DNA of 64,000 nucleotides. It comes from Psychroserpens ponticola. Lineage in GTDB: Bacteria > Bacteroidota > Bacteroidia > Flavobacteriales > Flavobacteriaceae. The notes beneath the pieces are model-generated. The model had not been told where the DNA came from. It saw only the letters and a program-made list of their open reading frames with translations, and made no database searches. The DNA lies in assembly GCF_023556315.2 (NCBI RefSeq), contig NZ_CP116221.1, positions 62,001-126,000 on the forward strand. Reading direction: 5' to 3'. Of this stretch, positions 1 through 64,000 are shown piece after piece. Position numbers and translations under genes: made by a program. Each line of letters begins with the position of its first letter. The first letter of the stretch is position 1.

Positions 1-2
1 AA

Positions 3-1196
3 GGTCAGTTTTATGCACTACCACAATCACCACAAACGTTCAAGCAACTTCTAATGGTTGGCGGAATGGATAAGTATTTTCAAATTGTAAAATGCTTTAG
101 GGATGAAGATTTACGAGCAGATAGACAGCCTGAATTTACGCAAATAGATTGTGAAATGGCATTCATTGAGCAAGAAGATATTTTAAATGCTTTTGAAGGT
201 TTAACGCGTCACTTATTGAAAGAAGTAAATGGCGTTGAAGTAGAAAAATTTCCAAGAATGCTCTATGATGATGCGATGCGTCTCTACGGAAATGACAAAC
301 CAGACATTCGCTTCGGAATGGAATTTGGTGAGTTAAATGATGTTGCTCAACATAAAGAGTTTAACGTGTTTAATTCTGCTGAATTAGTAGTTGGTATTGC
401 AGTTCCTGGAGGAAATAGCTACACAAGAAAAGAAATAGATAAATTAATCGATTGGGTAAAACGTCCGCAAGTTGGTGCTTTAGGAATGGTTTATAGTAGA
501 TGTAATGATGATGGAAGTTTTAAATCTTCAGTAGATAAATTTTACGATCAAGATGATTTAGCAAAATGGGCTCAAGTTACTGGAGCAAAACCAGGAGATT
601 TAGTATGTGTACTTTCAGGAAATACAAATAAAGTCAGAGCACAATTAAGTGCCTTACGTATGGAATTGGCCGAACGTTTAGGGTTAAGAGATCCTAAAAC
701 TTTCGCTCCACTTTGGGTAATGGATTTTCCATTATTAGAATGGGATGAAGATACAGAGCGTTATCATGCAATGCACCATCCATTTACGTCTCCAAAACCT
801 GGACAGTTAGAATTATTGAAAACCAATCCAGGAGATGTAAAAGCTAATGCTTACGATTTAGTCCTTAACGGAAATGAAATTGGTGGTGGTTCGATTCGTA
901 TTCACGATAAAGAAACACAAGCTTTAATGTTTGATTATTTAGGGTTTACGCCTGAAGAAGCTAAAGCTCAATTTGGTTTTCTTATGGATGCTTTTCAATA
1001 TGGAGCGCCTCCTCATGGTGGATTAGCTTTTGGATTGGATAGATTGGTTGCAATTCTTGGCGGACAAGAAACGATTCGTGATTTTATTGCATTCCCTAAA
1101 AATAATAATGGTCGAGATGTCATGATTGATGCTCCTGCTTTAATAGACGATGAGCAACTAACAGAGTTGAGTTTAAAACTTAATCTAAAATCATAA
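3..1196 (+). CDS. aspS: aspartyl-tRNA synthetase, 3' part (5' end outside window)
   Basis: This protein charges tRNA-Asp with aspartate. The open frame is already running at base 3, so the ATG at 54 is an internal methionine and not the start. About 398 C-terminal residues are present. Class II motif 2 is visible as [18 protein letters not shown] and motif 3 as the [12 protein letters not shown] segment near the end, followed by the RDFIAFPKN signature of bacterial AspRS. The insertion (GAD-like) domain lies between the two motifs, as in the bacterial rather than the archaeal type. An intrinsic terminator follows seven bases after the stop. Identity is secure. Whether it is discriminating or non-discriminating cannot be judged, but a separate asnS is present at 39747-41177. 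Confidence 0.96.
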
Positions 1197-1200
1197 ATTA

Positions 1201-1227
1201 AAAATCCTGCTTCTTGCAGGATTTTTT
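1201..1227 (+). terminator. intrinsic terminator after aspS
   Basis: An 8-bp stem (AATCCTGC / GCAGGATT) with a TTCTT loop is followed by a T run. It starts a few bases after the aspS stop codon and ends about 15 bases before the next ATG, so the next gene must have its own promoter or rely on readthrough. Confidence 0.85.
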
Positions 1228-1241
1228 AGTAGATTTAATAT

Positions 1242-1793
1242 ATGGCAACAAAAAGAATTTTAAAGTATATAGGAATTGTACTTGGTATATTAGTTATTGC
1301 TTTTGCTTGTTTTATTGCCTATGGCTATTATATGTTCAACACGAGTTTACTGCCAGATAACGAGCCTTTTGAGCATGCGTCTCATTATATCGATCCAGAA
1401 ACAGCTTTATTAAATGAAGGATTTAATATTTGTGATGAAAATTACATTTTACAATATTATAATACTCAAGAATTACCTTATCCCAATGGGAAAAATGGAT
1501 TTAGAAATTATATCAATTTAGCGTATGTGAATGATAATTATCCAGATTCTGGATATTTAAATATAAGATTCATCATTAATTGCGAAGGTGAAGTTGGTCG
1601 ATTTGTAATTCACGAAAATAATTTAGATTTAGAACCCAATACATTCAGTGAAAATTTAAAGAATCAATTATTTAAACTCACTTCAGAAGCCAAAGGATGG
1701 AAACCAATCTTTTTACACGAAGACAATAGAGATTCATATATGTATGTATCATACCGAATAGAACATGGAGAGATTACTGAAATTATTCCTTAG
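1242..1793 (+). CDS. membrane-anchored hypothetical protein with TonB-C-like domain
   Basis: This is a 183-residue protein of unknown function. One transmembrane anchor spans about residues 9-32 after a basic N terminus, so the rest should lie in the periplasm. The C-terminal half, from about residue 100, has the pattern of a TonB C-terminal-like domain: a strand with a polar-G-E-V turn, a helix, then a W-K-P segment and a final strand. That fold assignment is inferred by eye. The gene starts 14 bases after the aspS terminator, and its 3' end overlaps the next gene by 29 bases, which implies translational coupling. Confidence 0.7.
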   Translation: MATKRILKYIGIVLGILVIAFACFIAYGYYMFNTSLLPDNEPFEHASHYIDPETALLNEGFNICDENYILQYYNTQELPYPNGKNGFRNYINLAYVNDNYPDSGYLNIRFIINCEGEVGRFVIHENNLDLEPNTFSENLKNQLFKLTSEAKGWKPIFLHEDNRDSYMYVSYRIEHGEITEIIP

Positions 1794-2571
1794 TATAGTT
1801 GTTGTTTTCTCAGTACTGTCTTGTGATAGTAAACGAGAACGCGCTGAAGCAGTTTATAAAAGAGCCATTCATTATCCTCAAGGATCAATGATGAGTATCA
1901 ATGGGATTAAAAAAGCAACTGAAATTGATTCCACTTACCAACAAGCAGTTTATGAACTTTCCGTAGCCTATTTAAAACGCGGCTTACCTCATAAATGGAA
2001 ACCACAATACAATAAATCTGTGCTACTTGATTCAGTACAGCGCATTCCTTGGAGAGGATATCTTTACCTTTGGTTTTATAGAGATTATAAAAAAGCCATT
2101 GCAGATTTTGATGCAAGCGATACATTGACACCAAATTTTATTGATGCACCTCAAGGTCATAGTGTCGATTATTGGAGAGGTATTTGTTATTTAGGGTTAA
2201 AAGATTATAAAAACTCAATCGCATATTTTGATAAGTATATCAATATTGAAATTGAAGAATCTGGTGAAGATTGGGTGGAGCTTACTGCTTTTTTATATCG
2301 AGGAATTGCTTACTTCGAAACAGAAAATTACGAACAAGCGCTTTTAAATTTTGATAAGCAACTTCAATATTCAAGAGGTTTTAGTGCAGATGCAAAATAC
2401 TACAAAGCTCTAATTTTTAAAAATCAAAATAAAATTGATGAAGCGAAACTTTTAATTGAAGCCGCTATTAATGATTACGACATAGGATATTATAATAACA
2501 GACCTTACGTAGAAACATTAAAAGAAATTTATCCTGAAGATTTGCAAGCACTAAAAGCAGAATTACAATAA
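1765..2571 (+). CDS. TPR-repeat lipoprotein
   Basis: This is a 268-residue predicted lipoprotein. The signal peptide ends in a lipobox around VLSC-D (Cys near residue 20). The mature part consists of TPR-like helical pairs, for example ...YWRGICYLGLKDYKNSIAYFDK and FLYRGIAYFETENYEQALLNFDK (each a shortened repeat). TPR lipoproteins usually act as scaffolds, and no enzymatic motif is visible. It overlaps the previous gene by 29 bases, and its stop codon shares one base with the start of the chloride-channel-like gene (TAATG), so the three genes probably form one operon. No specific function can be assigned. Confidence 0.75.
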   Translation: MERLLKLFLSIVVVFSVLSCDSKRERAEAVYKRAIHYPQGSMMSINGIKKATEIDSTYQQAVYELSVAYLKRGLPHKWKPQYNKSVLLDSVQRIPWRGYLYLWFYRDYKKAIADFDASDTLTPNFIDAPQGHSVDYWRGICYLGLKDYKNSIAYFDKYINIEIEESGEDWVELTAFLYRGIAYFETENYEQALLNFDKQLQYSRGFSADAKYYKALIFKNQNKIDEAKLLIEAAINDYDIGYYNNRPYVETLKEIYPEDLQALKAELQ

Positions 2572-4349
2572 TGTCAATACAAAACGTCATAAAACGCTTA
2601 TTAGTGTTGAGATATAAGTACATCTCACAGAAAAATTTTGTGTTTTTATTAGCAATGCTTATTGGTTTATTATCTGGTTTAGTTTCTGTAACAATAAAGA
2701 ATATCACGTATGGTATTGAATGGATGTTAGACCATCTCGCCATAGTCTCAAGAAATAGTATTTATTTTATTCTCCCAGTTATCGGACTTTGGCTCGTGTA
2801 TTTATTTGTAAAATACGTATCCAAACAAAAGGTAGAACATGCCATTCCTAGTATCCTTTTTTCGCTCTCTAAAAAGAACGGATTGTTAAAGCGTAGCAAA
2901 ATTTATTTGCCTTTAATTACGGCACCAATTACTGCAGGTTTTGGAGGTTCGGTTGGGTTGCTTGGTCCTGCTATTGCATCAGCTTCAGCAGTAAGTTCAA
3001 ATATTAGTCAGCTGTTTCATGTCGATAGAAAAACGAGAACGTTATTGATTGGTTGCGCTGCAGCTGGAGCTATTGCATCTATTTTTCAATCTCCAATTGC
3101 AGCTATTATTTTCGCCATAGAAGTTTTTAGTCTCGATTTGACTTTTGCGTCCTTATTACCTCTGTTAATTGCTTCAGTGTCTTCGGTTTTAACCTCTTAT
3201 TTCTTTGTTGGAAATAGTGTGCTCTTCACTTATAATGTAACCACTCCTTTCGAATTAAGAGATACTTTGTTTTTTATTATTTTAGGTATTGGTACTGGTA
3301 TCGCTTCTATTTATTTTTCTAAAATATATTTTGCAGTTTATAAATTTTTTGAACGGTTTAAAACCAGCGGACAAAAACTTATTGTTGGTGGATTAGCGAT
3401 TGGTATCATGCTGTATTTTATTCCGCCTCTTTATGGTGAGGGTTTTGGATTTATTAATGATCTTCTCGATGGAAATCATTTGCATGCATTAGGAAAAACG
3501 CCATTTGATGATTATCTGGATAATATTTGGGTAGTAATTGCATTGCTTATTGGAATTACAATATTTAAAGCTGTTGCCATGTCTACAACTTTTGCAGCTG
3601 GTGGTGCTGGAGGAATTATTATTCCAACTATGGTAATGGGAAGTGCTCTCGGAAACGTAGTGGCTAAAATCATTAATAATATAGGATTAGGGTTTCAGGT
3701 GTCGGAATCTAGCTTCACACTCATTGGTATGGCTGGTTTAATTGCAGGAGTACTACATGCACCTTTAACTGCTATTTTTTTAATTGCTGAAATTACTGGA
3801 GGTTATCAATTGTTTGTACCTTTAATGATTACGGTTTCAATGTCTTTCATTATTACTAAAAATGCGATAGATCACACAATTTACACTAAAGAATTGGCTG
3901 AAAAAGGAGCATTGTTAACACATAATAAAGACCAATCAGTGTTAACATTAATGCGATTAGATAGTGTTGTAGAACAAGATTTTACTGTCCTTTATCCTGA
4001 AATGTCTTTAGGAGAAATGTTACATCAAGGTGTCGCAAAATCAAGCCGAAATTTGTTTCCCGTTGTTGATGAAAAACAACAGATGGTAGGTGTAATTTTA
4101 TTAGACAATATTAGAGATGTGATGTTCGATCAAACACTTTATGAATCTACAACTGTTGAAACCTTTATGCATAATCCGCCTGAACACATTTATTATGAAA
4201 CCGATTCTATGAAAATGGTTATGAAAAAATTTCAAGATACTGGAGCTTGGAATTTACCAGTAATTAAAGATGGTATCTATTATGGATTTGTGTCAAAATC
4301 GAAACTATTAACCGCTTATCGACGTGAATTAATTAATTTTACAACATAG
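2571..4349 (+). CDS. ClC-family chloride channel/transporter with C-terminal CBS pair
   Basis: This is a 592-residue inner-membrane protein with a ClC voltage-gated chloride channel fold over about residues 20-440 and two CBS motifs over about 450-590. Family landmarks are the helix-N segment GGSVGLLGP (126-133), the SPIAAIIFAIE segment (about 174-184) and AGGAGGIIIP. Compared with the family pattern, the external gating glutamate (GREGP in E. coli ClcA, GLEAP in many Bacteroidota) is replaced by Leu131. The position of the internal proton glutamate holds Val185. Loss of both suggests a passive channel or another substrate, not a standard Cl-/H+ exchanger; this is inference. The gene is coupled by a TAATG overlap to the upstream lipoprotein gene. 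Confidence 0.9.
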   Translation: MSIQNVIKRLLVLRYKYISQKNFVFLLAMLIGLLSGLVSVTIKNITYGIEWMLDHLAIVSRNSIYFILPVIGLWLVYLFVKYVSKQKVEHAIPSILFSLSKKNGLLKRSKIYLPLITAPITAGFGGSVGLLGPAIASASAVSSNISQLFHVDRKTRTLLIGCAAAGAIASIFQSPIAAIIFAIEVFSLDLTFASLLPLLIASVSSVLTSYFFVGNSVLFTYNVTTPFELRDTLFFIILGIGTGIASIYFSKIYFAVYKFFERFKTSGQKLIVGGLAIGIMLYFIPPLYGEGFGFINDLLDGNHLHALGKTPFDDYLDNIWVVIALLIGITIFKAVAMSTTFAAGGAGGIIIPTMVMGSALGNVVAKIINNIGLGFQVSESSFTLIGMAGLIAGVLHAPLTAIFLIAEITGGYQLFVPLMITVSMSFIITKNAIDHTIYTKELAEKGALLTHNKDQSVLTLMRLDSVVEQDFTVLYPEMSLGEMLHQGVAKSSRNLFPVVDEKQQMVGVILLDNIRDVMFDQTLYESTTVETFMHNPPEHIYYETDSMKMVMKKFQDTGAWNLPVIKDGIYYGFVSKSKLLTAYRRELINFTT

Positions 4350-4374
4350 ATAAATTGGCTTAAATTATTACTAC

Positions 4375-4425
4375 TGTCATTTCAAATGCAGTTGAGAACT
4401 AAGAGTCATCATTTTGAGGTATTTC
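4375..4425. repeat. degenerate TGTCATT intergenic repeat (remnant)
   Basis: The stretch begins TGTCATTTCA and contains GAGTCATCATTTTGA. It shares the order TGTCATT...GAGTCAT..TTTGA with the better preserved palindromic element at 39636-39713. It no longer folds as a clean inverted repeat, so it is called a remnant, with low confidence. Confidence 0.3.
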
Positions 4426-4474
4426 TATTTAGTTAATTGTGATAGAATGATACATAATTCAAGATAAATACAAT

Positions 4475-4702
4475 ATGAAATACATTATTCTTATCGCATT
4501 TTTAGCCTCATTTGGAAGTATACTTTGTGGTTTTTTATTAGATGTAGCTTATTCTCAAAAACTCATAGGTTTTGGTGTTTTAGGACTTGTTATAATTGTT
4601 TTTCCTTTGTTTTCTTATCATCGTTGGAAAGATAAAGACGTTAAAGACTACATGCTAACTAAAGAAAATCTAGATAAAATGCGAGAAAATCAGAAGGATT
4701 AA
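4475..4702 (+). CDS. small two-helix membrane protein, unknown function
   Basis: This 75-residue protein has two predicted transmembrane segments (about residues 2-22 and 30-48) and a charged C-terminal tail rich in Lys, Asp and Glu. It has no recognised motif. It lies alone between the ClC gene and the cold-shock gene, with 125 and 164 bases on either side. A 12-base direct repeat (TTAAAAGCCTGT at 4719-4730 and 4746-4757) lies just downstream. Small proteins of this shape are common in flavobacteria, but I cannot name a family. Confidence 0.65.
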   Translation: MKYIILIAFLASFGSILCGFLLDVAYSQKLIGFGVLGLVIIVFPLFSYHRWKDKDVKDYMLTKENLDKMRENQKD

Positions 4703-4828
4703 TAGCATAAAACAACAATTAAAAGCCTGTTTAATTCAGAATTTCTTAAAAGCCTGTGTTTTTAAACCATTAGTTATCAATAATTTAAAAAATTACAATT
4801 TATTAACACATCGCATTAAATTATGATG

Positions 4829-4836
4829 TACATTTG
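4829..4836 (+). promoter_or_regulatory. -7 element for the cold-shock gene
   Basis: TACATTTG matches the Bacteroidota -7 consensus TAnnTTTG. It lies 30 bases before the ATG at 4867. No clear -33 TTG is seen at 17-23 bases upstream. Confidence 0.5.
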
Positions 4837-4866
4837 CAACTTAAATTAATTATATATTTTATTACA

Positions 4867-5058
4867 ATGACTGGAACAGTTAAATTTTTCAATGATTCTA
4901 AAGGATTTGGATTCATTACCAACGACGAAACAGGAAAAGACATTTTCGTACACGTATCAAACCTTAATGGTGTTGAGTTACGCGAAGGCGATAGTGTAGA
5001 GTACAACGAAGAAGAAGGAAGAAAAGGGATGGTTGCCGCTAACGTGCAAGTTCTCTAA
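4867..5058 (+). CDS. cold-shock domain protein (CspA family)
   Basis: This 63-residue single cold-shock domain protein binds single-stranded RNA and DNA and is expected to act as an RNA chaperone. RNP1 is visible as KGFGFI and RNP2 as DIFVHV. The start is the ATG at 4867 (MTGTVKFF). A longer reading from a TTG at 4834 would begin inside the -7 promoter element and adds 11 residues foreign to the family, so it is rejected. A GAAA-loop terminator follows. The gene is probably monocistronic. Confidence 0.95.
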
Positions 5059-5081
5059 GAGATATACTTTATTACAGTTTC

Positions 5082-5111
5082 AACGTCTAACGAAAGTTAG
5101 GCGTTTTTTTT
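5082..5111 (+). terminator. intrinsic terminator after the csp gene
   Basis: A 10-bp stem (AACGTCTAAC / GTTAGGCGTT, one G-T pair) is capped by a GAAA tetraloop and followed by eight T residues. Confidence 0.85.
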
Positions 5112-5117
5112 GTTTTT

Positions 5118-5236
5118 GGGCGTTACCACAAGGGTCAGGCTTTCGTCAGTCGCTTTTTTTTATAGTCCTTCTGAGTTTGTTAAAGAATCTTTATTTCTGT
5201 AAAAAGAGCTCCAACAATGCCTCAATCCTTAACGCA
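5118..5236 (+). repeat. dispersed GCGTTA...TAACGC element, copy 1
   Basis: This stretch starts GGGCGTTACCACA and ends CTTAACGCAG, so its ends are inverted copies of GCGTTA. It shares several blocks in the same order with 61702-61842 (opposite strand): GGGCGTTACCACA, CAGTCGCTTTTTT, AAAAAGAGCTxCAACAAxTGCCTC and TAACGCAGT. An open frame running through it (5033-5278) has no start signal or known motif and is considered non-coding. No transposase is inside it. Confidence 0.7.
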
Positions 5237-5329
5237 GTAATACTTATAAATTATCGAAACAGAAACAAGTGTTACTAATTGGAATGGATTGTTTTTAATA
5301 CAGCTTTAAAATAAATAGGATTTAGTGTG

Positions 5330-5779
5330 TTAATTTAAATTTCGTTTTTCAATAAAGAAACGTTTCATTAATTCGGAAGCTTCTTTAGCAAGAACACCAG
5401 AAACAACTTCAGTTTTAGGATGAATTGTTGTGCCAAGCGTTTTAAATCCACGTTTGTCATCTGAAGCTCCATAAACAATTTTTGAAATCTGACTCCAGTA
5501 CAAAGCTCCAGCACACATTTGACAAGGTTCTAATGTCACATAAAGTGTACAATTAGTTAAATATTTTCCGCCTAAAAAATTGGTTGCAGCAGTAATGGCT
5601 TGCATTTCAGCATGCGCAGTAACATCGTTTAATAATTCGGTAAGGTTATGTGATCTGGCAATAATTCTATCTTTAATTACTATGATAGCACCTACAGGGA
5701 TTTCACCTTTTTCAAAAGCATCTTCAGCCTCAAGTAAGGCTTTTTTCATAAAGTAGATGTCGTTAAAAGGGTTTTCCAT
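5330..5779 (-). CDS. tadA: tRNA-specific adenosine deaminase
   Basis: This enzyme converts adenosine-34 to inosine in the tRNA-Arg(ACG) anticodon. It is a 149-residue cytidine/deoxycytidylate-deaminase-fold protein. The zinc and catalytic residues are HAE (His56, Glu58) and PCQMC (Cys86, Cys89). The start was set at the ATG at 5779 (MENPFNDIYFM). A longer frame begins at a TTG and adds eight residues that extend toward the promoter. The gene is divergent from dxs, with 57 bases between the two start codons. The length is normal for TadA. A guanine deaminase-like role is possible for this fold but less likely. Confidence 0.92.
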   Translation of the reverse strand: MENPFNDIYFMKKALLEAEDAFEKGEIPVGAIIVIKDRIIARSHNLTELLNDVTAHAEMQAITAATNFLGGKYLTNCTLYVTLEPCQMCAGALYWSQISKIVYGASDDKRGFKTLGTTIHPKTEVVSGVLAKEASELMKRFFIEKRNLN

Positions 5780-5800
5780 GTATGCAATAAGATTCTTAAT

Positions 5801-5808
5801 CAAAAATA
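5801..5808 (-). promoter_or_regulatory. -7 element for tadA
   Basis: TATTTTTG on the minus strand matches TAnnTTTG and ends 21 bases upstream of the tadA ATG. No -33 TTG is visible. Confidence 0.4.
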
Positions 5809-5821
5809 CAATTTCAAATGC

Positions 5822-5829
5822 TACATTTG
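5822..5829 (+). promoter_or_regulatory. -7 element for dxs
   Basis: TACATTTG matches TAnnTTTG and ends only seven bases before the dxs ATG, so the transcript may be nearly leaderless. Confidence 0.45.
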
Positions 5830-5836
5830 TAATGGA

Positions 5837-7615
5837 ATGAAAAAATTATTAGACCATATTAATTTTCCTTCAGATTTAAGACAATTAAATCTTGATGAGT
5901 TGCCGAAACTTGCTAAAGAGTTACGTGAGTTTATCATCAATATTGTGGCAACCAAAGAAGGACATCTTGGTGCTAGTCTTGGTGTTGTAGAATTAACATT
6001 AGCTTTGCATTATGTGTTTAATACACCTGAAGATCTCTTAGTTTGGGATGTTGGACACCAAGCTTATGGTCATAAAATACTAACAGGTAGAAAAGACATA
6101 TTTCATACCAACCGTCAGTTTGGTGGCATAAGCGGATTTCCAAAACGTGATGAAAGTGAGTATGATGCTTTTGGTGTTGGACATTCATCTACATCAATTT
6201 CTGCTGCTTTAGGAATGGCTATTGCTTCAAAACTTAAAGGAGAAGATAAACATCATATTGCAGTTATTGGTGATGCATCTATTGCTAGCGGAATGGCTTT
6301 TGAAGGTTTAAATCATGCAGGAGTTACTGATGCTAATTTACTGGTGATTTTAAATGATAATGCCATTGGTATCGATCCAAGTGTTGGAGCTTTAAAACAA
6401 TATTTAACTAACGTCAAAAAAGGCAAAGAGAAACAAGATAATATATTTGAAGCCCTTAATTTTGATTATTCTGGACCAATTGATGGTCATGATTTACCGA
6501 CATTGCTTTCCGAATTAGAGCGTTTAAAAACTGTTAAAGGACCAAAATTCTTACATGTAATTACAACCAAAGGAAAAGGTTTAAAACAAGCAGAAGATGA
6601 TCAAGTCAAATATCATGCACCAGGAAAATTTGATGCTCAAACCGGAGAAGTTCATGCTAAGTCTACTATAAAGCAAGCACCAAAATTTCAAGATGTTTTC
6701 GGACATGCACTAGTTGAATTAGCAAAGGAAAATAAAATGATTGTTGGTATTACACCTGCAATGCCAACAGGAAGCTCATTAAAGTTTATGATGGAGGAAA
6801 TTCCAGAACGTGCTTTTGATGTAGGTATTGCCGAACAACATGCTGTAACGCTCGCAGCAGGAATGGCAACTCAAGGATTAATTCCGTTTTGTAATATTTA
6901 TTCTACCTTTTTGCAACGTGCTTACGATCAAGTTATTCATGATGTAGCATTGCAAAAGCTTCCAGTAATTTTTTGTTTGGATCGTGCTGGTTTGGTTGGT
7001 GAAGATGGTGCAACACATCATGGTGTTTTTGATTTGTCATATTTAAGATGTATCCCAAACTTAATTCTATTTGCGCCTAGGAATGAAATTGAACTTCGAA
7101 ATATAATGTATACTGCACAACTAGGATTAGATCAACCAATTGCTATTAGATATCCAAGAGGACGAGGTTCTATTTTAGATTGGAAGCGACCTTTTTCAAA
7201 AATCGAAATAGGAAAAGGAGAATTGCTAAAAGAAGGAAGTAGTCTTGCTGTTTTAAGTATTGGAATTGTTTCTGAAACGGTAACAAGAGCACTCAAAAAC
7301 GTAAATGATATTGACGCTATTGCGCATTATGACATGAGGTTTGTAAAACCTTTAGATGAAGCGTTATTACATCAAATTTTTGCAAAATATGTAACCATCT
7401 TTACCATTGAAGATGGTACAATTTCTGGAGGCTTCGGAAGTGCTATTCTTGAATTTGCTTCTAAGTACAACTATCAAAATACAATTGAAGTAATTGGAAT
7501 ACCTGATGTATTTGTTGAGCATGGCAGTAAAGAACAATTACAAGCACATTTAAATATTGATACCTTAAGTGTTAGTACTATTTTAAATGCTACTCTTCGT
7601 CTTCTAAATCTGTAG
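5837..7615 (+). CDS. dxs: 1-deoxy-D-xylulose-5-phosphate synthase
   Basis: This is the first enzyme of the MEP isoprenoid pathway. It condenses pyruvate and glyceraldehyde-3-phosphate using thiamine diphosphate. It has 592 residues, slightly shorter than the E. coli enzyme. The N-terminal domain carries GHLGASLGVVELT and VWDVGHQAYGHKILTGR. The ThDP motif reads GDASIASGMAFEGLNHAG...LNDN, with Ala in place of the second Gly of GDG. The central Pyr domain has VGIAEQHAVTLAAGMA, with the conserved E-Q-H. The start ATG at 5837 lies right behind a -7 element. Its 3' end overlaps a short minus-strand gene by 26 bases, tail to tail. Confidence 0.95.
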   Translation: MKKLLDHINFPSDLRQLNLDELPKLAKELREFIINIVATKEGHLGASLGVVELTLALHYVFNTPEDLLVWDVGHQAYGHKILTGRKDIFHTNRQFGGISGFPKRDESEYDAFGVGHSSTSISAALGMAIASKLKGEDKHHIAVIGDASIASGMAFEGLNHAGVTDANLLVILNDNAIGIDPSVGALKQYLTNVKKGKEKQDNIFEALNFDYSGPIDGHDLPTLLSELERLKTVKGPKFLHVITTKGKGLKQAEDDQVKYHAPGKFDAQTGEVHAKSTIKQAPKFQDVFGHALVELAKENKMIVGITPAMPTGSSLKFMMEEIPERAFDVGIAEQHAVTLAAGMATQGLIPFCNIYSTFLQRAYDQVIHDVALQKLPVIFCLDRAGLVGEDGATHHGVFDLSYLRCIPNLILFAPRNEIELRNIMYTAQLGLDQPIAIRYPRGRGSILDWKRPFSKIEIGKGELLKEGSSLAVLSIGIVSETVTRALKNVNDIDAIAHYDMRFVKPLDEALLHQIFAKYVTIFTIEDGTISGGFGSAILEFASKYNYQNTIEVIGIPDVFVEHGSKEQLQAHLNIDTLSVSTILNATLRLLNL

Positions 7616-7763
7616 CAGCTAAATCTGATTGATTAGTAACTTCGTATAATTCAACAGAATTTTGATACTTTGGATTCTTATTATTTGTGATATCATTTAA
7701 CATCACTAAAAAGGCTATAGTCACAAAAAAGATCACAACCACAAATTGGATATTTTTTCTCAT
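7590..7763 (-). CDS. short single-span membrane protein (57 aa), unknown
   Basis: Reading the minus strand from the ATG at 7763 gives an intact 57-codon frame. It encodes a basic N terminus (MRKNIQ), one hydrophobic segment over about residues 6-23 and a polar tail ending in EDEE. This order (basic, helix, acidic tail) is typical of a real small inner-membrane protein with the N terminus inside. The stop codon lies within the last 26 bases of dxs. The gene runs in the same direction as dgt, 141 bases downstream of the dgt stop. No family is recognised and no expression signal was found, so confidence is moderate. Confidence 0.55.
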   Translation of the reverse strand: MRKNIQFVVVIFFVTIAFLVMLNDITNNKNPKYQNSVELYEVTNQSDLAATDLEDEE

Positions 7764-7904
7764 AATAGTAGGTTTTATGATTTGGGACTATCAATATATA
7801 TCTTTATTAAGTTAAAATGCAAATTTATTCGACGAAATGCATAGATTTATAAAGAATCTAAGATGGAAACCTTTTTTTACTAAAAAAACCAAATTATATT
7901 TTCA

Positions 7905-9248
7905 TTATAAATGGTTTCCTTTTAATTTATTAAAGGTTAAGATGGCATTTCTATCAGATAGTTTTGAAATATAAAAACATACTGACAATAAGTTTTCATA
8001 TAATGTATCTTGCTTTAGATTTATATTTTTAGGAAAAACTTTTAAAATTAACTTATCAAAACTAGATAAATGTCCTGAGAAATTATTTGCTACAGCTCTT
8101 GTAAAAACATTTAAAAGTTCATTTATAACTTTAAATCCTGCAATTTCCTTATCAATAACTTCGCTAGATTGATAAATATTTTCAATACTCAATTTGATAA
8201 TATCTGTAATTTGAGCTTCATATTTACTTTGGTCTAATAACGCTTTAGAATAGGTTCCTTTTAGAATGTCTTCTTCATTAGACATAAACAAAACAACAGC
8301 TTCATTAATTAAGGTGTTTATTGCTAAGGCTCTTAAGTAACTTACTCTATCTTGAGTAGTCGATAATGAATTGTATTTTTTAGTGTTTATAGTGTCTCTT
8401 ACAAGATTGATTAAATATTCAAGCGCATATTCTTCTTGAATAAGTCCTAAGTTTATTCCGTCTTCAAAATCAATGATAGTATAACAAATGTCATCTGCAG
8501 CTTCAACTAAGTAAGCTAGAGGATGTCTGCAAAAACTAATGTCATTTTCTGCGCCTCTTTTTATTAAGCCAAGTTCATTAGCAACATCTTTAAATGCTTT
8601 TGTCTCACTTTGAAAAAAACCGTATTTCTTATCTGCGATATGAGATGTTGGTTTTTTAGGAAGTGATTCTTTTGGATACTTCATAAAAGCGCCAAGTGTT
8701 GCATAGCTAAGTCTTAAGCCACCTTCTCTACCTTGTCTGCTTTCCGTTAAAATTTTAAAGCCATTAGCATTACCTTCAAAATCACAAAGATCCTGGTATT
8801 GTTTATCAGTTAATTCATTTTGAAATCGTTTCCCATCACCAGTTTTAAAAAATTCACCAATAGATTTTTCACCACTATGTCCAAAAGGAGGATTTCCAAT
8901 ATCGTGAGCTAAAGATGCAGCTGCAACGATGGTTCCAAAATCGTTCGCTCGATAGCCTAAAGTGTCTTTTAAATGTGGATGTTTTTCAAGAAGCTTTTGC
9001 CCAACTTTTCTTCCAAGCGATCTGCCTACAACACTAACTTCTAAACTGTGTGTTAATCGTGTATGAACAAAATCTGTTTCAGATAATGGAATCACTTGAG
9101 TTTTGTCTTGAAGACTTCTAAATTCTGAAGAAAAGATAATTCTGTCATAGTCAACTTCAAAACCTAATCGCGTTTCATCTTGTTCTTTTCGTAATCTTTT
9201 ATGCGTGTCACCAAAACGTTTAAGTGATAAAAGTTGTTCCCAATTCAT
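7905..9248 (-). CDS. dgt: deoxyguanosinetriphosphate triphosphohydrolase (dGTPase)
   Basis: The enzyme hydrolyses dGTP to deoxyguanosine and triphosphate, or acts as a broader dNTPase in some family members. It is a 447-residue HD-superfamily protein. Metal ligands are visible as H in TRLTHSLEVS and as HD in SLAHDIGNPPFGHSGE. The N-terminal FRSLQDKTQVIPL segment is typical of the family. Length is close to usual for the non-E. coli-type Dgt. The start ATG at 9248 lies about 60 bases from a -7 element. The gene is divergent from the TonB receptor gene. Confidence 0.92.
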   Translation of the reverse strand: MNWEQLLSLKRFGDTHKRLRKEQDETRLGFEVDYDRIIFSSEFRSLQDKTQVIPLSETDFVHTRLTHSLEVSVVGRSLGRKVGQKLLEKHPHLKDTLGYRANDFGTIVAAASLAHDIGNPPFGHSGEKSIGEFFKTGDGKRFQNELTDKQYQDLCDFEGNANGFKILTESRQGREGGLRLSYATLGAFMKYPKESLPKKPTSHIADKKYGFFQSETKAFKDVANELGLIKRGAENDISFCRHPLAYLVEAADDICYTIIDFEDGINLGLIQEEYALEYLINLVRDTINTKKYNSLSTTQDRVSYLRALAINTLINEAVVLFMSNEEDILKGTYSKALLDQSKYEAQITDIIKLSIENIYQSSEVIDKEIAGFKVINELLNVFTRAVANNFSGHLSSFDKLILKVFPKNINLKQDTLYENLLSVCFYISKLSDRNAILTFNKLKGNHL

Positions 9249-9308
9249 AGTAAATTTTTAAGCTTCTGCAAGATAGCATATCAATGTTAAATTATCGTTT
9301 CCTTATTA

Positions 9309-9316
9309 CAAAAATA
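9309..9316 (-). promoter_or_regulatory. -7 element for dgt
   Basis: TATTTTTG on the minus strand matches TAnnTTTG and is placed 60 bases upstream of the dgt ATG. It lies just outside the 11-bp repeat array that serves the opposite strand. Confidence 0.4.
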
Positions 9317-9327
9317 ACGAAGCGTTG

Positions 9328-9405
9328 GTAACATTGAGGTAACTTTTTTATGACTTAGGTTTAACCTCGTATTAACCTTGACTTTACACAACAACAGTTT
9401 CTTTG
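9328..9405 (+). promoter_or_regulatory. six-unit 11-bp repeat array and promoter before the TonB receptor (candidate Pho box)
   Basis: Six units start exactly 11 bases apart at 9328, 9339, 9350, 9361, 9372 and 9383. They begin GTAAC, GTAAC, ATGAC, TTAAC, TTAAC and TTTAC. The last unit starts 15 bases before TTTCTTTGCTGC (9398), a variant of the -7 region. PhoB-type OmpR-family regulators bind 11-bp direct repeats, and the same layout recurs before the porin gene at 14322. Assignment to PhoB is inference. Confidence 0.6.
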
Positions 9406-9427
9406 CTGCAATAAATTAAAACTACTA

Positions 9428-12265
9428 ATGAGAACATTTGTATTACTAACGATTCTGTTTTTTACCACATTTGGATTTGCTCAAAATACTGGGTCTATCG
9501 TAGGGAAATTAATTGATAAAGAATATAACAACGAACCTCTAGCTTTTGGTAACGTTTTAATTAAAGGAACTACTACAGGAACAACATCTGACTTTGATGG
9601 ATTGTATAGTTTTGAAAATTTATCACCAGGAACTTATGTTCTAGTCTTTAGTTTTGTCGGTTACGAATCTCAAGAAATTTCAGTTGATGTTGTAGCTAAT
9701 AAAGCTACCGAAATTAATGTTTCTATGTCTGCAAGTGCAGCCACTTTAGATGAAGTTGTTATAAAAACGACAACACGAAAAGAAAGTGAAACTGCATTGT
9801 TATTAGATCAAAAGAAAGCTATAGAAATAAAACAAAGTATTGGTGCTCAAGAGTTATCGAGAAAAGGAATTAGTAATGCTGCAGGTGCAGTTGCAAAGAT
9901 TTCTGGTGTTTCTAAACAAGAAGGTTCAAGTAATGTGTATGTACGAGGATTAGGTGATAGATATCAAAACACGACGTTTAACGGTTTGTCTTTGCCATCA
10001 AATGATATCAATAAAAAGAATATAGATTTAGATTTGTTTTCATCTGATATTATTGAAAATGTTTCAATAAGTAAGGCATATTCTTCTAGATTTTATGGTG
10101 ATTTCTCAGCTGGTAATGTAGATGTTTCTTCTAAAGATTATAAAGGAAACGGTTTTTTTGATTTCGAAGTTGGATCTACAATTAATTCAAATGCCGCTGG
10201 AGAAAAATTTGTTAAGAGTGAAGGTACAAGTTACTTCGGATTTTATAATAGATATGATAATAATCCATTTGCTGTAGTATTATCACATGGAATTGATCCT
10301 GTTGAAGGATATACTCCAATTGCAGTTAGTTTTAGTGGTTCTTTTGGAAAATCATTCGATTTCAAAAACGGTGAACGATTAAGTATATATGGTACAGGAT
10401 CTTTCAATAATAATTTTGAATATAGAAGAGGTGAAACTACTGACTATACTAATGTGGAGAAAAAATCTTTTGAAGATTCAGAAGAATACGAATATTCTAC
10501 CCAAACCACGGCAATGCTTGGATTAAATTTCAAAGTAGATGGTCAAAATTCATTCAGATTTAATTCTTTATTTATCAATAGTTCCTCTGATAAGGTGGGA
10601 TATTTTGGTATTGATGGTCTAGGCCGAAATAGAGATGCTATTTCAAATACAGATAAAGGGTTTTACCAAATGAATGTTCAATTTAATCAAAATCTTATTT
10701 ATGTAAACCAATTAATGGGTAAGCATAATTTTGAAAAATTAGATGTTGATTGGGCTGTAGGATTTAACGTTGTACAGGCTCATGAGCCAGATAGAAAACG
10801 TGTTAGTATGGAAAATTACGACACAGTTTTTGATAATGACCCTTCAACAAATCCTACATTTTATAGTAATGTAGATTTTGATAACCAACGTTATTTCCAA
10901 AATATTGATGATGAAGAGCTTAATAGTACTCTAAATTTAGCATATACTGCTACTGAGAAAATCAAGTTAAATTTCGGGTATAACGGTAGAGCTAAAGAAC
11001 GTAGTTTTGATAATAATCGTTATGGTTACGATATTATTGGGTCTCAAACACAAGTAGGTAACCCTAATAATTTAAATGCCTTTTTTACTTTAGATAACCT
11101 ACAGATAAATCCTGAGGCAAATGGTTTATATACAGTTAAAGTGTTTAGACCAATCCCAATTTCTGCTGATGGAAACCAAACTTTGGGAACAACAAACAGA
11201 CCTGGTTTAAATGAAAACACATATAAAGGAAATTTAGATGTATATGCAGGTTATTTTAATGCTGAATTAAAAGCAGGTGATAAATGGTTGTTTGTTCCTG
11301 GTGTTCGTGTAGAGTCTTTTACACAAAACATTAATTACGATGTTATAAATCAAGGAAACGATGGTGTTGGGAGTAGGTCTTTTTCTGATGTAGTGTATTT
11401 GCCAAGTTTAAATGTTAAATACAGTTTAACTGAAGATCAGAACTTGCGTTTTTCAGCAAGTCAAACCATTTCACTACCAGAGTTTAAAGAAGTTGCACCA
11501 TTTGTATATGAAGGTGTGTCACAACGAATAGGAGGTAATCCTGATGTATTGGGTTATTCAGAAATTTTAAACTTAGACTTAAAATATGAATGGTTTATAA
11601 GTAAATCTGAAATATTATCTGTAGCCGCTTTCTATAAGCAAATTAATGACCCTATTAATCAGGTTGTTGCATTTGATGCCACTGGAACGCAACGTTTTTT
11701 CAGAACAGGTGACCAAGCTCAAGTAATTGGTTTTGAAGCTGAGGTTAGAAAAAATATTATTATGAACATAGGAGATGACGATGATAAGGCTAAACTTTCT
11801 GTAGGATTAAATGCGACTTACATTCATACTAAACAAGATTTATACGAATCAATCGATGGGGCTTTATTTGATGTAAGTTTTAGAAATGATAGTGAAGAAT
11901 TACAAGGTGCTTCGCCATTCATTATAAACGCTGATATTAATTATTCTCCAACTTTTGGAAATTACAAACCTGCTGCAAACCTTATATTCTCTTATTTCTC
12001 TGATCGGATTGATGCGCTTGGCTCTGGACAATTAGGTAATGTAATCGAAAAAGGATTGCCAAATTTAGATTTTGTACTTCAAAATAAAATATCTGAAAAA
12101 TTTGAAATCAATGTAGCAGCTAGAAACCTTTTAAATCCGACAGTACAATATTTTAGAGAAGGGACTTCAGTAGGTGATGTATTGGTAACCTCTCCTAATG
12201 GTAAAGATGTTACAAATTATGAAAGAGGAATAGATATGTCTGTACAACTTAAATACAAATTTTAA
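9428..12265 (+). CDS. TonB-dependent outer-membrane receptor
   Basis: This is a 945-residue outer-membrane transporter. The signal peptide covers about residues 1-19 (cleavage after FGFAQ). A carboxypeptidase-regulatory-like beta-sandwich follows over about 22-105, then a plug domain over about 120-250 with the VYVRGLGDRYQNTTFNG segment. The long 22-strand barrel ends in Phe (LKYKF). This lay-out is the usual Bacteroidota form. The substrate is not readable from the sequence. It precedes a beta-helix lipoprotein gene by 48 bases and sits in a phosphate-transport block with a shared promoter type, so uptake of a phosphate-containing compound is a reasonable guess. No SusD partner is adjacent. 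Confidence 0.9.
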   Translation: MRTFVLLTILFFTTFGFAQNTGSIVGKLIDKEYNNEPLAFGNVLIKGTTTGTTSDFDGLYSFENLSPGTYVLVFSFVGYESQEISVDVVANKATEINVSMSASAATLDEVVIKTTTRKESETALLLDQKKAIEIKQSIGAQELSRKGISNAAGAVAKISGVSKQEGSSNVYVRGLGDRYQNTTFNGLSLPSNDINKKNIDLDLFSSDIIENVSISKAYSSRFYGDFSAGNVDVSSKDYKGNGFFDFEVGSTINSNAAGEKFVKSEGTSYFGFYNRYDNNPFAVVLSHGIDPVEGYTPIAVSFSGSFGKSFDFKNGERLSIYGTGSFNNNFEYRRGETTDYTNVEKKSFEDSEEYEYSTQTTAMLGLNFKVDGQNSFRFNSLFINSSSDKVGYFGIDGLGRNRDAISNTDKGFYQMNVQFNQNLIYVNQLMGKHNFEKLDVDWAVGFNVVQAHEPDRKRVSMENYDTVFDNDPSTNPTFYSNVDFDNQRYFQNIDDEELNSTLNLAYTATEKIKLNFGYNGRAKERSFDNNRYGYDIIGSQTQVGNPNNLNAFFTLDNLQINPEANGLYTVKVFRPIPISADGNQTLGTTNRPGLNENTYKGNLDVYAGYFNAELKAGDKWLFVPGVRVESFTQNINYDVINQGNDGVGSRSFSDVVYLPSLNVKYSLTEDQNLRFSASQTISLPEFKEVAPFVYEGVSQRIGGNPDVLGYSEILNLDLKYEWFISKSEILSVAAFYKQINDPINQVVAFDATGTQRFFRTGDQAQVIGFEAEVRKNIIMNIGDDDDKAKLSVGLNATYIHTKQDLYESIDGALFDVSFRNDSEELQGASPFIINADINYSPTFGNYKPAANLIFSYFSDRIDALGSGQLGNVIEKGLPNLDFVLQNKISEKFEINVAARNLLNPTVQYFREGTSVGDVLVTSPNGKDVTNYERGIDMSVQLKYKF

Positions 12266-12313
12266 TAATAAACTATAAACGTAAACCAGAACTTTAATTA
12301 AAAAAACAAAAAA

Positions 12314-13513
12314 ATGAAAAATAATTTAATATTAGGATTCGCAATTATCACAATGCTTGCTACTTCTTGTACATCAGATGATACTGCTGATATTATTATC
12401 AATGATAATAGCATTACCAATAACAATGGAGGTAATGGGCTAACAGATCCTGAGACCATTTTCTTATCTGGAACATACACTGCAGATTTAAATTTAGATG
12501 CAAATAATAGCTATGTCGTTAATGGGCCATTAATTATGACTTCAGGAACAACATTAACAATTCCTGCTGGTATGACTATTGAAGCTTTAGCAGCTGGAGC
12601 TAATGTTTATATTGCTATTTCTCAAGGAGCAAGAATTGTAGCAAATGGAACTGCAAATAACCCAATAATATTTACTTCGGATGCATCTTCACCTGCAGCT
12701 GGAGATTGGGGAGGATTAATTTTGTTAGGTAAAGCACCTATTAATTCTGTATCTGGTGCTGCAACAGCTACTTCAGAAATTGCAAGTTTGCCTTATGGAG
12801 GAACATCTGTTTCTGACGACTCAGGAATTTTAAGATATGTACGTGTAGATTACTCTGGAGGAGCAGCAGATGGTCAGTCTGAAAATAACGGATTCTCTTT
12901 TTATGGCGTAGGTAATGGTACATTAATAGAATACATACAAGCTTTCGAAGGTAAAGATGATGGTGTCGAATTTTTTGGAGGAACTGTAAATGCTAGTTTT
13001 GTATCTGTAGTTAATGCTCAAGATGATTCTATTGACTGGACCGAAGGTTTCAGTGGAACAATTACTAATGCTTATGTTAAGCATGGTTCTGAACACGATA
13101 AAGGAATTGAAGCAGATGGATACAATACTGATATTGGAAACAATTCAAATCCTATATTCTTTTCAAAGCCAACTGTAAATAACTTAGCAATCTACGGAAA
13201 TGGTTCAGGAACTGGTAATGAAGCGATACGTTTAAGAGCTGGGTCGCAAGGTGTTTTTACAAACGTTTATATTGAAGGTTTTGAAGAAGGTTTTGATTTA
13301 GATGGTGATGCTGGATCAGGAAGTTCAAATCCAACAGGAACAGGAGTTCTTAATGGAGACTTAAGTGTAACTGATGTAACTTTTACAGATGTTATTTTAA
13401 TCCTGAAAAATGATACAGGTGAGACGTTTGCTGAAACAGATTTTATTTCTGGTGTAGGAAATGGCGTAGCTACAGATTATGCAACTTGGGGAGCAGGTTG
13501 GACAAACCAATAA
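12314..13513 (+). CDS. beta-helix surface lipoprotein
   Basis: This is a 399-residue predicted lipoprotein. The lipobox is ATSC-T at about residue 19, followed by an Asp/Asn-rich linker. The rest is rich in Gly, Ser, Thr and Asn with short repeating strands (for example GDWGGLILLGKAP and GKDDGVEFFGG). This pattern fits a right-handed parallel beta-helix. Acid residues after the Cys are compatible with export to the cell surface in Bacteroidota. Because it follows the TonB receptor in the same direction by 48 bases and ends at a terminator, the two are likely one transcript and may work together at the outer membrane. The exact function is unknown. Confidence 0.75.
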   Translation: MKNNLILGFAIITMLATSCTSDDTADIIINDNSITNNNGGNGLTDPETIFLSGTYTADLNLDANNSYVVNGPLIMTSGTTLTIPAGMTIEALAAGANVYIAISQGARIVANGTANNPIIFTSDASSPAAGDWGGLILLGKAPINSVSGAATATSEIASLPYGGTSVSDDSGILRYVRVDYSGGAADGQSENNGFSFYGVGNGTLIEYIQAFEGKDDGVEFFGGTVNASFVSVVNAQDDSIDWTEGFSGTITNAYVKHGSEHDKGIEADGYNTDIGNNSNPIFFSKPTVNNLAIYGNGSGTGNEAIRLRAGSQGVFTNVYIEGFEEGFDLDGDAGSGSSNPTGTGVLNGDLSVTDVTFTDVILILKNDTGETFAETDFISGVGNGVATDYATWGAGWTNQ

Positions 13514-13531
13514 ATAGTTAGTCTATTGTAT

Positions 13532-13563
13532 AAAAAAAGCATCCAATTTGGATGCTTTTTTTT
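13532..13563. terminator. bidirectional terminator
   Basis: GCATCCAA / TTGGATGC is flanked by seven A residues on the left and eight T residues on the right. It therefore works for the lipoprotein gene (+) and for the convergent MORN-type gene (-). Confidence 0.85.
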
Positions 13564-13576
13564 ATGTCTGTAATTC

Positions 13577-13936
13577 TTAATTACGAATAGCAACAGATGT
13601 TTTGTTGTCCCATTCAGTAACACTTGTAATAGTATTACTTGTATAATCTACTTCTTTTAAAGTGGTGTTATTCCAATAAAACCACTTGCCGACTTTTTTC
13701 CCATTATCATAATTCGCCGATATACTCTTTTTACCATCAGTATCATAACTTAACCATTCACCTTGTAATTTACCATCTAAAGTATAAGTTCCTGTTTGAC
13801 TTATAACTCCATTGTCATGATAATACGTTACATCAATTAAATTGGTGTCTTTGTTAAGTTCTAATTTTCTCTCTTGCTGAGCAAAAGAAACCACACTGAT
13901 TAATAAAACGAATAAAAGCAATACTTTTTTGTTCAT
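13577..13936 (-). CDS. secreted YwqK/MORN-2-like repeat protein
   Basis: This is a 119-residue exported protein. The signal peptide ends at about residue 19 (VVSFAQ). The mature part carries MORN-2/YwqK-type repeats, visible as YHDNGVISQTGTYTLDGKLQGEW and YDNGKKVGKWFYW (each cut short here). Such repeats are widespread in Bacteroidota; database labels call them toxin-antitoxin related, which is not supported by anything visible here. The gene converges on the beta-helix lipoprotein gene and uses the shared terminator. Its own promoter region lies in the 385-base gap that follows. Confidence 0.75.
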   Translation of the reverse strand: MNKKVLLLFVLLISVVSFAQQERKLELNKDTNLIDVTYYHDNGVISQTGTYTLDGKLQGEWLSYDTDGKKSISANYDNGKKVGKWFYWNNTTLKEVDYTSNTITSVTEWDNKTSVAIRN

Positions 13937-14135
13937 AATTATGGGTTTTAAATTTATTTAATACACAAATATAAAGATTACATGATATTTAAGCAACAAT
14001 TAATTAACATTAATTTTACATTAAAGCTATAATGCATTGTTTGTTAGTTAGTTAATTATGTTTGTTGTGTGTAGAAATCTTAATAATTAATTAATACTAA
14101 GATTACAATGTAGTTATACTGCTGAAATACATTTG

Positions 14136-14238
14136 TTCTTGTCTTATAAGACATATTAGTTTCGTATAATCTATTAGTTTTTGTCGACTAATTATCATGA
14201 ATTCTAATGACTGCCTTTGGCCAAGGCAGTTTTTTTTC
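14136..14238 (+). ncRNA. candidate small RNA (orphan promoter-terminator pair)
   Basis: A perfect -7 element TACATTTG at 14128-14135 is followed by about 75 bases without a start codon in a useful frame and then by a strong terminator. No plus-strand gene upstream needs this terminator, because the lipoprotein gene already ends at 13532-13563. A transcript of about 95-100 nt is predicted. No known RNA family is recognised and no -33 TTG is visible, so this is only a candidate. Confidence 0.35.
14210..14238 (+). terminator. orphan intrinsic terminator
   Basis: An 8-bp stem (ACTGCCTT / AAGGCAGT) with a TGGCC loop is followed by eight T residues. There is no annotated plus-strand gene directly upstream. 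Confidence 0.85.
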
Positions 14239-14251
14239 TTTCATTTTAAAT

Positions 14252-14296
14252 TTAATGTTAAGGAAACATTAAGTTAACACTAGTTTTGGTTCTTTG
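14252..14296 (+). promoter_or_regulatory. three-unit 11-bp repeat array and promoter before the porin (candidate Pho box)
   Basis: Three units start 11 bases apart at 14252, 14263 and 14274: TTAATGTTAAG, GAAACATTAAG and TTAACACTAGT. The middle unit matches unit GTAACATTGAG of the receptor promoter in 9 of 11 bases. The last unit starts 15 bases before GTTCTTTGCAGC (14289), the same distance and nearly the same sequence as at 9398. An alternative perfect -7, TAGTTTTG, lies at 14281-14288. Confidence 0.6.
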
Positions 14297-14321
14297 CAGC
14301 GACAAAAACTAGTACCTTATA

Positions 14322-15524
14322 ATGAAATATAATTTAATTATTGCACTTGTATTGTGCACAATTATTTCTTCAAAAGCCCAAGAAATTAGTGATACTTCAT
14401 TTGGTAAAGGAATGATCAATTTTGTAGCAAAAGACAGCTCATTTAGTGTGAAATTTGCTCCTCGTTTTCAAGTACGTTCTGTGTCCTCATGGGATCATGA
14501 TGGAGATAAATATGGAAGTCCAGAACATAATTTTATTGTAAGAAGAGCACGATTGAAGTTTAGCGGTTTTGCGTATTCAACAAAACTTAAATATAAAGTT
14601 GAGTTAGGATTGTCTAACAGAGACATCTCTGGTGCAAACGACTTTAATAGAAACACACCACGTTACATTTTAGATGCTGTTGTTATGTGGAATTTCGCAG
14701 AAAATTTTGAACTTTGGGCAGGACAAACTAAATTACCTGGCAATGTGGAACGCGTTGTGTCTTCTGCAAATCTTCAGTTGATTGATCGCTCACTTTTAAA
14801 TAGTCGATTTAATATTGATCGTGATTTAGGTGTTCAATTACATCATAAAACTAAATTGGGATCTAATTTTTTAATGCGTGAAAAATTATCAGTGTCACAA
14901 GGAGAAGGTCGTAATGTTTCTGAAGGAAATGAAGGTGGACTTCAATATACAGGTCGTTTGGAATTTTTGCCTTTCGGAACATTTAAATCGAAAGGCGATT
15001 TTAGTCAATCGGATTTAAAACGTGAAGCAACACCAAAATTGATGCTAGGGTTTACATATAATTATAATCAAGATGCGGTCAGAGAGCAAGGATTTTCAGG
15101 CGATTATATGATACGAACAGATGGCTCAATATATGAAACTGATCAAACTACTATTTTTGCTGATGCCATGTTTAAATATAAAGGGTTCTCATTTATGGGA
15201 GAATATGCTAATCGTACAGCTGGAGATGAAATTGCTACAGAAATAGATGGAACCACACCAACAGGTGATATTGTGTTAACAGGTAATGCTGTTAACTTAC
15301 AAGTGGGTTATTTATTTAAAAGTAATTATGAAATTGCTGCTCGTTTTACAACTTTAGATTTTAAAAATGTGACTGGTGCTTTGCCAATAGAGCAATATAC
15401 ACTTGGTCTCAATAGATTTGTAGTTGGTCATAAATTAAAAATTCAGTCTGATATAAGTTATACAAGTATTGATGGTAATGATGCTAGAATCACTTTTCGA
15501 CTAGGTTTTGATATTCATTTTTAA
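14322..15524 (+). CDS. phosphate-selective porin (OprO/OprP family)
   Basis: This is a 400-residue outer-membrane barrel. The signal peptide ends near residue 19 (IISSKAQ). The RRARLKFSG motif and the paired strands that follow are typical of the OprO/OprP phosphate/polyphosphate porin family, and the chain ends in a Phe (FDIHF). It would pass phosphate into the periplasm. It lies 68 bases before the PiT transporter in the same direction, so a two-gene outer-to-inner-membrane phosphate operon is likely. The upstream 11-bp repeat array fits phosphate-starvation control. Selectivity for phosphate is inferred from family and context. Confidence 0.88.
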   Translation: MKYNLIIALVLCTIISSKAQEISDTSFGKGMINFVAKDSSFSVKFAPRFQVRSVSSWDHDGDKYGSPEHNFIVRRARLKFSGFAYSTKLKYKVELGLSNRDISGANDFNRNTPRYILDAVVMWNFAENFELWAGQTKLPGNVERVVSSANLQLIDRSLLNSRFNIDRDLGVQLHHKTKLGSNFLMREKLSVSQGEGRNVSEGNEGGLQYTGRLEFLPFGTFKSKGDFSQSDLKREATPKLMLGFTYNYNQDAVREQGFSGDYMIRTDGSIYETDQTTIFADAMFKYKGFSFMGEYANRTAGDEIATEIDGTTPTGDIVLTGNAVNLQVGYLFKSNYEIAARFTTLDFKNVTGALPIEQYTLGLNRFVVGHKLKIQSDISYTSIDGNDARITFRLGFDIHF

Positions 15525-15592
15525 AAGATAACAATTAGATAACACAAGTGTTTTAAACACTATAGATATTTGCAAACGATTTAAATTAAATT

Positions 15593-17929
15593 ATGGAAAA
15601 TATATATTTATATATGATTATTGCCTTAGCCATTTTAGCTATTGCTGATTTGGTTGTAGGTGTTAGTAACGATGCAGTAAATTTCTTGAATTCTGCAATT
15701 GGTTCTAAAGCCATTTCATTTAAAACTATTATGATAGTTGCTAGTCTAGGAGTTGCTGTTGGCGCAGTGTTTTCTAGTGGAATGATGGAAGTAGCACGTA
15801 AAGGGATTTTTAATCCAAGTGAGTTTATGTTTAATGAAATCATGATTATTTTCATGGCAGTAATGATAACAGACATATTACTACTTGACTTCTTTAATTC
15901 CGTTGGAATGCCTACATCTACAACAGTGTCTATTGTTTTCGAATTATTAGGTGCAGCTGTTGCAATGGCGTTAATAAAAATTGGTCATGATGGCGGGAAC
16001 TTTGACGAAGTTATCAATTATATAAATACATCAAAAGCATCCCAAATTATATTTGGGATACTGCTCTCCGTCATTGTTGCATTCTCTATAGGTGCATTAG
16101 TACAATGGGTGTCTAGATTACTTTTGTCTTATAATTTTGAAAATAAAGCACATTGGGTTGGTGCGTTATTTGGAGGATTTGCTTTGACAGCAATAACTTA
16201 TTTTATTTTCATGAAAGGCCTAAAAGGAACGTCCTATGCTAAAGAATCTTTTGATATTCTTGGAGGTGGTACTATGAAAGATTTTCTAGAAACACAAGTG
16301 CTATCAATAGTCCTAGTAAGTTCAGTATTTTGGTCTTTATTGTCTTATGTTTTAATAGCTTTTGCAAAAACGAACATTTACAAGCTAATTATTATTGTCG
16401 GTACTTTTGCTTTGGCTTTAGCTTTTGCAGGAAATGATTTGGTTAACTTTATAGGTGTGCCTGTTGCTGCTTATAATGCTTTTCTAGAATGGTCCGCTTC
16501 AGGTGTTTTAGCAACTGAATTCCCGATGGATATCTTAGCTGAAAAAGTACCAACAAACAACTGGTTATTATTTGGAGCAGGAATGGTTATGGTTTTAACT
16601 TTGTGGTTTTCAACAAAAGCAAAAGGTGTCGTAAAAACATCTTTAGATTTATCTAGCCAAGGAGAAACGCAAGAACGTTTTCAGCCCAACTGGCTATCTA
16701 GAGGTTTTGTGAGATCAGCAATGTTAATGTCGCAAATGTCATCTTATATGCTGCCTAAATCATGGCAAGCAAAAATTGAAAAACAATTTGAAACACCTGT
16801 GATTCCTCTTTCTAAAGATAAGGTATATGAATTACCAGCATTTGACTTAGTACGCGCTGCTGTAAATTTGATGGTAGCCGCAGTATTGATTTCTATAGCA
16901 ACATCTTATAAATTACCATTATCTACAACTTATGTCACCTTCATGGTGGCAATGGGAACTTCTCTAGCAGATAGAGCTTGGGGAGCTGAAAGTGCTGTGT
17001 ATAGAGTTGCTGGTGTATTAAATGTTATTGGAGGATGGTTTTTTACTGCATTTAGCGCGTTTACAGCAGCTGCTTTAGTAGCATATCTATTGAACTTAAA
17101 TTTAGATGTTATGTTTCCAATTTTATTGGTTACAGCTTTTGGGTTGTTAATTAGAAGCTCTATAGCACATAATAAAAAGGCTAAAGAAGTTAAAGCAGAA
17201 GATTCTTTGACTAGAGCAGAAAGTAGTTCTGTACAAGGAGTGATTCATGAAAGTGCAAATAACATTGCCAATGTAGTGAAGCGTACAAATAGAATTTACT
17301 CTAATGCAATTGTTGGACTTGCTAGACAGGATTTAGCATTACTCAAAAAGAGTAAGAAACAAGTTGTTAAGTTAACGGCAGAGGTAGATGATTTACGAGA
17401 TAATGTGTTTTATTTTATTAAAAATTTAGATGAGTCTAGTGTTGATGCTAGTGATTTCTATATCAATATTCTTGGTTATCTTCAAGATATGACACAGTCG
17501 TTAGAATACATTTCTAAAGTAAGTCATAAACACGTTAATAATAATCATAAGAAACTTAAATTCAGTCAAATTAAAGAACTTAAAGAGGTTGATGATAAGT
17601 TAGAAGTTTTATTTGAAGACACAAGAGCTGCATTTAACTCTGAATCTTTTGAACAAATAGGTGCTATTTTAGATGAAAGAACGGAAGTTTATAAACTTGT
17701 AAAAGAAAAAATTAAAAGACAAGTAGCTCGTACTCGTACTGAAGAATCAAGCCCTAAGAATACGACATTGTATTTCAGTATGCTTTTAGAGACTAAGGAT
17801 TTAATTAAAGCTACAATGAATTTGCTAGAAGAGTATCATAACTCTTTTGATAGTTCTGTTGAACCTGCAACTATTACAGTTGTAGATGAAATTATTGAAA
17901 ACCCAGAGTCTTCAGAGCAAGAAGAATAA
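15593..17929 (+). CDS. PiT-family inorganic phosphate transporter with PhoU-like C-terminal domain
   Basis: This is a 778-residue inner-membrane protein, much longer than a basic PiT (about 500). The two inverted PiT repeats carry GVSNDAVNFLNSAIGSKA near the N terminus and AGNDLVNFIGVPVAA in the middle. From about residue 540 a soluble, charged, helical region resembles a PhoU/DUF47 domain (for example ESANNIANVVKRTNRIYSNA). A fused PhoU-like domain suggests transport is gated by phosphate status. It follows the porin gene and ends at a perfect terminator. The energy source (H+ or Na+) cannot be read. Confidence 0.92.
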   Translation: MENIYLYMIIALAILAIADLVVGVSNDAVNFLNSAIGSKAISFKTIMIVASLGVAVGAVFSSGMMEVARKGIFNPSEFMFNEIMIIFMAVMITDILLLDFFNSVGMPTSTTVSIVFELLGAAVAMALIKIGHDGGNFDEVINYINTSKASQIIFGILLSVIVAFSIGALVQWVSRLLLSYNFENKAHWVGALFGGFALTAITYFIFMKGLKGTSYAKESFDILGGGTMKDFLETQVLSIVLVSSVFWSLLSYVLIAFAKTNIYKLIIIVGTFALALAFAGNDLVNFIGVPVAAYNAFLEWSASGVLATEFPMDILAEKVPTNNWLLFGAGMVMVLTLWFSTKAKGVVKTSLDLSSQGETQERFQPNWLSRGFVRSAMLMSQMSSYMLPKSWQAKIEKQFETPVIPLSKDKVYELPAFDLVRAAVNLMVAAVLISIATSYKLPLSTTYVTFMVAMGTSLADRAWGAESAVYRVAGVLNVIGGWFFTAFSAFTAAALVAYLLNLNLDVMFPILLVTAFGLLIRSSIAHNKKAKEVKAEDSLTRAESSSVQGVIHESANNIANVVKRTNRIYSNAIVGLARQDLALLKKSKKQVVKLTAEVDDLRDNVFYFIKNLDESSVDASDFYINILGYLQDMTQSLEYISKVSHKHVNNNHKKLKFSQIKELKEVDDKLEVLFEDTRAAFNSESFEQIGAILDERTEVYKLVKEKIKRQVARTRTEESSPKNTTLYFSMLLETKDLIKATMNLLEEYHNSFDSSVEPATITVVDEIIENPESSEQEE

Positions 17930-17945
17930 AAGATAATTTATAAAT

Positions 17946-17978
17946 AAAAAAGCCATCATAATTATGATGGCTTTTTTT
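17946..17978 (+). terminator. intrinsic terminator after the PiT gene
   Basis: A perfect 20-base palindrome (GCCATCATAATTATGATGGC) is flanked by A6 and T7. It touches the last codon of the chrA remnant on the other strand. Confidence 0.88.
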
Positions 17979-18451
17979 ATTTGGCTAAAGTCATTAAAAG
18001 AAATCCTAGAATTGCACCAATAATGATAGTCCAAATGGTGTTTATTTTTGTTTTAAAAGTTAAAAACGAAGCAATTATAGCAATTGTGATACTTTGCCAT
18101 TCTATAAGTGTTTCTTTTGTCATTATAAGTAATACAGCAATCATAACTGAAACTGCAGCGATATTTACTGAATCTAAAAAATAACGCAATAATATTGAAT
18201 GAAATACTAGCTATAAATAAACCTGCTTTGCCAGCTCGTTCATAACCGCAATGCATTGTCATTTCTGTTGAGTTTGGATCAGGAATAAGATTTGTAGTTC
18301 CAATGAGATCAAGAAAATCATCTCTAGTCATCCACTTGCGTTTTTCAATGATTTCATCTTCCATCATTGCTATGTGAGCAGCAGGACCACCAAATGCAAA
18401 ACAACCTAATTAAAAAATGACTTGAGCAACTTCTTTTAATTTTGGATTCAT
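17977..18451 (-). pseudogene. chrA: chromate transporter ChrA remnant
   Basis: Reading the minus strand from the ATG at 18451 gives MNPKLKEVAQVIF, then an in-frame TAA (18410-18412), then LGCFAFGGPAAHIAMMEDEIIEKRKWM and DLIGTTNLIPDPNSTEMTMH. This is the N-terminal region of a long-chain ChrA, with Asp where PGPNSTE normally has Gly. After about 65 more residues the match jumps, in another frame, to the C-terminal end (FLDSVNIAAV...GFLLMTLAK) with a normal stop. An internal piece of roughly 200 residues or more is missing. One nonsense codon, one frame change and one large deletion make it non-functional. Confidence 0.85.
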
Positions 18452-18485
18452 ATCAGGAATTTAAATCATGGTTTGAAAACCATAT

Positions 18486-18992
18486 TTAGTCTCCAATTTG
18501 CCCGATTTCTTCAATGCCTTGTTTTATTTTAATTTTAGCTTCAAATTTTTCTATATCAACCACATACGTTTTTGAAATTGAATCATGCCAGCCTTTTCCA
18601 TCTTGACCTAAAAAAGATAATTGTTCAAAAGGAATTAAACGAGATAGTGTACGAATTAAAATATCACTAAATGTAGGTTTCAAGCCTTCATGTGTCACTA
18701 TTTTAGTTTTAGTTATCAATTTGCCTATGGATCGTCCTGTAAATGTTTCAATAATATTAAAATATATTAATAAAATAAAAGCGCCAAATAAGTAATCTGA
18801 AAGCCTACTATCTGATTCTATTAGTATATCATAGAGAGCATAGCTTCCAGTAAGTTCAGATAATAGTGCAAGTACAATGCCGAGAATAGCACCTAAAACA
18901 ATCTGTACGATATAATCAATAATTAAGTTTGCAAATCTAATTCCTTTAGATGCTAAAACATCTTTAGGCACATTGTTGTGAGTTTGATTCAT
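18486..18992 (-). CDS. RDD-family membrane protein
   Basis: This is a 168-residue inner-membrane protein of the RDD family. The first helix carries R-F-x-N-L-I-I-D (residues about 19-26), the usual Arg...Asp pair. Two or three transmembrane segments follow, with the TGRSIGKLITKTKIV segment typical of the family, and an RTLSRLIPFE segment before the C-terminal soluble tail. The molecular role of RDD proteins is mostly unknown; some are linked to ion exchange. The gene is divergent from the DUF6503 gene. A -7 element (TATATTTG) lies about 22 bases upstream. Confidence 0.85.
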   Translation of the reverse strand: MNQTHNNVPKDVLASKGIRFANLIIDYIVQIVLGAILGIVLALLSELTGSYALYDILIESDSRLSDYLFGAFILLIYFNIIETFTGRSIGKLITKTKIVTHEGLKPTFSDILIRTLSRLIPFEQLSFLGQDGKGWHDSISKTYVVDIEKFEAKIKIKQGIEEIGQIGD

Positions 18993-19014
18993 GATTCGTA
19001 GTGTTTGTGAATTT

Positions 19015-19022
19015 CAAATATA
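19015..19022 (-). promoter_or_regulatory. -7 element for the RDD gene
   Basis: TATATTTG on the minus strand matches TAnnTTTG and lies 22 bases before the ATG at 18992. Confidence 0.45.
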
Positions 19023-19076
19023 AGGTTCTTCAATTAAAATCAAATAGTTTAAATTAGTGAATCTAAAAAATCAGAT

Positions 19077-19799
19077 ATGAAACCACTCACATTTTTATTT
19101 GTATTCATTTTCAGTTTTCATTACCTAACAGCTCAAACAATTAGTGGCTCATCACTTTTAGAAAAAGCAATTGAATATCATGATCCAAATAAACAATGGA
19201 GTACATTTAAAGCTGAATTTGATATTGAGATGGAAATGCCTAAAAATTCAAAAAGGATTAGTCATGTTACTATTAACCTTCCAACAGAGTTTTTCAAAGT
19301 AAAAGCGACTAAAGATACTATTGTTACAGAATATACAGTTGATAAAGGCATGTGTACTATTTCGTTAAACGGAAAAACAGATTTAAGTAAAGCTGAATTG
19401 TTTTCAAACAATCTAAGTTGTGATCGTGCTAACATGTACAAAAATTATTATACATATTTATATGGTTTGCCTATGAAGCTAAAAGATGAAGGCACTAATA
19501 TTTCTGAAACTGTTGAACGAAAAACATTTAAAGGCAAATCGTATTTGGTGTTAAAAGTAACTTACGATAAAACTGTAGGTAGTGATGTGTGGTACTTTTA
19601 TTTCAATCCAGAAACTTTTGCCATGGAAATCTATCAATTCTTTAAAACGGATGAAAAAGGTAATTTAAAGCCAGATAGTGGAGAGTATATTATGTTATCT
19701 GATACTGAAACAATTAATCAAATTAAAATACCTAAAGTAAGAGCTTGGTATTACAATAAAGACGATGCTTACTTGGCAACAGATATTTTAAAGAACTAG
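19077..19799 (+). CDS. secreted DUF6503-type protein
   Basis: This is a 240-residue exported protein. The signal peptide ends at about residue 19 (HYLTAQ). The mature region begins with SGSSLLEKAIEYHDPNKQW and ends with beta-rich segments (VWYFYFNPETFAMEIYQFF). This corresponds to the flavobacterial DUF6503 group, which may adopt a lipid-carrier-like half barrel. No catalytic motif is seen. It stands alone between the RDD gene and the Na/Pi cotransporter (convergent, nine bases apart). Function unknown; location is most likely periplasmic or outer-membrane associated. Confidence 0.7.
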   Translation: MKPLTFLFVFIFSFHYLTAQTISGSSLLEKAIEYHDPNKQWSTFKAEFDIEMEMPKNSKRISHVTINLPTEFFKVKATKDTIVTEYTVDKGMCTISLNGKTDLSKAELFSNNLSCDRANMYKNYYTYLYGLPMKLKDEGTNISETVERKTFKGKSYLVLKVTYDKTVGSDVWYFYFNPETFAMEIYQFFKTDEKGNLKPDSGEYIMLSDTETINQIKIPKVRAWYYNKDDAYLATDILKN

Positions 19800-19808
19800 C
19801 ACTAAATG

Positions 19809-21569
19809 CTAATTACCATTGTCTAATAAGGTGTCTTTCTTTCCATACAGCAACTCTGCAACTTCAATTAATTTTTTAACCATATCATTAACGTTGGTAT
19901 AATCATTAAATAGGGAAGATGCCATTTCAGCAGAAATTAAATTTTCTCTGATTAATTTGTCAATGGATTTATTACTCTGTCTAATATTCTCTTTTGCTTC
20001 ATTCTTTAATTGGAGTAGTTTTTTTGCATATACTTCAGAATCTTCAGCTTTTCTGAATAAATAAATAATACGTAATACTTTGATGATTTTTTTTCTAAAG
20101 CCATCATATTCTTTCAACATATGCTTATTATCTAAATCTAAAGACATGGTAATGTTTTTATTTAGTTCTCTAGCATCTTTAATGATTTCAACCATTTTAC
20201 GATTCGCCACTTTAATATCAGTAATCGCTTCATTTTCTTTTCTATTAAGTTTAAAATCATTTTGTGCAGTTATTGCATATTTAATAATTTCACCATAAAT
20301 AGTTTTAACTTTTTTATAGTAGAGGTCTTCTACGTTTGTTTGTAAATCTTTGGTAGATTTTTTTAAAATCTTTTTTACTTTTTTATCAGATTTAATATCT
20401 TCTCTATGAATGTTTAAAGCATGGGCAACTATTTCAAAAATGGTGTTTTTATATAAATATTTTGATTCATTTATCAAGGCCGAAATTACCGAAGCTGGAA
20501 ATTTTAAAACTGCATTATTAAGATATTTTGGTTCATCAATATCTTTATCTTTATGGTCTTTGAAGAATTTTAATAACGCACGTTCTAATGGTTTTATAAA
20601 TGGAATCATGATAATAACACCAAGTATATTAAAGATGGTATGAAACAATGCTAATTTCAAAGTATAGTCTGTTGAGCTAATGTTTGTAAATTTAGATATG
20701 TTATTAACTAAATTTGCTAATGGATAAATTAAAGCTAAAGCCGCAATTCCAGTAAAAACATTGAAGATTAAATGTGCTCCAGCTAATCTTTTTCCAGCCA
20801 CATTAGAACTTAACGATCCCAAAACAGCTGTAATGGTTGTACCAATGTTTGCTCCAATTGCTAAAGCTAAGGCATTTTCATATTCTATTTGACCTGCTGC
20901 TAATGCAGTTAATATTAATGCTAATGTTGCACTACTTGATTGTAAAACTGTTGTTATTACTATTCCTAATAGTGTATAGATTATTACACCTTTAAATCCT
21001 GATATGGCGTATTGGGTTAAATCTATATATTCTTTAAAAATGTCAAAGCCTTCTTTCATAAAATGAATGCCTAAAAAGAAGAATCCTAAGCCAGCCAAAA
21101 CATTTCCAATGCCTTTTAATGAGGCTTTTTTCTGGATTGAAAAAATAATTCCAAAAACCAACATTGGCATTGACAATGCAGAAATATTAATTTTTAAACC
21201 AAATCCTGCGACCAACCAGGCTGTAGCTGTAGTTCCAATGTTTGCTCCAAAGATTAGACCTATTCCTCCAGATAAGCTTATAAGTCCTGCGCTTATAAAT
21301 GAAATTGTGATGACTGACACTAAGGAGCTTGATTGAATCAAAGCTGTTACTAGTGCTCCTGCGGTAATACTTTTGTATAATTTGTCTGTCGTTTTTTTTA
21401 ATAAATTTTGTAAAGGACCTTTTGTGAAAACTTTAAATCCTTCTTCTAGCATAATCATCCCAAAAAGTAAGATGGCAATACCAGCTGCTATCGTTTTGAA
21501 ATTTGGGTATAAATAAAGTAGAATTGCAAGAACAATTAAAAGCGCAAAGAATATCGTTTTTCTAATCAT
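19809..21569 (-). CDS. Na+/phosphate cotransporter (NptA/PNaS family) with PhoU-like tail
   Basis: This is a 586-residue inner-membrane protein. It contains two PNaS repeats, each with a QSSS motif (ALIQSSSLVSV and VLQSSSATLAL) and each near a GANIGTT motif. From about residue 340 a soluble alpha-helical PhoU-like region extends to the C terminus. It moves phosphate into the cell with sodium. Together with the PiT transporter, it is the second phosphate transporter here with a PhoU-like tail. The upstream 364 bases show a pair of TTGCAA hexamers 11 bases apart but not the array seen before the porin. Confidence 0.9.
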   Translation of the reverse strand: MIRKTIFFALLIVLAILLYLYPNFKTIAAGIAILLFGMIMLEEGFKVFTKGPLQNLLKKTTDKLYKSITAGALVTALIQSSSLVSVITISFISAGLISLSGGIGLIFGANIGTTATAWLVAGFGLKINISALSMPMLVFGIIFSIQKKASLKGIGNVLAGLGFFFLGIHFMKEGFDIFKEYIDLTQYAISGFKGVIIYTLLGIVITTVLQSSSATLALILTALAAGQIEYENALALAIGANIGTTITAVLGSLSSNVAGKRLAGAHLIFNVFTGIAALALIYPLANLVNNISKFTNISSTDYTLKLALFHTIFNILGVIIMIPFIKPLERALLKFFKDHKDKDIDEPKYLNNAVLKFPASVISALINESKYLYKNTIFEIVAHALNIHREDIKSDKKVKKILKKSTKDLQTNVEDLYYKKVKTIYGEIIKYAITAQNDFKLNRKENEAITDIKVANRKMVEIIKDARELNKNITMSLDLDNKHMLKEYDGFRKKIIKVLRIIYLFRKAEDSEVYAKKLLQLKNEAKENIRQSNKSIDKLIRENLISAEMASSLFNDYTNVNDMVKKLIEVAELLYGKKDTLLDNGN

Positions 21570-21933
21570 TTTTAAATGTTTAGATTTTTAACAGATATTG
21601 AATATCTTTTAATTTTTAATAGTATTATCAACTCATTGCAAAAGCGTTGCAACGGCACTGTAAGGTAAGTAATAACATAAATGTTATATTCCATAAGTAA
21701 GTTTGTCGACTAAAAAATTATTAATAGGCATTAAAGTAAAAGATTCCTGTTTTAAAAGCAAAAAAGATTTAAAATAATCCTCAAAAACAGCTCTTATAAA
21801 AAAAATTATTTATTCCTGCCATAACAGAGTTTGGTATTATAATGAAAGTGATGTTTACTCAGTGACAGATATGTTAAAATAATAAAAGCATCTCGAAAGA
21901 GATGCTTTTATTATTTTAATTAATACTTTGGGT
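21570..21933. other. 364-base intergenic region between nptA-like gene and nrdA
   Basis: It contains two TTGCAA hexamers 11 bases apart (21636 and 21647), a 16-base palindrome ATAACATAAATGTTAT (21672-21687), about 190 AT-rich bases without visible structure, and the nrdA terminator at the right end. No coding frame was supported. Confidence 0.6.
21876..21917 (-). terminator. terminator after nrdA
   Basis: A perfect 19-bp stem (AAAATAATAAAAGCATCTC and its complement) has a four-base loop. It is GAAA on the plus strand. The U-rich arm on the minus strand makes it suitable to end nrdA. Confidence 0.85.
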
Positions 21934-24411
21934 TTAAGAACCACACATTAAGCAATCGTCACCTTCGGCTTCTTTAGCTTGAGCGATTAACGCTTTCATT
22001 TCATCAGCACTCATTGGTTCTACTTCTACTTTCTCTGCAGTTTGCTTAGCAAATTTTGCTGCAGTTTCAGCAGCGATTTGTTGTTTTTGAGCAACAGTAT
22101 CTACTTTTACTTCTTGCACTTCTGCAACAGGTTCAGCTTTCACTTCTCTTGTAATTGTTACTTTCTTAGCATCAACAGCGCTCTTAGTACGTAAATAGTA
22201 CATTCCTGTTTTTAAGCCGCTTTTCCAAGCATAAAAGTGCATAGATGTTAACTTAGCCATGGTTGCACCTTCTAAGAACAAGTTAAGTGATTGTGATTGG
22301 TCAATAAAGTAACCACGTTGACGAGACATATCTATAATATCTTTCATAGATAATTCCCAAACGGTTTTATACAATTCTTTAATATCTTCAGGAATGCAAT
22401 CTACATCTTGAATAGATCCATTAGCTCTCATGATTTCGTTCTTTAAGTCTTCATTCCAAAGTCCTAATTCAACTAAATCTTCTAATAAATGTTTGTTTAC
22501 AACAATGAATTCTCCTGACAATACACGACGTGTGTAAATGTTAGACGTGTATGGCTCAAAACATTCGTTGTTTCCAAGAATTTGAGATGTTGATGCAGTT
22601 GGCATAGGTGCAACTAATAATGAGTTACGAACACCATGCTTGGCAACCTCTTTTCTTAATTTATCCCAATCCCAACGACCACTCAAGGTGTCCTCTTGTA
22701 TGTTCCATAAATTGTGCTGAAACTGACCTTTACTTATTGGAGATCCTTCATAAGATTCATAAGGACCATCAACTTTTGCTTCTTCCATACTTGCAGTTAC
22801 TGCTGCATAGTATAAGGTTTCAAAAATTTCTTGATTTAAGGTCTTAGCTTCATCACTTGTAAAAGGCATTCTTAATTTAATAAATGTGTCTGCTAATCCT
22901 TGAACTCCTAAACCAACTGGTCTGTGGCGGAAATTTGAATTTTCAGCTTCTTTTACAGGATAATAATTTCTGTCAATAACTCTGTTTAAGTTTTTAGTCA
23001 CACGTTTCGTGATTCTAAATAACTCTTTATGATCAAATTCTCCATTTTTAACAAACATTGGCAATGCAATAGATGCTAAATTACATACAGCAACTTCATC
23101 AGGAGAGGTGTACTCCATAATTTCTGTACATAAATTTGAAGAGCGAATCGTTCCTAAATTTTTCTGGTTAGACTTACGATTTGCTGCATCTTTATACAAC
23201 ATGTAAGGTGTTCCAGTTTCAATTTGAGATTCTAATATTTTTTCCCAAAGTTCTCTTGCTTTTATAGCCTTTCGACCTTTTCCTTCAGATTCGTATTTTG
23301 TGTATAATGCTTCAAATTCTTCACTGTGAACGTCACATAATCCTGGGCATTCGTTAGGACACATTAAGGTCCATTCTGCATCTTCCTGAACGCGTTTCAT
23401 AAATAAATCTGGCATCCACATCGCGTAAAATAAATCACGAGCACGTAATTCTTCAGCACCATGATTCTTTTTTAAATCTAAGAAACTCATAATATCTGCA
23501 TGCCAAGGCTCGATGTACATTGCAAAGCTTCCTTTACGTTTTCCTCCACCTTGATCTACATAACGTGCTGTGTCATTAAACACTTTAAGCATTGGTACAA
23601 TACCATTACTTGTTCCGTTTGTTCCAGCAATATAACTTCCTGTTGCACGTACATTATGAATAGATAAACCTATTCCTCCTGCAGATTGTGAAATTTTAGC
23701 AGTTTGTTTTAATGTGTCATAAATACCATCAATACTATCGTCTTTTACTGTTAATAAGAAACAAGATGACATTTGTGGTTTTGGTGTTCCAGAATTAAAT
23801 AATGTTGGTGTAGCGTGTGTAAAGTACTTTTTAGACATCAACTCGTAGGTCTCAATAGCTGAATCTAAATCGTTAAGGTGAATACCAATTGATACTCTCA
23901 TTAACATGTGTTGTGGTCGTTCTGCAATTTGGCCATTCAATTTTAAAAGATAAGAACGCTCTAATGTTTTAAATCCGAAATAATCATAACCAAAATCACG
24001 ATTATAAATAATTGCAGAATCTAATTTTTCTTTATTTTCTATGATGACGTTGTATACTTCATCACTTAGTAAAGGTGCTTTTTTGCCATTTCTAGGATTT
24101 ACGTAAGTATATAAATCTGTCATCACCTCGCTAAAGGTTTTTTTTGTGTTTTTATGTAAGTTAGATACCGAAATACGAGCAGCTAAACGTGCGTAATCTG
24201 GATGAGCAGTAGTCATTGTAGCAGCTTGCTCTGCTGCCAAATTATCTAATTCGCTAGTTGTTACACCATCGTATAAACCATCAATAACTCGCATTGCTAC
24301 TTTAATTGGATCAACAAGTTCGTTAAGTCCGTAACATAATTTACGAACTCTTGCCGTAATTTTGTCGAACATTATTGGTTCTTTTCTTCCGTCTCTTTTT
24401 AATACAAACAT
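21934..24411 (-). CDS. nrdA: ribonucleoside-diphosphate reductase, class Ia alpha subunit
   Basis: This large subunit reduces ribonucleoside diphosphates to deoxy forms. It has 825 residues. An ATP-cone begins at the N terminus ([16 protein letters not shown]), giving allosteric activity control. The catalytic barrel includes the SSCFLL segment with an active-site Cys, the SNLCTEI finger-loop region and [23 protein letters not shown]. The C terminus ends in CLMCGS, the redox-shuttle cysteines. Between about residues 760 and 815 there is a Val/Glu/Lys/Ala-rich insert that looks like a flexible linker. It follows nrdB in the same direction after 217 bases. Confidence 0.96.
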
Positions 24412-24430
24412 ACGTTACACATTTTTTAGT

Positions 24431-24502
24431 TTTTTCTGAAGCCACCATTCAGAAAAAGGGATTAGTTGGTTGCTATTAATTAGTTAGGAAGCCAATTAAT
24501 AG
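24431..24502 (-). promoter_or_regulatory. two hairpins in the nrdA leader
   Basis: A perfect 10-bp stem at 24431-24440/24448-24457 (TTTTTCTGAA arm) and a perfect 9-bp stem at 24473-24481/24494-24502 (CTATTAATT arm) lie 20-91 bases before the nrdA ATG. Both loops contain GAAGCCA on the plus strand. Neither has a U tract, so they are probably mRNA leader structures and not terminators. Confidence 0.4.
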
Positions 24503-24628
24503 CTAGATTAATTATTAGGTTTTTATACTGAAATTAAAACTGACTATAAAATTTTATACTAAAGTTGTTTCAACTAAAGGGTCATTAAGCCAATCAAAAT
24601 AATTCTGTCTTTGATTTTTGTTTTGGTT

Positions 24629-25618
24629 TTAGAAGTCGAAACTATCTGAGCCAAAATCGTATTTGTTTTCTTCCTCTTCTTTATTAAGAACACCAGCTTT
24701 TTGGTATTCAGATACTCGCTTTTCGAAGAAATTTGTTTTTCCTTGTAATGAAATCATGTCCATGAAATCAAAAGGGTTTGCTGTATTGTAAACTTTTTCA
24801 CAACCAAGATCCTGAAGTAGTCCATCAGTTACAAATTCTAAATATTGTGACATTAATTTAGAATTCATACCAATTAAACTCGCAGGAAGAGATTCTGTAA
24901 TAAACTCTCTTTCAATATTTAATGCGTCAACCAAAATTTCTTTGATGCGACCTTTTGGTACTTTGTTTATTAAGTGATGTTCGTGTAAGTGAACTGCAAA
25001 GTCGCAATGCATGCCTTCGTCACGAGAGATCAATTCGTTTGAAAACGTTAAACCTGGCATTAAACCACGTTTTTTCAACCAAAATATTGAGCAAAAAGAC
25101 CCTGAAAAGAAAATACCTTCAACAGCTGCAAAAGCGATTAAACGTTCGGCAAAACTTGGAGATTCTATCCATTTTAATGCCCAATCTGCTTTTTTCTTAA
25201 TAGCAGGAAATGTTTCAATTGCATTAAAAAGACCAGCTTTTTCTTTTTCATCTTTTACATACGTGTCGATCAACAATGAGTAGGTTTCACTGTGAATGTT
25301 TTCCATCATAATTTGGAAACCATAGAAAAATTTAGCTTCACTATATTGTACTTCATTTACGAAATTTTCGGCTAGATTTTCATTTACAATACCATCACTT
25401 GCTGCGAAAAAAGCTAAAACATGTTTGATAAAGTAACGTTCATCGTCTGTTAATTTTTGTGTCCAATCTGTAATGTCTTGATGTAAATCAATTTCTTCTG
25501 CAGTCCAAATACTTGCTTCAGATTTTTTGTACCATTCCCATAAATCATGATGTTGGATAGGAAAAATAACGAATCGATCTTTATTTTCTTGCAAAATTGG
25601 TTCTACAACTTGAGACAT
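24629..25618 (-). CDS. nrdB: ribonucleoside-diphosphate reductase, class Ia beta subunit
   Basis: This small subunit makes the di-iron tyrosyl radical used by NrdA. It has 329 residues. Iron ligands are visible in the helices [13 protein letters not shown] (Glu), [12 protein letters not shown] (Glu and His) and [18 protein letters not shown] (Glu, His). The radical Tyr is expected in the helix around ENIHSETYS. The C-terminal tail ends in DSFDF, the part that docks on NrdA. It is first in the nrdB-nrdA order typical of flavobacteria. A pair of DnaA-box-like 11-mers is found about 105-125 bases upstream. Confidence 0.96.
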
Positions 25619-25722
25619 ATTACTTGGGTTTTTGATTTAAAAATTTACTGAAAAATATCGTGTGATTTGGAACTAACAAAGATTCAAAAATGTATGAGAT
25701 ATTTTGCTGTTTTTCTGGAAAG

Positions 25723-25744
25723 CTTTTCAACAAGTTTTTAACAA
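25723..25744 (-). promoter_or_regulatory. tandem 11-mers upstream of nrdB (DnaA-box-like)
   Basis: On the minus strand TTGTTAAAAAC is directly followed by TTGTTGAAAAG. Read on the plus strand they include TTTTCAACA and TTTTTAACA, which resemble the DnaA box TTWTNCACA with one and two mismatches. DnaA controls nrdAB in E. coli. Here the assignment is inference. Confidence 0.35.
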
Positions 25745-25921
25745 TTGATAATTTGATAAAAAAATCAAAGATTTGTTAAAAATAATCATAAGTATTTGAT
25801 AATTAAATCAATACGATTAAATAGTTTCATTAATAAAAGTAAGTATAATCCTGTTAAATAAGTTGGTGTAGCCGATGTTTGCTACGTTGAATAGATTGTA
25901 AAATATCAGTATAAATTAAAC

Positions 25922-25950
25922 AAAAAAAGAGAGCATTAACAGCTCTCTTT
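25922..25950 (-). terminator. terminator on the minus strand, upstream gene unknown
   Basis: A 9-bp stem (AAAGAGAGC / GCTCTCTTT) with a seven-base loop is followed on the minus strand by a run of T residues. There is no minus-strand gene immediately before it. Confidence 0.65.
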
Positions 25951-26023
25951 AATCCCTAAATAATTAACAAAAACTAACGAAAACTATTAACTGTGTAATA
26001 GTGTTTGTATAGACCTTAAAATT

Positions 26024-26052
26024 AAAAAGTCAGGTTTGACCCTGACTTTTTA
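26024..26052. terminator. bidirectional terminator
   Basis: An 11-bp stem (AAAAAGTCAGG / CCTGACTTTTT) encloses a short TTTGAC loop. A and T runs on the two sides let it act in either direction. Confidence 0.7.
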
Positions 26053-26179
26053 TGATTAATAGCATTTAATCAAATAGTGAATCCCCACGATCACTTATTT
26101 TTATGTATTAATGTGTAATTGGTCATTAATTGTTTAGTCAAATATGTAACTTTTAAATTGGTACTCAAATTGAATTTGT

Positions 26180-26209
26180 GTAGTTGGTCATGAATAGTGT
26201 ATAGTTGGT
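26180..26209 (+). promoter_or_regulatory. candidate LytTR binding pair
   Basis: GTAGTTGGT (26180-26188) and ATAGTTGGT (26201-26209) are direct repeats 21 bases apart. LytTR-domain regulators bind direct repeats with a GTTnRY-type core at about two helical turns, and AGTTGGT fits that core. Two more TTGGT motifs lie at 26119 and 26158. The gene next to them encodes a LytTR regulator, so autoregulation is suggested. Confidence 0.45.
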
Positions 26210-26309
26210 ATTGTTATTTTAAGACAACCTTAAAAAGCCCATTTTTTGCACAATACACATAAAAGAATGCTAACCATACATATTACAGATGTTTTGTTTC
26301 ATAATATTA

Positions 26310-26317
26310 TATATTTG
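26310..26317 (+). promoter_or_regulatory. -7 element abutting the response-regulator start
   Basis: TATATTTG matches TAnnTTTG and ends five bases before the ATG at 26323, so the mRNA is expected to be leaderless or nearly so. Confidence 0.45.
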
Positions 26318-26322
26318 ATATT

Positions 26323-27057
26323 ATGATAAAAGCTGTAATAGTAGATGATGAACCAAAGGCTATCCAAAGTTTATCTTGGGAGTTATCTAACTTTAGTAGT
26401 GATATTGAAGTTATTAAGACGTTCTCTAATCCTGAGAAGGCGATAACTTATCTAAATGCCAACACTCCAGATTGCTTGTTTTTAGATATACAAATGCCAA
26501 CAATGGATGGTTTTCAGTTTCTAGGAAAACTAGCAAACAAAGATTTTGCTGTGGTAATTACTACTGCTTATGACGAATATGCAATTAAAGCATTAAAACA
26601 TGAGGCTATTGATTATTTATTAAAGCCAATAGATTCTGATGATCTAGAAGCGACCATTCAAAAAATTAAGAAGTACAATTTTAGAGCTTTAAATGTTTTA
26701 AAGGTTGAAGAAGTGTTGACTAATTTTAATGGTAAATTGGATAAAAAACGAATTACAATTAATACTGATGGGAAACTAATTTTTTTGAGTATTGATGATA
26801 TTCTTTATGTGGAATCAGATGGTAATTACAGCACTATTATTCTTGAAAACGCTCCAAAAATAGTTGTTACGAAAAAATTAAAAGAAATTGATGCTATTTT
26901 ACCTGATCATTGTTTTTTTAGAATACATAATTCTTATGTCATTAACCTTAATAAAATAAAAGAATTTATTAAGAGTGAAGGTTATGTTGTGATGCAGTCT
27001 AATCATAAAATTCCTGTAGCGAGACAGCGAAAATCAGATTTTTTAGAGAAATTATAG
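26323..27057 (+). CDS. LytTR-family response regulator
   Basis: This is a 244-residue two-component regulator. The receiver domain (about 1-120) has the acidic pair DDE, the phosphoacceptor Asp55 in LFLDIQMP, and the K of LLKPID. The LytTR DNA-binding domain (about 140-244) carries DILYVESDGNYS and FFRIHNSYVINLNKI, both typical. It directly precedes its likely partner kinase in one operon. Two AGTTGGT repeats upstream could be its own binding sites. Target genes cannot be predicted. Confidence 0.93.
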   Translation: MIKAVIVDDEPKAIQSLSWELSNFSSDIEVIKTFSNPEKAITYLNANTPDCLFLDIQMPTMDGFQFLGKLANKDFAVVITTAYDEYAIKALKHEAIDYLLKPIDSDDLEATIQKIKKYNFRALNVLKVEEVLTNFNGKLDKKRITINTDGKLIFLSIDDILYVESDGNYSTIILENAPKIVVTKKLKEIDAILPDHCFFRIHNSYVINLNKIKEFIKSEGYVVMQSNHKIPVARQRKSDFLEKL

Positions 27058-27100
27058 AGTGAGTTATCTTCAAAACATATGCTTAACCGTTGTTGTCAAA

Positions 27101-29050
27101 ATGAAATTAGTATTTGTTTTGACCTTCTGCTTTATTTTATGTTTAGGTCTTCAAGCTCAGGATAATTTGAAGTCTGATTTTGAGTTACAATTAGAATCTA
27201 TCATAACAACTAAACCTAGAGATTTTGAAATATTAGATTCTATCTTTTCAGAATTTGAAAGAGACACCATAAAGATGAATGCTTTAATTCAAAAGTCTAG
27301 AGCGTTTAACTATCTAGAAGGTGAAAGTTTTGCATTAAATAATTTAGGTGTGTTTTATAGAAATAATTCACATTATGAAAGCGCCATAAATGTCCATAAA
27401 AAAGCAAATGCTTTGGCAGTTGAGGTCAATAATCTAGAATTAAGAGTTATTAACCTTAATAATATTGGAGTTGTTTATCGAAGGATGGATCTTGTAAAAC
27501 CTGCACTTGATTTTCATACAAAAGCACTTGATATTGCTAGATCAATAGATGAGCCTTCAAAAGAAATAAAATATAATATTGCTGTGTCTCAAAATAGTAT
27601 TGGTAATATTTATTTGGTGTTAGAACAGTATGAATTGGCCAAACGACAGTTTCAAAAATCGCTCTCAATTGAAAAAGAATCAGGTAATAAGTTAGGCTTG
27701 GCTATCAACTATCAAAATATAGGGTTTACTTATGAAGCTCAAGGAGAATTAGAGGAGGCTCTAAACAATTATGAGCGATCATTAGATTATAATAATCAAA
27801 TAGACTCAGAGCTTGGGCGTGTTATTTGTTACAATAGCATTGGAAAAGTATATATCCAACAAGAGAAATTTAGCGCAGCTAAAACTAGTATTGAAAAAGC
27901 TTTAGAAAAGGCCTTGAAAATTGGTGATCAGTTTTATATTTCTTCCTCATATATTAATTTGGGATGGGCTCAAAAACACTTAGGTTTGAATGATTTGTCT
28001 GAAACCAATCTAAAAAGAGGATTAGATGTTGCAAAAAAATACAGTTTAAAATTATCGATTGTTGAAGCTCAAAAGCATTTGTCAGATTTGTATGAAATGA
28101 CCAATAAGCCTAGCTTAGCTTTAAATGCATATAGAGACGCTATTGCATTAGAAAAAACAATTGCTAACGACCGTAATTTGCGATATGTTAATGATGTTAT
28201 TATTCAATATGAAAATGAAGCAAAGAATAACCAAATTAAGGCTTTAGCTGATGAAAATGAAATTGTAAAATCTAGATTAGAGCGCAATAAGAAGTTCTTT
28301 TGGTACTCTATACTAGCTTTTTTAATTATTGGAGCAATTTTGTTTTCGCTTTATAGAAACAGGCAATTGCAACAAGAAAAACAAATCCTGACTCTTGAAC
28401 AAGACATGCTGCGCAGTCAGATGAATCCACATTTTATTTTTAATTCACTTAATTCTATCAAGCTTTATATTATTAATAATGAAAAAGAAAATGCAGTTTA
28501 TTATTTGAATAAGTTTTCAAAATTTATCAGAAAAATTTTAGTTGCTTCTACTGAAAAAGAAATTTCTTTAGAAGATGAATTAGCCACGATGAAACTGTAT
28601 ATGAATATTGAAAATATTAGGTTTTCAAACGAAATAAGCTTTGATGTATATGTTGAAGACAATATCAATACTGCAAGTATAAAAGTGCCATCAATGATTT
28701 TGCAACCTTTTCTAGAAAATGCACTTTGGCATGGTTTGTCATCTAAAAAGGAAGATGATAAAAAAATTAAACTTAATGTATCTCAAACAAATGCAGAATT
28801 TGTTACTATTTGTATTGAAGATAATGGGATTGGAAGAATACGTTCAGCTGAAATTAATAAAGGTAAATTGTTGAAACGGAAGTCAGTTGGTATCTCTTTA
28901 ACTAAGGCTAGATTGGCTAATTTTTCAAAAGATTTCACATATGATTATCAAATACGTATTGAAGATCTATACGATACGAACCAAAATGCTATTGGGACCA
29001 AAATCATTGTTGATATTCCTGTACATATAATAGCAAAAAGAACCGCTTAA
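27101..29050 (+). CDS. TPR-containing LytS/YehU-type sensor histidine kinase
   Basis: This is a 649-residue membrane sensor. The signal peptide ends near residue 20 (LGLQAQ). A periplasmic TPR array follows over about 60-370, with repeats such as NNLGVFYRNNSHYESAINVH. One transmembrane helix lies at about 405-425, then a coiled linker and the His_kinase domain with QMNPHFIFNSLNS. His444 is the likely phospho-acceptor. The C-terminal HATPase is seen as ENALWHGL and EDNGIG. A GTG start at 27059 would add 14 residues before the signal peptide, so the ATG at 27101 is preferred. It pairs with the LytTR regulator just upstream. Confidence 0.92.
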   Translation: MKLVFVLTFCFILCLGLQAQDNLKSDFELQLESIITTKPRDFEILDSIFSEFERDTIKMNALIQKSRAFNYLEGESFALNNLGVFYRNNSHYESAINVHKKANALAVEVNNLELRVINLNNIGVVYRRMDLVKPALDFHTKALDIARSIDEPSKEIKYNIAVSQNSIGNIYLVLEQYELAKRQFQKSLSIEKESGNKLGLAINYQNIGFTYEAQGELEEALNNYERSLDYNNQIDSELGRVICYNSIGKVYIQQEKFSAAKTSIEKALEKALKIGDQFYISSSYINLGWAQKHLGLNDLSETNLKRGLDVAKKYSLKLSIVEAQKHLSDLYEMTNKPSLALNAYRDAIALEKTIANDRNLRYVNDVIIQYENEAKNNQIKALADENEIVKSRLERNKKFFWYSILAFLIIGAILFSLYRNRQLQQEKQILTLEQDMLRSQMNPHFIFNSLNSIKLYIINNEKENAVYYLNKFSKFIRKILVASTEKEISLEDELATMKLYMNIENIRFSNEISFDVYVEDNINTASIKVPSMILQPFLENALWHGLSSKKEDDKKIKLNVSQTNAEFVTICIEDNGIGRIRSAEINKGKLLKRKSVGISLTKARLANFSKDFTYDYQIRIEDLYDTNQNAIGTKIIVDIPVHIIAKRTA

Positions 29051-29052
29051 TG

Positions 29053-29619
29053 TTATTTGTAAGTTTCTGCGACTTTCTCCAACTCAGCATACCAATCTTC
29101 ACCAAATTTTCTAATAAGTGCTTCTTTTACAAATTTGTAAACAGGAACTTGTAATTCTTTTCCTAAAGTACATGCGTCGTCGCAAATTTCCCAATTATCG
29201 TAATTTACAGCAGAAAATTCAGAATAATCCTTAACTCGAATAGGATATAAATGACAAGAAACAGGTTTTTTCCATGAAATCTCACCTTGATTGTAAGCTT
29301 CTTCAATGCCACAAAGTGCCGTTTTTTTATCATCAAAAATAACATAAGCACAATCGGCTCCATTAATTAAAGGGGTTTCAAAATCTCCAAATGCCGTTGT
29401 AATATGCGTGCCTTGAGCTTCAATTTCTGCAATACCTTCTTTACGTAAAAATGGCTTTACTTTTGGGTAGATATCTTTTAGAATTTTGATCTCTTCAGAA
29501 TCTAAAGGAGCTCCAGCATCTCCATCAATGCAACATGCGCCTTTACATGCGGAAAGATTACAAACAAAATCTTTTTCGATAATGCTTTCTGAAACTATTG
29601 TTTTTCCTAGTTGGAACAT
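29053..29619 (-). CDS. DUF3109 family protein (cysteine-rich, YkgJ-like)
   Basis: This is a 188-residue cytoplasmic protein. Cysteine motifs are C-N-L-S-A-C-K-G-A-C-C (about residues 20-30), C-A near the middle, CHLYPIR and C-D-D-A-C, which suggest metal or Fe-S binding as in YkgJ-type proteins. Function is unknown. It converges with the kinase gene, two bases apart, and is divergent from marC. A -7 element (TATTTTTG) lies about 28 bases upstream. Confidence 0.82.
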   Translation of the reverse strand: MFQLGKTIVSESIIEKDFVCNLSACKGACCIDGDAGAPLDSEEIKILKDIYPKVKPFLRKEGIAEIEAQGTHITTAFGDFETPLINGADCAYVIFDDKKTALCGIEEAYNQGEISWKKPVSCHLYPIRVKDYSEFSAVNYDNWEICDDACTLGKELQVPVYKFVKEALIRKFGEDWYAELEKVAETYK

Positions 29620-29646
29620 ACGACTTTAAGCTAAAAATAGTAATGA

Positions 29647-29654
29647 CAAAAATA
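29647..29654 (-). promoter_or_regulatory. -7 element for the DUF3109 gene
   Basis: TATTTTTG on the minus strand matches TAnnTTTG and is 27 bases from the ATG at 29619. Confidence 0.4.
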
Positions 29655-29700
29655 GTTAAACTTTACCATTATTTAACGTTATTAATCTCACTTAAAGACT

Positions 29701-29708
29701 TACTTTTG
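29701..29708 (+). promoter_or_regulatory. -7 element for the marC-like gene
   Basis: TACTTTTG matches TAnnTTTG and ends 17 bases before the ATG at 29726. Confidence 0.45.
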
Positions 29709-29725
29709 CCGAAAATTTGTAAGTC

Positions 29726-30319
29726 ATGAACCTTGAATTGAATTTTAAAGAAATATTTACAGCATTTATGGTGTTGTTTGCTGTTATTGATATTATTGGA
29801 AATATTCCAATAATTATCGATTTGCGTAAAAAAGTAGGTCATATTCAAAGCGAAAAAGCATCCCTAATTGCTGGTGTAATTATGATTTTGTTTTTGTTCT
29901 TAGGAAAAAATATATTGTCTTTAATTGGTGTCGATGTTAATTCATTTGCAGTTGCTGGTGCTTTTGTAATCTTTTTTATTGCTTTAGAAATGATTTTGGG
30001 GATTACCTTATATAAAGATGATGAGTCTAGTGCAATGACAGCATCAGTGTTTCCATTAGCATTTCCGCTTATTGCAGGACCTGGAAGTTTAACAACGCTA
30101 TTATCATTAAGAGCAGAATTTGCTATCGAAAATATAATTATTGCAGTGATATGCAACGTTATTGTTATCTTTATTGTGCTTAAAACATCTGCAAAGCTCG
30201 AACATGTTTTAGGTAAAAATGGGATTAATATTATTCGAAAAGTATTTGGCGTAATATTATTAGCTATTGCTGTAAAACTTTTTGCTCATAATATTAAAGC
30301 CCTTTTTGAGTTTGCTTAA
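29726..30319 (+). CDS. MarC-family integral membrane protein
   Basis: This is a 197-residue inner-membrane protein with six hydrophobic segments. Family marks are the early AVIDIIGNIPIIIDL segment and the SVFPLAFPLIAGPGSLTTLL segment in the middle. The function of MarC proteins is unknown; the old link with antibiotic resistance is not supported. It is followed after 91 bases by a small membrane protein and a flavoprotein in the same direction. Confidence 0.9.
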   Translation: MNLELNFKEIFTAFMVLFAVIDIIGNIPIIIDLRKKVGHIQSEKASLIAGVIMILFLFLGKNILSLIGVDVNSFAVAGAFVIFFIALEMILGITLYKDDESSAMTASVFPLAFPLIAGPGSLTTLLSLRAEFAIENIIIAVICNVIVIFIVLKTSAKLEHVLGKNGINIIRKVFGVILLAIAVKLFAHNIKALFEFA

Positions 30320-30410
30320 ATTTACGGGTGAAATGAGCTATGACAATTCTTAATACAAACGAATGTTTAATAGCGAATTACATTTGAAACAAATAATTAA
30401 ATTTTAACAG

Positions 30411-30614
30411 ATGAAAATAGTTACCATCATCTTTACTGTTATTGCTATAGCTTTAATAGGATATAATATTACCCAAATTAATTGGGATGCTCCATTTGAA
30501 GGGGAAAGTGTTGTTGCACTGATAACAATTTTTGCTTCACTTTGTGCAATCGCCTTATTGCAAATTTTAAGGTTGTCTAAAAAAGTGGATCAAAAACTAA
30601 AAAACAATACCTAA
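30411..30614 (+). CDS. small two-helix membrane protein, unknown
   Basis: This 67-residue protein has two hydrophobic segments (about 3-20 and 32-52) and a basic C terminus. No family is recognised. Its stop overlaps the start of the next gene by one base (TAATG), so it is translated with the flavoprotein gene and may help place that protein at the membrane; this is inference. Confidence 0.65.
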   Translation: MKIVTIIFTVIAIALIGYNITQINWDAPFEGESVVALITIFASLCAIALLQILRLSKKVDQKLKNNT

Positions 30615-31216
30615 TGTTTGATGTTCTTATTGTTGGAGGTGGAGCAGCAGGAATGTCTTGTGCTTTAGTTTTAGGGTCTGCAAAATCAAAATCATTTGCA
30701 GAAGACAAATGCATCGGGATCGTTATGCATCAACGAGCCTCACATCTACAAAACGCTTTATTTAATAATGTTTTAGGTTTGGCACCAGGAACCACAGGAG
30801 CATCTATTTTAGAAGATGGTAAAAGACAATTAACTCATCTATATTCTCACGTTGAACAAATTGAAGATGAAAAAGTAAAGTCGATTATTAAATCTTCGGA
30901 AGGATTTATTATTACTACAAATAAAAACAAGTACAAATCAAAGGTAGTCGTTATCGCTGTTGGTTATACCAATTTGATAACTATTCAAGGTATAGAAAAT
31001 TATATAGAGCCACACCCAAGAGCTGTGACTGAAAAAGAACGTATTTGGTTAAAGAACAATAATCATTTGGTTGATGAAAATCTTTATGTGGCAGGAACTA
31101 TGGCAGGATGGCGAAGCCAATTTGCTATTGCTTCAGGAAGTGGAGCACAAGTTGCTACAGATATTTTAACGTTATGGAATGACGGTAAGCATACTAAAAT
31201 TCACGATAAAATATAA
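30614..31216 (+). CDS. minimal FAD-dependent oxidoreductase (thioredoxin-reductase-like fold)
   Basis: This is a 200-residue flavoprotein. The N-terminal dinucleotide motif is IVGGGAAGMSCAL, and the C-terminal FAD segment is YVAGTMAGWRSQFAIASGSGAQVA. A thioredoxin reductase has about 310 residues with a central NADPH domain and a CxxC pair. Here the NADPH domain and the CxxC are both absent, so the FAD domain stands alone. It may receive electrons from another protein. It is coupled to the 67-residue membrane protein by a TAATG overlap. The substrate is unknown. Confidence 0.8.
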   Translation: MFDVLIVGGGAAGMSCALVLGSAKSKSFAEDKCIGIVMHQRASHLQNALFNNVLGLAPGTTGASILEDGKRQLTHLYSHVEQIEDEKVKSIIKSSEGFIITTNKNKYKSKVVVIAVGYTNLITIQGIENYIEPHPRAVTEKERIWLKNNNHLVDENLYVAGTMAGWRSQFAIASGSGAQVATDILTLWNDGKHTKIHDKI

Positions 31217-31227
31217 CTTTTCAATAT

Positions 31228-32835
31228 TTAATTATCTAGAGTTTCGTTGGCTTTACTTAATAAAATCACCTCTTCTATCATCGTGTCAGTTTCATTGATG
31301 ATTTGTTCAGAAGTACTGCTATTGTATAGTTGACTTGCTAATTCTGATTTAATTAAGGTCTTCATTTGATCATGATAGTTAACAAATGAAATGTTGGTTC
31401 TTTCTTTTAGATTAAGATAATCTTGAAATCTTTCAACAAGAGCATCGCTAACACTAAAATTTTCTATAAAGTCAGTAATGCTAAAATGATCATAAATAGT
31501 TCTGTCAATATCTAATTCTTCAAACACGAAATTACTCACGTATCCTCTACGTTTGATATAGTTAAGTGTTTCATTTTGTCTGCTGGTATTTAATGGAACA
31601 AAGACATCTGGAATAATACCACCACCACCATACACAATTTTGCCATTTGGAGTTGTGAATTTTAAAGAATCTGAAATTTGCATGTTTTCAGGGTTTTCAA
31701 ATTCTCCATTACTTCGACGTTTGTAATAATCATTGTAATAATCAGTATTGTTGCCTTTATCATAAGGACGTTGAATTGAACGACCAGTTGGTGTATAGTA
31801 TCTGGAAACAGTTAGTCGTACTGCACTGCCATCTCCTAGAGACATTTCACGTTGCACTAAGCCTTTGCCATAACTTCGTCTTCCAATTATGGTGCCTTTG
31901 TCGTTGTCTTGTAAAGCGCCAGCTACAATTTCACTTGCTGAAGCTGAGTTTTCATTAATTAGTATATAAATATCTCCTTCTTCAAAATCACCTCTTCGAG
32001 TTGCGTAGCTTTTTTCAATTTTGCCAACTTTATTTTTAGTAAATAAAATGAGTTTATTGTTTTCTAAAAATTCATCAGTTATCTGCTTGGCAATATCTAA
32101 TAAACCACCAGGATTATCCCGAAGATCTAGAGCTAATTTTGTAGCGCCTTTATCTTGTAGTTGGTCAAGTGCTTTTTTAAATTCTTTGTATGTGGATTCT
32201 GCAAAGCGGTTAATTTTTATATAGCCTAAATCATCCGTTAGCATATATGCTGCATCAACACTTCTAATTGGAATATCTGAATATTTTACTTTAAAGGTGA
32301 GTAATTCTTCTTCTCCTGGGCGATATACTTTGAGCGTAATTTTACTGTTTTTTTTACCTTTTAATTTTTTAATGATCGCTTCATTAGTCCATTCTCTCCC
32401 AAAAATAGAATCACCATTTGCCATAATGATTCGGTCACCACCTTTGATGCCTGCTTTTTCGCTTGGACCTCCTTCAATTGGTCTAATTACAGTAACAGTG
32501 TCTTTATAGGTGTAGAAGCTTACTCCAATACCAACAAAATCACCTTTTAAATTATCGGTTGAACTTTGCATCTCACTTTTTGGTATATATATTGAGTGAG
32601 GATCTAGATTGTCTAAAATACTATTAACAGTTACATCAACTATGCTATCTGTATTGATTTGATCAACATACTCATAATCGATATAATCTATAAGTCTGTT
32701 TAGTTTATCTTTTTTACTGTTGCTAGTAAATAAACGATCAGAAGTATCAGAAAAATTTAGTTTTCCACCAATAAATACGCCTAGGGCAATGCCAATCCCT
32801 AATAATAATGGTATGTATTTTTTTTGAAAGTTCAT
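31228..32835 (-). CDS. S41-family C-terminal processing peptidase
   Basis: This is a 535-residue periplasmic serine protease. An N-terminal signal anchor (about 7-25) is followed by a helical region, a PDZ domain (about 90-175, with GPSEKAGIKGGDRI), and the S41 protease domain. The catalytic Ser lies in NENSASASEIVAGAL and the Lys in SYGKGLVQ. It cleaves C-terminal ends of envelope proteins. Its ATG directly follows the stop codon of the dCMP deaminase gene, with no base between, so the two are translationally coupled. The gene converges with the flavoprotein gene. Confidence 0.93.
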   Translation of the reverse strand: MNFQKKYIPLLLGIGIALGVFIGGKLNFSDTSDRLFTSNSKKDKLNRLIDYIDYEYVDQINTDSIVDVTVNSILDNLDPHSIYIPKSEMQSSTDNLKGDFVGIGVSFYTYKDTVTVIRPIEGGPSEKAGIKGGDRIIMANGDSIFGREWTNEAIIKKLKGKKNSKITLKVYRPGEEELLTFKVKYSDIPIRSVDAAYMLTDDLGYIKINRFAESTYKEFKKALDQLQDKGATKLALDLRDNPGGLLDIAKQITDEFLENNKLILFTKNKVGKIEKSYATRRGDFEEGDIYILINENSASASEIVAGALQDNDKGTIIGRRSYGKGLVQREMSLGDGSAVRLTVSRYYTPTGRSIQRPYDKGNNTDYYNDYYKRRSNGEFENPENMQISDSLKFTTPNGKIVYGGGGIIPDVFVPLNTSRQNETLNYIKRRGYVSNFVFEELDIDRTIYDHFSITDFIENFSVSDALVERFQDYLNLKERTNISFVNYHDQMKTLIKSELASQLYNSSTSEQIINETDTMIEEVILLSKANETLDN

Positions 32836-33267
32836 TTATGCTTTTAAATCTTCTATAAGTTCTAGTGCAATGCCTGCTTTTTTCAGAAACTGAAGTCCTG
32901 AATCATCTTTATACCCTTCATGATATACTACACGAATGATGCCAGCTTGGTGAATAAGTTTGCTACATTCTTTACATGGAGAAAGTGTAATATATAACGT
33001 AGCTCCTTTGCAGGATTGTGTTGAGTTTGCTACTTTTAATATGGCATTAGCTTCAGCATGAAGTACATACCATTTGGTGTAGCCAGCTTCATCTTCGCAA
33101 TAGTTTTCAAACCCAGTTGGAGTACCATTAAAACCATCTGAAATAATCATTCTGTCTTTTACGATTAATGCACCAACTTGTTTGCGTTCACAATGTGAGA
33201 GTTTTCCCCATTCTTTAGCAATTCTTAAATAGGCTTTATCGTATCGTAGTTGTTTTTCTTTAGACAT
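32836..33267 (-). CDS. dCMP deaminase (ComEB-like)
   Basis: This is a 143-residue zinc-dependent deaminase that converts dCMP to dUMP for thymidylate synthesis. The zinc and catalytic residues are HAE (His70, Glu72) and PCKEC (Cys98, Cys101). The extra Cys26/Cys57-like region near the N terminus (HCERKQ, NYCEDE) is usual for this family. It lies directly upstream of the S41 protease gene with which it shares an operon. The association looks structural and not functional. Confidence 0.92.
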   Translation of the reverse strand: MSKEKQLRYDKAYLRIAKEWGKLSHCERKQVGALIVKDRMIISDGFNGTPTGFENYCEDEAGYTKWYVLHAEANAILKVANSTQSCKGATLYITLSPCKECSKLIHQAGIIRVVYHEGYKDDSGLQFLKKAGIALELIEDLKA

Positions 33268-33436
33268 TTTTAATAATTAAAATCTTTACAATGAATATTA
33301 TCAGTTCATAGTTTGATTACAATGTCAATTAGTATATGAACTTTTCAAAAGTAGTGATTATTAAAAAAGGTACAGACATTAAATTTTGATGTTTAAGTTA
33401 AAGTTTTACCAAAATCTGGATTATTTTCTCTCTTTT

Positions 33437-34027
33437 TTAAGAGAAGAGTTTGCTATTAATAAGCATTGGTAATACACAGCCTAAAACTATAGAAGAAATT
33501 ACCATGACCCAATCTCGTTTAGAAAATCTAAATATCGTTTGACAAAGGAAGCTTAAAAAGATAACGATAAACGTAATAACAAGCTGACCAATTTCTATTC
33601 CTAAAGCAATTTCCAAAATGGCTAGTAGTTTGTTTTCAGATGCCGATATTAATGAGTTGAGGTCATTTTCAAAACCGAGTCCGTGAACCAGTCCAAAAAT
33701 GAATGCAATTAAAAATAGTAACCCTGTTTTTGTTTGAAGTATTTTTTTTCCTGAAGTAAAAATATTAAAAAGTGCAACTATTGAAATAGTAAGAGGAATA
33801 AGAAACGAAATGACTTTGATATCGACACTTATAATATTGTAGGTTACTAAACTTAATGATATGCAATGTCCAAAAGTAAAAAGGGTTATAATTAATAATA
33901 ATCGCTTCCAATCTTTAAAAAGATAAGGTAGGGTTAAGACAATCAAAAAAAGAATATGGTCAAAGGCACTAAAATGAAGTACGTGGTAGATGCCATCTTG
34001 TAGATTTGATATGAAATTATCTATCAT
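33437..34027 (-). CDS. HupE/UreJ-family membrane protein
   Basis: This is a 196-residue membrane protein with about six hydrophobic segments. The motifs FSAFDHILFLIVL, FTFGHCISLSLV and FGLVHGLGFENDL hold the conserved His and Asp residues of the HupE/UreJ family, which are thought to bind metal (nickel or cobalt) for uptake. No hydrogenase or urease genes are in the window. A candidate -7 element (TATATTTG, minus strand, 34149-34156) lies about 120 bases upstream. It is divergent from the ExbB operon. Confidence 0.82.
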   Translation of the reverse strand: MIDNFISNLQDGIYHVLHFSAFDHILFLIVLTLPYLFKDWKRLLLIITLFTFGHCISLSLVTYNIISVDIKVISFLIPLTISIVALFNIFTSGKKILQTKTGLLFLIAFIFGLVHGLGFENDLNSLISASENKLLAILEIALGIEIGQLVITFIVIFLSFLCQTIFRFSKRDWVMVISSIVLGCVLPMLINSKLFS

Positions 34028-34311
34028 GAAATTTATATTTGGGTTATTTCAAAGTTACATTTTATTCTTGATACTTAAATATGAATACTTTAAAAGTAAT
34101 AAGTAGTTGGAAATTAATATTGCGAAATTTTGGTATTAAAATTGTGCCCAAATATAAAAAGCGAACATTTTGTTAGATGTTCATATAAGTGTTGAATTAA
34201 GTTAGACACAATTGAAAGAAAAACCTTTGTACTCTGATGTAATTTTTATTTTTTAATTCCAATTTTTTTATATCTTTAACGCTTAAACTAATAAAATTAA
34301 GAACAAGAACG

Positions 34312-35058
34312 ATGAAAAGACTATTTTCTATCTTAGCCATAGCAGGATTAATGGCTTTCACTACTACCGTAAATGCTGCAACTAAAATTGCAACTACATT
34401 ACAAGACGCAGATGTACCAACTGAAGACTTATCTTTTACACAACAAGTAAAAGAGCGTTTTATTGAAGGTGGACCATTTTTTATGGGAATTGTATTATTG
34501 TGTTTAATCTTAGGATTGGCAATTGCTATTGAAAGAATTATTTATTTAAATCTTGCAACTACTAATACAAAAAAATTAACTCAAGGTGTTGAAGATGCTC
34601 TTCAATCAGGAGGCGTTGAAGCTGCTAAAGAAGTTTGCAGAAACACAAAAGGACCTGTTGCATCTATTTTTTATCAAGGTTTAGATAGAGCAGATGAAAA
34701 TCTTGAGGCTGCTGAAAAAGCTGTAGTGGCTTATGGTGGTGTTCAAATGGGACAGTTAGAGAAGAACGTTTCTTGGATTTCATTATTTATTGCATTAGCG
34801 CCAATGCTTGGTTTCATGGGAACTGTACTTGGTATGATTGATGCTTTTGATAAAATTGAAGCTGCAGGTGATATGAACCCTTCATTAGTAGCAGGTGGTA
34901 TTAAAGTAGCATTATTAACAACTGTATTTGGTTTGATTGTTGCTATTATATTACAAATTTTTTACAATTACATTATCTCAAAAATTGATAGCATCGTTAA
35001 CGATATGGAAGATGCTTCAATTACTTTAATGGATTTATTGGTAAGACACAAAAAGTAA
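34312..35058 (+). CDS. exbB: ExbB/TolQ/MotA-family proton channel
   Basis: This is a 248-residue inner-membrane protein. A first hydrophobic stretch (about 6-22) resembles a signal or anchor. Three transmembrane helices follow (about 52-74, 155-180, 195-225), with the family motif LGFMGTVLGMIDAF. It makes the proton channel that energises TonB-type outer-membrane transport. It is the first gene of an operon with a membrane protein and two ExbD genes, spaced 26, 19 and 15 bases. No tonB gene is in the operon. It could instead serve a TolQ-like or gliding-related role, but the gene order favours ExbB. Confidence 0.9.
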   Translation: MKRLFSILAIAGLMAFTTTVNAATKIATTLQDADVPTEDLSFTQQVKERFIEGGPFFMGIVLLCLILGLAIAIERIIYLNLATTNTKKLTQGVEDALQSGGVEAAKEVCRNTKGPVASIFYQGLDRADENLEAAEKAVVAYGGVQMGQLEKNVSWISLFIALAPMLGFMGTVLGMIDAFDKIEAAGDMNPSLVAGGIKVALLTTVFGLIVAIILQIFYNYIISKIDSIVNDMEDASITLMDLLVRHKK

Positions 35059-35084
35059 TAATCATTTATTAAATCATACATAAT

Positions 35085-35525
35085 ATGAATATTCAAAAAA
35101 TAATCAAAATTGGTGCTTTAGTAATTGGTCTGATTGCAGTTTACTTCTTAGTAAGAATAATGATGCTAGGAGATGAAGCTATTGAAACAGATGTTGCTAA
35201 TCAAGGTCTTTTAACGAGCTTTGCTAATTTAGCATATGTTGTTTTGGCTATTGCAGCAATATCAACAATAGTATTTAGTCTTGTGAACCTAGTTAGTCAG
35301 CCAGATAAACTTAAGAAAGCTCTAATTTCTATAGGTGTATTTGCACTTGTTTTAATAGTTGCATGGTTTGCATCTTCAGGAGAAGAAAGAGTGTTAGATG
35401 AAGGTAAAATTTTATCTGCAAACGGATCTCAAATGGTTGAAGCAGGAATCAAAGCATTCTATATTTTAATTTTGTTAGCGGCAGGTTTAATGTCGTTTTT
35501 CGGAATTAAAAAGATGATAAGTTAA
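35085..35525 (+). CDS. four-helix membrane protein in the exb operon
   Basis: This 146-residue protein has about four transmembrane segments (10-27, 45-68, 80-98, 124-142). No family motif is recognised. It sits between exbB and the first exbD with small gaps on both sides, as in other flavobacteria, so it is likely part of the ExbBD energy-transduction complex or its assembly. Function is unknown. Confidence 0.75.
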   Translation: MNIQKIIKIGALVIGLIAVYFLVRIMMLGDEAIETDVANQGLLTSFANLAYVVLAIAAISTIVFSLVNLVSQPDKLKKALISIGVFALVLIVAWFASSGEERVLDEGKILSANGSQMVEAGIKAFYILILLAAGLMSFFGIKKMIS

Positions 35526-35544
35526 TAATAATACAAACTAAATT

Positions 35545-36150
35545 ATGGCAAAACGATCAGCACCAGAAGTAAATGCAGGATCTATGGCTGATATTGCATT
35601 CTTATTGCTCATATTTTTCCTAGTAACAACGACAATACCAAAAGATTCTGGTATTACTCGTAAGCTACCTCCAATAGAAGAAAATGATGAAGATGTAATT
35701 ATCAAGGAGAAGAATATTTTTACCGTATTATTAAATGGTAAAGATCAGCTTTTAGTTGAAGATGAATTAATGGAAATTAAGGATTTAAGAAAAGCAGCAG
35801 TAAAGTTTCTTGATAATGGTGGAGACAGAACATGTGATTACTGTAAAGGCGCAAAAGATCCAAAATCATCTGACAATCCTGACAAAGCAATTATTTCATT
35901 GAAAAATGATAGACAAACGTCTTATGCAGCATATATAACTGTTCAAAATGAATTGGTAGCAGCATATAACGAACTTCGTAACAGAAGAGCTCTTGAAATT
36001 GGACCTAAGAAAGGGTTTCCTGATATGGACTATATCGCAATGGAAAAAGCTTATGATGATGTTAAGTTTCCTGGAAACAGAACAAAACTTAAAGAAGTGA
36101 TTGAGCAAATTAAAATTGAGATACCTCAAAAGCTTTCTGAAGTAGAATAA
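35545..36150 (+). CDS. exbD: ExbD/TolR-family protein (first)
   Basis: This is a 201-residue protein with a single transmembrane helix (about 14-33) and the motif SMADIAFLLLIFFLVTT, which contains the proton-relay Asp. The periplasmic domain is longer than in E. coli ExbD (141 residues) and contains a CDYCKG pair of cysteines. It works with the ExbB protein to couple the proton gradient to outer-membrane transport. Confidence 0.9.
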   Translation: MAKRSAPEVNAGSMADIAFLLLIFFLVTTTIPKDSGITRKLPPIEENDEDVIIKEKNIFTVLLNGKDQLLVEDELMEIKDLRKAAVKFLDNGGDRTCDYCKGAKDPKSSDNPDKAIISLKNDRQTSYAAYITVQNELVAAYNELRNRRALEIGPKKGFPDMDYIAMEKAYDDVKFPGNRTKLKEVIEQIKIEIPQKLSEVE

Positions 36151-36165
36151 ATTAAAACATAAAAC

Positions 36166-36645
36166 ATGTCTAAATTTAAAAGTAAAAAAGATAATAGTTT
36201 GCCAGCAGTAAATACGGCATCTCTTCCAGATATTGTATTTATGCTGTTGTTTTTCTTTATGGTGGTAACTGTAATGAGAGAAGATAATCTATTAATAGAA
36301 AATAGATTGCCTCAGGCTGATCAAGTTGAAAAACTTGAAAAGAAATATCCAATTAGTTATATCTATGCAGGAAAACCTTCTAAAGCTTATGAGAAGTATG
36401 GTACTGAAGCTAGATTACAACTCAATGATAAATTAGCTGACATTAGTGAAATACAAGCTTTCATTAACGCAGAAAGAGCTGCGATACGTGAAGAACTAAT
36501 ACCAAAGCTTACAGTGTCATTAAAAGTTGATAAAGAAGCAAATATGGGTATTGTAGGTGATATTAAGCAAGAGCTTAGAAAAGCTAGCGCTTTTAGAATT
36601 AACTACACAACTGCAACTGGTGATGCTAAATCAAATTTAGATTAA
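36166..36645 (+). CDS. exbD: ExbD/TolR-family protein (second)
   Basis: This is a 159-residue protein with a single transmembrane helix (about 20-40) and the motif SLPDIVFMLLFFFMVVT, again with the proton-relay Asp. It is shorter than its neighbour and has no cysteine pair, so the two paralogues are not interchangeable copies. It ends the operon at an intrinsic terminator. Confidence 0.9.
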   Translation: MSKFKSKKDNSLPAVNTASLPDIVFMLLFFFMVVTVMREDNLLIENRLPQADQVEKLEKKYPISYIYAGKPSKAYEKYGTEARLQLNDKLADISEIQAFINAERAAIREELIPKLTVSLKVDKEANMGIVGDIKQELRKASAFRINYTTATGDAKSNLD

Positions 36646-36667
36646 ACCAGTTTACATTAAATAATTG

Positions 36668-36700
36668 AAAAGCATCCTGGATTTCTAGGATGCTTTTTTT
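36668..36700 (+). terminator. terminator after the exb operon
   Basis: A 7- to 8-bp stem (AGCATCC / GGATGCT) with a ten-base loop is followed by seven T residues. Confidence 0.8.
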
Positions 36701-36735
36701 ATGAAATCGCTCTAATATTTTATTCGGTATTGCGT

Positions 36736-36743
36736 TATATTTG
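36736..36743 (+). promoter_or_regulatory. -7 element abutting the PorT-like gene start
   Basis: TATATTTG matches TAnnTTTG and ends four bases before the ATG at 36748, which predicts a leaderless transcript. Confidence 0.45.
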
Positions 36744-36747
36744 TACT

Positions 36748-37467
36748 ATGAAAGTTGTTATCTCTTGTTTGCTTTTTATGGTTTTAGGTTGTTATGTGTT
36801 TAATGCACAAAATGCTATAGAAACATCAATTAAAGCAGATTCAACTGCTATCGTTGATGATAAATATAGAGAGGATCAATTTTATCTTTCTGTGACCTAT
36901 AATTTGTTAGGAAACAAACCTGATGGTGTGTCTCAAAGTGGTTTCTCAAGTGGTTATCACTTCGGTTTTATACGCGATATGCCAATTAATAAAAGAAGAA
37001 ACCTAGCCCTTGGTGTTGGACTTGGGTTTTCTTCAAATTCCTATAATCAAACATTACAAATTTCTGAAAATAATGCTGATTATCAATATGTTATTTTAAA
37101 TGATAATGATATAGAGTATACTAAAAATAAATTTACTACGTACTTAATTGAATTCCCTATCGAATTTAGATGGAGAACATCTACTGCTACTGATTATGAC
37201 TTTTGGCGAATTTATACAGGCGTGAAATTTGGTTATGTATTGTTTAACTCTTCTAAGTTTAATAGTAATGATGGTGATATTAAATTGTCTAACATAGATG
37301 ATTTTAACGCCTTTCAATATGGTTTGACTTTTAGTGCAGGCTATTCAAATATAAGTTTCCATTTGTATTATGGTCTCAACGGTATTTTTAGTAATGCAAA
37401 ATTAGTTGATGGAGAAGCTATTGATATGAAATCAATTCGAATAGGATTGATGCTCTATATTCTATAA
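36748..37467 (+). CDS. PorT-like outer-membrane beta-barrel protein
   Basis: This is a 239-residue protein. The signal peptide ends near residue 20 (VFNAQ). The rest contains alternating beta strands with aromatic residues and resembles the small porin-like PorT family barrels of Bacteroidota. In some species PorT takes part in type IX secretion or gliding; here the role is inferred from similarity only. An upstream reading from base 36730 would begin inside the -7 element, so the ATG at 36748 is used. Confidence 0.7.
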   Translation: MKVVISCLLFMVLGCYVFNAQNAIETSIKADSTAIVDDKYREDQFYLSVTYNLLGNKPDGVSQSGFSSGYHFGFIRDMPINKRRNLALGVGLGFSSNSYNQTLQISENNADYQYVILNDNDIEYTKNKFTTYLIEFPIEFRWRTSTATDYDFWRIYTGVKFGYVLFNSSKFNSNDGDIKLSNIDDFNAFQYGLTFSAGYSNISFHLYYGLNGIFSNAKLVDGEAIDMKSIRIGLMLYIL

Positions 37468-37472
37468 ATATT

Positions 37473-38081
37473 TTAAATCCAATAATTCAACAACACTAAT
37501 TGTGGCATCATGCCTACAAAAGTGCCAATAATTAATTCAATAGGTTTATGAGCTTTTAAGTGTAATCTAGATGTTGCTATTGCGCCTAGAATAATGCACA
37601 TTAATCCTATAGTTCCGTTTATATTGATTTTAAAATGAATGGCTAACGCGACTGCAAACATAAAAAAGCCAGCTGCTGCGATCATATGTATGCTTGCCTT
37701 AAACTGTACTACAGCTAGAACAAAACAAGTAATTGTAGATATTAATACACCAATAAAAAAGAAATATAATTCTGGGATTTCATTTTGAGGAAGTACTCTA
37801 ATTAGTACTAAAGCAATAATGAAACAATTTAGTAATAAAGGTAGCTTTCGTTCATTTGTTGTTTCTAAGTATACCGAGTCTACTTTTCTTAAAGTTTTTA
37901 AAAGATAGTATAGCAATATTGGAAGAATTACTGTTAGTATCGTTACTGAAAATAGTTTTGCTTTTAGTATAGGTTCAGGAATAAAACGTGGTGTTTTTGA
38001 GAAATAGAAAATAACACCCAATAATGGCATCAGCAATGGATGAAAAATAAACGATATGCTTTTTAGAAGCTGATTTATCAT
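37473..38081 (-). CDS. polytopic membrane protein, PAP2-like (degenerate)
   Basis: This is a 202-residue protein with five or six transmembrane helices. The segments NERKLPLL, KASIHMIAA and SRLHLKAHKPIELIIG fall in the order of the three PAP2 phosphatase motifs (K-x6-RP, PSGH, SR-x5-H). The first two lack conserved residues, so activity is doubtful. Its start overlaps the last four bases of rpoN (ATGA), so it is co-translated with the sigma factor gene. The function is unknown. Confidence 0.65.
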   Translation of the reverse strand: MINQLLKSISFIFHPLLMPLLGVIFYFSKTPRFIPEPILKAKLFSVTILTVILPILLYYLLKTLRKVDSVYLETTNERKLPLLLNCFIIALVLIRVLPQNEIPELYFFFIGVLISTITCFVLAVVQFKASIHMIAAAGFFMFAVALAIHFKININGTIGLMCIILGAIATSRLHLKAHKPIELIIGTFVGMMPQLVLLNYWI

Positions 38082-39544
38082 ATTTTTTTTCTCAATCTTG
38101 CCACAGGAATATCTAACTGTTCACGATACTTTGCAACTGTACGACGTGCTATTGGATAACCTTTCTCTTTAAGTATGGTCGCTAATTTTTCATCAGTGAG
38201 AGGTTTACGCTTATTTTCCTCTTCAATAACGGTTTCTAAAATCTTCTTAATTTCACGTGTAGATACTTCTTCACCTTGATCATTTGTCATTGATTCTGAG
38301 AAAAATTCCTTAATCAATTTTGTACCATATGGCGTGTCAACATATTTACTGTTTGCAACACGAGAAACTGTTGAAACGTCCATGTCAATTTCATCAGCAA
38401 TATCTTTTAGAATCATTGGTTTAAGGTTGCGTTCATCACCAGAAAGAAAATATTCTTTTTGGTAATTCATAATAGAACTCATCGTAACAAATAATGTTTG
38501 TTGACGCTGTTTAATAGCTTCAATAAACCATTTTGCTCCATCTAATTTTTGTTTGATGAAAAGCACTGCATCTTTTTGTGATTTGCTCTTGTCTTTTGCT
38601 TCCTTATAACCTTTCATCATATTACTATACTCTCTAGACACATGAAGTTCTGGAGCATTTCTACCATTAAGAGTAAGGTCTAATTCACCATCTACAATCT
38701 TTATGGCAAAATCTGGAACAACATGCTCTGCCATTTTATTGTTCCCTGCATATGAACCACCTGGTTTTGGATTAAGGCGTTCAATTTCTTCGATGGCATC
38801 TTTGAGTTGCACCTCGGTAATGTCGAACTTTTGAAGTAGTTTTTTATAATGTTTTTTTGTAAACTGATCGAAGGCCTTGTCAATAATATTACAAGCCAAT
38901 TCAACATCTGGATACTTTTCTTTTCTATGTAATTGAATGCTTAAACATTCTTGTAAGTTACGAGCTCCAACACCAGCAGGATCTAACTGATGTACAACTT
39001 GGAATATTTGCTCTACTGATTCTTCATCTGTATATACACCTTGTGTAAAAGCTAAATCATCAACAATATCACTTAATGAGCGACGTATATAGCCACTTTC
39101 ATCAACACTTCCGACTAAGAATACAGCAATATCACGTTCATTATCATTTAGCCTGAATGTATTTAATTGATTGTTTAAATGTTGAGTAAAAGAAGTGCCA
39201 GCAGCATATGGCACATTTTTTTCTTCATCATCAACACTGTAATTATTGGCTTGAGTGCGATAATCTGGTATTTCATCATCACTTAAGTAATCATCTATAT
39301 TAATATCTTCAGCTTCAATGGTTTCATTGTCATTAAATTCATCATCAGAATTATCAAACTCATCCATATTGTCTTCAAACTCGTCTTTAGTTTCCTTTCC
39401 GCTTTCCAAAGCTGGATTCTCTTCTAATTCTTGCTTTAAACGTTGCTCAAAAGCTTGTGTAGGCAACTGAATCAACTTCATGAGCTGAATTTGCTGTGGC
39501 GACAACTTCTGAGATAATTTAAACTGTAGATATTGTTTAAGCAT
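38078..39544 (-). CDS. rpoN: RNA polymerase sigma-54 factor
   Basis: This is a 488-residue sigma factor for -24/-12 promoters. Region I at the N terminus is Gln-rich (FKLSQKLSPQQIQLMKLIQLP) and serves as the activator-interacting domain. An acidic region II (about 48-125) follows. The core-binding domain lies in the middle, and the C-terminal end carries the RpoN box ARRTVAKYRE. No sigma-54 activator is in the window. I did not see a convincing TGGC-N10-TTGC site near a gene start here. Confidence 0.96.
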   Translation of the reverse strand: MLKQYLQFKLSQKLSPQQIQLMKLIQLPTQAFEQRLKQELEENPALESGKETKDEFEDNMDEFDNSDDEFNDNETIEAEDINIDDYLSDDEIPDYRTQANNYSVDDEEKNVPYAAGTSFTQHLNNQLNTFRLNDNERDIAVFLVGSVDESGYIRRSLSDIVDDLAFTQGVYTDEESVEQIFQVVHQLDPAGVGARNLQECLSIQLHRKEKYPDVELACNIIDKAFDQFTKKHYKKLLQKFDITEVQLKDAIEEIERLNPKPGGSYAGNNKMAEHVVPDFAIKIVDGELDLTLNGRNAPELHVSREYSNMMKGYKEAKDKSKSQKDAVLFIKQKLDGAKWFIEAIKQRQQTLFVTMSSIMNYQKEYFLSGDERNLKPMILKDIADEIDMDVSTVSRVANSKYVDTPYGTKLIKEFFSESMTNDQGEEVSTREIKKILETVIEEENKRKPLTDEKLATILKEKGYPIARRTVAKYREQLDIPVARLRKKI

Positions 39545-39635
39545 GTATTGAATTTGGTATTATAGTAAAGTTAAAAAAACTATTGATATACGACTTACAA
39601 AAACAATGCCTTTTATGAATAATTTAAAATTTAAC

Positions 39636-39713
39636 TGTCATTCAGAAGGAGTCATTTTGACGATTGAAGAATCTTTTTTATTGTTATGATTCTTCACTTC
39701 GTTCTTAATGACA
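39636..39713. repeat. palindromic intergenic repeat (TGTCATT type)
   Basis: The stretch begins TGTCATTC and ends AATGACA, and has an inner stem GAAGAATC (39666-39673) / GATTCTTC (39688-39695). It lies in the 202-base gap between rpoN and asnS. A weak related copy is at 4375-4425. It resembles the many TGTCATTC...AATGACA elements seen between genes in flavobacteria. Confidence 0.6.
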
Positions 39714-39746
39714 ATTTAAAAATAGAATAATTGAGAGGAGTCGAAT

Positions 39747-41177
39747 TTAAAACTCCGCATTTTGAGGTGTTCTAGGATAAGGAATTACATCTCTAATATT
39801 TCCCATTCCAGTTGCAAACATAACTAGACGTTCAAAACCTAGTCCAAAACCTGAATGAACAGCAGTTCCGTATTTACGTAAATCTAAATACCACCATAAT
39901 TCTTTTTCGTCAATATCTAGCGCTTTCATTTTTTCTTTTAAAACATCTAAACGCTCTTCACGTTGAGATCCACCTACCATTTCACCAATACCAGGAAATA
40001 GAATATCCATAGCGCGAACTGTTTTTCCATCTTCATTTAAACGCATGTAAAACGCTTTGATATTTGCAGGATAATCAAACAAAATGACAGGACATTTGAA
40101 ATGTTTTTCTACTAAGAAACGTTCGTGTTCACTTTGTAAGTCAGCTCCCCATTCTTCAATAATATATTTGAATTTCTTTTTCTTGTTTGGTTTACTGTTC
40201 TTTAAAATATCGATAGCTTCAGTATAGCTTACACGTTTGAAGTTGTTATCGACTACAAATTTTATTTTGTCAATCAAACTCATTTCAGAACGTTCGGCTT
40301 GTGGCTTTGTTTTTTCTTCATCAAGCAAGCGCTTTTCTAAAAATTCTAAGTCTTCACGATTATGTTCTAAAACATAACTCAATACCGATTTCATAAAGTT
40401 TTCAGCTAAGTCCATATTTCCAGCTAAATCCATAAATGCTACTTCGGGTTCAATCATCCAGAATTCAGCTAAGTGACGAGATGTGTTTGAGTTTTCGGCT
40501 CTAAATGTTGGTCCGAAAGTATATACTTTTCCAAGAGACATGGCATAGGTTTCAGCTTCTAACTGACCAGAAACAGTAAGATTGGTTTCTTTTCCGAAGA
40601 AATCTTGAGAATAATCAATATCACCATCTTTAGTTAATGGAGGATTTTTAGCATCTAAGGCACTTACTTTAAACATTTCTCCAGCACCTTCGGCATCACT
40701 TCCTGTAACAATTGGAGTGTGCATATAGTAAAAACCATTCTCATTAAAATACTTGTGAATCGCAAATGATAATGACGAACGTAAACGCATTACAGCACTA
40801 AATGTACTTGTTCTAGTGCGTAAATGAGCATTTTTTCTTAGGAATTCGAAGCCGTGTTTTCTTGGTTGAATTGGATATTCATCAGGATCAGAATCTCCAA
40901 GAATTTCAATAGAAGTAACTTGTATTTCAACGTTTTGCCCTTTTCCTTGACTCTTTACCAAGTTTCCTTTAATGTGAACAGCTGATCCAGTTGTAATTCG
41001 TTTTAAAAGTGCTTCATCAGTATTTTCAAAATCAACCACGCATTGTATATTATTAATTGTAGAACCATCATTTAAAGCTATAAATCGATTTGCTCTAAAC
41101 GTTCTAACCCATCCTTTAATTTCAAGAGGCTGTAGTGTAATATCTTGTGTTAATAATTGTGAAACTGAATATGTCAT
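39747..41177 (-). CDS. asnS: asparaginyl-tRNA synthetase
   Basis: This is a 476-residue class IIb synthetase that charges tRNA-Asn. The OB-fold anticodon domain covers about 1-110 (IKGWVRTFRANRF...). The catalytic domain carries motif 2 (FGPTFRAENSNTSRHLAEFWMIEPE) and motif 3 (GFGLGFERLVMFATGMGNIRDVIPYPR). The presence of AsnRS means that asparagine can be attached directly. The start ATG at 41177 lies 18 bases behind a -7 element that overlaps the end of the upstream gene. Confidence 0.96.
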   Translation of the reverse strand: MTYSVSQLLTQDITLQPLEIKGWVRTFRANRFIALNDGSTINNIQCVVDFENTDEALLKRITTGSAVHIKGNLVKSQGKGQNVEIQVTSIEILGDSDPDEYPIQPRKHGFEFLRKNAHLRTRTSTFSAVMRLRSSLSFAIHKYFNENGFYYMHTPIVTGSDAEGAGEMFKVSALDAKNPPLTKDGDIDYSQDFFGKETNLTVSGQLEAETYAMSLGKVYTFGPTFRAENSNTSRHLAEFWMIEPEVAFMDLAGNMDLAENFMKSVLSYVLEHNREDLEFLEKRLLDEEKTKPQAERSEMSLIDKIKFVVDNNFKRVSYTEAIDILKNSKPNKKKKFKYIIEEWGADLQSEHERFLVEKHFKCPVILFDYPANIKAFYMRLNEDGKTVRAMDILFPGIGEMVGGSQREERLDVLKEKMKALDIDEKELWWYLDLRKYGTAVHSGFGLGFERLVMFATGMGNIRDVIPYPRTPQNAEF

Positions 41178-41194
41178 TTTTATTAAATTTTATA

Positions 41195-41202
41195 CAAATA
41201 TA
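41195..41202 (-). promoter_or_regulatory. -7 element for asnS
   Basis: TATATTTG on the minus strand matches TAnnTTTG, 18 bases before the asnS ATG and seven bases after the exporter gene stop. Confidence 0.45.
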
Positions 41203-41208
41203 AATGTT

Positions 41209-43638
41209 TTATGAAATGGTGTCTTCTGAATTTTCAACGTCTTCGATGACCTCTATGTCTTCAGAGTCTTGCGGAATAATATTTATTGCTGGTTCTTTTA
41301 ATACTTCCTTATTAGCAATACTTCTTTCAAGAGATAATAATAGAGAAGGCAACAATAGTAAATTTGATAACATTGCAAATAGTAATGTTGCAGAAACCAA
41401 TGCTCCTAAAGCTACTGTACCTCCAAAACTAGATGTTGTGAAGACGATAAAACCAAAGAATAAAACGATTGATGTGTAAAACATACTTACACCTGTTTCT
41501 CTTAAAGCAGCATAAACCGATTTGCGTATTTTCCAGTGATTGGCTTGTAATTCTTGCCTGTATTTAGCCAAAAAGTGAATGGTGTCATCTACTGAAATTC
41601 CAAAGGCAATACTAAACACCAATATCGTTGATGGTTTTATTGGGACATTTAAAAAGCCCATTAATCCTGCAGTGATTAATAAAGGTAATAAGTTTGGAAC
41701 AAGTGACACAATAATCATTCTGAATGACCTAAACATGTAAGCCATAAAAAGAGAAATAAGAAAAATAGCAAGACTTAACGAGATTACTAAGTTTCGTACT
41801 AAATATTTTGTTCCTTTTTGAAATACTAATGCTTTTCCTGTCATTGTAACTTCAAAGCGTTCTTTAGGAAATAGCTTGTCAATTTTATTTTGAAGATTTT
41901 CCTCAATACGCTCCATTTTATCAGTGCCAATATCTTTCATAAAGGTTGTGATACGTGCATACTGACCAGTACTGTCTACAAAATTCTTAAGCATGTCTAC
42001 ATTAGAAGACGAGTTTTTGGCATAAGATAATATGAAACTATTTTCTTGACTTGTTGGTAGTTGGTAGTATTTTGGATTGCCGTTATAATAAGCTTGCTTA
42101 CTATATTTTACCAAACTCACCGCAGAAATTGGTCTAGATAATTCAGGAATCTCATTGATGAGGTCTTCTAAATCGTTCATACGCTTAAGCGTACTTAATT
42201 TCATAACGCCTTTTTTGCGTTTAGTATCTATCATTATTTCTAATGGCATTATGCCATTAAATTCACTTTCAAAAAACTTAATGTCTTTAAAGAATTCTGT
42301 GTCTTTTGGCATGTCTTCAATTAGGCTACCAGAAATTTTTATTTGATAAATACCAATAATACTTGCAACTAAAAGTATTAAAGATGTTAAATAAATTGTG
42401 ATTTTTTTATGCTTAACCATTCGCTCAATCCAATCTACAAAACCACCAATCCAACGTTTATTTAGATGCTCTAAATGTCTTTCTTGAGGATAAGGTAAAA
42501 AGGTGTAAATGATAGGAATTACAAGTAAACATAATATGAAAATAGCGAGAATACTTAAAGAAGCTACAATACCAAATTCTTTAAGCAACGTACTTTCAGT
42601 TAAAATAAAAGTAGCAAAACCGGAAGCTGTAGTCACATTTGTCATTAATGTTGCATTACCAATTTTGGTAATAACACGTTGCAGTGACTTTACTTTATTT
42701 CCATGTAATTTTACTTCATGTTGATATTTATTGATTAAGAAAATACAATTCGGAATTCCAATTACAATAATTAAAGGTGGAATTAAAGCAGTTAAAACGG
42801 TAATCTCATAGTTGAGCAGACCTAAAATACCAAAGGTCCACATGACACCAATGCATACAACAATGAGAGAAATAAAAGTGGCTCTAAATGACCTAAAGAA
42901 TAAGAAGAATATTAAAGACGTTACACCTAGTGCTAAGCCAATAAAAAGGCCAATTTCATCAACAATATTCTGCGAGTTTAATGTTCTAATGTATGGCATG
43001 CCAGACACTCTAACATCAAGATTATTGTTAGTTTCGAAATCATCAATTTTATCTTGAAGAGCAAGCATGATAAAGTCTTTTCTTGCTGAAGTATTTACGA
43101 TATCTTTTTTAAGATAAATTGCTGTTCGGATTGTTTTTGTGTCTTTATTGAACAAAAAGTTATCATAAAAAGGATATTGTTTGAAGAGTTCTTTCTGTAG
43201 AATATCAATTTCAGCTTTTGAAGTGATTGAATCTTTTATGAAAGGCTCCAAATCAAATTTTTCAGCTTTTGTGTTTTTTACTAATTTCTGAAGGTCTTTA
43301 ATTGATACTACAGTTTCAACTTCATCATAAGATTTAAAATCTTCAGAAAGCCGATTCCAAGCATTTAATTTTTCAACAGTAAATAGTGTAGAGTCTTTAA
43401 CACCAAGAATAATAAGATTCCCTTCTTCGCCAAAGATGTCTAAAAACTCATTATAAGTCACATTAACTTCATGGTCATCAGGTAATAAGTTTGCTTCGGT
43501 GTAGGTAAAGCGCATGTGTTCCCATTGCCAACTAAAGAAAATAGTTGCCAACACGATACAAATGAGTATACCAATTTTATTACGCAAAATTAGTCGCGCA
43601 ATAACTTCCCAAAAACCTGTTGAAAATAATTTAAACAT
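41209..43638 (-). CDS. RND/MMPL-family exporter
   Basis: This is an 809-residue inner-membrane transporter of the RND superfamily with MMPL/SSD-like architecture. The first transmembrane helix lies near residues 20-40, followed by a large periplasmic loop. A first cluster of helices covers about 220-400, the second periplasmic loop about 430-620, and a second helix cluster about 620-790 (for example VFSIAFGISVDDTIHFLAKYR, with the Asp pair typical of the relay). No periplasmic adaptor is adjacent. Substrates of such single-gene exporters are often lipids or hydrophobic compounds; the substrate here is unknown. Confidence 0.87.
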   Translation of the reverse strand: MFKLFSTGFWEVIARLILRNKIGILICIVLATIFFSWQWEHMRFTYTEANLLPDDHEVNVTYNEFLDIFGEEGNLIILGVKDSTLFTVEKLNAWNRLSEDFKSYDEVETVVSIKDLQKLVKNTKAEKFDLEPFIKDSITSKAEIDILQKELFKQYPFYDNFLFNKDTKTIRTAIYLKKDIVNTSARKDFIMLALQDKIDDFETNNNLDVRVSGMPYIRTLNSQNIVDEIGLFIGLALGVTSLIFFLFFRSFRATFISLIVVCIGVMWTFGILGLLNYEITVLTALIPPLIIVIGIPNCIFLINKYQHEVKLHGNKVKSLQRVITKIGNATLMTNVTTASGFATFILTESTLLKEFGIVASLSILAIFILCLLVIPIIYTFLPYPQERHLEHLNKRWIGGFVDWIERMVKHKKITIYLTSLILLVASIIGIYQIKISGSLIEDMPKDTEFFKDIKFFESEFNGIMPLEIMIDTKRKKGVMKLSTLKRMNDLEDLINEIPELSRPISAVSLVKYSKQAYYNGNPKYYQLPTSQENSFILSYAKNSSSNVDMLKNFVDSTGQYARITTFMKDIGTDKMERIEENLQNKIDKLFPKERFEVTMTGKALVFQKGTKYLVRNLVISLSLAIFLISLFMAYMFRSFRMIIVSLVPNLLPLLITAGLMGFLNVPIKPSTILVFSIAFGISVDDTIHFLAKYRQELQANHWKIRKSVYAALRETGVSMFYTSIVLFFGFIVFTTSSFGGTVALGALVSATLLFAMLSNLLLLPSLLLSLERSIANKEVLKEPAINIIPQDSEDIEVIEDVENSEDTIS

Positions 43639-43715
43639 CTACCTATTAAAAAGGAGCGACAAAGGTAGAAAAAACCAAAAGATAAGCTCTATAAATTAAT
43701 GCTAATTTATAGTAT

Positions 43716-44993
43716 TTATAAGCTCACATTAAATGTAAATTTTACAGCAATGTTATCTTCTAATTTCGGTAAGTGATATCCACCATAACGATATGCGAAA
43801 CTAAGACCGAAACCGAAGAGTAATTTATTGAGTTCAAAACCAGCTTCTGAGAAGCCTTTTTCAAGTGTTCCAAACGTAATGTTTTCATGCCTTTCAATAT
43901 CGTGCATGTTTCCTAAAGCAAACCTCGAAATCAAAACTAGCTGAGGCCTATATCGTTTACTGATTTTAAAAGGTTTGACAAAGTGTTTAAATTGAAGAGT
44001 CGCGAATCTATCAGAGAAAAATTCATTAAAATACATGGTTTCAAAGCTATTAACTCCAGCTACAGAAAAGCGATTCCTAATGGTTTCTTTTCTAATATTA
44101 TTTGGATAAGCATGGTATAAATGAGTTATAGGAGTGCTGCCAGTCGCAAGTCCGCTACTCAGCACGATTTCTGAAAACACATCAGCATTATAAGTAATTT
44201 TATGGCGCGTTCTAAAATCGACTTTCAAAAAATTAAAATCACCTTTTATGACATCTTTAAAGCTTTGAGTTAATTGTAGTGTGAACTTTGGAAACCCATT
44301 TTTAGTTTCTATTACGTTTTCTTTTACAGTATCGAAATTACTAAACGGACTCCATTCTAGACTGATTTTGGCAGTTGAAACATCGAAGTTTTCAAAGCTT
44401 TCATCATCAATTACAAAAATGTAATTATATGTTGGATCAATTTTACTGATAGCAAATTCAGTTTCTGTAATTAAATGATTTGATAACTGATGTTCAATAT
44501 TTATAGCTTTAGTAATGTGTTTATGGAATAAATCAATATTCAATAATCGAGGTTCAAAAAACTGGAAAAAGCGTTTGTCTGTCAGAAAATTTGAACTTCC
44601 TGTTTCTTGTATGTCATCAATATATGCGAGATTAATCCAAGTATCTGTGGCCTCATTAATTCTAAAACCTCCTCCAATTCTATATTTGAAGCGATGATCT
44701 TTAAATCCATAAACGATATAACTATCAATACGATATTTCTCCGAAAACTCATCATTAGTTATACCTCCTAAACCAGTTCTAAGTGCTTCGTATTGATTGT
44801 ATTTTATGAGGTAGCGTAGATCTACATTTAAAAAACGTGTTGGAAAATAACCATTCCCTAAATGTTTGAGATAGTCAATTTGATTAATAGTATCTTTTTT
44901 GACTATAGTGGAATCTTTTTGATTTTTAGGTTCTTGTGAGTGCAATGCATAAGAACATAGTGTTATAAATAATAAAAACAAACACTTATGCAT
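43716..44993 (-). CDS. outer-membrane barrel related to the DUF5686 C-terminal domain
   Basis: This is a 425-residue protein. The signal peptide ends near residue 19 (YALHSQ). The segments FPTRFLNVDLRYLIKYNQYEALRTGLGG and FKDHRFKYRIGGGFR match the start of the barrel in DUF5686 proteins. Those are normally about 800 residues with a carboxypeptidase-regulatory-like N-terminal region, which is missing here. The gene has its own signal peptide, so it is not a recent truncation. Function unknown; an outer-membrane location is likely. Confidence 0.7.
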   Translation of the reverse strand: MHKCLFLLFITLCSYALHSQEPKNQKDSTIVKKDTINQIDYLKHLGNGYFPTRFLNVDLRYLIKYNQYEALRTGLGGITNDEFSEKYRIDSYIVYGFKDHRFKYRIGGGFRINEATDTWINLAYIDDIQETGSSNFLTDKRFFQFFEPRLLNIDLFHKHITKAINIEHQLSNHLITETEFAISKIDPTYNYIFVIDDESFENFDVSTAKISLEWSPFSNFDTVKENVIETKNGFPKFTLQLTQSFKDVIKGDFNFLKVDFRTRHKITYNADVFSEIVLSSGLATGSTPITHLYHAYPNNIRKETIRNRFSVAGVNSFETMYFNEFFSDRFATLQFKHFVKPFKISKRYRPQLVLISRFALGNMHDIERHENITFGTLEKGFSEAGFELNKLLFGFGLSFAYRYGGYHLPKLEDNIAVKFTFNVSL

Positions 44994-45024
44994 TGAGGGC
45001 TAATAATGGATTAAAATTAATAGA

Positions 45025-45056
45025 ATAAAAAAGCGACATTTTAGTAAGTCGCTTTT
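45025..45056 (-). terminator. terminator after frr
   Basis: A 9-bp stem (AAAAGCGAC / GTCGCTTTT) is followed on the minus strand by a T run, directly after the frr stop. Confidence 0.8.
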
Positions 45057-45061
45057 GAGAT

Positions 45062-45619
45062 TTATACAGTCATGATTTCTTTTTCTTTGACATCAAAAAC
45101 ATCGTCTATCTTTTTAACGTACTTGTCTGTCATATGTTGTACGTCAATTTCAGCATTTTTTTGTTGATCTTCAGAAGCGTCGTCTAGGTTCTTAATATCT
45201 GAATTAGCTTCTTTTCGTGCATTTCTTACACCAATTTTTGCGTCTTCTGCTTCAGATTTCGCTTGTTTTGATAAATCACGTCTTCGTTCTTCTGTTAAAG
45301 GTGGAACATTAATGATTATGGTCTCACCATTATTCATTGGGTTAAAACCTAAATTAGCATAAGCTATTCCACGTTCAATTTCTTGAAGCATACTTTTTTC
45401 CCAAGGCTGAACAGTAATTGTTCTACCATCTGGAGTATTCACATTTGCCACTTGAGCTAACGGTGTTTGAGAACCATAGTAGTCTACCATAACACTTCCA
45501 AGCATGGCAGGACTTGCCTTCCCAGCTCTAATGTTAGAAAATTGCTTTTCGAGATGCTTCATGGCACCATCCATAGCTTCTTGAGCTGAATCTAATATAA
45601 ATTTTATGTCTTCGTTCAT
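45062..45619 (-). CDS. frr: ribosome recycling factor
   Basis: This is a 185-residue protein that splits the post-termination ribosome with EF-G. The N-terminal helix KHLEKQFSNIRAGKASPAML and the segment PLAQVANVNTPDGRTITVQPWE are typical. The length is standard. It follows pyrH by 48 bases in the same direction, as in most bacteria. Confidence 0.97.
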   Translation of the reverse strand: MNEDIKFILDSAQEAMDGAMKHLEKQFSNIRAGKASPAMLGSVMVDYYGSQTPLAQVANVNTPDGRTITVQPWEKSMLQEIERGIAYANLGFNPMNNGETIIINVPPLTEERRRDLSKQAKSEAEDAKIGVRNARKEANSDIKNLDDASEDQQKNAEIDVQHMTDKYVKKIDDVFDVKEKEIMTV

Positions 45620-45667
45620 TTTTAAAAAACTTTAATTCGTAAAATACTTACCAAAAATAAGCCAACC

Positions 45668-46375
45668 TTATATATTAACTTTAGTACCTATATTTTCTCC
45701 TGAAACGACCTTTAAAAGGTTTCCTTTTTTATTCATATCAAACACGATAATTGGCAGCTTGTTTTCTTGACTAAGTGTGAATGCTGTAGTATCCATAACT
45801 TTGAGTCCTTTCTTTAGTACATCTTCAAAGGATATATGATCAAACTTAACTGCAGTTGTATCTTTTTCAGGATCTGCTGTATAAATGCCATCAACACGAG
45901 TTCCTTTTAAAATTACATCTGCTTCAATTTCAATAGCTCTTAATACAGCTGCAGAATCTGTAGTGAAGTATGGATTTCCTGTTCCTCCTCCAAAAATTAC
46001 GACACGGCCTTTTCTAAGGTGACTCATTGCTTTTCGTCTAATGAAAGGTTCTGCAACTTCGTTGATTTTAATAGCGGTTTGTAAACGTGTTTTTACATCA
46101 GCATCTTCCAATGCATTTTGTAATGCTAATCCGTTAATCACAGTAGCTAGCATTCCCATGTGATCACCTTGAACACGATCCATACCATTCATGGCTCCAG
46201 CGACGCCTCTAAATATATTTCCGCCACCAATTACGATAGCAACTTCTACACCTAAATCTGTAATTTCTTTAATGTCTTTAGCGTATTCTGATAATCGTTC
46301 AGGATCAATTCCGTATTGACGAGAACCCATTAGAGCTTCACCTGATAATTTGAGTAGAATTCTTTTATATTTCAT
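45668..46375 (-). CDS. pyrH: UMP kinase
   Basis: This is a 235-residue amino-acid-kinase-fold enzyme that makes UDP from UMP. Motifs are LKLSGEAL at the N terminus, [10 protein letters not shown] and the [14 protein letters not shown] segment. The start is the ATG at 46375 ([12 protein letters not shown]). A longer frame to 46432 would translate the region up to the -7 element and is not supported. It precedes frr. Confidence 0.96.
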
Positions 46376-46429
46376 GTTTTGGTTGTGTCGTTTTGAGAGA
46401 TTCTCACTTTCATGAGAACTAAGGTTTAA

Positions 46430-46437
46430 CAAATATA
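46430..46437 (-). promoter_or_regulatory. -7 element for pyrH-frr
   Basis: TATATTTG on the minus strand matches TAnnTTTG, about 54 bases before the pyrH ATG at 46375. It lies between the tsf terminator and pyrH, so pyrH-frr can be transcribed separately. Confidence 0.45.
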
Positions 46438-46474
46438 ATCATTATTGTAATTTAGAAAAGTAGAATTATGACAT

Positions 46475-46509
46475 AAAAAAAAGCTTTCCAATTAATTGGA
46501 AAGCTTTTC
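46475..46509 (-). terminator. terminator after tsf
   Basis: A perfect 30-base palindrome (arm AAAAGCTTTCCAATT, 46479-46508) is followed on the minus strand by T residues. Confidence 0.85.
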
Positions 46510-46541
46510 TAATATAATATTCTTGTTTTTATAGGAATAAA

Positions 46542-47516
46542 TTATCCTACAGTAGCACGTTTAAATCCAGTAACAGCAACATCGCCATAAGATTCAACAT
46601 ACTGAGCAACAGTTTTCTTTTCGTCTTTGATGAACTTTTGATCTAGTAAACATTTTTCTTGATCTAAAGTGGTGTTATCAGAAATGAAACGTTCCATTTT
46701 ACCAGGTAAAATTCTGTCCCAGATTTGTTCCGGCTTACCTTCTGCTTTTAATTCTGCTTTTGCAGCATTTTCAGCTTCAGTAATAACTTCAGGAGTTAAT
46801 TGTGCCATTGAGATGTAACTTGGTACATTCTTTAATGTTTTTCCTAAACGTCCTAATTCGATATTATCTTTTTCGATAACTGCAATTCTAGCTTCGGTTT
46901 CAGAGGCTACGAAATCTGCATCAAAATCTTTATAAGATAATGTAGAAGCTCCCATTGAAGCTACTTGCATAGAAACATCTTTTACTAATACTTCTACGTT
47001 ATCAACTTTAGCAGATAAACCTACTAAAGCTGCAATTTTATTGATATGTACATATTGTCCAACATAAGGAGCATCTAATTTCTCAAATGCAGTGATGTCT
47101 AATTTTTCGCCAATAACTCCAGTTTGTTCTATTAGTTTTTCAGCAACAGTCATACCACCAAAATCAGCAGCTAAAAATTCTTCTTTAGTATTGTGATTTA
47201 AAGCGATATCTGCTAATTGGTTAGCTAATGCTACGAAGTTTTCGTTTTTTCCAACAAAATCAGTTTCACATCCTAATACAATAGCAACACCAGAAGTGTT
47301 ATCTGCATTAATTTTTGCGATTGCAGCGCCTTCAGATGAATCTCTGTCTGCTCTTTTTTCTGCTACTTTTTGCCCTTTTTTACGAAGTACTTCAATGGCT
47401 TTATCAAAATCACCTCCAGCTTCAACTAAGGCTTTTTTACAATCCATCATACCAGCTCCAGTAGCTTGTCTTAATTTATTTACTTCAGCGGCTGTAATTT
47501 TTACAGTATTTTCCAT
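46542..47516 (-). CDS. tsf: translation elongation factor Ts
   Basis: This is a 324-residue nucleotide-exchange factor for EF-Tu. The N-terminal UBA-like domain reads ITAAEVNKLRQATGAGMMDCKKAL, followed by CETDFVGKN. It is longer than E. coli EF-Ts (283), which is normal for flavobacteria. It is 87 bases downstream of rpsB with a hairpin between the two. The ATG at 47516 gives a five-residue lead before the conserved domain. Confidence 0.96.
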   Translation of the reverse strand: MENTVKITAAEVNKLRQATGAGMMDCKKALVEAGGDFDKAIEVLRKKGQKVAEKRADRDSSEGAAIAKINADNTSGVAIVLGCETDFVGKNENFVALANQLADIALNHNTKEEFLAADFGGMTVAEKLIEQTGVIGEKLDITAFEKLDAPYVGQYVHINKIAALVGLSAKVDNVEVLVKDVSMQVASMGASTLSYKDFDADFVASETEARIAVIEKDNIELGRLGKTLKNVPSYISMAQLTPEVITEAENAAKAELKAEGKPEQIWDRILPGKMERFISDNTTLDQEKCLLDQKFIKDEKKTVAQYVESYGDVAVTGFKRATVG

Positions 47517-47530
47517 AATGTTATAAAATT

Positions 47531-47579
47531 AAAAAAAGTCGTTTAATTATCATTTCATAAGAAAACAATTAAACGACTT
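47531..47579 (-). terminator. hairpin terminator between rpsB and tsf
   Basis: A 13-bp perfect stem (AAGTCGTTTAATT and its complement) with an 18-base loop is followed on the minus strand by seven T residues. It may stop most rpsB transcripts, or act as an attenuator if rpsB and tsf are co-transcribed. Confidence 0.75.
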
Positions 47580-47603
47580 AATACTATTGTGTAATTGTTA
47601 TAT

Positions 47604-48428
47604 TTATTCTTCTTCGTTTGCTGCAACTGGTGCAACTACTTCAGCTTTTTTTTCTGCTTTAGCCTCAACTTTTGCTTCAGCTTTCACTTCTTTTTTTGCT
47701 GCTGTTGATTTTTCACTTTTAGCGTCTTTTTCTGCTTTATCTGATTTTCTTTCAGCTAAACCACCTGCAACTGCAGCTTCAACTGCTGACATAATGCAAT
47801 CAATAGATTTAGATGCATCATCATTAGAAGGGATTAAGTAATCTACTTCACGTGGATCAGAATTCGTATCTACCATTGCGAAGATTGGAATTTTTAATTT
47901 CTGAGCTTCTTTAATAGCGATGTGCTCACGTTTGATGTCTACAACAAATAATGCTCCAGGTAAACGTGTCATATCAGAAATAGAACCTAAATTCTTTTCT
48001 AGTTTTGCTCTTTGACGATCGACTTGTAAACGTTCTTTTTTAGATAGAGAGTTAAATGTACCATCTTTCTTCATACGATCAATCATAGCCATTTTCTTAA
48101 CAGCTTTTCTAATTGTAACGAAGTTTGTTAACATTCCACCAGGCCATCTTTCAGTAATGTAAGGCATATTTACATTTCCTGCTTTTTCAGCAACGATGTC
48201 TTTCGCTTGTTTTTTTGTAGCAACAAATAAGATTTTCTTTCCAGAAGCTGCAATTTTGTGCAATGCTTCTCCAGTCTCTTCAATTTTTGCTTGAGTTTTG
48301 TAAAGGTTGATGATATGGATACCGTTACGTTCCATGTAAATGTAAGGAGCCATGTTTGGATCCCATTTTCTTGTTAGGTGACCAAAGTGTACACCTGCGT
48401 CAAGTAAGTCTTTTACTTCTACTTTCAT
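47604..48428 (-). CDS. rpsB: 30S ribosomal protein S2
   Basis: This is a 274-residue ribosomal protein of the 30S subunit. Motifs are DLLDAGVHFGHLTRKWDPNM at the N terminus and DTNSDPREVDYLIPSNDDA near 200. The last 45 residues are an Ala/Lys/Glu-rich tail beyond the usual E. coli end (241), which is common in Bacteroidota. The gene is preceded by a structured leader and follows the rpsI hairpin. Confidence 0.97.
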   Translation of the reverse strand: MKVEVKDLLDAGVHFGHLTRKWDPNMAPYIYMERNGIHIINLYKTQAKIEETGEALHKIAASGKKILFVATKKQAKDIVAEKAGNVNMPYITERWPGGMLTNFVTIRKAVKKMAMIDRMKKDGTFNSLSKKERLQVDRQRAKLEKNLGSISDMTRLPGALFVVDIKREHIAIKEAQKLKIPIFAMVDTNSDPREVDYLIPSNDDASKSIDCIMSAVEAAVAGGLAERKSDKAEKDAKSEKSTAAKKEVKAEAKVEAKAEKKAEVVAPVAANEEE

Positions 48429-48568
48429 TTTGTATTCGTTTACGTTCTGTTAAATTAGCAATGAAAAAGTGGTTGCTTACGCTCGCCTTCATCATTTAGA
48501 TGCTAAACTGTACCTGAACTCGTTTCAGGATTTTTATGCTTTGCTGAATTTTTCAGCAGTTGTAATCT
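48429..48568 (-). promoter_or_regulatory. structured leader of rpsB (candidate S2 autoregulatory RNA)
   Basis: On the minus strand the 140-base leader can form a long-range stem (48455-48460 with 48501-48506), stacked on a second stem (48461-48465 with 48488-48492). Two upstream local hairpins are also seen (CCTGAA/TTCAGG near 48512-48530, and TGCTGAA/TTCAGCA near 48542-48558). Ribosomal-protein leaders often bind the encoded protein. I cannot confirm this family by search. Confidence 0.45.
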
Positions 48569-48601
48569 AAAGCTGTTCTGATGAATGACCAGAACAGCTT
48601 T
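48569..48601 (-). terminator. strong hairpin after rpsI
   Basis: A perfect 12-bp stem (AAAGCTGTTCTG / CAGAACAGCTTT) has a nine-base loop. The minus-strand U tract is short, so it may be a partial terminator between rpsI and rpsB or an RNA stability element. Confidence 0.6.
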
Positions 48602-48652
48602 TGAAATTTTTTATATTCCGAAGAAACTTCAGAATAATAACAAAGAATAGGA

Positions 48653-49039
48653 TTAACGTTTTGAGAACTGGAATTTCTTCCTTGCTTTCTTCTGACCGAA
48701 CTTCTTACGTTCAACCATTCTTGGGTCTCTTGTTAATAATCCTTCTGGCTTTAATATTAGTCTGTGTTCCGCATCAATCTCACACATTGCACGAGATAAT
48801 GCTAAACGGATCGCTTCGGCTTGGCCTGTAATGCCACCACCATAAACGTTTACTGTAATATCAAAGTTGCCATCGTTGTTAGTCATGGTTAAAGGTTGGT
48901 TTACTTTGTACTGCAATGTTGCAGTAGGAAAATAAACCTCCATGTCTTTTTTGTTTACCGTGATCTTGCCTTTTCCTTTAGCAAGGTACACACGAGCAAC
49001 AGCCGTCTTTCTACGACCGATTTTGTGAATTACTTCCAT
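48653..49039 (-). CDS. rpsI: 30S ribosomal protein S9
   Basis: This is a 128-residue ribosomal protein of the 30S subunit. Motifs are IGRRKTAVARVYL at the N terminus and the basic C terminus KKARKKFQFSKR that reaches the P site. It overlaps rplM by one base (TAATG), the standard L13-S9 pair. Confidence 0.97.
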   Translation of the reverse strand: MEVIHKIGRRKTAVARVYLAKGKGKITVNKKDMEVYFPTATLQYKVNQPLTMTNNDGNFDITVNVYGGGITGQAEAIRLALSRAMCEIDAEHRLILKPEGLLTRDPRMVERKKFGQKKARKKFQFSKR

Positions 49040-49494
49040 TAGTTAACTTTGTTTAAGTCAATTGCTTTTGGTTTTTGAGCTTCATGTTTGTGCTCAGAAC
49101 CTACAACAACATTCAAATTACGGAATAACTCAGCGCCTAATTTGTTTTTAGGGAGCATTCCTTTTACTGATTTTTCTACGATTCTTGCTGGATCTTTTCC
49201 AAACAATTCAGTCGCAGTTAAACTTCTTTGACCACCTGGATAACCTGTGTGACGAATGTACGTTTTGTCATTCCACTTGTTTCCTGATAAGTTGATTTTT
49301 TCAGCATTGATAATAATTACATTATCTCCGCAATCAACATGTGGTGTGAAGTTAGGCTTGTGTTTACCTCTCAAAAGTATTGCTACTTTAGAGCATAAAC
49401 GACCTAGCGTTTGATCTGCAGCGTCAACTAAAACCCACTCTTTATTAACAGTAGCCTTGTTTGCTGAAATCGTTTTGTAGCTTAATGTGTCCAC
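49039..49494 (-). CDS. rplM: 50S ribosomal protein L13
   Basis: This is a 151-residue ribosomal protein of the 50S subunit. Motifs are [38 protein letters not shown] and the segment [14 protein letters not shown]. It is first in the rplM-rpsI operon, preceded by a good promoter and a short leader hairpin. Confidence 0.97.
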
Positions 49495-49511
49495 ACTTAT
49501 TCATATTAATT

Positions 49512-49529
49512 ACTTGTCTCACGACAAGT
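49512..49529 (-). promoter_or_regulatory. hairpin in the rplM leader
   Basis: A perfect 7-bp stem (ACTTGTC / GACAAGT) with a four-base loop lies about 20 bases before the rplM ATG, inside the predicted 5' leader of about 60 nt. Its position would suit L13 autoregulation, but this is inference. Confidence 0.4.
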
Positions 49530-49561
49530 AGGTTAAACTTTTCTCTCTCAAAAAGAGTTTG

Positions 49562-49592
49562 CAAATTTACGATTAAATATTTGATAACCAAA
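49562..49592 (-). promoter_or_regulatory. promoter of rplM-rpsI
   Basis: On the minus strand TTTG (49592-49589) is followed by 19 bases and then TAAATTTG (49569-49562). This matches the full Bacteroidota consensus TTTG-N17-23-TAnnTTTG and is the best promoter in the window. Confidence 0.8.
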
Positions 49593-49632
49593 CAGACGTG
49601 CGTGTTTTTTTGTGTTGCTAAAAGTGGTGTTT

Positions 49633-50346
49633 TTATTTTAGCTTATTAAGCAATTCTATTATCTCATTTGCCTTAAAGTTACTATTCAGTTTTTTAACAG
49701 TATTAAGATTTTGTATTGCTTCAGAATCGTTCTTATCTTTTATTGCTATTAATGCACTATACCAATAGACTTCAGCTAAAAAGTTATGCTCTTTGGTTTT
49801 TAGAGTGTCAAGAATATGTTTTGCTTGAATGGTTTTATTTTGGTTTAATAAACTCATAACATAATAAAAACGAATGTTATCATCATCATTAGCTTCTAAA
49901 GCAATTTTAAAAGCTTGTTCAGCATTTAAATAATCTTCATTTTCGTAAGCTTTAAAGGCATCTGCGTTTTTATTTATTTCATTACCTCTAATCACAGGTT
50001 GATAAACATTTGGGTAACTGTCATAATAGGTTTCAAATAAATCTGAGAACGTATTTTTAGAATTAAAATAAAAGACACCAATTATCAAACAACTAGCGAT
50101 AGTCGTTAAAAGAAGTTTGTTAGTTAAAAGCCTCTTATAAAATGGGATTGCTTTTTGATCTAAAGTGCTTAAATAATCTTTTAATGTTTCTTTTTCATTT
50201 AGTTGAAATGCAGTTTGAACATCTTTATACTCATTAAATAAGGTTTGAAATTCTGAATTGGTTTCTAAACGTTTAGAAACCTCCTTAGATTCATCTGGAG
50301 TAAGTGTATTATTAAAATACTTTTGTATGAGTTCTTCGTGTTGCAT
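49633..50346 (-). CDS. membrane-bound TPR protein, candidate anti-sigma factor
   Basis: This is a 237-residue protein. A cytoplasmic N-terminal helical region (HEELIQKYFNNTLTPDESKEVSKRL, about 3-28) resembles the zinc-less anti-sigma helical domain of Bacteroidota. A single transmembrane helix lies at about residues 82-98. The outer part (about 128-237) has TPR-like pairs (YLNAEQAFKIALEAN). Its ATG overlaps the sigma gene stop by one base (TAATG). The pair is a classical sigma/anti-sigma arrangement; the anti-sigma role is inferred. Confidence 0.75.
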   Translation of the reverse strand: MQHEELIQKYFNNTLTPDESKEVSKRLETNSEFQTLFNEYKDVQTAFQLNEKETLKDYLSTLDQKAIPFYKRLLTNKLLLTTIASCLIIGVFYFNSKNTFSDLFETYYDSYPNVYQPVIRGNEINKNADAFKAYENEDYLNAEQAFKIALEANDDDNIRFYYVMSLLNQNKTIQAKHILDTLKTKEHNFLAEVYWYSALIAIKDKNDSEAIQNLNTVKKLNSNFKANEIIELLNKLK

Positions 50347-50891
50347 TATTGTACTTTAAATAATGTTTTAAGACGTTTCAAGCATCTTGATTTATGACTT
50401 CTTACAGTGTTTGGGTCTTTGTATTCTGTTTGTTCAACAATTTCATCAATGGTAAGTCCTCTGTAATAAAACAGTTTTAATATAAGCTGACAACTCTCTG
50501 AAATTAACTTTAAATTTTGAGATAATTTTATTTGTGTTTCTGTTGGCAAATCTTCTTCGAGTTGAATTTCTTCAAAATCTAAGGCGTCAGCTTTAGGTGT
50601 AATCATTCGTTTCTCATTATTCAAATACTTATAGATTTTATACTTCCCAATGCCAAATAAATAGGTTTTTATAGAGCTTTTTTCTAATACTAATTGATTC
50701 ATTACAAAATTTTGATACATCGCAACAATACTATCTTGATATATATCTAAAGCCGCTCCTTTATCAATTTTAAAGCCAGAAGCATAATTTAAAAAAGCAG
50801 TTTTGTTTTCAATGTAAACACTTTCTAAGGCATGCTTATCACTACGTCTTAAGCGTGATTGCATTTGTGACTCAGATATGTTTGTATTCAT
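50346..50891 (-). CDS. ECF-type RNA polymerase sigma factor
   Basis: This is a 181-residue sigma-70-family factor with regions sigma-2 (DIYQDSIVAMYQNF) and sigma-4 (LILKLFYYRGLTIDEIVEQTEYKDPNTVRSHKSRCLKRL) and no sigma-3. It is followed by the TPR membrane protein with which it is coupled. It is divergent from the exported-protein operon at 51008. The -7 element of the gene is flanked by an 8-base inverted repeat, which suggests a regulated promoter. Confidence 0.9.
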   Translation of the reverse strand: MNTNISESQMQSRLRRSDKHALESVYIENKTAFLNYASGFKIDKGAALDIYQDSIVAMYQNFVMNQLVLEKSSIKTYLFGIGKYKIYKYLNNEKRMITPKADALDFEEIQLEEDLPTETQIKLSQNLKLISESCQLILKLFYYRGLTIDEIVEQTEYKDPNTVRSHKSRCLKRLKTLFKVQ

Positions 50892-50914
50892 TAGTTGCTA
50901 GTTGAGGTGAAATA

Positions 50915-50957
50915 TTAACAGCAGACACAAATATAATTTTTTTTAGATAGCTGTTAA
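50915..50957 (-). promoter_or_regulatory. sigma-gene promoter flanked by an inverted repeat
   Basis: TTAACAGC (50915-50922) and GCTGTTAA (50950-50957) are exact inverted repeats separated by 27 bases. Between them, on the minus strand, lies TATATTTG (50935-50928), a TAnnTTTG element about 37 bases before the sigma gene. The repeat may be an operator shared with the divergent operon. Confidence 0.4.
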
Positions 50958-51007
50958 CATTTTAAAAAGTTAGCACACCAAAGAGAAAACCATTAATAAT
51001 TTATTAT

Positions 51008-51652
51008 ATGAAAACTTCTATGAAATTTATGCTAATTCTGTTGTTGCTGCCATTTTATCTTTTTCCTCAAACGTTAGTTTCTGATGCGAAACAAACCTAT
51101 AGTTTTACTTATGAAACAGTTGTAGAGATTACGTCTTCTGAAGATAATAGAACTTATAAAATGTCCTACTTGTTTAATCCAAATGAAAATTATGTTGGAA
51201 TGAAAGTTAACATGAGTGATTTTTCTGAAGCCGAAACGGATGGTGAATCTATCATTATTATGGATAAAGGTAATTCAATCATTTTTGTTGAAACACAAGG
51301 AATGAAAATGCAAATGTTTCAAACCATGATGGGAGAAGGGCAAACAAATCCTATGGGTGAAATGTCAACATATGATTACAGTAGTATAAAGAAAACAGGA
51401 CAAACAAAAACCATACTTGGCACTACTTGTTACCAATACAACTTGTCTGATGAAAAGGTCAAAATGATATTATGGGTCGCTCCAGAAATTAAACTTCCAA
51501 ATTGGTTTGGTCAAAGTTCTAAAGCTATTGATGGTCATATAATGGCATATACTATGACGTCTTCTGAAGGTACTATGACTAGTACAACAATTGCAATTAA
51601 CGATCATATTAGTAAAATCATAAATTCTCAGGATTATAAAAAAATGTTTTAA
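51008..51652 (+). CDS. secreted DUF4412-type protein
   Basis: This is a 214-residue exported protein. The signal peptide ends near residue 21 (YLFPQ). The middle holds DKGNSIIFVETQGMKMQ and GTTCYQYNLSDEKVKMILWVAPEIKLPN, the pattern of the DUF4412 group (beta-rich, with one Cys). Function is unknown. It is first of four genes in one direction with gaps of 20, 13 and 14 bases, and it is divergent from the ECF sigma gene. Confidence 0.75.
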   Translation: MKTSMKFMLILLLLPFYLFPQTLVSDAKQTYSFTYETVVEITSSEDNRTYKMSYLFNPNENYVGMKVNMSDFSEAETDGESIIIMDKGNSIIFVETQGMKMQMFQTMMGEGQTNPMGEMSTYDYSSIKKTGQTKTILGTTCYQYNLSDEKVKMILWVAPEIKLPNWFGQSSKAIDGHIMAYTMTSSEGTMTSTTIAINDHISKIINSQDYKKMF

Positions 51653-51672
51653 TCAATCATTAAAAATTTATT

Positions 51673-54309
51673 ATGAAAAAAATTACACAAATAGCTTTCT
51701 TTTTAATTTCAATTCTATCATTACAAGCACAAGATGATGGTACTATAGATCTCTCTTTTCTTGGAGATAACAAAGGGCAAAAAGGCGTCAGTGGTGCTGT
51801 GCATACAATTGCTGTTCAACCAGATGGGAAACTGCTTATTGGAGGTGCTTTTGAGACTTACAATCAAATTTGGAGTCCTAAATTAATTCGAGTGAATCCT
51901 GATGGTTCTATAGATTCTAGTTTCAATCAAACGCTTTTAAGAGATAGTAATTCGAGTATTAACTCCATTGTGATTCAGCCAGATGGAAAAATACTTGTTG
52001 CTGGTGGTTTTGAGATGAGAACTCCTCATCCTGATAATGAATTGCTAGAAGAAGATATTATGCGATTAAACGCAGATGGAACTAGAGATGAAACATTTAT
52101 AGCTCCAGGAAACACAAGTGGTTGTGGTGATATTAGGAGTGTTGCTTTACAATCTGATGGAAAAATTATTATCGTTGGAGATATTTCTTATTGTGTCAGT
52201 AGTACTATTGATAACAATGAAAATATAATACGTCTTAATTCAGATGGTTCTTTAGATGAAACTTTTACCACTGTTGTAACCGATTTAGGCAATGGTAATT
52301 CTGGAGAACCAATACATTCAGTTCGTGTTCAATCAGACGATAAGATTTTAATTGCTGGTAATTTTAACCAAGTTAATGGTGTTACGCAACAACGATTAGC
52401 ACGTTTAAATAGTGATGGAACTCTAGATACCTCATATACTATTGGAACAGGCTTTAATAGTGCTGTAAATGATATAGCACTGCAACAAGATGGTAAGTTA
52501 TTAGTTGTTGGTAATTTCACAGCGTTTAATGCTACAAGTCAGAATCAAATTGTACGATTACATACAGATGGTTCTTTAGATGCCATATTGAATTCTGGTG
52601 CTGGTGTTGGTCGTTTTCAACCGTCAAACGGATATACTGCTGCTAGAAATATAGAGAATGTAGTTATTCAGTCTGATGGTAAAATACTCATTGGAGGCGA
52701 TTATAACCGTTATGATGGAACTGCTGTGTCTAGATATACACGATTAAATAGTGATGGTACATTTGATAATACTTTTTTTAATGTTGATGATCTTGGGATT
52801 GAAATCGCTAGCGTATATACAAGTTTAGTTTTGCCTAGTGGCGATTTTATTGTTGGAGGAAATTTTGATAAACATAATAGTTATAAAAAATCAGGACTTA
52901 TTAAGTTGACGTCTTCTGGTCAAGTAGATTTAAGTTTTAATTCAGGACATGGTCCAACCGAAGAATACTTCAGTACAGAAATTCGAGAGATTACTAAGGC
53001 TTCAGGTAACAAGTTATATGTCGCTGGACGTTTTAGAGAATATGACGATGTGTTTAGTAGAAATATAGCAAGGATTAATTCCGATGGATCGATAGATACA
53101 AGTTTTAGTACTGGAACTGATGAACTAATTAATGGTTTTGACGATGGCGTTAACGATGTTATGGAACAGCCAAGCGGAAAAATAATCGTTGTTGGTGAAT
53201 TTGAAACCTATAATGGAAATCCAGCTCCAGGTATTGCTAAACTTAATAACGATGGCTCTTTTGATAATACATTTAGTGTTGGTACTGGTGTGTCTAGTAG
53301 TAATTTGATAGATACTGTAGTTGAATTAGCTGATGGTAAATTTTTAATTGGAGGATTTTTTGATGAATTCGATGGATTTACGACAAGAAATTTAGCAAGA
53401 TTAAATGCAGATGGAAGTATAGATACTACGTTTTTTGTGTCGAGTGCATCTCAAATTTACGATATCTTTCTTCTAAATAATGGGCAGTTTTTCATAGGTA
53501 CATACAGTTATAACGACGATATTATTACTGGTCGCTTAGCTAAAATTAATCCAGATGGTACAAGAGACACTTCCTTTAATGCTACTGGTATAATTTCAGG
53601 TACTACCAAAATCGTTAAGGTATTAGGAAATGGTCAGATACTAGTTGGAGGCTATTACAGCTCTCAAGGAGGCAGCGTATTAAAGTTAAATGCTGATGGA
53701 TCTCTAGATACAGGATTTACTCTAGCAGATATCAATGCAAGAGTCGAGGATATGGAGTTACAGGACGATGGTAAACTAATTATAGGCGGAAATTTTGATG
53801 ATATAGATGGTAGAGACATTAGAGGTGTAGCGCGTTTAAATAGTGATGGTACATTTGATGATACCTTCAATCCAGAAGTTGTATCTCAAGATCCTGATAC
53901 GTATGCAGGAACAGATGACTTTTCAAATACTGTGAATAGTTTAGAACTCAGAGATTCTGGTCAGTTATTAGTTGGTGGAGATTTTAGAAGCTATAATGCG
54001 CAACCTAAATCGCCTCTCATTGCTTTGTTTGCTGGCATACCAGAAACGCTTAATACTAATCCGTTTGAAATTTCAGAACGCAATATTTCTGTGTTTCCAA
54101 ATCCAGCTTCAGATCTAATTTCAATTTCATCAGAAAAAGAAATTCAGAACATTCAACTCTATACGATTTCTGGAAAGCAAATTTTAAATCAGCAAGATCT
54201 TAAGTCTTACAATCATCGTTTGGATGTTAGTCAACTATCAAAAGGATTTTATCTTCTGAAGATTTCAAATCATGCAACTACAATAACAAAAAAATTAGTA
54301 ATCAATTAA
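51673..54309 (+). CDS. delta-60 repeat beta-propeller-like protein with type IX sorting domain
   Basis: This is an 878-residue secreted protein. The signal peptide ends near residue 20 (SLQAQ). About thirteen repeats of the form N-x-DG-[ST]-x-D-x-[ST]-F, alternating with QxDGKxLIGG-type strands, cover most of the chain. The last 80 residues form a type A T9SS sorting domain ([14 protein letters not shown] ... [10 protein letters not shown]). The protein should be exported to the cell surface by the type IX system. The repeat is a common flavobacterial surface fold of unknown role. It is second in the four-gene operon. Confidence 0.88.
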
Positions 54310-54322
54310 AATAAAAAAAACT

Positions 54323-54964
54323 ATGAAACGTACCAGATACATAATCATGACAGTGCTATCATTTGTGTTTATCACCTCATGCCTTGGTGATCGAAAATCA
54401 ATTGATGTAGAAGACTTAAGTGATACTTCTTTTGTAAATGAAAACTTTAAAGGAAATAACATCAATTATAGCAAAGAAATGAGTGCTTGTGATCAGCTTT
54501 CAGCAAGTACAATGGCTAAATTATATAAAGTTTCCGAAGAAAAAGTGACTGTTATAGATCCTACAAAGTCGAATAATTATGGAGCCACACCACTTCCAAC
54601 CTGTCAATATCGAATTCAATTTGGAGATAATGAATTCCAATATTTGTCAGGCTCAATTACAATAATGCCAGAAGTAAAAAAGGACGACTATATGTCAGAT
54701 GTTGCTGAGGCTGCTGGTAGAGGAGAAGATTGGGTTCAAGCATGGAGTCTTAAAAAATCTATGTATGAAAGTGCTGAGTGGATTCCTAATATGGGAAAAG
54801 CATCACTTTGGATGGGAAGTAAACGTACCTTAGATATAAAACTTGATGGTTATACCTTGTCTGTAATTGCACCAGGAACTGGTTTTAATGAAGAAAAATC
54901 GAAGCAAAGAGATTACAAAACCATTGCGATTGCTATGGCAAAGCAAGCAGGATACATTAACTAA
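54323..54964 (+). CDS. predicted lipoprotein, unknown
   Basis: This is a 213-residue protein. The signal peptide ends in a lipobox ITSC-L at about residue 20. The middle contains [23 protein letters not shown] and [17 protein letters not shown] with two Cys, which could form a disulfide. No named family is recognised. It is third in the operon and precedes a secreted protein by 14 bases. Confidence 0.7.
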
Positions 54965-54978
54965 AAAACGAACTTTTT

Positions 54979-55833
54979 ATGAACTATTTAAATTATTTGG
55001 TTGGTATATTTTTCTTCGGAATTACAATATCGATGGCTGCTCAACAGCATGTGAGTTATGATGGCGTTAAAATGAATTCTAATCTAGAGATTTCTGAAGC
55101 CCAAATTTCTAAGGAGAAAATAATGCTTGTGCTTCATGAAATTGATATGACCAAGCATCAAACTGATAATTGTGAGGATTGTCCAACGTCAAAATCATTA
55201 ATTTTAGATGTTGATTTCACACGATCATTTAAGTTTCCCATTACAGAAGACGACAGTGTGTATGTTAGAGTGACGCATTTACAAAAAAACTTGGCAGAAC
55301 ATAAGCACAATCTTTCTCAAGTGAATACAATGAATGCATCTAGAAATAGGTCTGAAGAAAATCAATTGAAAAATCAGGCTGATGTGATTAAAGTGAAAGG
55401 CCAAGAAATTGCAAAACTGATGCAAGAAGGAAAATTATCTCCAGAAGAAGCACAAAAACAATTGCTAGCTTTATCTGAGCCTTATCTAAATAAATTAGAT
55501 CATTCGGCAATTGCTAATACAGAAGCTGAAGAGTTTCAGAACAATTCAAACTTTTCAATAGTGTTTTATAACGATGATACCAAAACTGAATCTCAGCCTT
55601 ATTCAGGTTATTTGTACATCAAAACGTTTAATGAAGAGCGGTTTGTAGCAGAATTTAGAGGCATACATATTGAGCAATGTGTTGAAAAACGCGTCGTAAG
55701 TTCTGAAGAAGAAAAAGCAAAATGTAGTTCTATTCAATCACAATATTTGCCAGAAACGAAAGTATTACATGAAGGCTCAGGAACAATGACTTTAAATGTG
55801 GCTATAAAAGAGTTTCAAAATAATAGAGGATAG
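54979..55833 (+). CDS. secreted protein, unknown
   Basis: This is a 284-residue exported protein. The signal peptide ends near residue 21 (SMAAQ). A Cys pair (NCEDCPTS, about 56-63) and a helical, charged central segment (about 115-160) are visible. The C-terminal half is beta-rich. No family is recognised. It is the last gene of the operon and converges with the CHAT gene, 15 bases apart and with no visible terminator between them. Confidence 0.65.
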   Translation: MNYLNYLVGIFFFGITISMAAQQHVSYDGVKMNSNLEISEAQISKEKIMLVLHEIDMTKHQTDNCEDCPTSKSLILDVDFTRSFKFPITEDDSVYVRVTHLQKNLAEHKHNLSQVNTMNASRNRSEENQLKNQADVIKVKGQEIAKLMQEGKLSPEEAQKQLLALSEPYLNKLDHSAIANTEAEEFQNNSNFSIVFYNDDTKTESQPYSGYLYIKTFNEERFVAEFRGIHIEQCVEKRVVSSEEEKAKCSSIQSQYLPETKVLHEGSGTMTLNVAIKEFQNNRG

Positions 55834-55848
55834 TTTAAAACTTGCAGT

Positions 55849-58527
55849 TTAAGATTTTCGTCGACTGTTTTTAATTGCAAAACCAAGAAGCAGTATAGCG
55901 AAACCAATACTGATCCAGTAATATAATGCCCAAGAATTATTAGTTAATTCGATAGGTGCATCATTTCCATAAAGTACAAATCCAGCCCAGTAATAAGGAT
56001 GTTTTAATTTCGGATTTGAAGTCAACTTTAAATAATCTAATTTAGCTTGTTGTAGTGCAACAGATTTAGATTTTCCGTCTTTTAGATGCTGATAAAAAGA
56101 AATCATAATCTCTTTTGTAGAATTATCAGGAGCACTCCACAAACTTGAAACTGTAGCTGGAATTCCAGAATACATAAAGGCTTGAGAAAGTGAGACAATA
56201 CCTTTTCCAGAAGAATAGCCTCCAACACCTGTGTTGCAAGCACTTAATACTGCTAAGTCTGCGTTGCTTTTAAGTCCGTATAATTCTGAAACAAATAACT
56301 GGTTATCCTCTTTATCATCTGAAAATAAAATATTACTAAGTTCAGGATCTTCATCATTTAAAAACGCATGACCAGCTAAGTGAATGATAGCATAGTCTTT
56401 TGGTAAATTGATAAATTCATATTTTGAAGCATTCTCGTTTTCATAAACGGTTCCATCAAGTAAATCAGATAAAATGGTCACTTCTTCTTTTGCGCCAAGT
56501 AAATCATATGGTTCACCTCTTACTGCTAGTTGTGATTCAGTTGCTGTAAACTTACTGTAAGCAGGTGCGAAAAAAGTAATATTTTTCTTATGATTAACAG
56601 TTTTATAAGCATCAGTATCAATATAGCTCAAGCCATTTGCGTAACTTATTGCTGAGGTTTCAATGAAGTAATTGTTGTCGTTTTTAAGTAATTCAAATGG
56701 TAAATAATTTAAAATAGCATCTGCGATGATAACGGTTTGATTTGAGATCGAAATATCACTTAATAAAACATCATAGAGTTCTGTTGATAATGTATTTAAT
56801 GTTTCAATTTGAGTATGGTCTTTTAATTGAGATACATACTTTTTTGTGAGTTTTTCTATAGTTTCATAATCACCAAGTGATTCGATGTTTACTGTATTAG
56901 AGTTTATGTAAATTCTGAATAACTCATCATTTGCCTTTGTAAATTTTAAGATGGTCGTCTGTTCAGGGATTTTTAAATCTTCAAGAGAAAAATCGGTATT
57001 CGTTAATTTGTAAATTGGACTATTTTCGGACTTGATTTCGTTTTTGATGTCAGTGATTTTTAGTTCAATATCAAAGATGTGTTGTTTTGCAAGCGAGTCA
57101 CCATTTTGTTGCTTTTGTTTTAATGTTGTAAGTTCTGAACGTAGATTGGATTCTTTATTAAACAGTTCATCTAAATCTGATGTGTTTTCGGCTAAACTTC
57201 GGTTAAGTAAAATGGTGTTAAATTGAGATTTGGTTTCAATACGTTCAATCCTATTTAGAAATTGTATCATTTCTAGGTCACTGATTTCGTGATCAGCAAT
57301 TTGTTGTAAAACCCTGTTTTTTATAATCTCATAGTTTACAAAATGTTTGTTTAACGGATTATGATCTATGCGATCTGCAAATTGTTTTAGTCCAATTCTA
57401 AAAATTTCATCAGCAGTATTATTCAAAGTGTCATCGTTAATGTCTTCCAAAAACATGGCGAATTGATTCAATAATACTGGATACTTTAATTCGGTAATTG
57501 GCGAGAATTCTTCAGCGTTAAAATTAAGGACATCAACGTCTGAATTGTTTTTATTTAGAAGTGTAAGAGCTTTGTTTGTGTTTTCGATTAATGCAGGTTT
57601 TTGTCCCAATTCTGAATGACATCTACTCGCAATTTCATACACATTTAATTGCTGAAACTTATTTAGGTTTTCGAATGTTTTTAGATGTTCCATGACTTTT
57701 AGAGCACCTTGATAATCCTTAAAATCTAAATGGCTAAACCCTTTACAAATCACAGAATATATTTTTGTATTCATTGAAGGACTTATGCGTTCGGCTTCGT
57801 CAAAAAAGTAAACGGCTTGTTTTAAATCTCTTTTCTGGTAATAACGACCAATTCTAAAAAGCGCTTGACTAAAAATTGAATTTAAAGATGCTTTAGATGA
57901 ATTGGCATCATAAAATGATTTAAAATCTTGATAAGTGTCAAGCAATTTTGTTTCATCTTCCAACATTTGGAGATAGTTAATTTCAGATTCGAAAACTGAC
58001 GCTTGTAGTTCGAGAGTTGAACTTAATCCTTTAGTGTTTATTAAATCCTGTTTTCTAGTCTTAAAAACAGTTTTAGCTTTATTTACAAAACCTAGTGATT
58101 TTAAATAATCACCTTCCTCTTTGTTTACAATAGCTAAGTCCAGATAAAAGTTAACTAGTTTTTCAGGATTTACTAGTTTTTCATCTAGAATTAATCGTGC
58201 TTCTTCTAAATATTTTTTTTGATTGTCTAGATTATTTAAATAATCATAAGCATAGCAATATGATAAATCAGCATAAAGTTCAAAAAGCAGCCCTTTGTTT
58301 TTTAAGTTGTCTTTTTTAAAATTGCTAATTGCATCTTGATATACAGAAACAGCGTCTTTAATTTTATGAATTCCAAAGAGACTATCAGCTTTCTGTTTTT
58401 GATTTTCTAGTTGCTTGTGTTCAATACTGCGATCTTCTTGAAAACATACAAAAGCCTTAGATTGTGAAGTGATAAAAATGAGACATATAAAAATATAATA
58501 TGTAGCGTTTCTGTAGGTCTTCGTCAT
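55849..58527 (-). CDS. exported TPR-CHAT protease-like membrane protein
   Basis: This is an 892-residue protein. The N terminus looks like a signal peptide (about 1-25, SQSKA). TPR-like helical repeats follow (about 40-330) and then a coiled-coil region (about 440-490). The CHAT domain (caspase-HetF-associated-with-TPR peptidase) covers about 560-860. The catalytic pair is visible as HLAGHA (His720) and SACNTG (Cys764). A single transmembrane helix lies at about 866-884, with a basic end. The topology suggests a periplasmic catalytic domain held at the membrane. A CHAT protein with a signal peptide and a C-terminal anchor differs from the cytoplasmic CHAT proteases linked to immunity. The substrate is unknown. 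Confidence 0.85.
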   Translation of the reverse strand: MTKTYRNATYYIFICLIFITSQSKAFVCFQEDRSIEHKQLENQKQKADSLFGIHKIKDAVSVYQDAISNFKKDNLKNKGLLFELYADLSYCYAYDYLNNLDNQKKYLEEARLILDEKLVNPEKLVNFYLDLAIVNKEEGDYLKSLGFVNKAKTVFKTRKQDLINTKGLSSTLELQASVFESEINYLQMLEDETKLLDTYQDFKSFYDANSSKASLNSIFSQALFRIGRYYQKRDLKQAVYFFDEAERISPSMNTKIYSVICKGFSHLDFKDYQGALKVMEHLKTFENLNKFQQLNVYEIASRCHSELGQKPALIENTNKALTLLNKNNSDVDVLNFNAEEFSPITELKYPVLLNQFAMFLEDINDDTLNNTADEIFRIGLKQFADRIDHNPLNKHFVNYEIIKNRVLQQIADHEISDLEMIQFLNRIERIETKSQFNTILLNRSLAENTSDLDELFNKESNLRSELTTLKQKQQNGDSLAKQHIFDIELKITDIKNEIKSENSPIYKLTNTDFSLEDLKIPEQTTILKFTKANDELFRIYINSNTVNIESLGDYETIEKLTKKYVSQLKDHTQIETLNTLSTELYDVLLSDISISNQTVIIADAILNYLPFELLKNDNNYFIETSAISYANGLSYIDTDAYKTVNHKKNITFFAPAYSKFTATESQLAVRGEPYDLLGAKEEVTILSDLLDGTVYENENASKYEFINLPKDYAIIHLAGHAFLNDEDPELSNILFSDDKEDNQLFVSELYGLKSNADLAVLSACNTGVGGYSSGKGIVSLSQAFMYSGIPATVSSLWSAPDNSTKEIMISFYQHLKDGKSKSVALQQAKLDYLKLTSNPKLKHPYYWAGFVLYGNDAPIELTNNSWALYYWISIGFAILLLGFAIKNSRRKS

Positions 58528-58614
58528 TAGAGTTAGGCTGGTTTTTGATAATTACCTGATATAAAGACTAAAAATAAAAAAAAGAGTTAAAAGAACCTTA
58601 TAAACTTTAAATAG

Positions 58615-59577
58615 TTATTTATTTACAGTCGCACGTTGCAAGCGATCGTTGATAGATTTTCCTAAGCCAAAATCTGGAAACCGCTCTGTGATGATAATGT
58701 CTAAATCTTGTTTGTCTAATTGATGTAAGGCATCATACAACTTTGAAGCCGCTTCTTGTAAGTCTGTAGATTCTGAAAGTACAATTTGAAATGCAATAGC
58801 ATCATGTTCTAAAGATTTATTAATTGCTAAAACACCAATTCGTTTGTTTGAATGTTCTTCAACAGCTTTAGAAAGATCATCTACTAAAATAGTTTGTGTT
58901 GAAGGTGCATAATGACGATCTAACATGCCTGGAGCATTTGGAGCAATGTCCTTTTTATTCTTTATTTGAATCGATCCAACCACGTTTTCGATTTCTTCAA
59001 TTGATGTGGAGCCTAAACGGTAAATCACAGGTTCTTCGCCTTCAAATCCGATGATTGTAGATTCTATTCCACGTTGACAAGCGCCTCCATCAAGCACCAT
59101 TTTGATGTCCTCTTTAAAATAATCGTTGACGTGTTGCGCAGTTGTCGGACTAATACTCCCAAACGGATTTGCACTTGGTGCAGCCAAAGGAAAGTCTAAA
59201 TGGTTCAGTAATTCTAAAGCCATTGGATGATTCGGAATACGTACTGCTACTGTATCTTTTCCTGCAGTAATAATGTCAGGAATTGTTGAATTCTTAGGAA
59301 GCACAAGCGTTAAAGGTCCAGGCCAAAAGACATCAGCCAAAAGTTTTGCTTTAGCAGGAATGTAGCTTGCTATAGTTGTTAATACTTCTACAGAAGGAAT
59401 ATGAACAATCAACGGATTAAAAAACGGACGCTTTTTCGTTTCAAAAATACTTTTTATGGCTTTTTCACTGAAGATATTTCCTGCCAATCCATAAACCGTT
59501 TCAGTAGGAATTGCAACTAATTCTTCTGCATTTAAAATAGCAACCGCTTTTGATATGTCTGTTGATAGGATACTCAT
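58615..59577 (-). CDS. L-threonylcarbamoyladenylate synthase (Sua5/YrdC)
   Basis: This is a 320-residue enzyme that makes threonylcarbamoyl-AMP for t6A37 tRNA modification. The YrdC domain (about 10-195) has the early TETVYGLAGN, KKRPFFNPLIVHI and APSANPFGSISPTTA motifs. The C-terminal Sua5 domain (about 210-320) is present, so this is the long Sua5 form. It stands alone on the minus strand and is divergent from the ABC-F gene. Confidence 0.94.
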   Translation of the reverse strand: MSILSTDISKAVAILNAEELVAIPTETVYGLAGNIFSEKAIKSIFETKKRPFFNPLIVHIPSVEVLTTIASYIPAKAKLLADVFWPGPLTLVLPKNSTIPDIITAGKDTVAVRIPNHPMALELLNHLDFPLAAPSANPFGSISPTTAQHVNDYFKEDIKMVLDGGACQRGIESTIIGFEGEEPVIYRLGSTSIEEIENVVGSIQIKNKKDIAPNAPGMLDRHYAPSTQTILVDDLSKAVEEHSNKRIGVLAINKSLEHDAIAFQIVLSESTDLQEAASKLYDALHQLDKQDLDIIITERFPDFGLGKSINDRLQRATVNK

Positions 59578-59659
59578 TGTGCTTTAATGATTGCAATATT
59601 AGTTCAAAAAAACGAAAGAATTATATGAAACTAGTCAAGTCTTTAATGTTCTAATGTCT

Positions 59660-59726
59660 GGTTGAGCGCAGTCGAAACCTTTATAAATATTTTTATGGGA
59701 GACCTTTCGACTGCGCTCAAGGTGAC
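59660..59726. repeat. palindromic intergenic repeat (GAGCGCAGTCGAAA type)
   Basis: A perfect 16-bp inverted repeat, TTGAGCGCAGTCGAAA (59662-59677) with its complement (59705-59720), flanks a 27-base loop. It sits in the 242-base gap between the Sua5 and ABC-F genes. The stem core GAGCGCAGTCGAAA is much richer in G+C than the surroundings, as expected for a mobile palindromic element. Confidence 0.7.
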
Positions 59727-59819
59727 AAATAGAAATATTATTGACTTCCTTATTAAAATTAATATTTTTATATATTGAACTTTGGTTTTTAGTAATTTCG
59801 CAGCTTTAAAATTTATAGG

Positions 59820-61451
59820 ATGATTTCAGTAGATAATTTAGCAGTAGAGTTTAGTGGTCACACGTTGTTTAGTGATGTGTCATTCACGATTAATGCAGAT
59901 GATAAAATTGCATTAATGGGAAAAAATGGTGCAGGAAAATCGACAATGATGAAAATTATTGCAGGTGTTCAAAATGCCACACGCGGCAACGTAAGAACGC
60001 CAAAAGACGCAATTATTGCGTATTTACCACAGCATTTATTAACTGAAGATAATACCACTGTTTTTGATGAAGCCTCAAAAGCCTTTAGTCATGTGTTTGA
60101 AATGCGTGATGAAATGGAAGGCTTAAATAAACAGCTTGAAACTAGAACCGATTACGAGTCTGATGATTACATGAAAATTATTGAGCGTGTTTCAGATTTA
60201 GGGGAAAGTTACTACGCTTTAGAAGATGTAAATTATGATGCTGAAGTTGAAAAAGCGCTTAAAGGTTTAGGCTTTAAACAAGAAGATTTCACAAGACAAA
60301 CCAATGAGTTTTCTGGAGGTTATCGCATGCGAATAGAACTCGTGAAAATATTACTTCAAAAACCAGATTTGATTTTATTAGATGAGCCTACGAATCATAT
60401 CGATATTGAATCTGTGATTTGGTTGGAAGATTTCTTGATTAATAAAGCCAATGCAGTGGTTGTGATTTCACACGATCGCGCTTTTATTGATAACATTACC
60501 AATCGTACGATTGAAGTGACCATGGGTCGCATTTACGATTACAAAGCAAAATACACACATTACTTGCAATTGCGTGAAGACCGAAGATCACATCAAATAA
60601 AAGCGTATCAAGAACAGCAGAAATTTATTGCCGACAATCAGGCGTTTATTGATCGCTTTAAAGGCACCTATTCAAAAACGAATCAAGTAACGTCGCGAGA
60701 ACGCATGCTTGAAAAATTGCAAATTATAGAGATTGATGATGTAGATACCTCAGCTTTAAAATTGCGTTTTCCACCAACAAATCGTTCAGGTGATTATCCT
60801 GTAACAGTTAAAGATGTTTCTAAATCTTATGATGAACATGTTGTGTTTAAAGATGCAAATATGTCGATTGCAAGAGGAGAGAAAGTCTGTTTTGTTGGTC
60901 GAAATGGCGAAGGGAAATCGACCATGATAAAATCTATTTTAGGTGAAATTGAAGTCGAAGGAACATGTAGTTTAGGTCATAATGTTAAAGTTGGTTATTT
61001 TGCTCAAAACCAAGCCGCTTTGCTTGATGAAGACTTAACGATTTTCCAAACAGTTGATGAGGTTGCAAAAGGTGATGTACGAACACAAGTCAAAAATATT
61101 TTAGGTCGTTTTATGTTTAGAGGCGACGAGATAGATAAAAAAGTAAGTGTGTTGTCTGGTGGAGAAAAAACCAGATTAGCGATGGTGAAACTATTGCTAG
61201 AACCTGTGAATTTACTTATTCTAGATGAGCCAACAAATCACTTAGATTTAAAATCTAAAGACGTTTTAAAAGAAGCACTTCAAAATTTTGATGGAACACT
61301 GATACTTGTGTCTCACGATCGTGATTTTTTACAAGGCTTATCTAAAAAGGTATTTGAATTTAAAGACAAACGTGTGGTTGAGCATTTTGAGACGATTGAT
61401 GATTTCTTAGTTAGAAATCGCGTTGAGAGTTTGAAAGGCTTAGACTTGTGA
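59820..61451 (+). CDS. ABC-F family ATPase (ribosome-associated type)
   Basis: This is a 543-residue protein with two ABC domains and no membrane segments. Walker A motifs are GKNGAGKST and GRNGEGKST, signature motifs are SGGYRMR and SGGEKTR, and the Walker B segments read LILLDEPTNH and LILDEPTNH. A helical linker of about 80 residues (about 230-310) lies between the domains, as in ABC-F proteins that bind the ribosomal E site. Both ATPase sites look intact. The exact subgroup (YbiT-, Uup- or EttA-like) is not decided. Confidence 0.92.
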   Translation: MISVDNLAVEFSGHTLFSDVSFTINADDKIALMGKNGAGKSTMMKIIAGVQNATRGNVRTPKDAIIAYLPQHLLTEDNTTVFDEASKAFSHVFEMRDEMEGLNKQLETRTDYESDDYMKIIERVSDLGESYYALEDVNYDAEVEKALKGLGFKQEDFTRQTNEFSGGYRMRIELVKILLQKPDLILLDEPTNHIDIESVIWLEDFLINKANAVVVISHDRAFIDNITNRTIEVTMGRIYDYKAKYTHYLQLREDRRSHQIKAYQEQQKFIADNQAFIDRFKGTYSKTNQVTSRERMLEKLQIIEIDDVDTSALKLRFPPTNRSGDYPVTVKDVSKSYDEHVVFKDANMSIARGEKVCFVGRNGEGKSTMIKSILGEIEVEGTCSLGHNVKVGYFAQNQAALLDEDLTIFQTVDEVAKGDVRTQVKNILGRFMFRGDEIDKKVSVLSGGEKTRLAMVKLLLEPVNLLILDEPTNHLDLKSKDVLKEALQNFDGTLILVSHDRDFLQGLSKKVFEFKDKRVVEHFETIDDFLVRNRVESLKGLDL

Positions 61452-61501
61452 TTTGAGTTTGAAATAAGTTTTATAATCTGTTGATCATATTGATGACATT
61501 T

Positions 61502-61664
61502 GTCAGTTCGAGTGAATTTTACGATTAAAAATGAGTAAAATTTGTATCGAGAACTGGGTTGTCTGCTTTAAATGAGTTTTCGATACGATTTTTTAAACTT
61601 CGTTTAGGTATTTTCAATTAAAATATATTTTAACTTCAATAATCTCAAAATTACTCGAACTGAC
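61502..61664. repeat. long palindromic element (GTCAGTTCGAGT type)
   Basis: The ends are inverted copies: GTCAGTTCGAGT (61502-61513) and ACTCGAACTGAC (61653-61664), with further AT matches inside. An internal stem GTATCGA (61544-61550) / TCGATAC (61580-61586) gives a cruciform-like shape. No open frame is present. It looks like a MITE-type element. Confidence 0.65.
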
Positions 61665-61701
61665 GTTTTTCATTTCACTAGTAATTTTCATTTTTGTTAA
61701 C

Positions 61702-61842
61702 TGCGTTAGTGATGGAGGCATTTGTTGAAGCTCTTTTTGTACTGTTGCGCTTATGCAACACAAAAAAGCGACTGCCGAGAGCACGACCTAAGCGATCCTG
61801 CAAGGTTTTGGAAACCTTGTAGGTATGAGTGTGGTAACGCCC
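61702..61842 (-). repeat. dispersed GCGTTA...TAACGC element, copy 2
   Basis: On the minus strand it begins GGGCGTTACCACA and ends CACTAACGCAG. It aligns with copy 1 (5118-5236) in several blocks in the same order. It holds two extra hairpins, CAAGGTTT / AAACCTTG (61801-61819) and TGTTGC / GCAACA (61743-61760), in the part where copy 1 is shorter. Confidence 0.75.
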
Positions 61843-61890
61843 AAATAAAGACCTTAACTTTTTGTACTGCCTAAGCGGCAATATTTTAAC

Positions 61891-61898
61891 TACTTTTG
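61891..61898 (+). promoter_or_regulatory. -7 element abutting the ygiQ-like gene start
   Basis: TACTTTTG matches TAnnTTTG and ends seven bases before the ATG at 61906. Confidence 0.45.
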
Positions 61899-61905
61899 CA
61901 GTGCG

Positions 61906-63858
61906 ATGAGTGAATTAAAACTTTCAGATTGGTTGCCTACCACAAACAAAGAGGTTAAAATACGCGGTTGGGACGAACTAGACGTTATTTTGTTTAGTGG
62001 AGACGCTTATGTGGATCATCCAACGTTTGGTCCTGCTGTAATTGGACGTTTACTAGAAAGTTTTGGTTTGCGTGTTGCAATTGTTCCGCAACCTAGTGTG
62101 ACAGATAATCTTCAGGATTTTGTTAAGCTTGGTGCTCCGAAGTTGTTTTTTGGAGTTACAGGTGGTTGTATGGATCCTATGATTAGTAACTACAATGCGA
62201 ATAAAAAACGTCGTGATAAAGATGCTTATACGCCAAATGGAGATATTGGATTTCGTCCAGATTATGCTACCACAGTGTATTCTAAAATTCTAAAAGAAAA
62301 ATGGCCAGATGTTCCTGTGCTACTTGGTGGAATTGAAGCGTCATTGCGTCGTGTGACACATTATGATTATTGGAGTGATGCGTTGATGCCAAGCATTTTA
62401 GAAAGTTCTAAAGCTGATATGTTGGTATACGGAATGGGAGAACAACCCTTGAAAGAAGTGGTGCGTTTGATGCAGAAAGGGGTTCCGTTTTCTAGCATTA
62501 CGACGATTAAGCAAACAGCAGTGCTTTTAAATAAAGATGCTAAAATTCCTAAGAATAGTAATTGGGAAGATGTTGAAATCGCATCGCATGAAATTTGTTT
62601 AGAGGATAAGAAAAAATACGCGTCTAACTTTAAAGTTATTGAGCAGGAATCAAATAAGTTAGCAGCACGACGAATTTTTCAAAACGTAGGCGATAAGACG
62701 TTGATGATAAATCCGCCTTATCCAACCATGACCGAAGATGAAATTGATGCGTCATTCGAGTTGCCTTACACACGATTACCACATCCAAAATATAATAAGC
62801 GAGGACCAATTCCTGCGTTTGAAATGATTAAGTTTTCAATCAACATACATCGTGGTTGTTTTGGTGGTTGTAGTTTTTGTACGATCTCTGCACATCAAGG
62901 GAAATTTATAGCGTCTAGAAGTCAGGAATCTATTTTAAGAGAAGTCGATACAGTCGCAAATATGCCAGACTTTAAAGGGTATTTGTCTGATATTGGTGGA
63001 CCAAGTGCCAACATGTATAAGATGAAAGGAAAAGTACAATCTATCTGCGACAAATGTGTGGCTCCTAGTTGTATTTCACCAGTGATATGCAGTAATTTGG
63101 ATACGTCTCACAAACCTTTAACCGAATTATATAAAGCGGTTGATAGTCACCCAAAAGTGAAGAAATCGTTTATAGGTTCTGGAATTCGTCACGATATGTT
63201 AGTTCCAGAATTTAATAAAAATGCAGATCCCAAAGAGTTAGACGATTACACAGAAGAAGTGATGACCAAACATGTGTCTGGACGACTTAAAGTTGCGCCA
63301 GAGCACACGAGTGATCCTGTGTTGAAATTGATGAGAAAGCCTTCGTTTAAATACTTCCATAAGTTTAAGGAACGCTTTGATAAGATTAATGTCGCTAAAG
63401 GTTTAAAACTGCAATTAATCCCCTACTTTATTTCTAACCATCCTGCTTGCGAAGTGGAGGATATGGCAAATCTAGCTGCCGAAACAAAAGATATGGGTTT
63501 CCAGTTAGAGCAAGTGCAAGGCTTTACACCAACACCTATGACTGTAGCTACTGTGATTTATTATAGTGGTTACCATCCTTACACGCTTAAAAAAGTAAAC
63601 ACACCTATAACACGCAAAGAAAAAGATGAGCAACATCGTTTTTTCTTTTGGTATAAGGACGAAAATAAGGCGTGGATTAAAAAGACCTTAAACAAACTTG
63701 GTCGTCAAGATTTATTAGACGTATTGCTTCCTGAAAAAGACGAAAAATGGCGTAAAAATAAGCCAAGTGGTGAGGCGAAACATACGTTTGATGATGCGGT
63801 TCCTTTTAATCAGCGGAAGACTAAGGCTAAGTTTAAGTCTAAGAAGAGGAGGAGATAA
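61906..63858 (+). CDS. YgiQ-family radical SAM protein
   Basis: This is a 650-residue radical SAM enzyme. The N-terminal region (about 1-290) is the YgiQ-specific domain. The cluster motif is HRGCFGGCSFC (CxxxCxxC; about 318-325). A C-terminal DUF3362-like region ends in a Lys/Arg-rich tail. A second group of Cys lies in CDKCVAPSC (about 385-393). The reaction is unknown. The gene stands alone with its own -7 element. Confidence 0.9.
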   Translation: MSELKLSDWLPTTNKEVKIRGWDELDVILFSGDAYVDHPTFGPAVIGRLLESFGLRVAIVPQPSVTDNLQDFVKLGAPKLFFGVTGGCMDPMISNYNANKKRRDKDAYTPNGDIGFRPDYATTVYSKILKEKWPDVPVLLGGIEASLRRVTHYDYWSDALMPSILESSKADMLVYGMGEQPLKEVVRLMQKGVPFSSITTIKQTAVLLNKDAKIPKNSNWEDVEIASHEICLEDKKKYASNFKVIEQESNKLAARRIFQNVGDKTLMINPPYPTMTEDEIDASFELPYTRLPHPKYNKRGPIPAFEMIKFSINIHRGCFGGCSFCTISAHQGKFIASRSQESILREVDTVANMPDFKGYLSDIGGPSANMYKMKGKVQSICDKCVAPSCISPVICSNLDTSHKPLTELYKAVDSHPKVKKSFIGSGIRHDMLVPEFNKNADPKELDDYTEEVMTKHVSGRLKVAPEHTSDPVLKLMRKPSFKYFHKFKERFDKINVAKGLKLQLIPYFISNHPACEVEDMANLAAETKDMGFQLEQVQGFTPTPMTVATVIYYSGYHPYTLKKVNTPITRKEKDEQHRFFFWYKDENKAWIKKTLNKLGRQDLLDVLLPEKDEKWRKNKPSGEAKHTFDDAVPFNQRKTKAKFKSKKRRR

Positions 63859-63882
63859 TATTTTGTCGAGATTATCTTCCTT

Positions 63883-64000
63883 CTAAGAATAATGAATACT
63901 TTTCATTGCGATTTTACCACTGTAAAGAGATTTGAATTCTAAATCATCTAAAAACTCTTCAAAAAAAGATGCTACAAGATATTTATTAATAGCATCATCA
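63883..64000 (-). CDS. C-terminal end of an unknown protein (5' end outside window)
   Basis: On the minus strand an open frame of 38 codons enters from the right edge and ends at a TAG (63883-63885). It encodes a segment with FFEEFLDDLEFKS and a final IHYS. The composition looks coding. No family can be named from so short a piece. Confidence 0.5.
   Translation of the reverse strand, partial: DDAINKYLVASFFEEFLDDLEFKSLYSGKIAMKSIHYS

Follow-up and report, generated by a model that had tools for sequence, protein, structure and literature searches.

Genes and repeats of the phosphate block

The window (the whole 64-kb stretch analysed here, from Psychroserpens ponticola) contains a block of transport genes headed by a TonB-dependent receptor (TBDT), with a lipoprotein-like gene that we named FII by its position, a small MORN gene on the opposite strand, a porin and a PiT-type transporter (Table 1). 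The porin and PiT genes had been described beforehand as phosphate-type neighbours, and Pfam does find the Porin_O_P and PHO4 domains in them. FII gave no match in a Pfam search; its homologue is present in 77 of 81 TBDT loci and, judged by gene arrangement rather than sequence comparison, it may resemble Fjoh_0546 of F. johnsoniae.

Table 1. Features of the block, with positions in the window
Feature	Position	Strand	Remarks
Two-unit box GAAAC/TTAAC with TATCTTGC box, before divergent HD-domain gene	9268..9302	-	
Six-unit 11-bp array, TTAAC-type direct repeats	9328..9393	+	Proposed PhoB site, TBDT promoter
Degenerate -7 element TTTCTTTG, TBDT promoter	9398..9405	+	Without TA of TAnnTTTG
TBDT, carboxypeptidase-regulatory-like N-terminal domain	9428..12265	+	PF00593, PF13715, PF07715
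FII, 399-aa lipoprotein-like protein, directly 3' of TBDT	12314..13513	+	
Small protein, MORN-like repeats, signal-peptide-like N-terminus (by eye)	13577..13936	-	MORN_2 below cut-off
MORN gene promoter, inverted array	13966..14025	-	-7 TATATTTG at 13966-13973
Three-unit 11-bp array, porin promoter	14252..14284	+	
Degenerate -7 element GTTCTTTG, porin promoter	14289..14296	+	
Porin_O_P family porin	14322..15524	+	PF07396
Weaker two-unit box plus -7-like GATATTTG, directly before PiT	15517..15576	+	
PiT-type phosphate transporter (PHO4)	15593..17929	+	PF01384
Na/Pi cotransporter	19809..21569		

A phased array with a fixed distance to the -7 element

Before the TBDT, six units start at 9328, 9339, 9350, 9361, 9372 and 9383, that is, at exact 11-base steps, and all six fit nTnAC, just as the preliminary description had it. 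A first-order Markov model, simulated 100 times over 64 kb and read on both strands, gave a maximum nTnAC run of 2 or 3 units at period 11, against 6 observed, and a best six-unit TTAAC score of at most 23, compared with 25 observed; at the other periods from 8 to 15, the window itself holds runs of 2-3. Chance would be a natural suspect for a pattern that a reader picked post hoc from 64 kb, but a run of 3 was never exceeded in the simulations and the array recurs in relatives, which leaves this explanation a negligible probability.

Conservation is extensive. Among 81 upstream regions of TBDT relatives in the Flavobacteriaceae (window included), 66 have good units at at least 4 of the 6 phase positions, while at shifted phases only 0-3 of the 81 do. 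Six units are therefore the usual length before this TBDT, and the earlier impression of an unusually long array was wrong. When the same regions were scanned for period, a score of at least 13/15 was reached in 35/81 at period 11, in none at periods 6-10 and 12-15 and in one at period 16, so that only period 11 stands out.

The porin array (TTAAT at 14252, GAAAC at 14263, TTAAC at 14274) had been thought to follow the same pattern; its 11-bp period is indeed exact, and strict nTnAC is confined to the third unit. Units GTAACATTGAG and GAAACATTAAG are identical at 9 of 11 bases and, as previously noted, the final unit of either array begins 15 bp ahead of a shared block. The blocks, TTTCTTTGCTGC at 9398 and GTTCTTTGCAGC at 14289, are alike at 10 of 12 positions, which bears out their near-identity; the block itself represents a weak -7 element of the core promoter and lies outside the repeat. 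The -7 consensus of Bacteroidota promoters is TAnnTTTG (PMC9723704). Anchored by the array alone, its TA occurs in 2/81 TBDT and 0/31 porin promoters (3/81 and 0/31 under an alternative anchoring that credits T at -7 position 2). Both arrays of the window are tandem 11-nt direct repeats of two or more units. Counted from TTTG, TBDT and porin promoters carry AAC at -17, at -28 and so on in steps of 11 bp, and the TBDT geometry recurs upstream of the porin in most of the 30 relatives compared.

Lesser boxes lie before two further genes. The PiT box scores 13.2 bits with a matrix from the TBDT and porin promoters and E 0.5 (15518-15574) with the profile described below (model R1); an AAC-N8-AAC pair precedes 16 of 20 PiT genes, counted in loci without a porin match. 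The box of the HD gene reaches E 3.4 with model R1 in its own genome; a TATCTTGC-type box is widely kept before this gene; the two units are confined to some of the close relatives. Neither lesser box, nor the inverted MORN array, nor the -7 identity of the shared block was part of the preliminary description.

The array marks phosphate-acquisition genes

The preliminary description had proposed a matrix scan for enrichment at phosphate genes. We built the matrix from the TBDT and porin promoters and applied it to 1172 upstream regions in 81 loci. At a score of at least 12, it matched 16/48 PiT, 3/55 HD and 4/793 other genes, the last four being two Porin_O_P genes, one outer-membrane barrel and one gene without annotation; its recall at the TBDT and porin is circular, because it was trained on those promoters. 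A bare TTAACN6TTAACN6TTAAC pattern with 2 mismatches was tried and dropped: with 37 matches in the own genome against 75 for the backwards pattern, it is useless genome-wide, and a profile was therefore used instead. This profile, model R1, derives from relatives' promoters, without window sequences.

Could the period come from DNA that is intrinsically bent, or from an A/T-rich element of the UP type, with no protein operator at all? The high A/T content of the region and a period close to one helical turn would fit such a reading. What is conserved, however, is AAC repeated every 11 bp exactly, not A-tracts; periods 10 and 12 are empty, and hardly any of the 793 other upstream regions score. 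We hold this very unlikely.

In its own genome, model R1 ranks the porin promoter first (E 2.7e-11) and the TBDT promoter second (E 8.9e-8), with all else above 1e-3; these two are the only strong promoters, and the model was built to find both via their orthologues. We placed six lower-ranked matches among the genes: five fall within a gene or face away from the start of the adjacent one, and the sixth, before an Nfu/NifU gene, was taken as chance. Across 60 family genomes (59 genera), the model finds 145 matches, in 50 genomes. We examined 59 of these: in 24, what follows is no gene at all or one outside the TBDT, porin, FII and PiT classes; these include four that represent a MORN element beside aspS and one metallophosphoesterase. 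The gene aspS itself, a candidate non-phosphate target from model matches in four genomes, was rejected, the match being the inverted element of the divergent MORN gene. One family match stands before a gene whose domains are those of EndA. Outside the family there are 17 matches in 15 genomes (11 genera), 11 of which precede porin-like, PstS-like, Na/Pi or PhoU_div genes; one more lies before an ABC permease, a possible PstC.

Phosphate-acquisition genes are thus enriched downstream of the array, and the proposed scan came out in favour: within the family at the TBDT, lipoprotein, porin, PiT and phoB-divergent promoters, and beyond it at PstS-like, Na/Pi, PhoU-like and porin genes. The reading as a flavobacterial Pho box gains support from this enrichment.

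PhoB as the candidate regulator

The genome encodes PhoB and PhoR. The PhoB-type response regulator (G000:C1:3421328-3422005, minus) has PhoB models as its two best NCBIfam matches, below both equivalog cut-offs (219.8 vs 296.2; 214.8 vs 270), and the next gene is PhoR/PnpS-like. A structure-sequence search with the regulator returned MtrA, RegX3 and similar proteins. Its close relatives occur in 142/149 and 310/317 family genomes (two sets).

In 8 of the 60 family genomes, the phoB start has a match at a distance of 82-194 bp, always divergent, where by our own arithmetic about 0.02 would be expected. The genes downstream are a TBDT in four cases, an FII-like lipoprotein in two and others in two, and a further five pairings of phoB with a TBDT include four from a single genus. 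These TBDTs are 33-56% identical to that of the window and belong to a large family, so they need not be its orthologues. The upstream region of the own phoB holds no convincing array.

Co-occurrence with phoB gives a mixed picture. The AAC-N8-AAC pair of PiT is found in 10/19 phoB-bearing versus 0/6 phoB-lacking genomes at least 90% complete (p 0.028; p 0.19 when two array-keeping phoB-lacking genomes, 82% and 73% complete, are added). The phoB-lacking genome G146 has a near-match (9/10) at one of two PiT copies, and phoB-lacking G365 (96%, 160 contigs) has a model match, giving 1/8 phoB-lacking vs 7/16 (p 0.14). In G388, a unit pair sits at -155, outside promoter distance. Of the sister-genus pairs, g24 and g116 show the difference expected from PhoB; g128 and g276 are without array, phoB present or absent.

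Direct repeats of 11 bp are common in the OmpR family, and another of its response regulators, for example an RprY-like one, might bind the arrays and target phosphate genes for some other reason, such as envelope stress. The genome has four Trans_reg_C genes; apart from the PhoB-like one, all have RprY as their best match. The mixed co-occurrence with phoB would also fit such a regulator, and the authors who described the Riemerella PhoP motif compared it to that of E. coli ArcA (PMC9603813). Against it stand the matches adjoining phoB and, outside this family, those before genes of the PstS-like, Na/Pi and PhoU-like kinds; in the own genome, a single weak match lies near an RprY-like pair, on the strand opposite to its genes. 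We think another regulator unlikely.

The repeated pattern is real and marks a widely conserved regulatory site, through which a phosphate-sensing protein most likely switches transporter genes on at phosphate shortage. More specifically, we propose from sequence comparison that the arrays are TTAAC-type Pho boxes bound by PhoB, activating uptake genes at phosphate starvation (probability about 0.86). Under starvation, a PhoR-type kinase would phosphorylate the PhoB-type response regulator, whose dimers would bind consecutive 11-bp TTAAC units head-to-tail on one helix face. The array ends 4 bp upstream of the degenerate -7 box; bound PhoB would replace the -33 contact and recruit sigma-A polymerase. 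Six units, presumably three dimers, would drive the TBDT and lipoprotein; three units would drive the porin and, with PiT's own weaker box, PiT. Uptake of phosphate and of organic phosphorus may thereby rise together in this organism.

An inverted array before the MORN gene

The MORN gene, between the TBDT and porin arrays, has an array that is, unexpectedly, inverted in identical register. On the + strand it reads GCAAC, TTAAC and TTTAC, the fourth unit being degenerate in the window. MORN promoters carry GTT at -17, -28, -39 and -50, where forward arrays have AAC, the same positions being occupied over a consensus -7 box: of 71 MORN promoters, 63 were anchored, and 58 of these have its TA, which is nearly absent from TBDT and porin promoters. 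The gene was searched for in 16 phoB-bearing genomes; six have a match better than 1e-15, and in five of these six it lies at most 2 kb from PiT or phoB. None of 8 phoB-lacking genomes has such a match, a difference that is not significant by itself (p 0.06), and two of the eight have weaker matches. In Bacillus subtilis, the repressed tag promoters have PhoP repeats on the opposite strand.

With somewhat less than even confidence, we suggest that one phased Pho array may serve as an orientation switch in Flavobacteriaceae: forward, it would activate uptake genes over a degenerate -7; inverted, it would repress a probably secreted MORN protein at low phosphate over a consensus TAnnTTTG. Repression of the MORN gene, its regulator and the role of its product are guesses.

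Significance and comparison with known systems

In the open-licence papers that we searched, we found no defined Pho box for Bacteroidota. The phased TTAAC array at its fixed -7 distance provides a usable matrix for predicting phosphate regulons in this phylum and a possible basis for joint induction of TBDT, porin and PiT genes, and the inverted arrays add a testable class.

The E. coli Pho box array sits in the -35 region. Like the arrays here, it consists of tandem 11-nt direct repeats, bound head-to-tail by PhoB (PMC4415409). The arrays here are not of the E. coli type: they have a TTAAC(A) core in place of CTGTCAT, a Bacteroidota -7 box and a six-unit form kept before one gene. The Bacillus subtilis PhoP box, with TTAACA-type repeats at about 11 bp, is alike in its repeats. 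Riemerella anatipestifer belongs to the Flavobacteriales, and its PhoP motif resembles the TTAAC core. TTTAACA are its most conserved bases in DAP-seq, and the accessible text of that account describes neither a phased array nor a phosphate regulon (PMC9603813); we do not assume orthology to the PhoB here. Synechocystis PhoB (SphR) binds three tandem direct repeats, also with a TTAA core, and mutation in any of them lowers binding (PMC11126600); phylum, promoter type and targets differ.

A functional parallel is F. johnsoniae, where homologues, as judged by arrangement, are phosphate-starvation-induced. At low phosphate, the TBDT/lipoprotein pair of the phoBR operon, Fjoh_0545/0546, has FC 8.02 and 9.91 (Table 1 of PMC8115612, whose text uses log2) and EndA-type nucleases have FC 4.66 and 4.13; the OprP gene of the operon is not induced (FC -1.3, p 0.25). 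We found no binding motif in that study, and the word 'motif' is absent from its main text. Its PhoBR regulon has in common a TBDT followed by a lipoprotein, GT28 beside phoBR and an EndA-type nuclease (PMC8115612), whereas the TBDT-porin-PiT block of the window stands away from phoBR.

Conservation of the phased array

The preliminary description had pointed to phased 11-bp units before the TonB-dependent transporter (TBDT) and porin genes, and the array is real: nTnAC units form a run of six at period 11 in the window, against a longest run of three in 100 Markov simulations of it, and runs at the other periods from 8 to 15 do not exceed three. Among 81 TBDT upstream regions (the window's and those of the best 80 of 106 confirmed relatives), a three-unit TTAAC score of at least 13 of 15 was reached in 35 at period 11; every other period from 6 to 15 gave none, and period 16 gave one. 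With the regions anchored on TTTG, and units with at least four of the five TTAAC letters counted as good, the six phase positions hold good units in 73, 63, 6, 61, 77 and 51 of the 81; the third is the weak one, with TTAC there in 19. At least four good units stand in phase in 66/81 promoters, and in just 0 to 3 when the phase is shifted by 1 to 5 bp in either direction. Six phased positions are therefore the usual form of the TBDT promoter, though individual units vary in strength, and the window's array is not unusually long, contrary to what had been supposed.

Features of the locus (window positions)
Feature	Position	Strand	Remark
Six 11-bp units before TBDT	9328-9393		
TBDT	9428-12265		followed by 399-aa lipoprotein-like protein
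Small MORN-like gene	13577-13936	minus	between TBDT/lipoprotein and porin array
Inverted array and consensus -7 box TATATTTG before MORN-like gene	13966-14025	minus	kept in many homologues
Three 11-bp units before Porin_O_P gene	14252-14284		
Porin_O_P gene	14322-15524		
PHO4/PiT gene	15593-17929		also downstream of three-unit array
Na/Pi cotransporter	19809-21569		

The genome is a single contig of 4.03 Mb (window, G000:C1:62001-126000). Among the matches listed, the closest named relative of the window TBDT belongs to Psychroserpens jangbogonensis (89% identity). At 26323-29050 a gene for a LytTR response regulator precedes one for a TPR histidine kinase.

Genes carrying the array

A porin match was found in 31 and a PiT match in 48 of the 81 loci. 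Upstream of the porin, a score of at least 12 is reached in 22/31 regions at period 11 and in 0-3 regions at other periods. At loci lacking a porin match, AAC-N8-AAC stands within 130 bp upstream of 16/20 PiT genes and is absent from that interval in the other four (L064, L087, L104 and L105). The matrix scan for phosphate-gene enrichment proposed earlier, run over 1172 upstream regions of these loci with a threshold of 12, bore this out: 16/48 PiT regions passed versus 4/793 other genes (two Porin_O_P, one outer-membrane barrel, one without annotation), with 87/115 for TBDT and 30/31 for porin, both training data. HD-domain genes gave 3/55, and none passed upstream of DXS (0/48), the lipoprotein gene (0/77) or NaPi (0/5).

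A profile model, R1 (60 columns, from 62 of 127 anchored sequences, the window's own excluded), extended the scan to whole genomes. Its top matches in the own genome are the porin (E 2.7e-11) and the TBDT (E 8.9e-8); the third (E 1.1e-3) is an opposite-strand match overlapping the porin site. Because the model derives from orthologous promoters, this ranking speaks for specificity, not independent discovery. Scored with stricter filters, 50 of 60 Flavobacteriaceae genomes carry a match at E <=0.01 (145 matches in total). The 59 examined, on 53 fetched stretches, are followed by TBDT (15), porin (8), lipoprotein (5), PiT (7) and other or no genes (24), some PiT and porin genes sitting hundreds of bases away. 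These 24 include unrelated genes (among them GAPDH, MscL and an exoribonuclease), four aspS cases and a calcineurin-like phosphoesterase. This last gene starts 12 bp after its match (L223, G039:C44:26100-32100) and might encode a PlcP-type lipid-remodelling enzyme. Downstream of another family match is an Endonuclease_1 gene whose product also has fn3 and LTD domains, the set given for EndA1 and EndA2 in passages of PMC8115612.

Across a phylum sample, 24/118 genomes have a match at E <=1e-3. Outside the family (17 matches, 15 genomes, 11 genera), 11/17 precede Porin_O_P-like, PstS-like (PBP_like_2), Na/Pi or PhoU_div genes, four of these 11 stemming from one genus; of the rest, one precedes an ABC permease, perhaps PstC, one a TBDT, and four no phosphate-type gene.

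Promoter cores and the inverted array

The blocks following the arrays, TTTCTTTG and GTTCTTTG, occupy the site of the flavobacterial -7 box, TAnnTTTG in passages of PMC9723704, but lack its TA. Anchored on the array alone, TA occurs in 2/81 TBDT and 0/31 porin promoters. Such a degenerate core, with the array in place of a -33 element, would be the expected look of an activator-dependent promoter. Directly 3' of the porin -7 box, the leader (14297-14321) carries GACAAAAACT in 29/31 loci.

An R1 match at 13995-14028, some 330 bp before the porin, is the element of the divergent MORN-like gene. In 15/71 upstream regions of its homologues the inverted array reaches a four-unit score of at least 17 at period 11, and in 0/71 at other periods from 8 to 14. 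Anchored on the TAnnTTTG box, TGTT/TGTA lies at -51, -40, -29 and -18 in 51, 46, 24 and 29 of 61 regions, and therefore GTT at -50, -39, -28 and -17, the register of the forward arrays' AAC. TA is present in the -7 box of 58/63 array-anchored MORN promoters. Repression, a speculative reading, would be compatible with an operator placed in inverted orientation over such a consensus core. Elsewhere the MORN gene, with the same inverted element, adjoins aspS, which explains the R1 matches there. In 5/6 genomes with a MORN match better than 1e-15, the gene has PiT (G060, G046, G275, G284) or phoB (G025) less than or at most 2 kb away; such a match is absent from all eight phoB-lacking genomes and from 10/16 phoB-bearing ones.

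The divergent HD-domain gene carries TATCTTGC at 9268-9275 (minus), matching SM5, an F. psychrophilum motif with the pattern TAnnTTGY (passages of PMC9723704). Since TAnnTTGY recurs in 49/53 homologous upstream regions (TATCTTGC itself in 37/53), the motif suggests an alternative sigma factor.

The candidate regulator

One of four Trans_reg_C genes in the own genome matches PhoB models best and scores under the PhoB equivalog cut-offs; a PhoR/PnpS-like kinase follows it, and the pair adjoins a GT28 glycosyltransferase, as in the gene list of the F. johnsoniae phoBR operon (passages of PMC8115612). Close relatives of the regulator occur in 310/317 near-complete family genomes. The AAC-N8-AAC pair precedes PiT in 10/19 phoB-bearing versus 0/6 phoB-lacking genomes with readable upstream regions (p 0.028; G308 and G365, without usable upstream, and G150, without PiT match, omitted). 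Two incomplete genomes in which no phoB was found, G048 (82%) and G147 (73%), retain the array, and including both gives p = 0.19; phoB-lacking G146 has a near-match before one PiT copy. R1 matches occur in 1/8 phoB-lacking versus 7/16 phoB-bearing genomes (p 0.14), at least two of the seven (G275, G284) being the MORN element. Co-loss leans towards PhoB, short of proof. The putative PhoB link draws more support from gene classes and from adjacency: in 8/60 genomes (G001, G006, G018, G021, G030, G037, G047, G056) an R1 match lies 82-194 bp from the phoB start, always divergent, and a phoB-TBDT arrangement recurs at five family matches of the phylum sample, four of them from one genus.

Comparison with known Pho boxes

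In the openly licensed literature consulted, we found no paper defining a Bacteroidota Pho array. Putative Pho boxes near plcP are reported from marine bacteria, the passages of PMC4796936 giving no sequence. A Pho box is defined as two 11-nt direct repeats whose letters vary by species (passages of PMC4415409); a TTAA core in three repeats is already known from Synechocystis (PMC11126600, in part), and a Riemerella DAP-seq set gives TTTAACA (PMC9603813, in part). Because Pho boxes are 11-nt direct repeats and TTAA-type cores are known elsewhere, the flavobacterial array probably belongs to a known kind of element.
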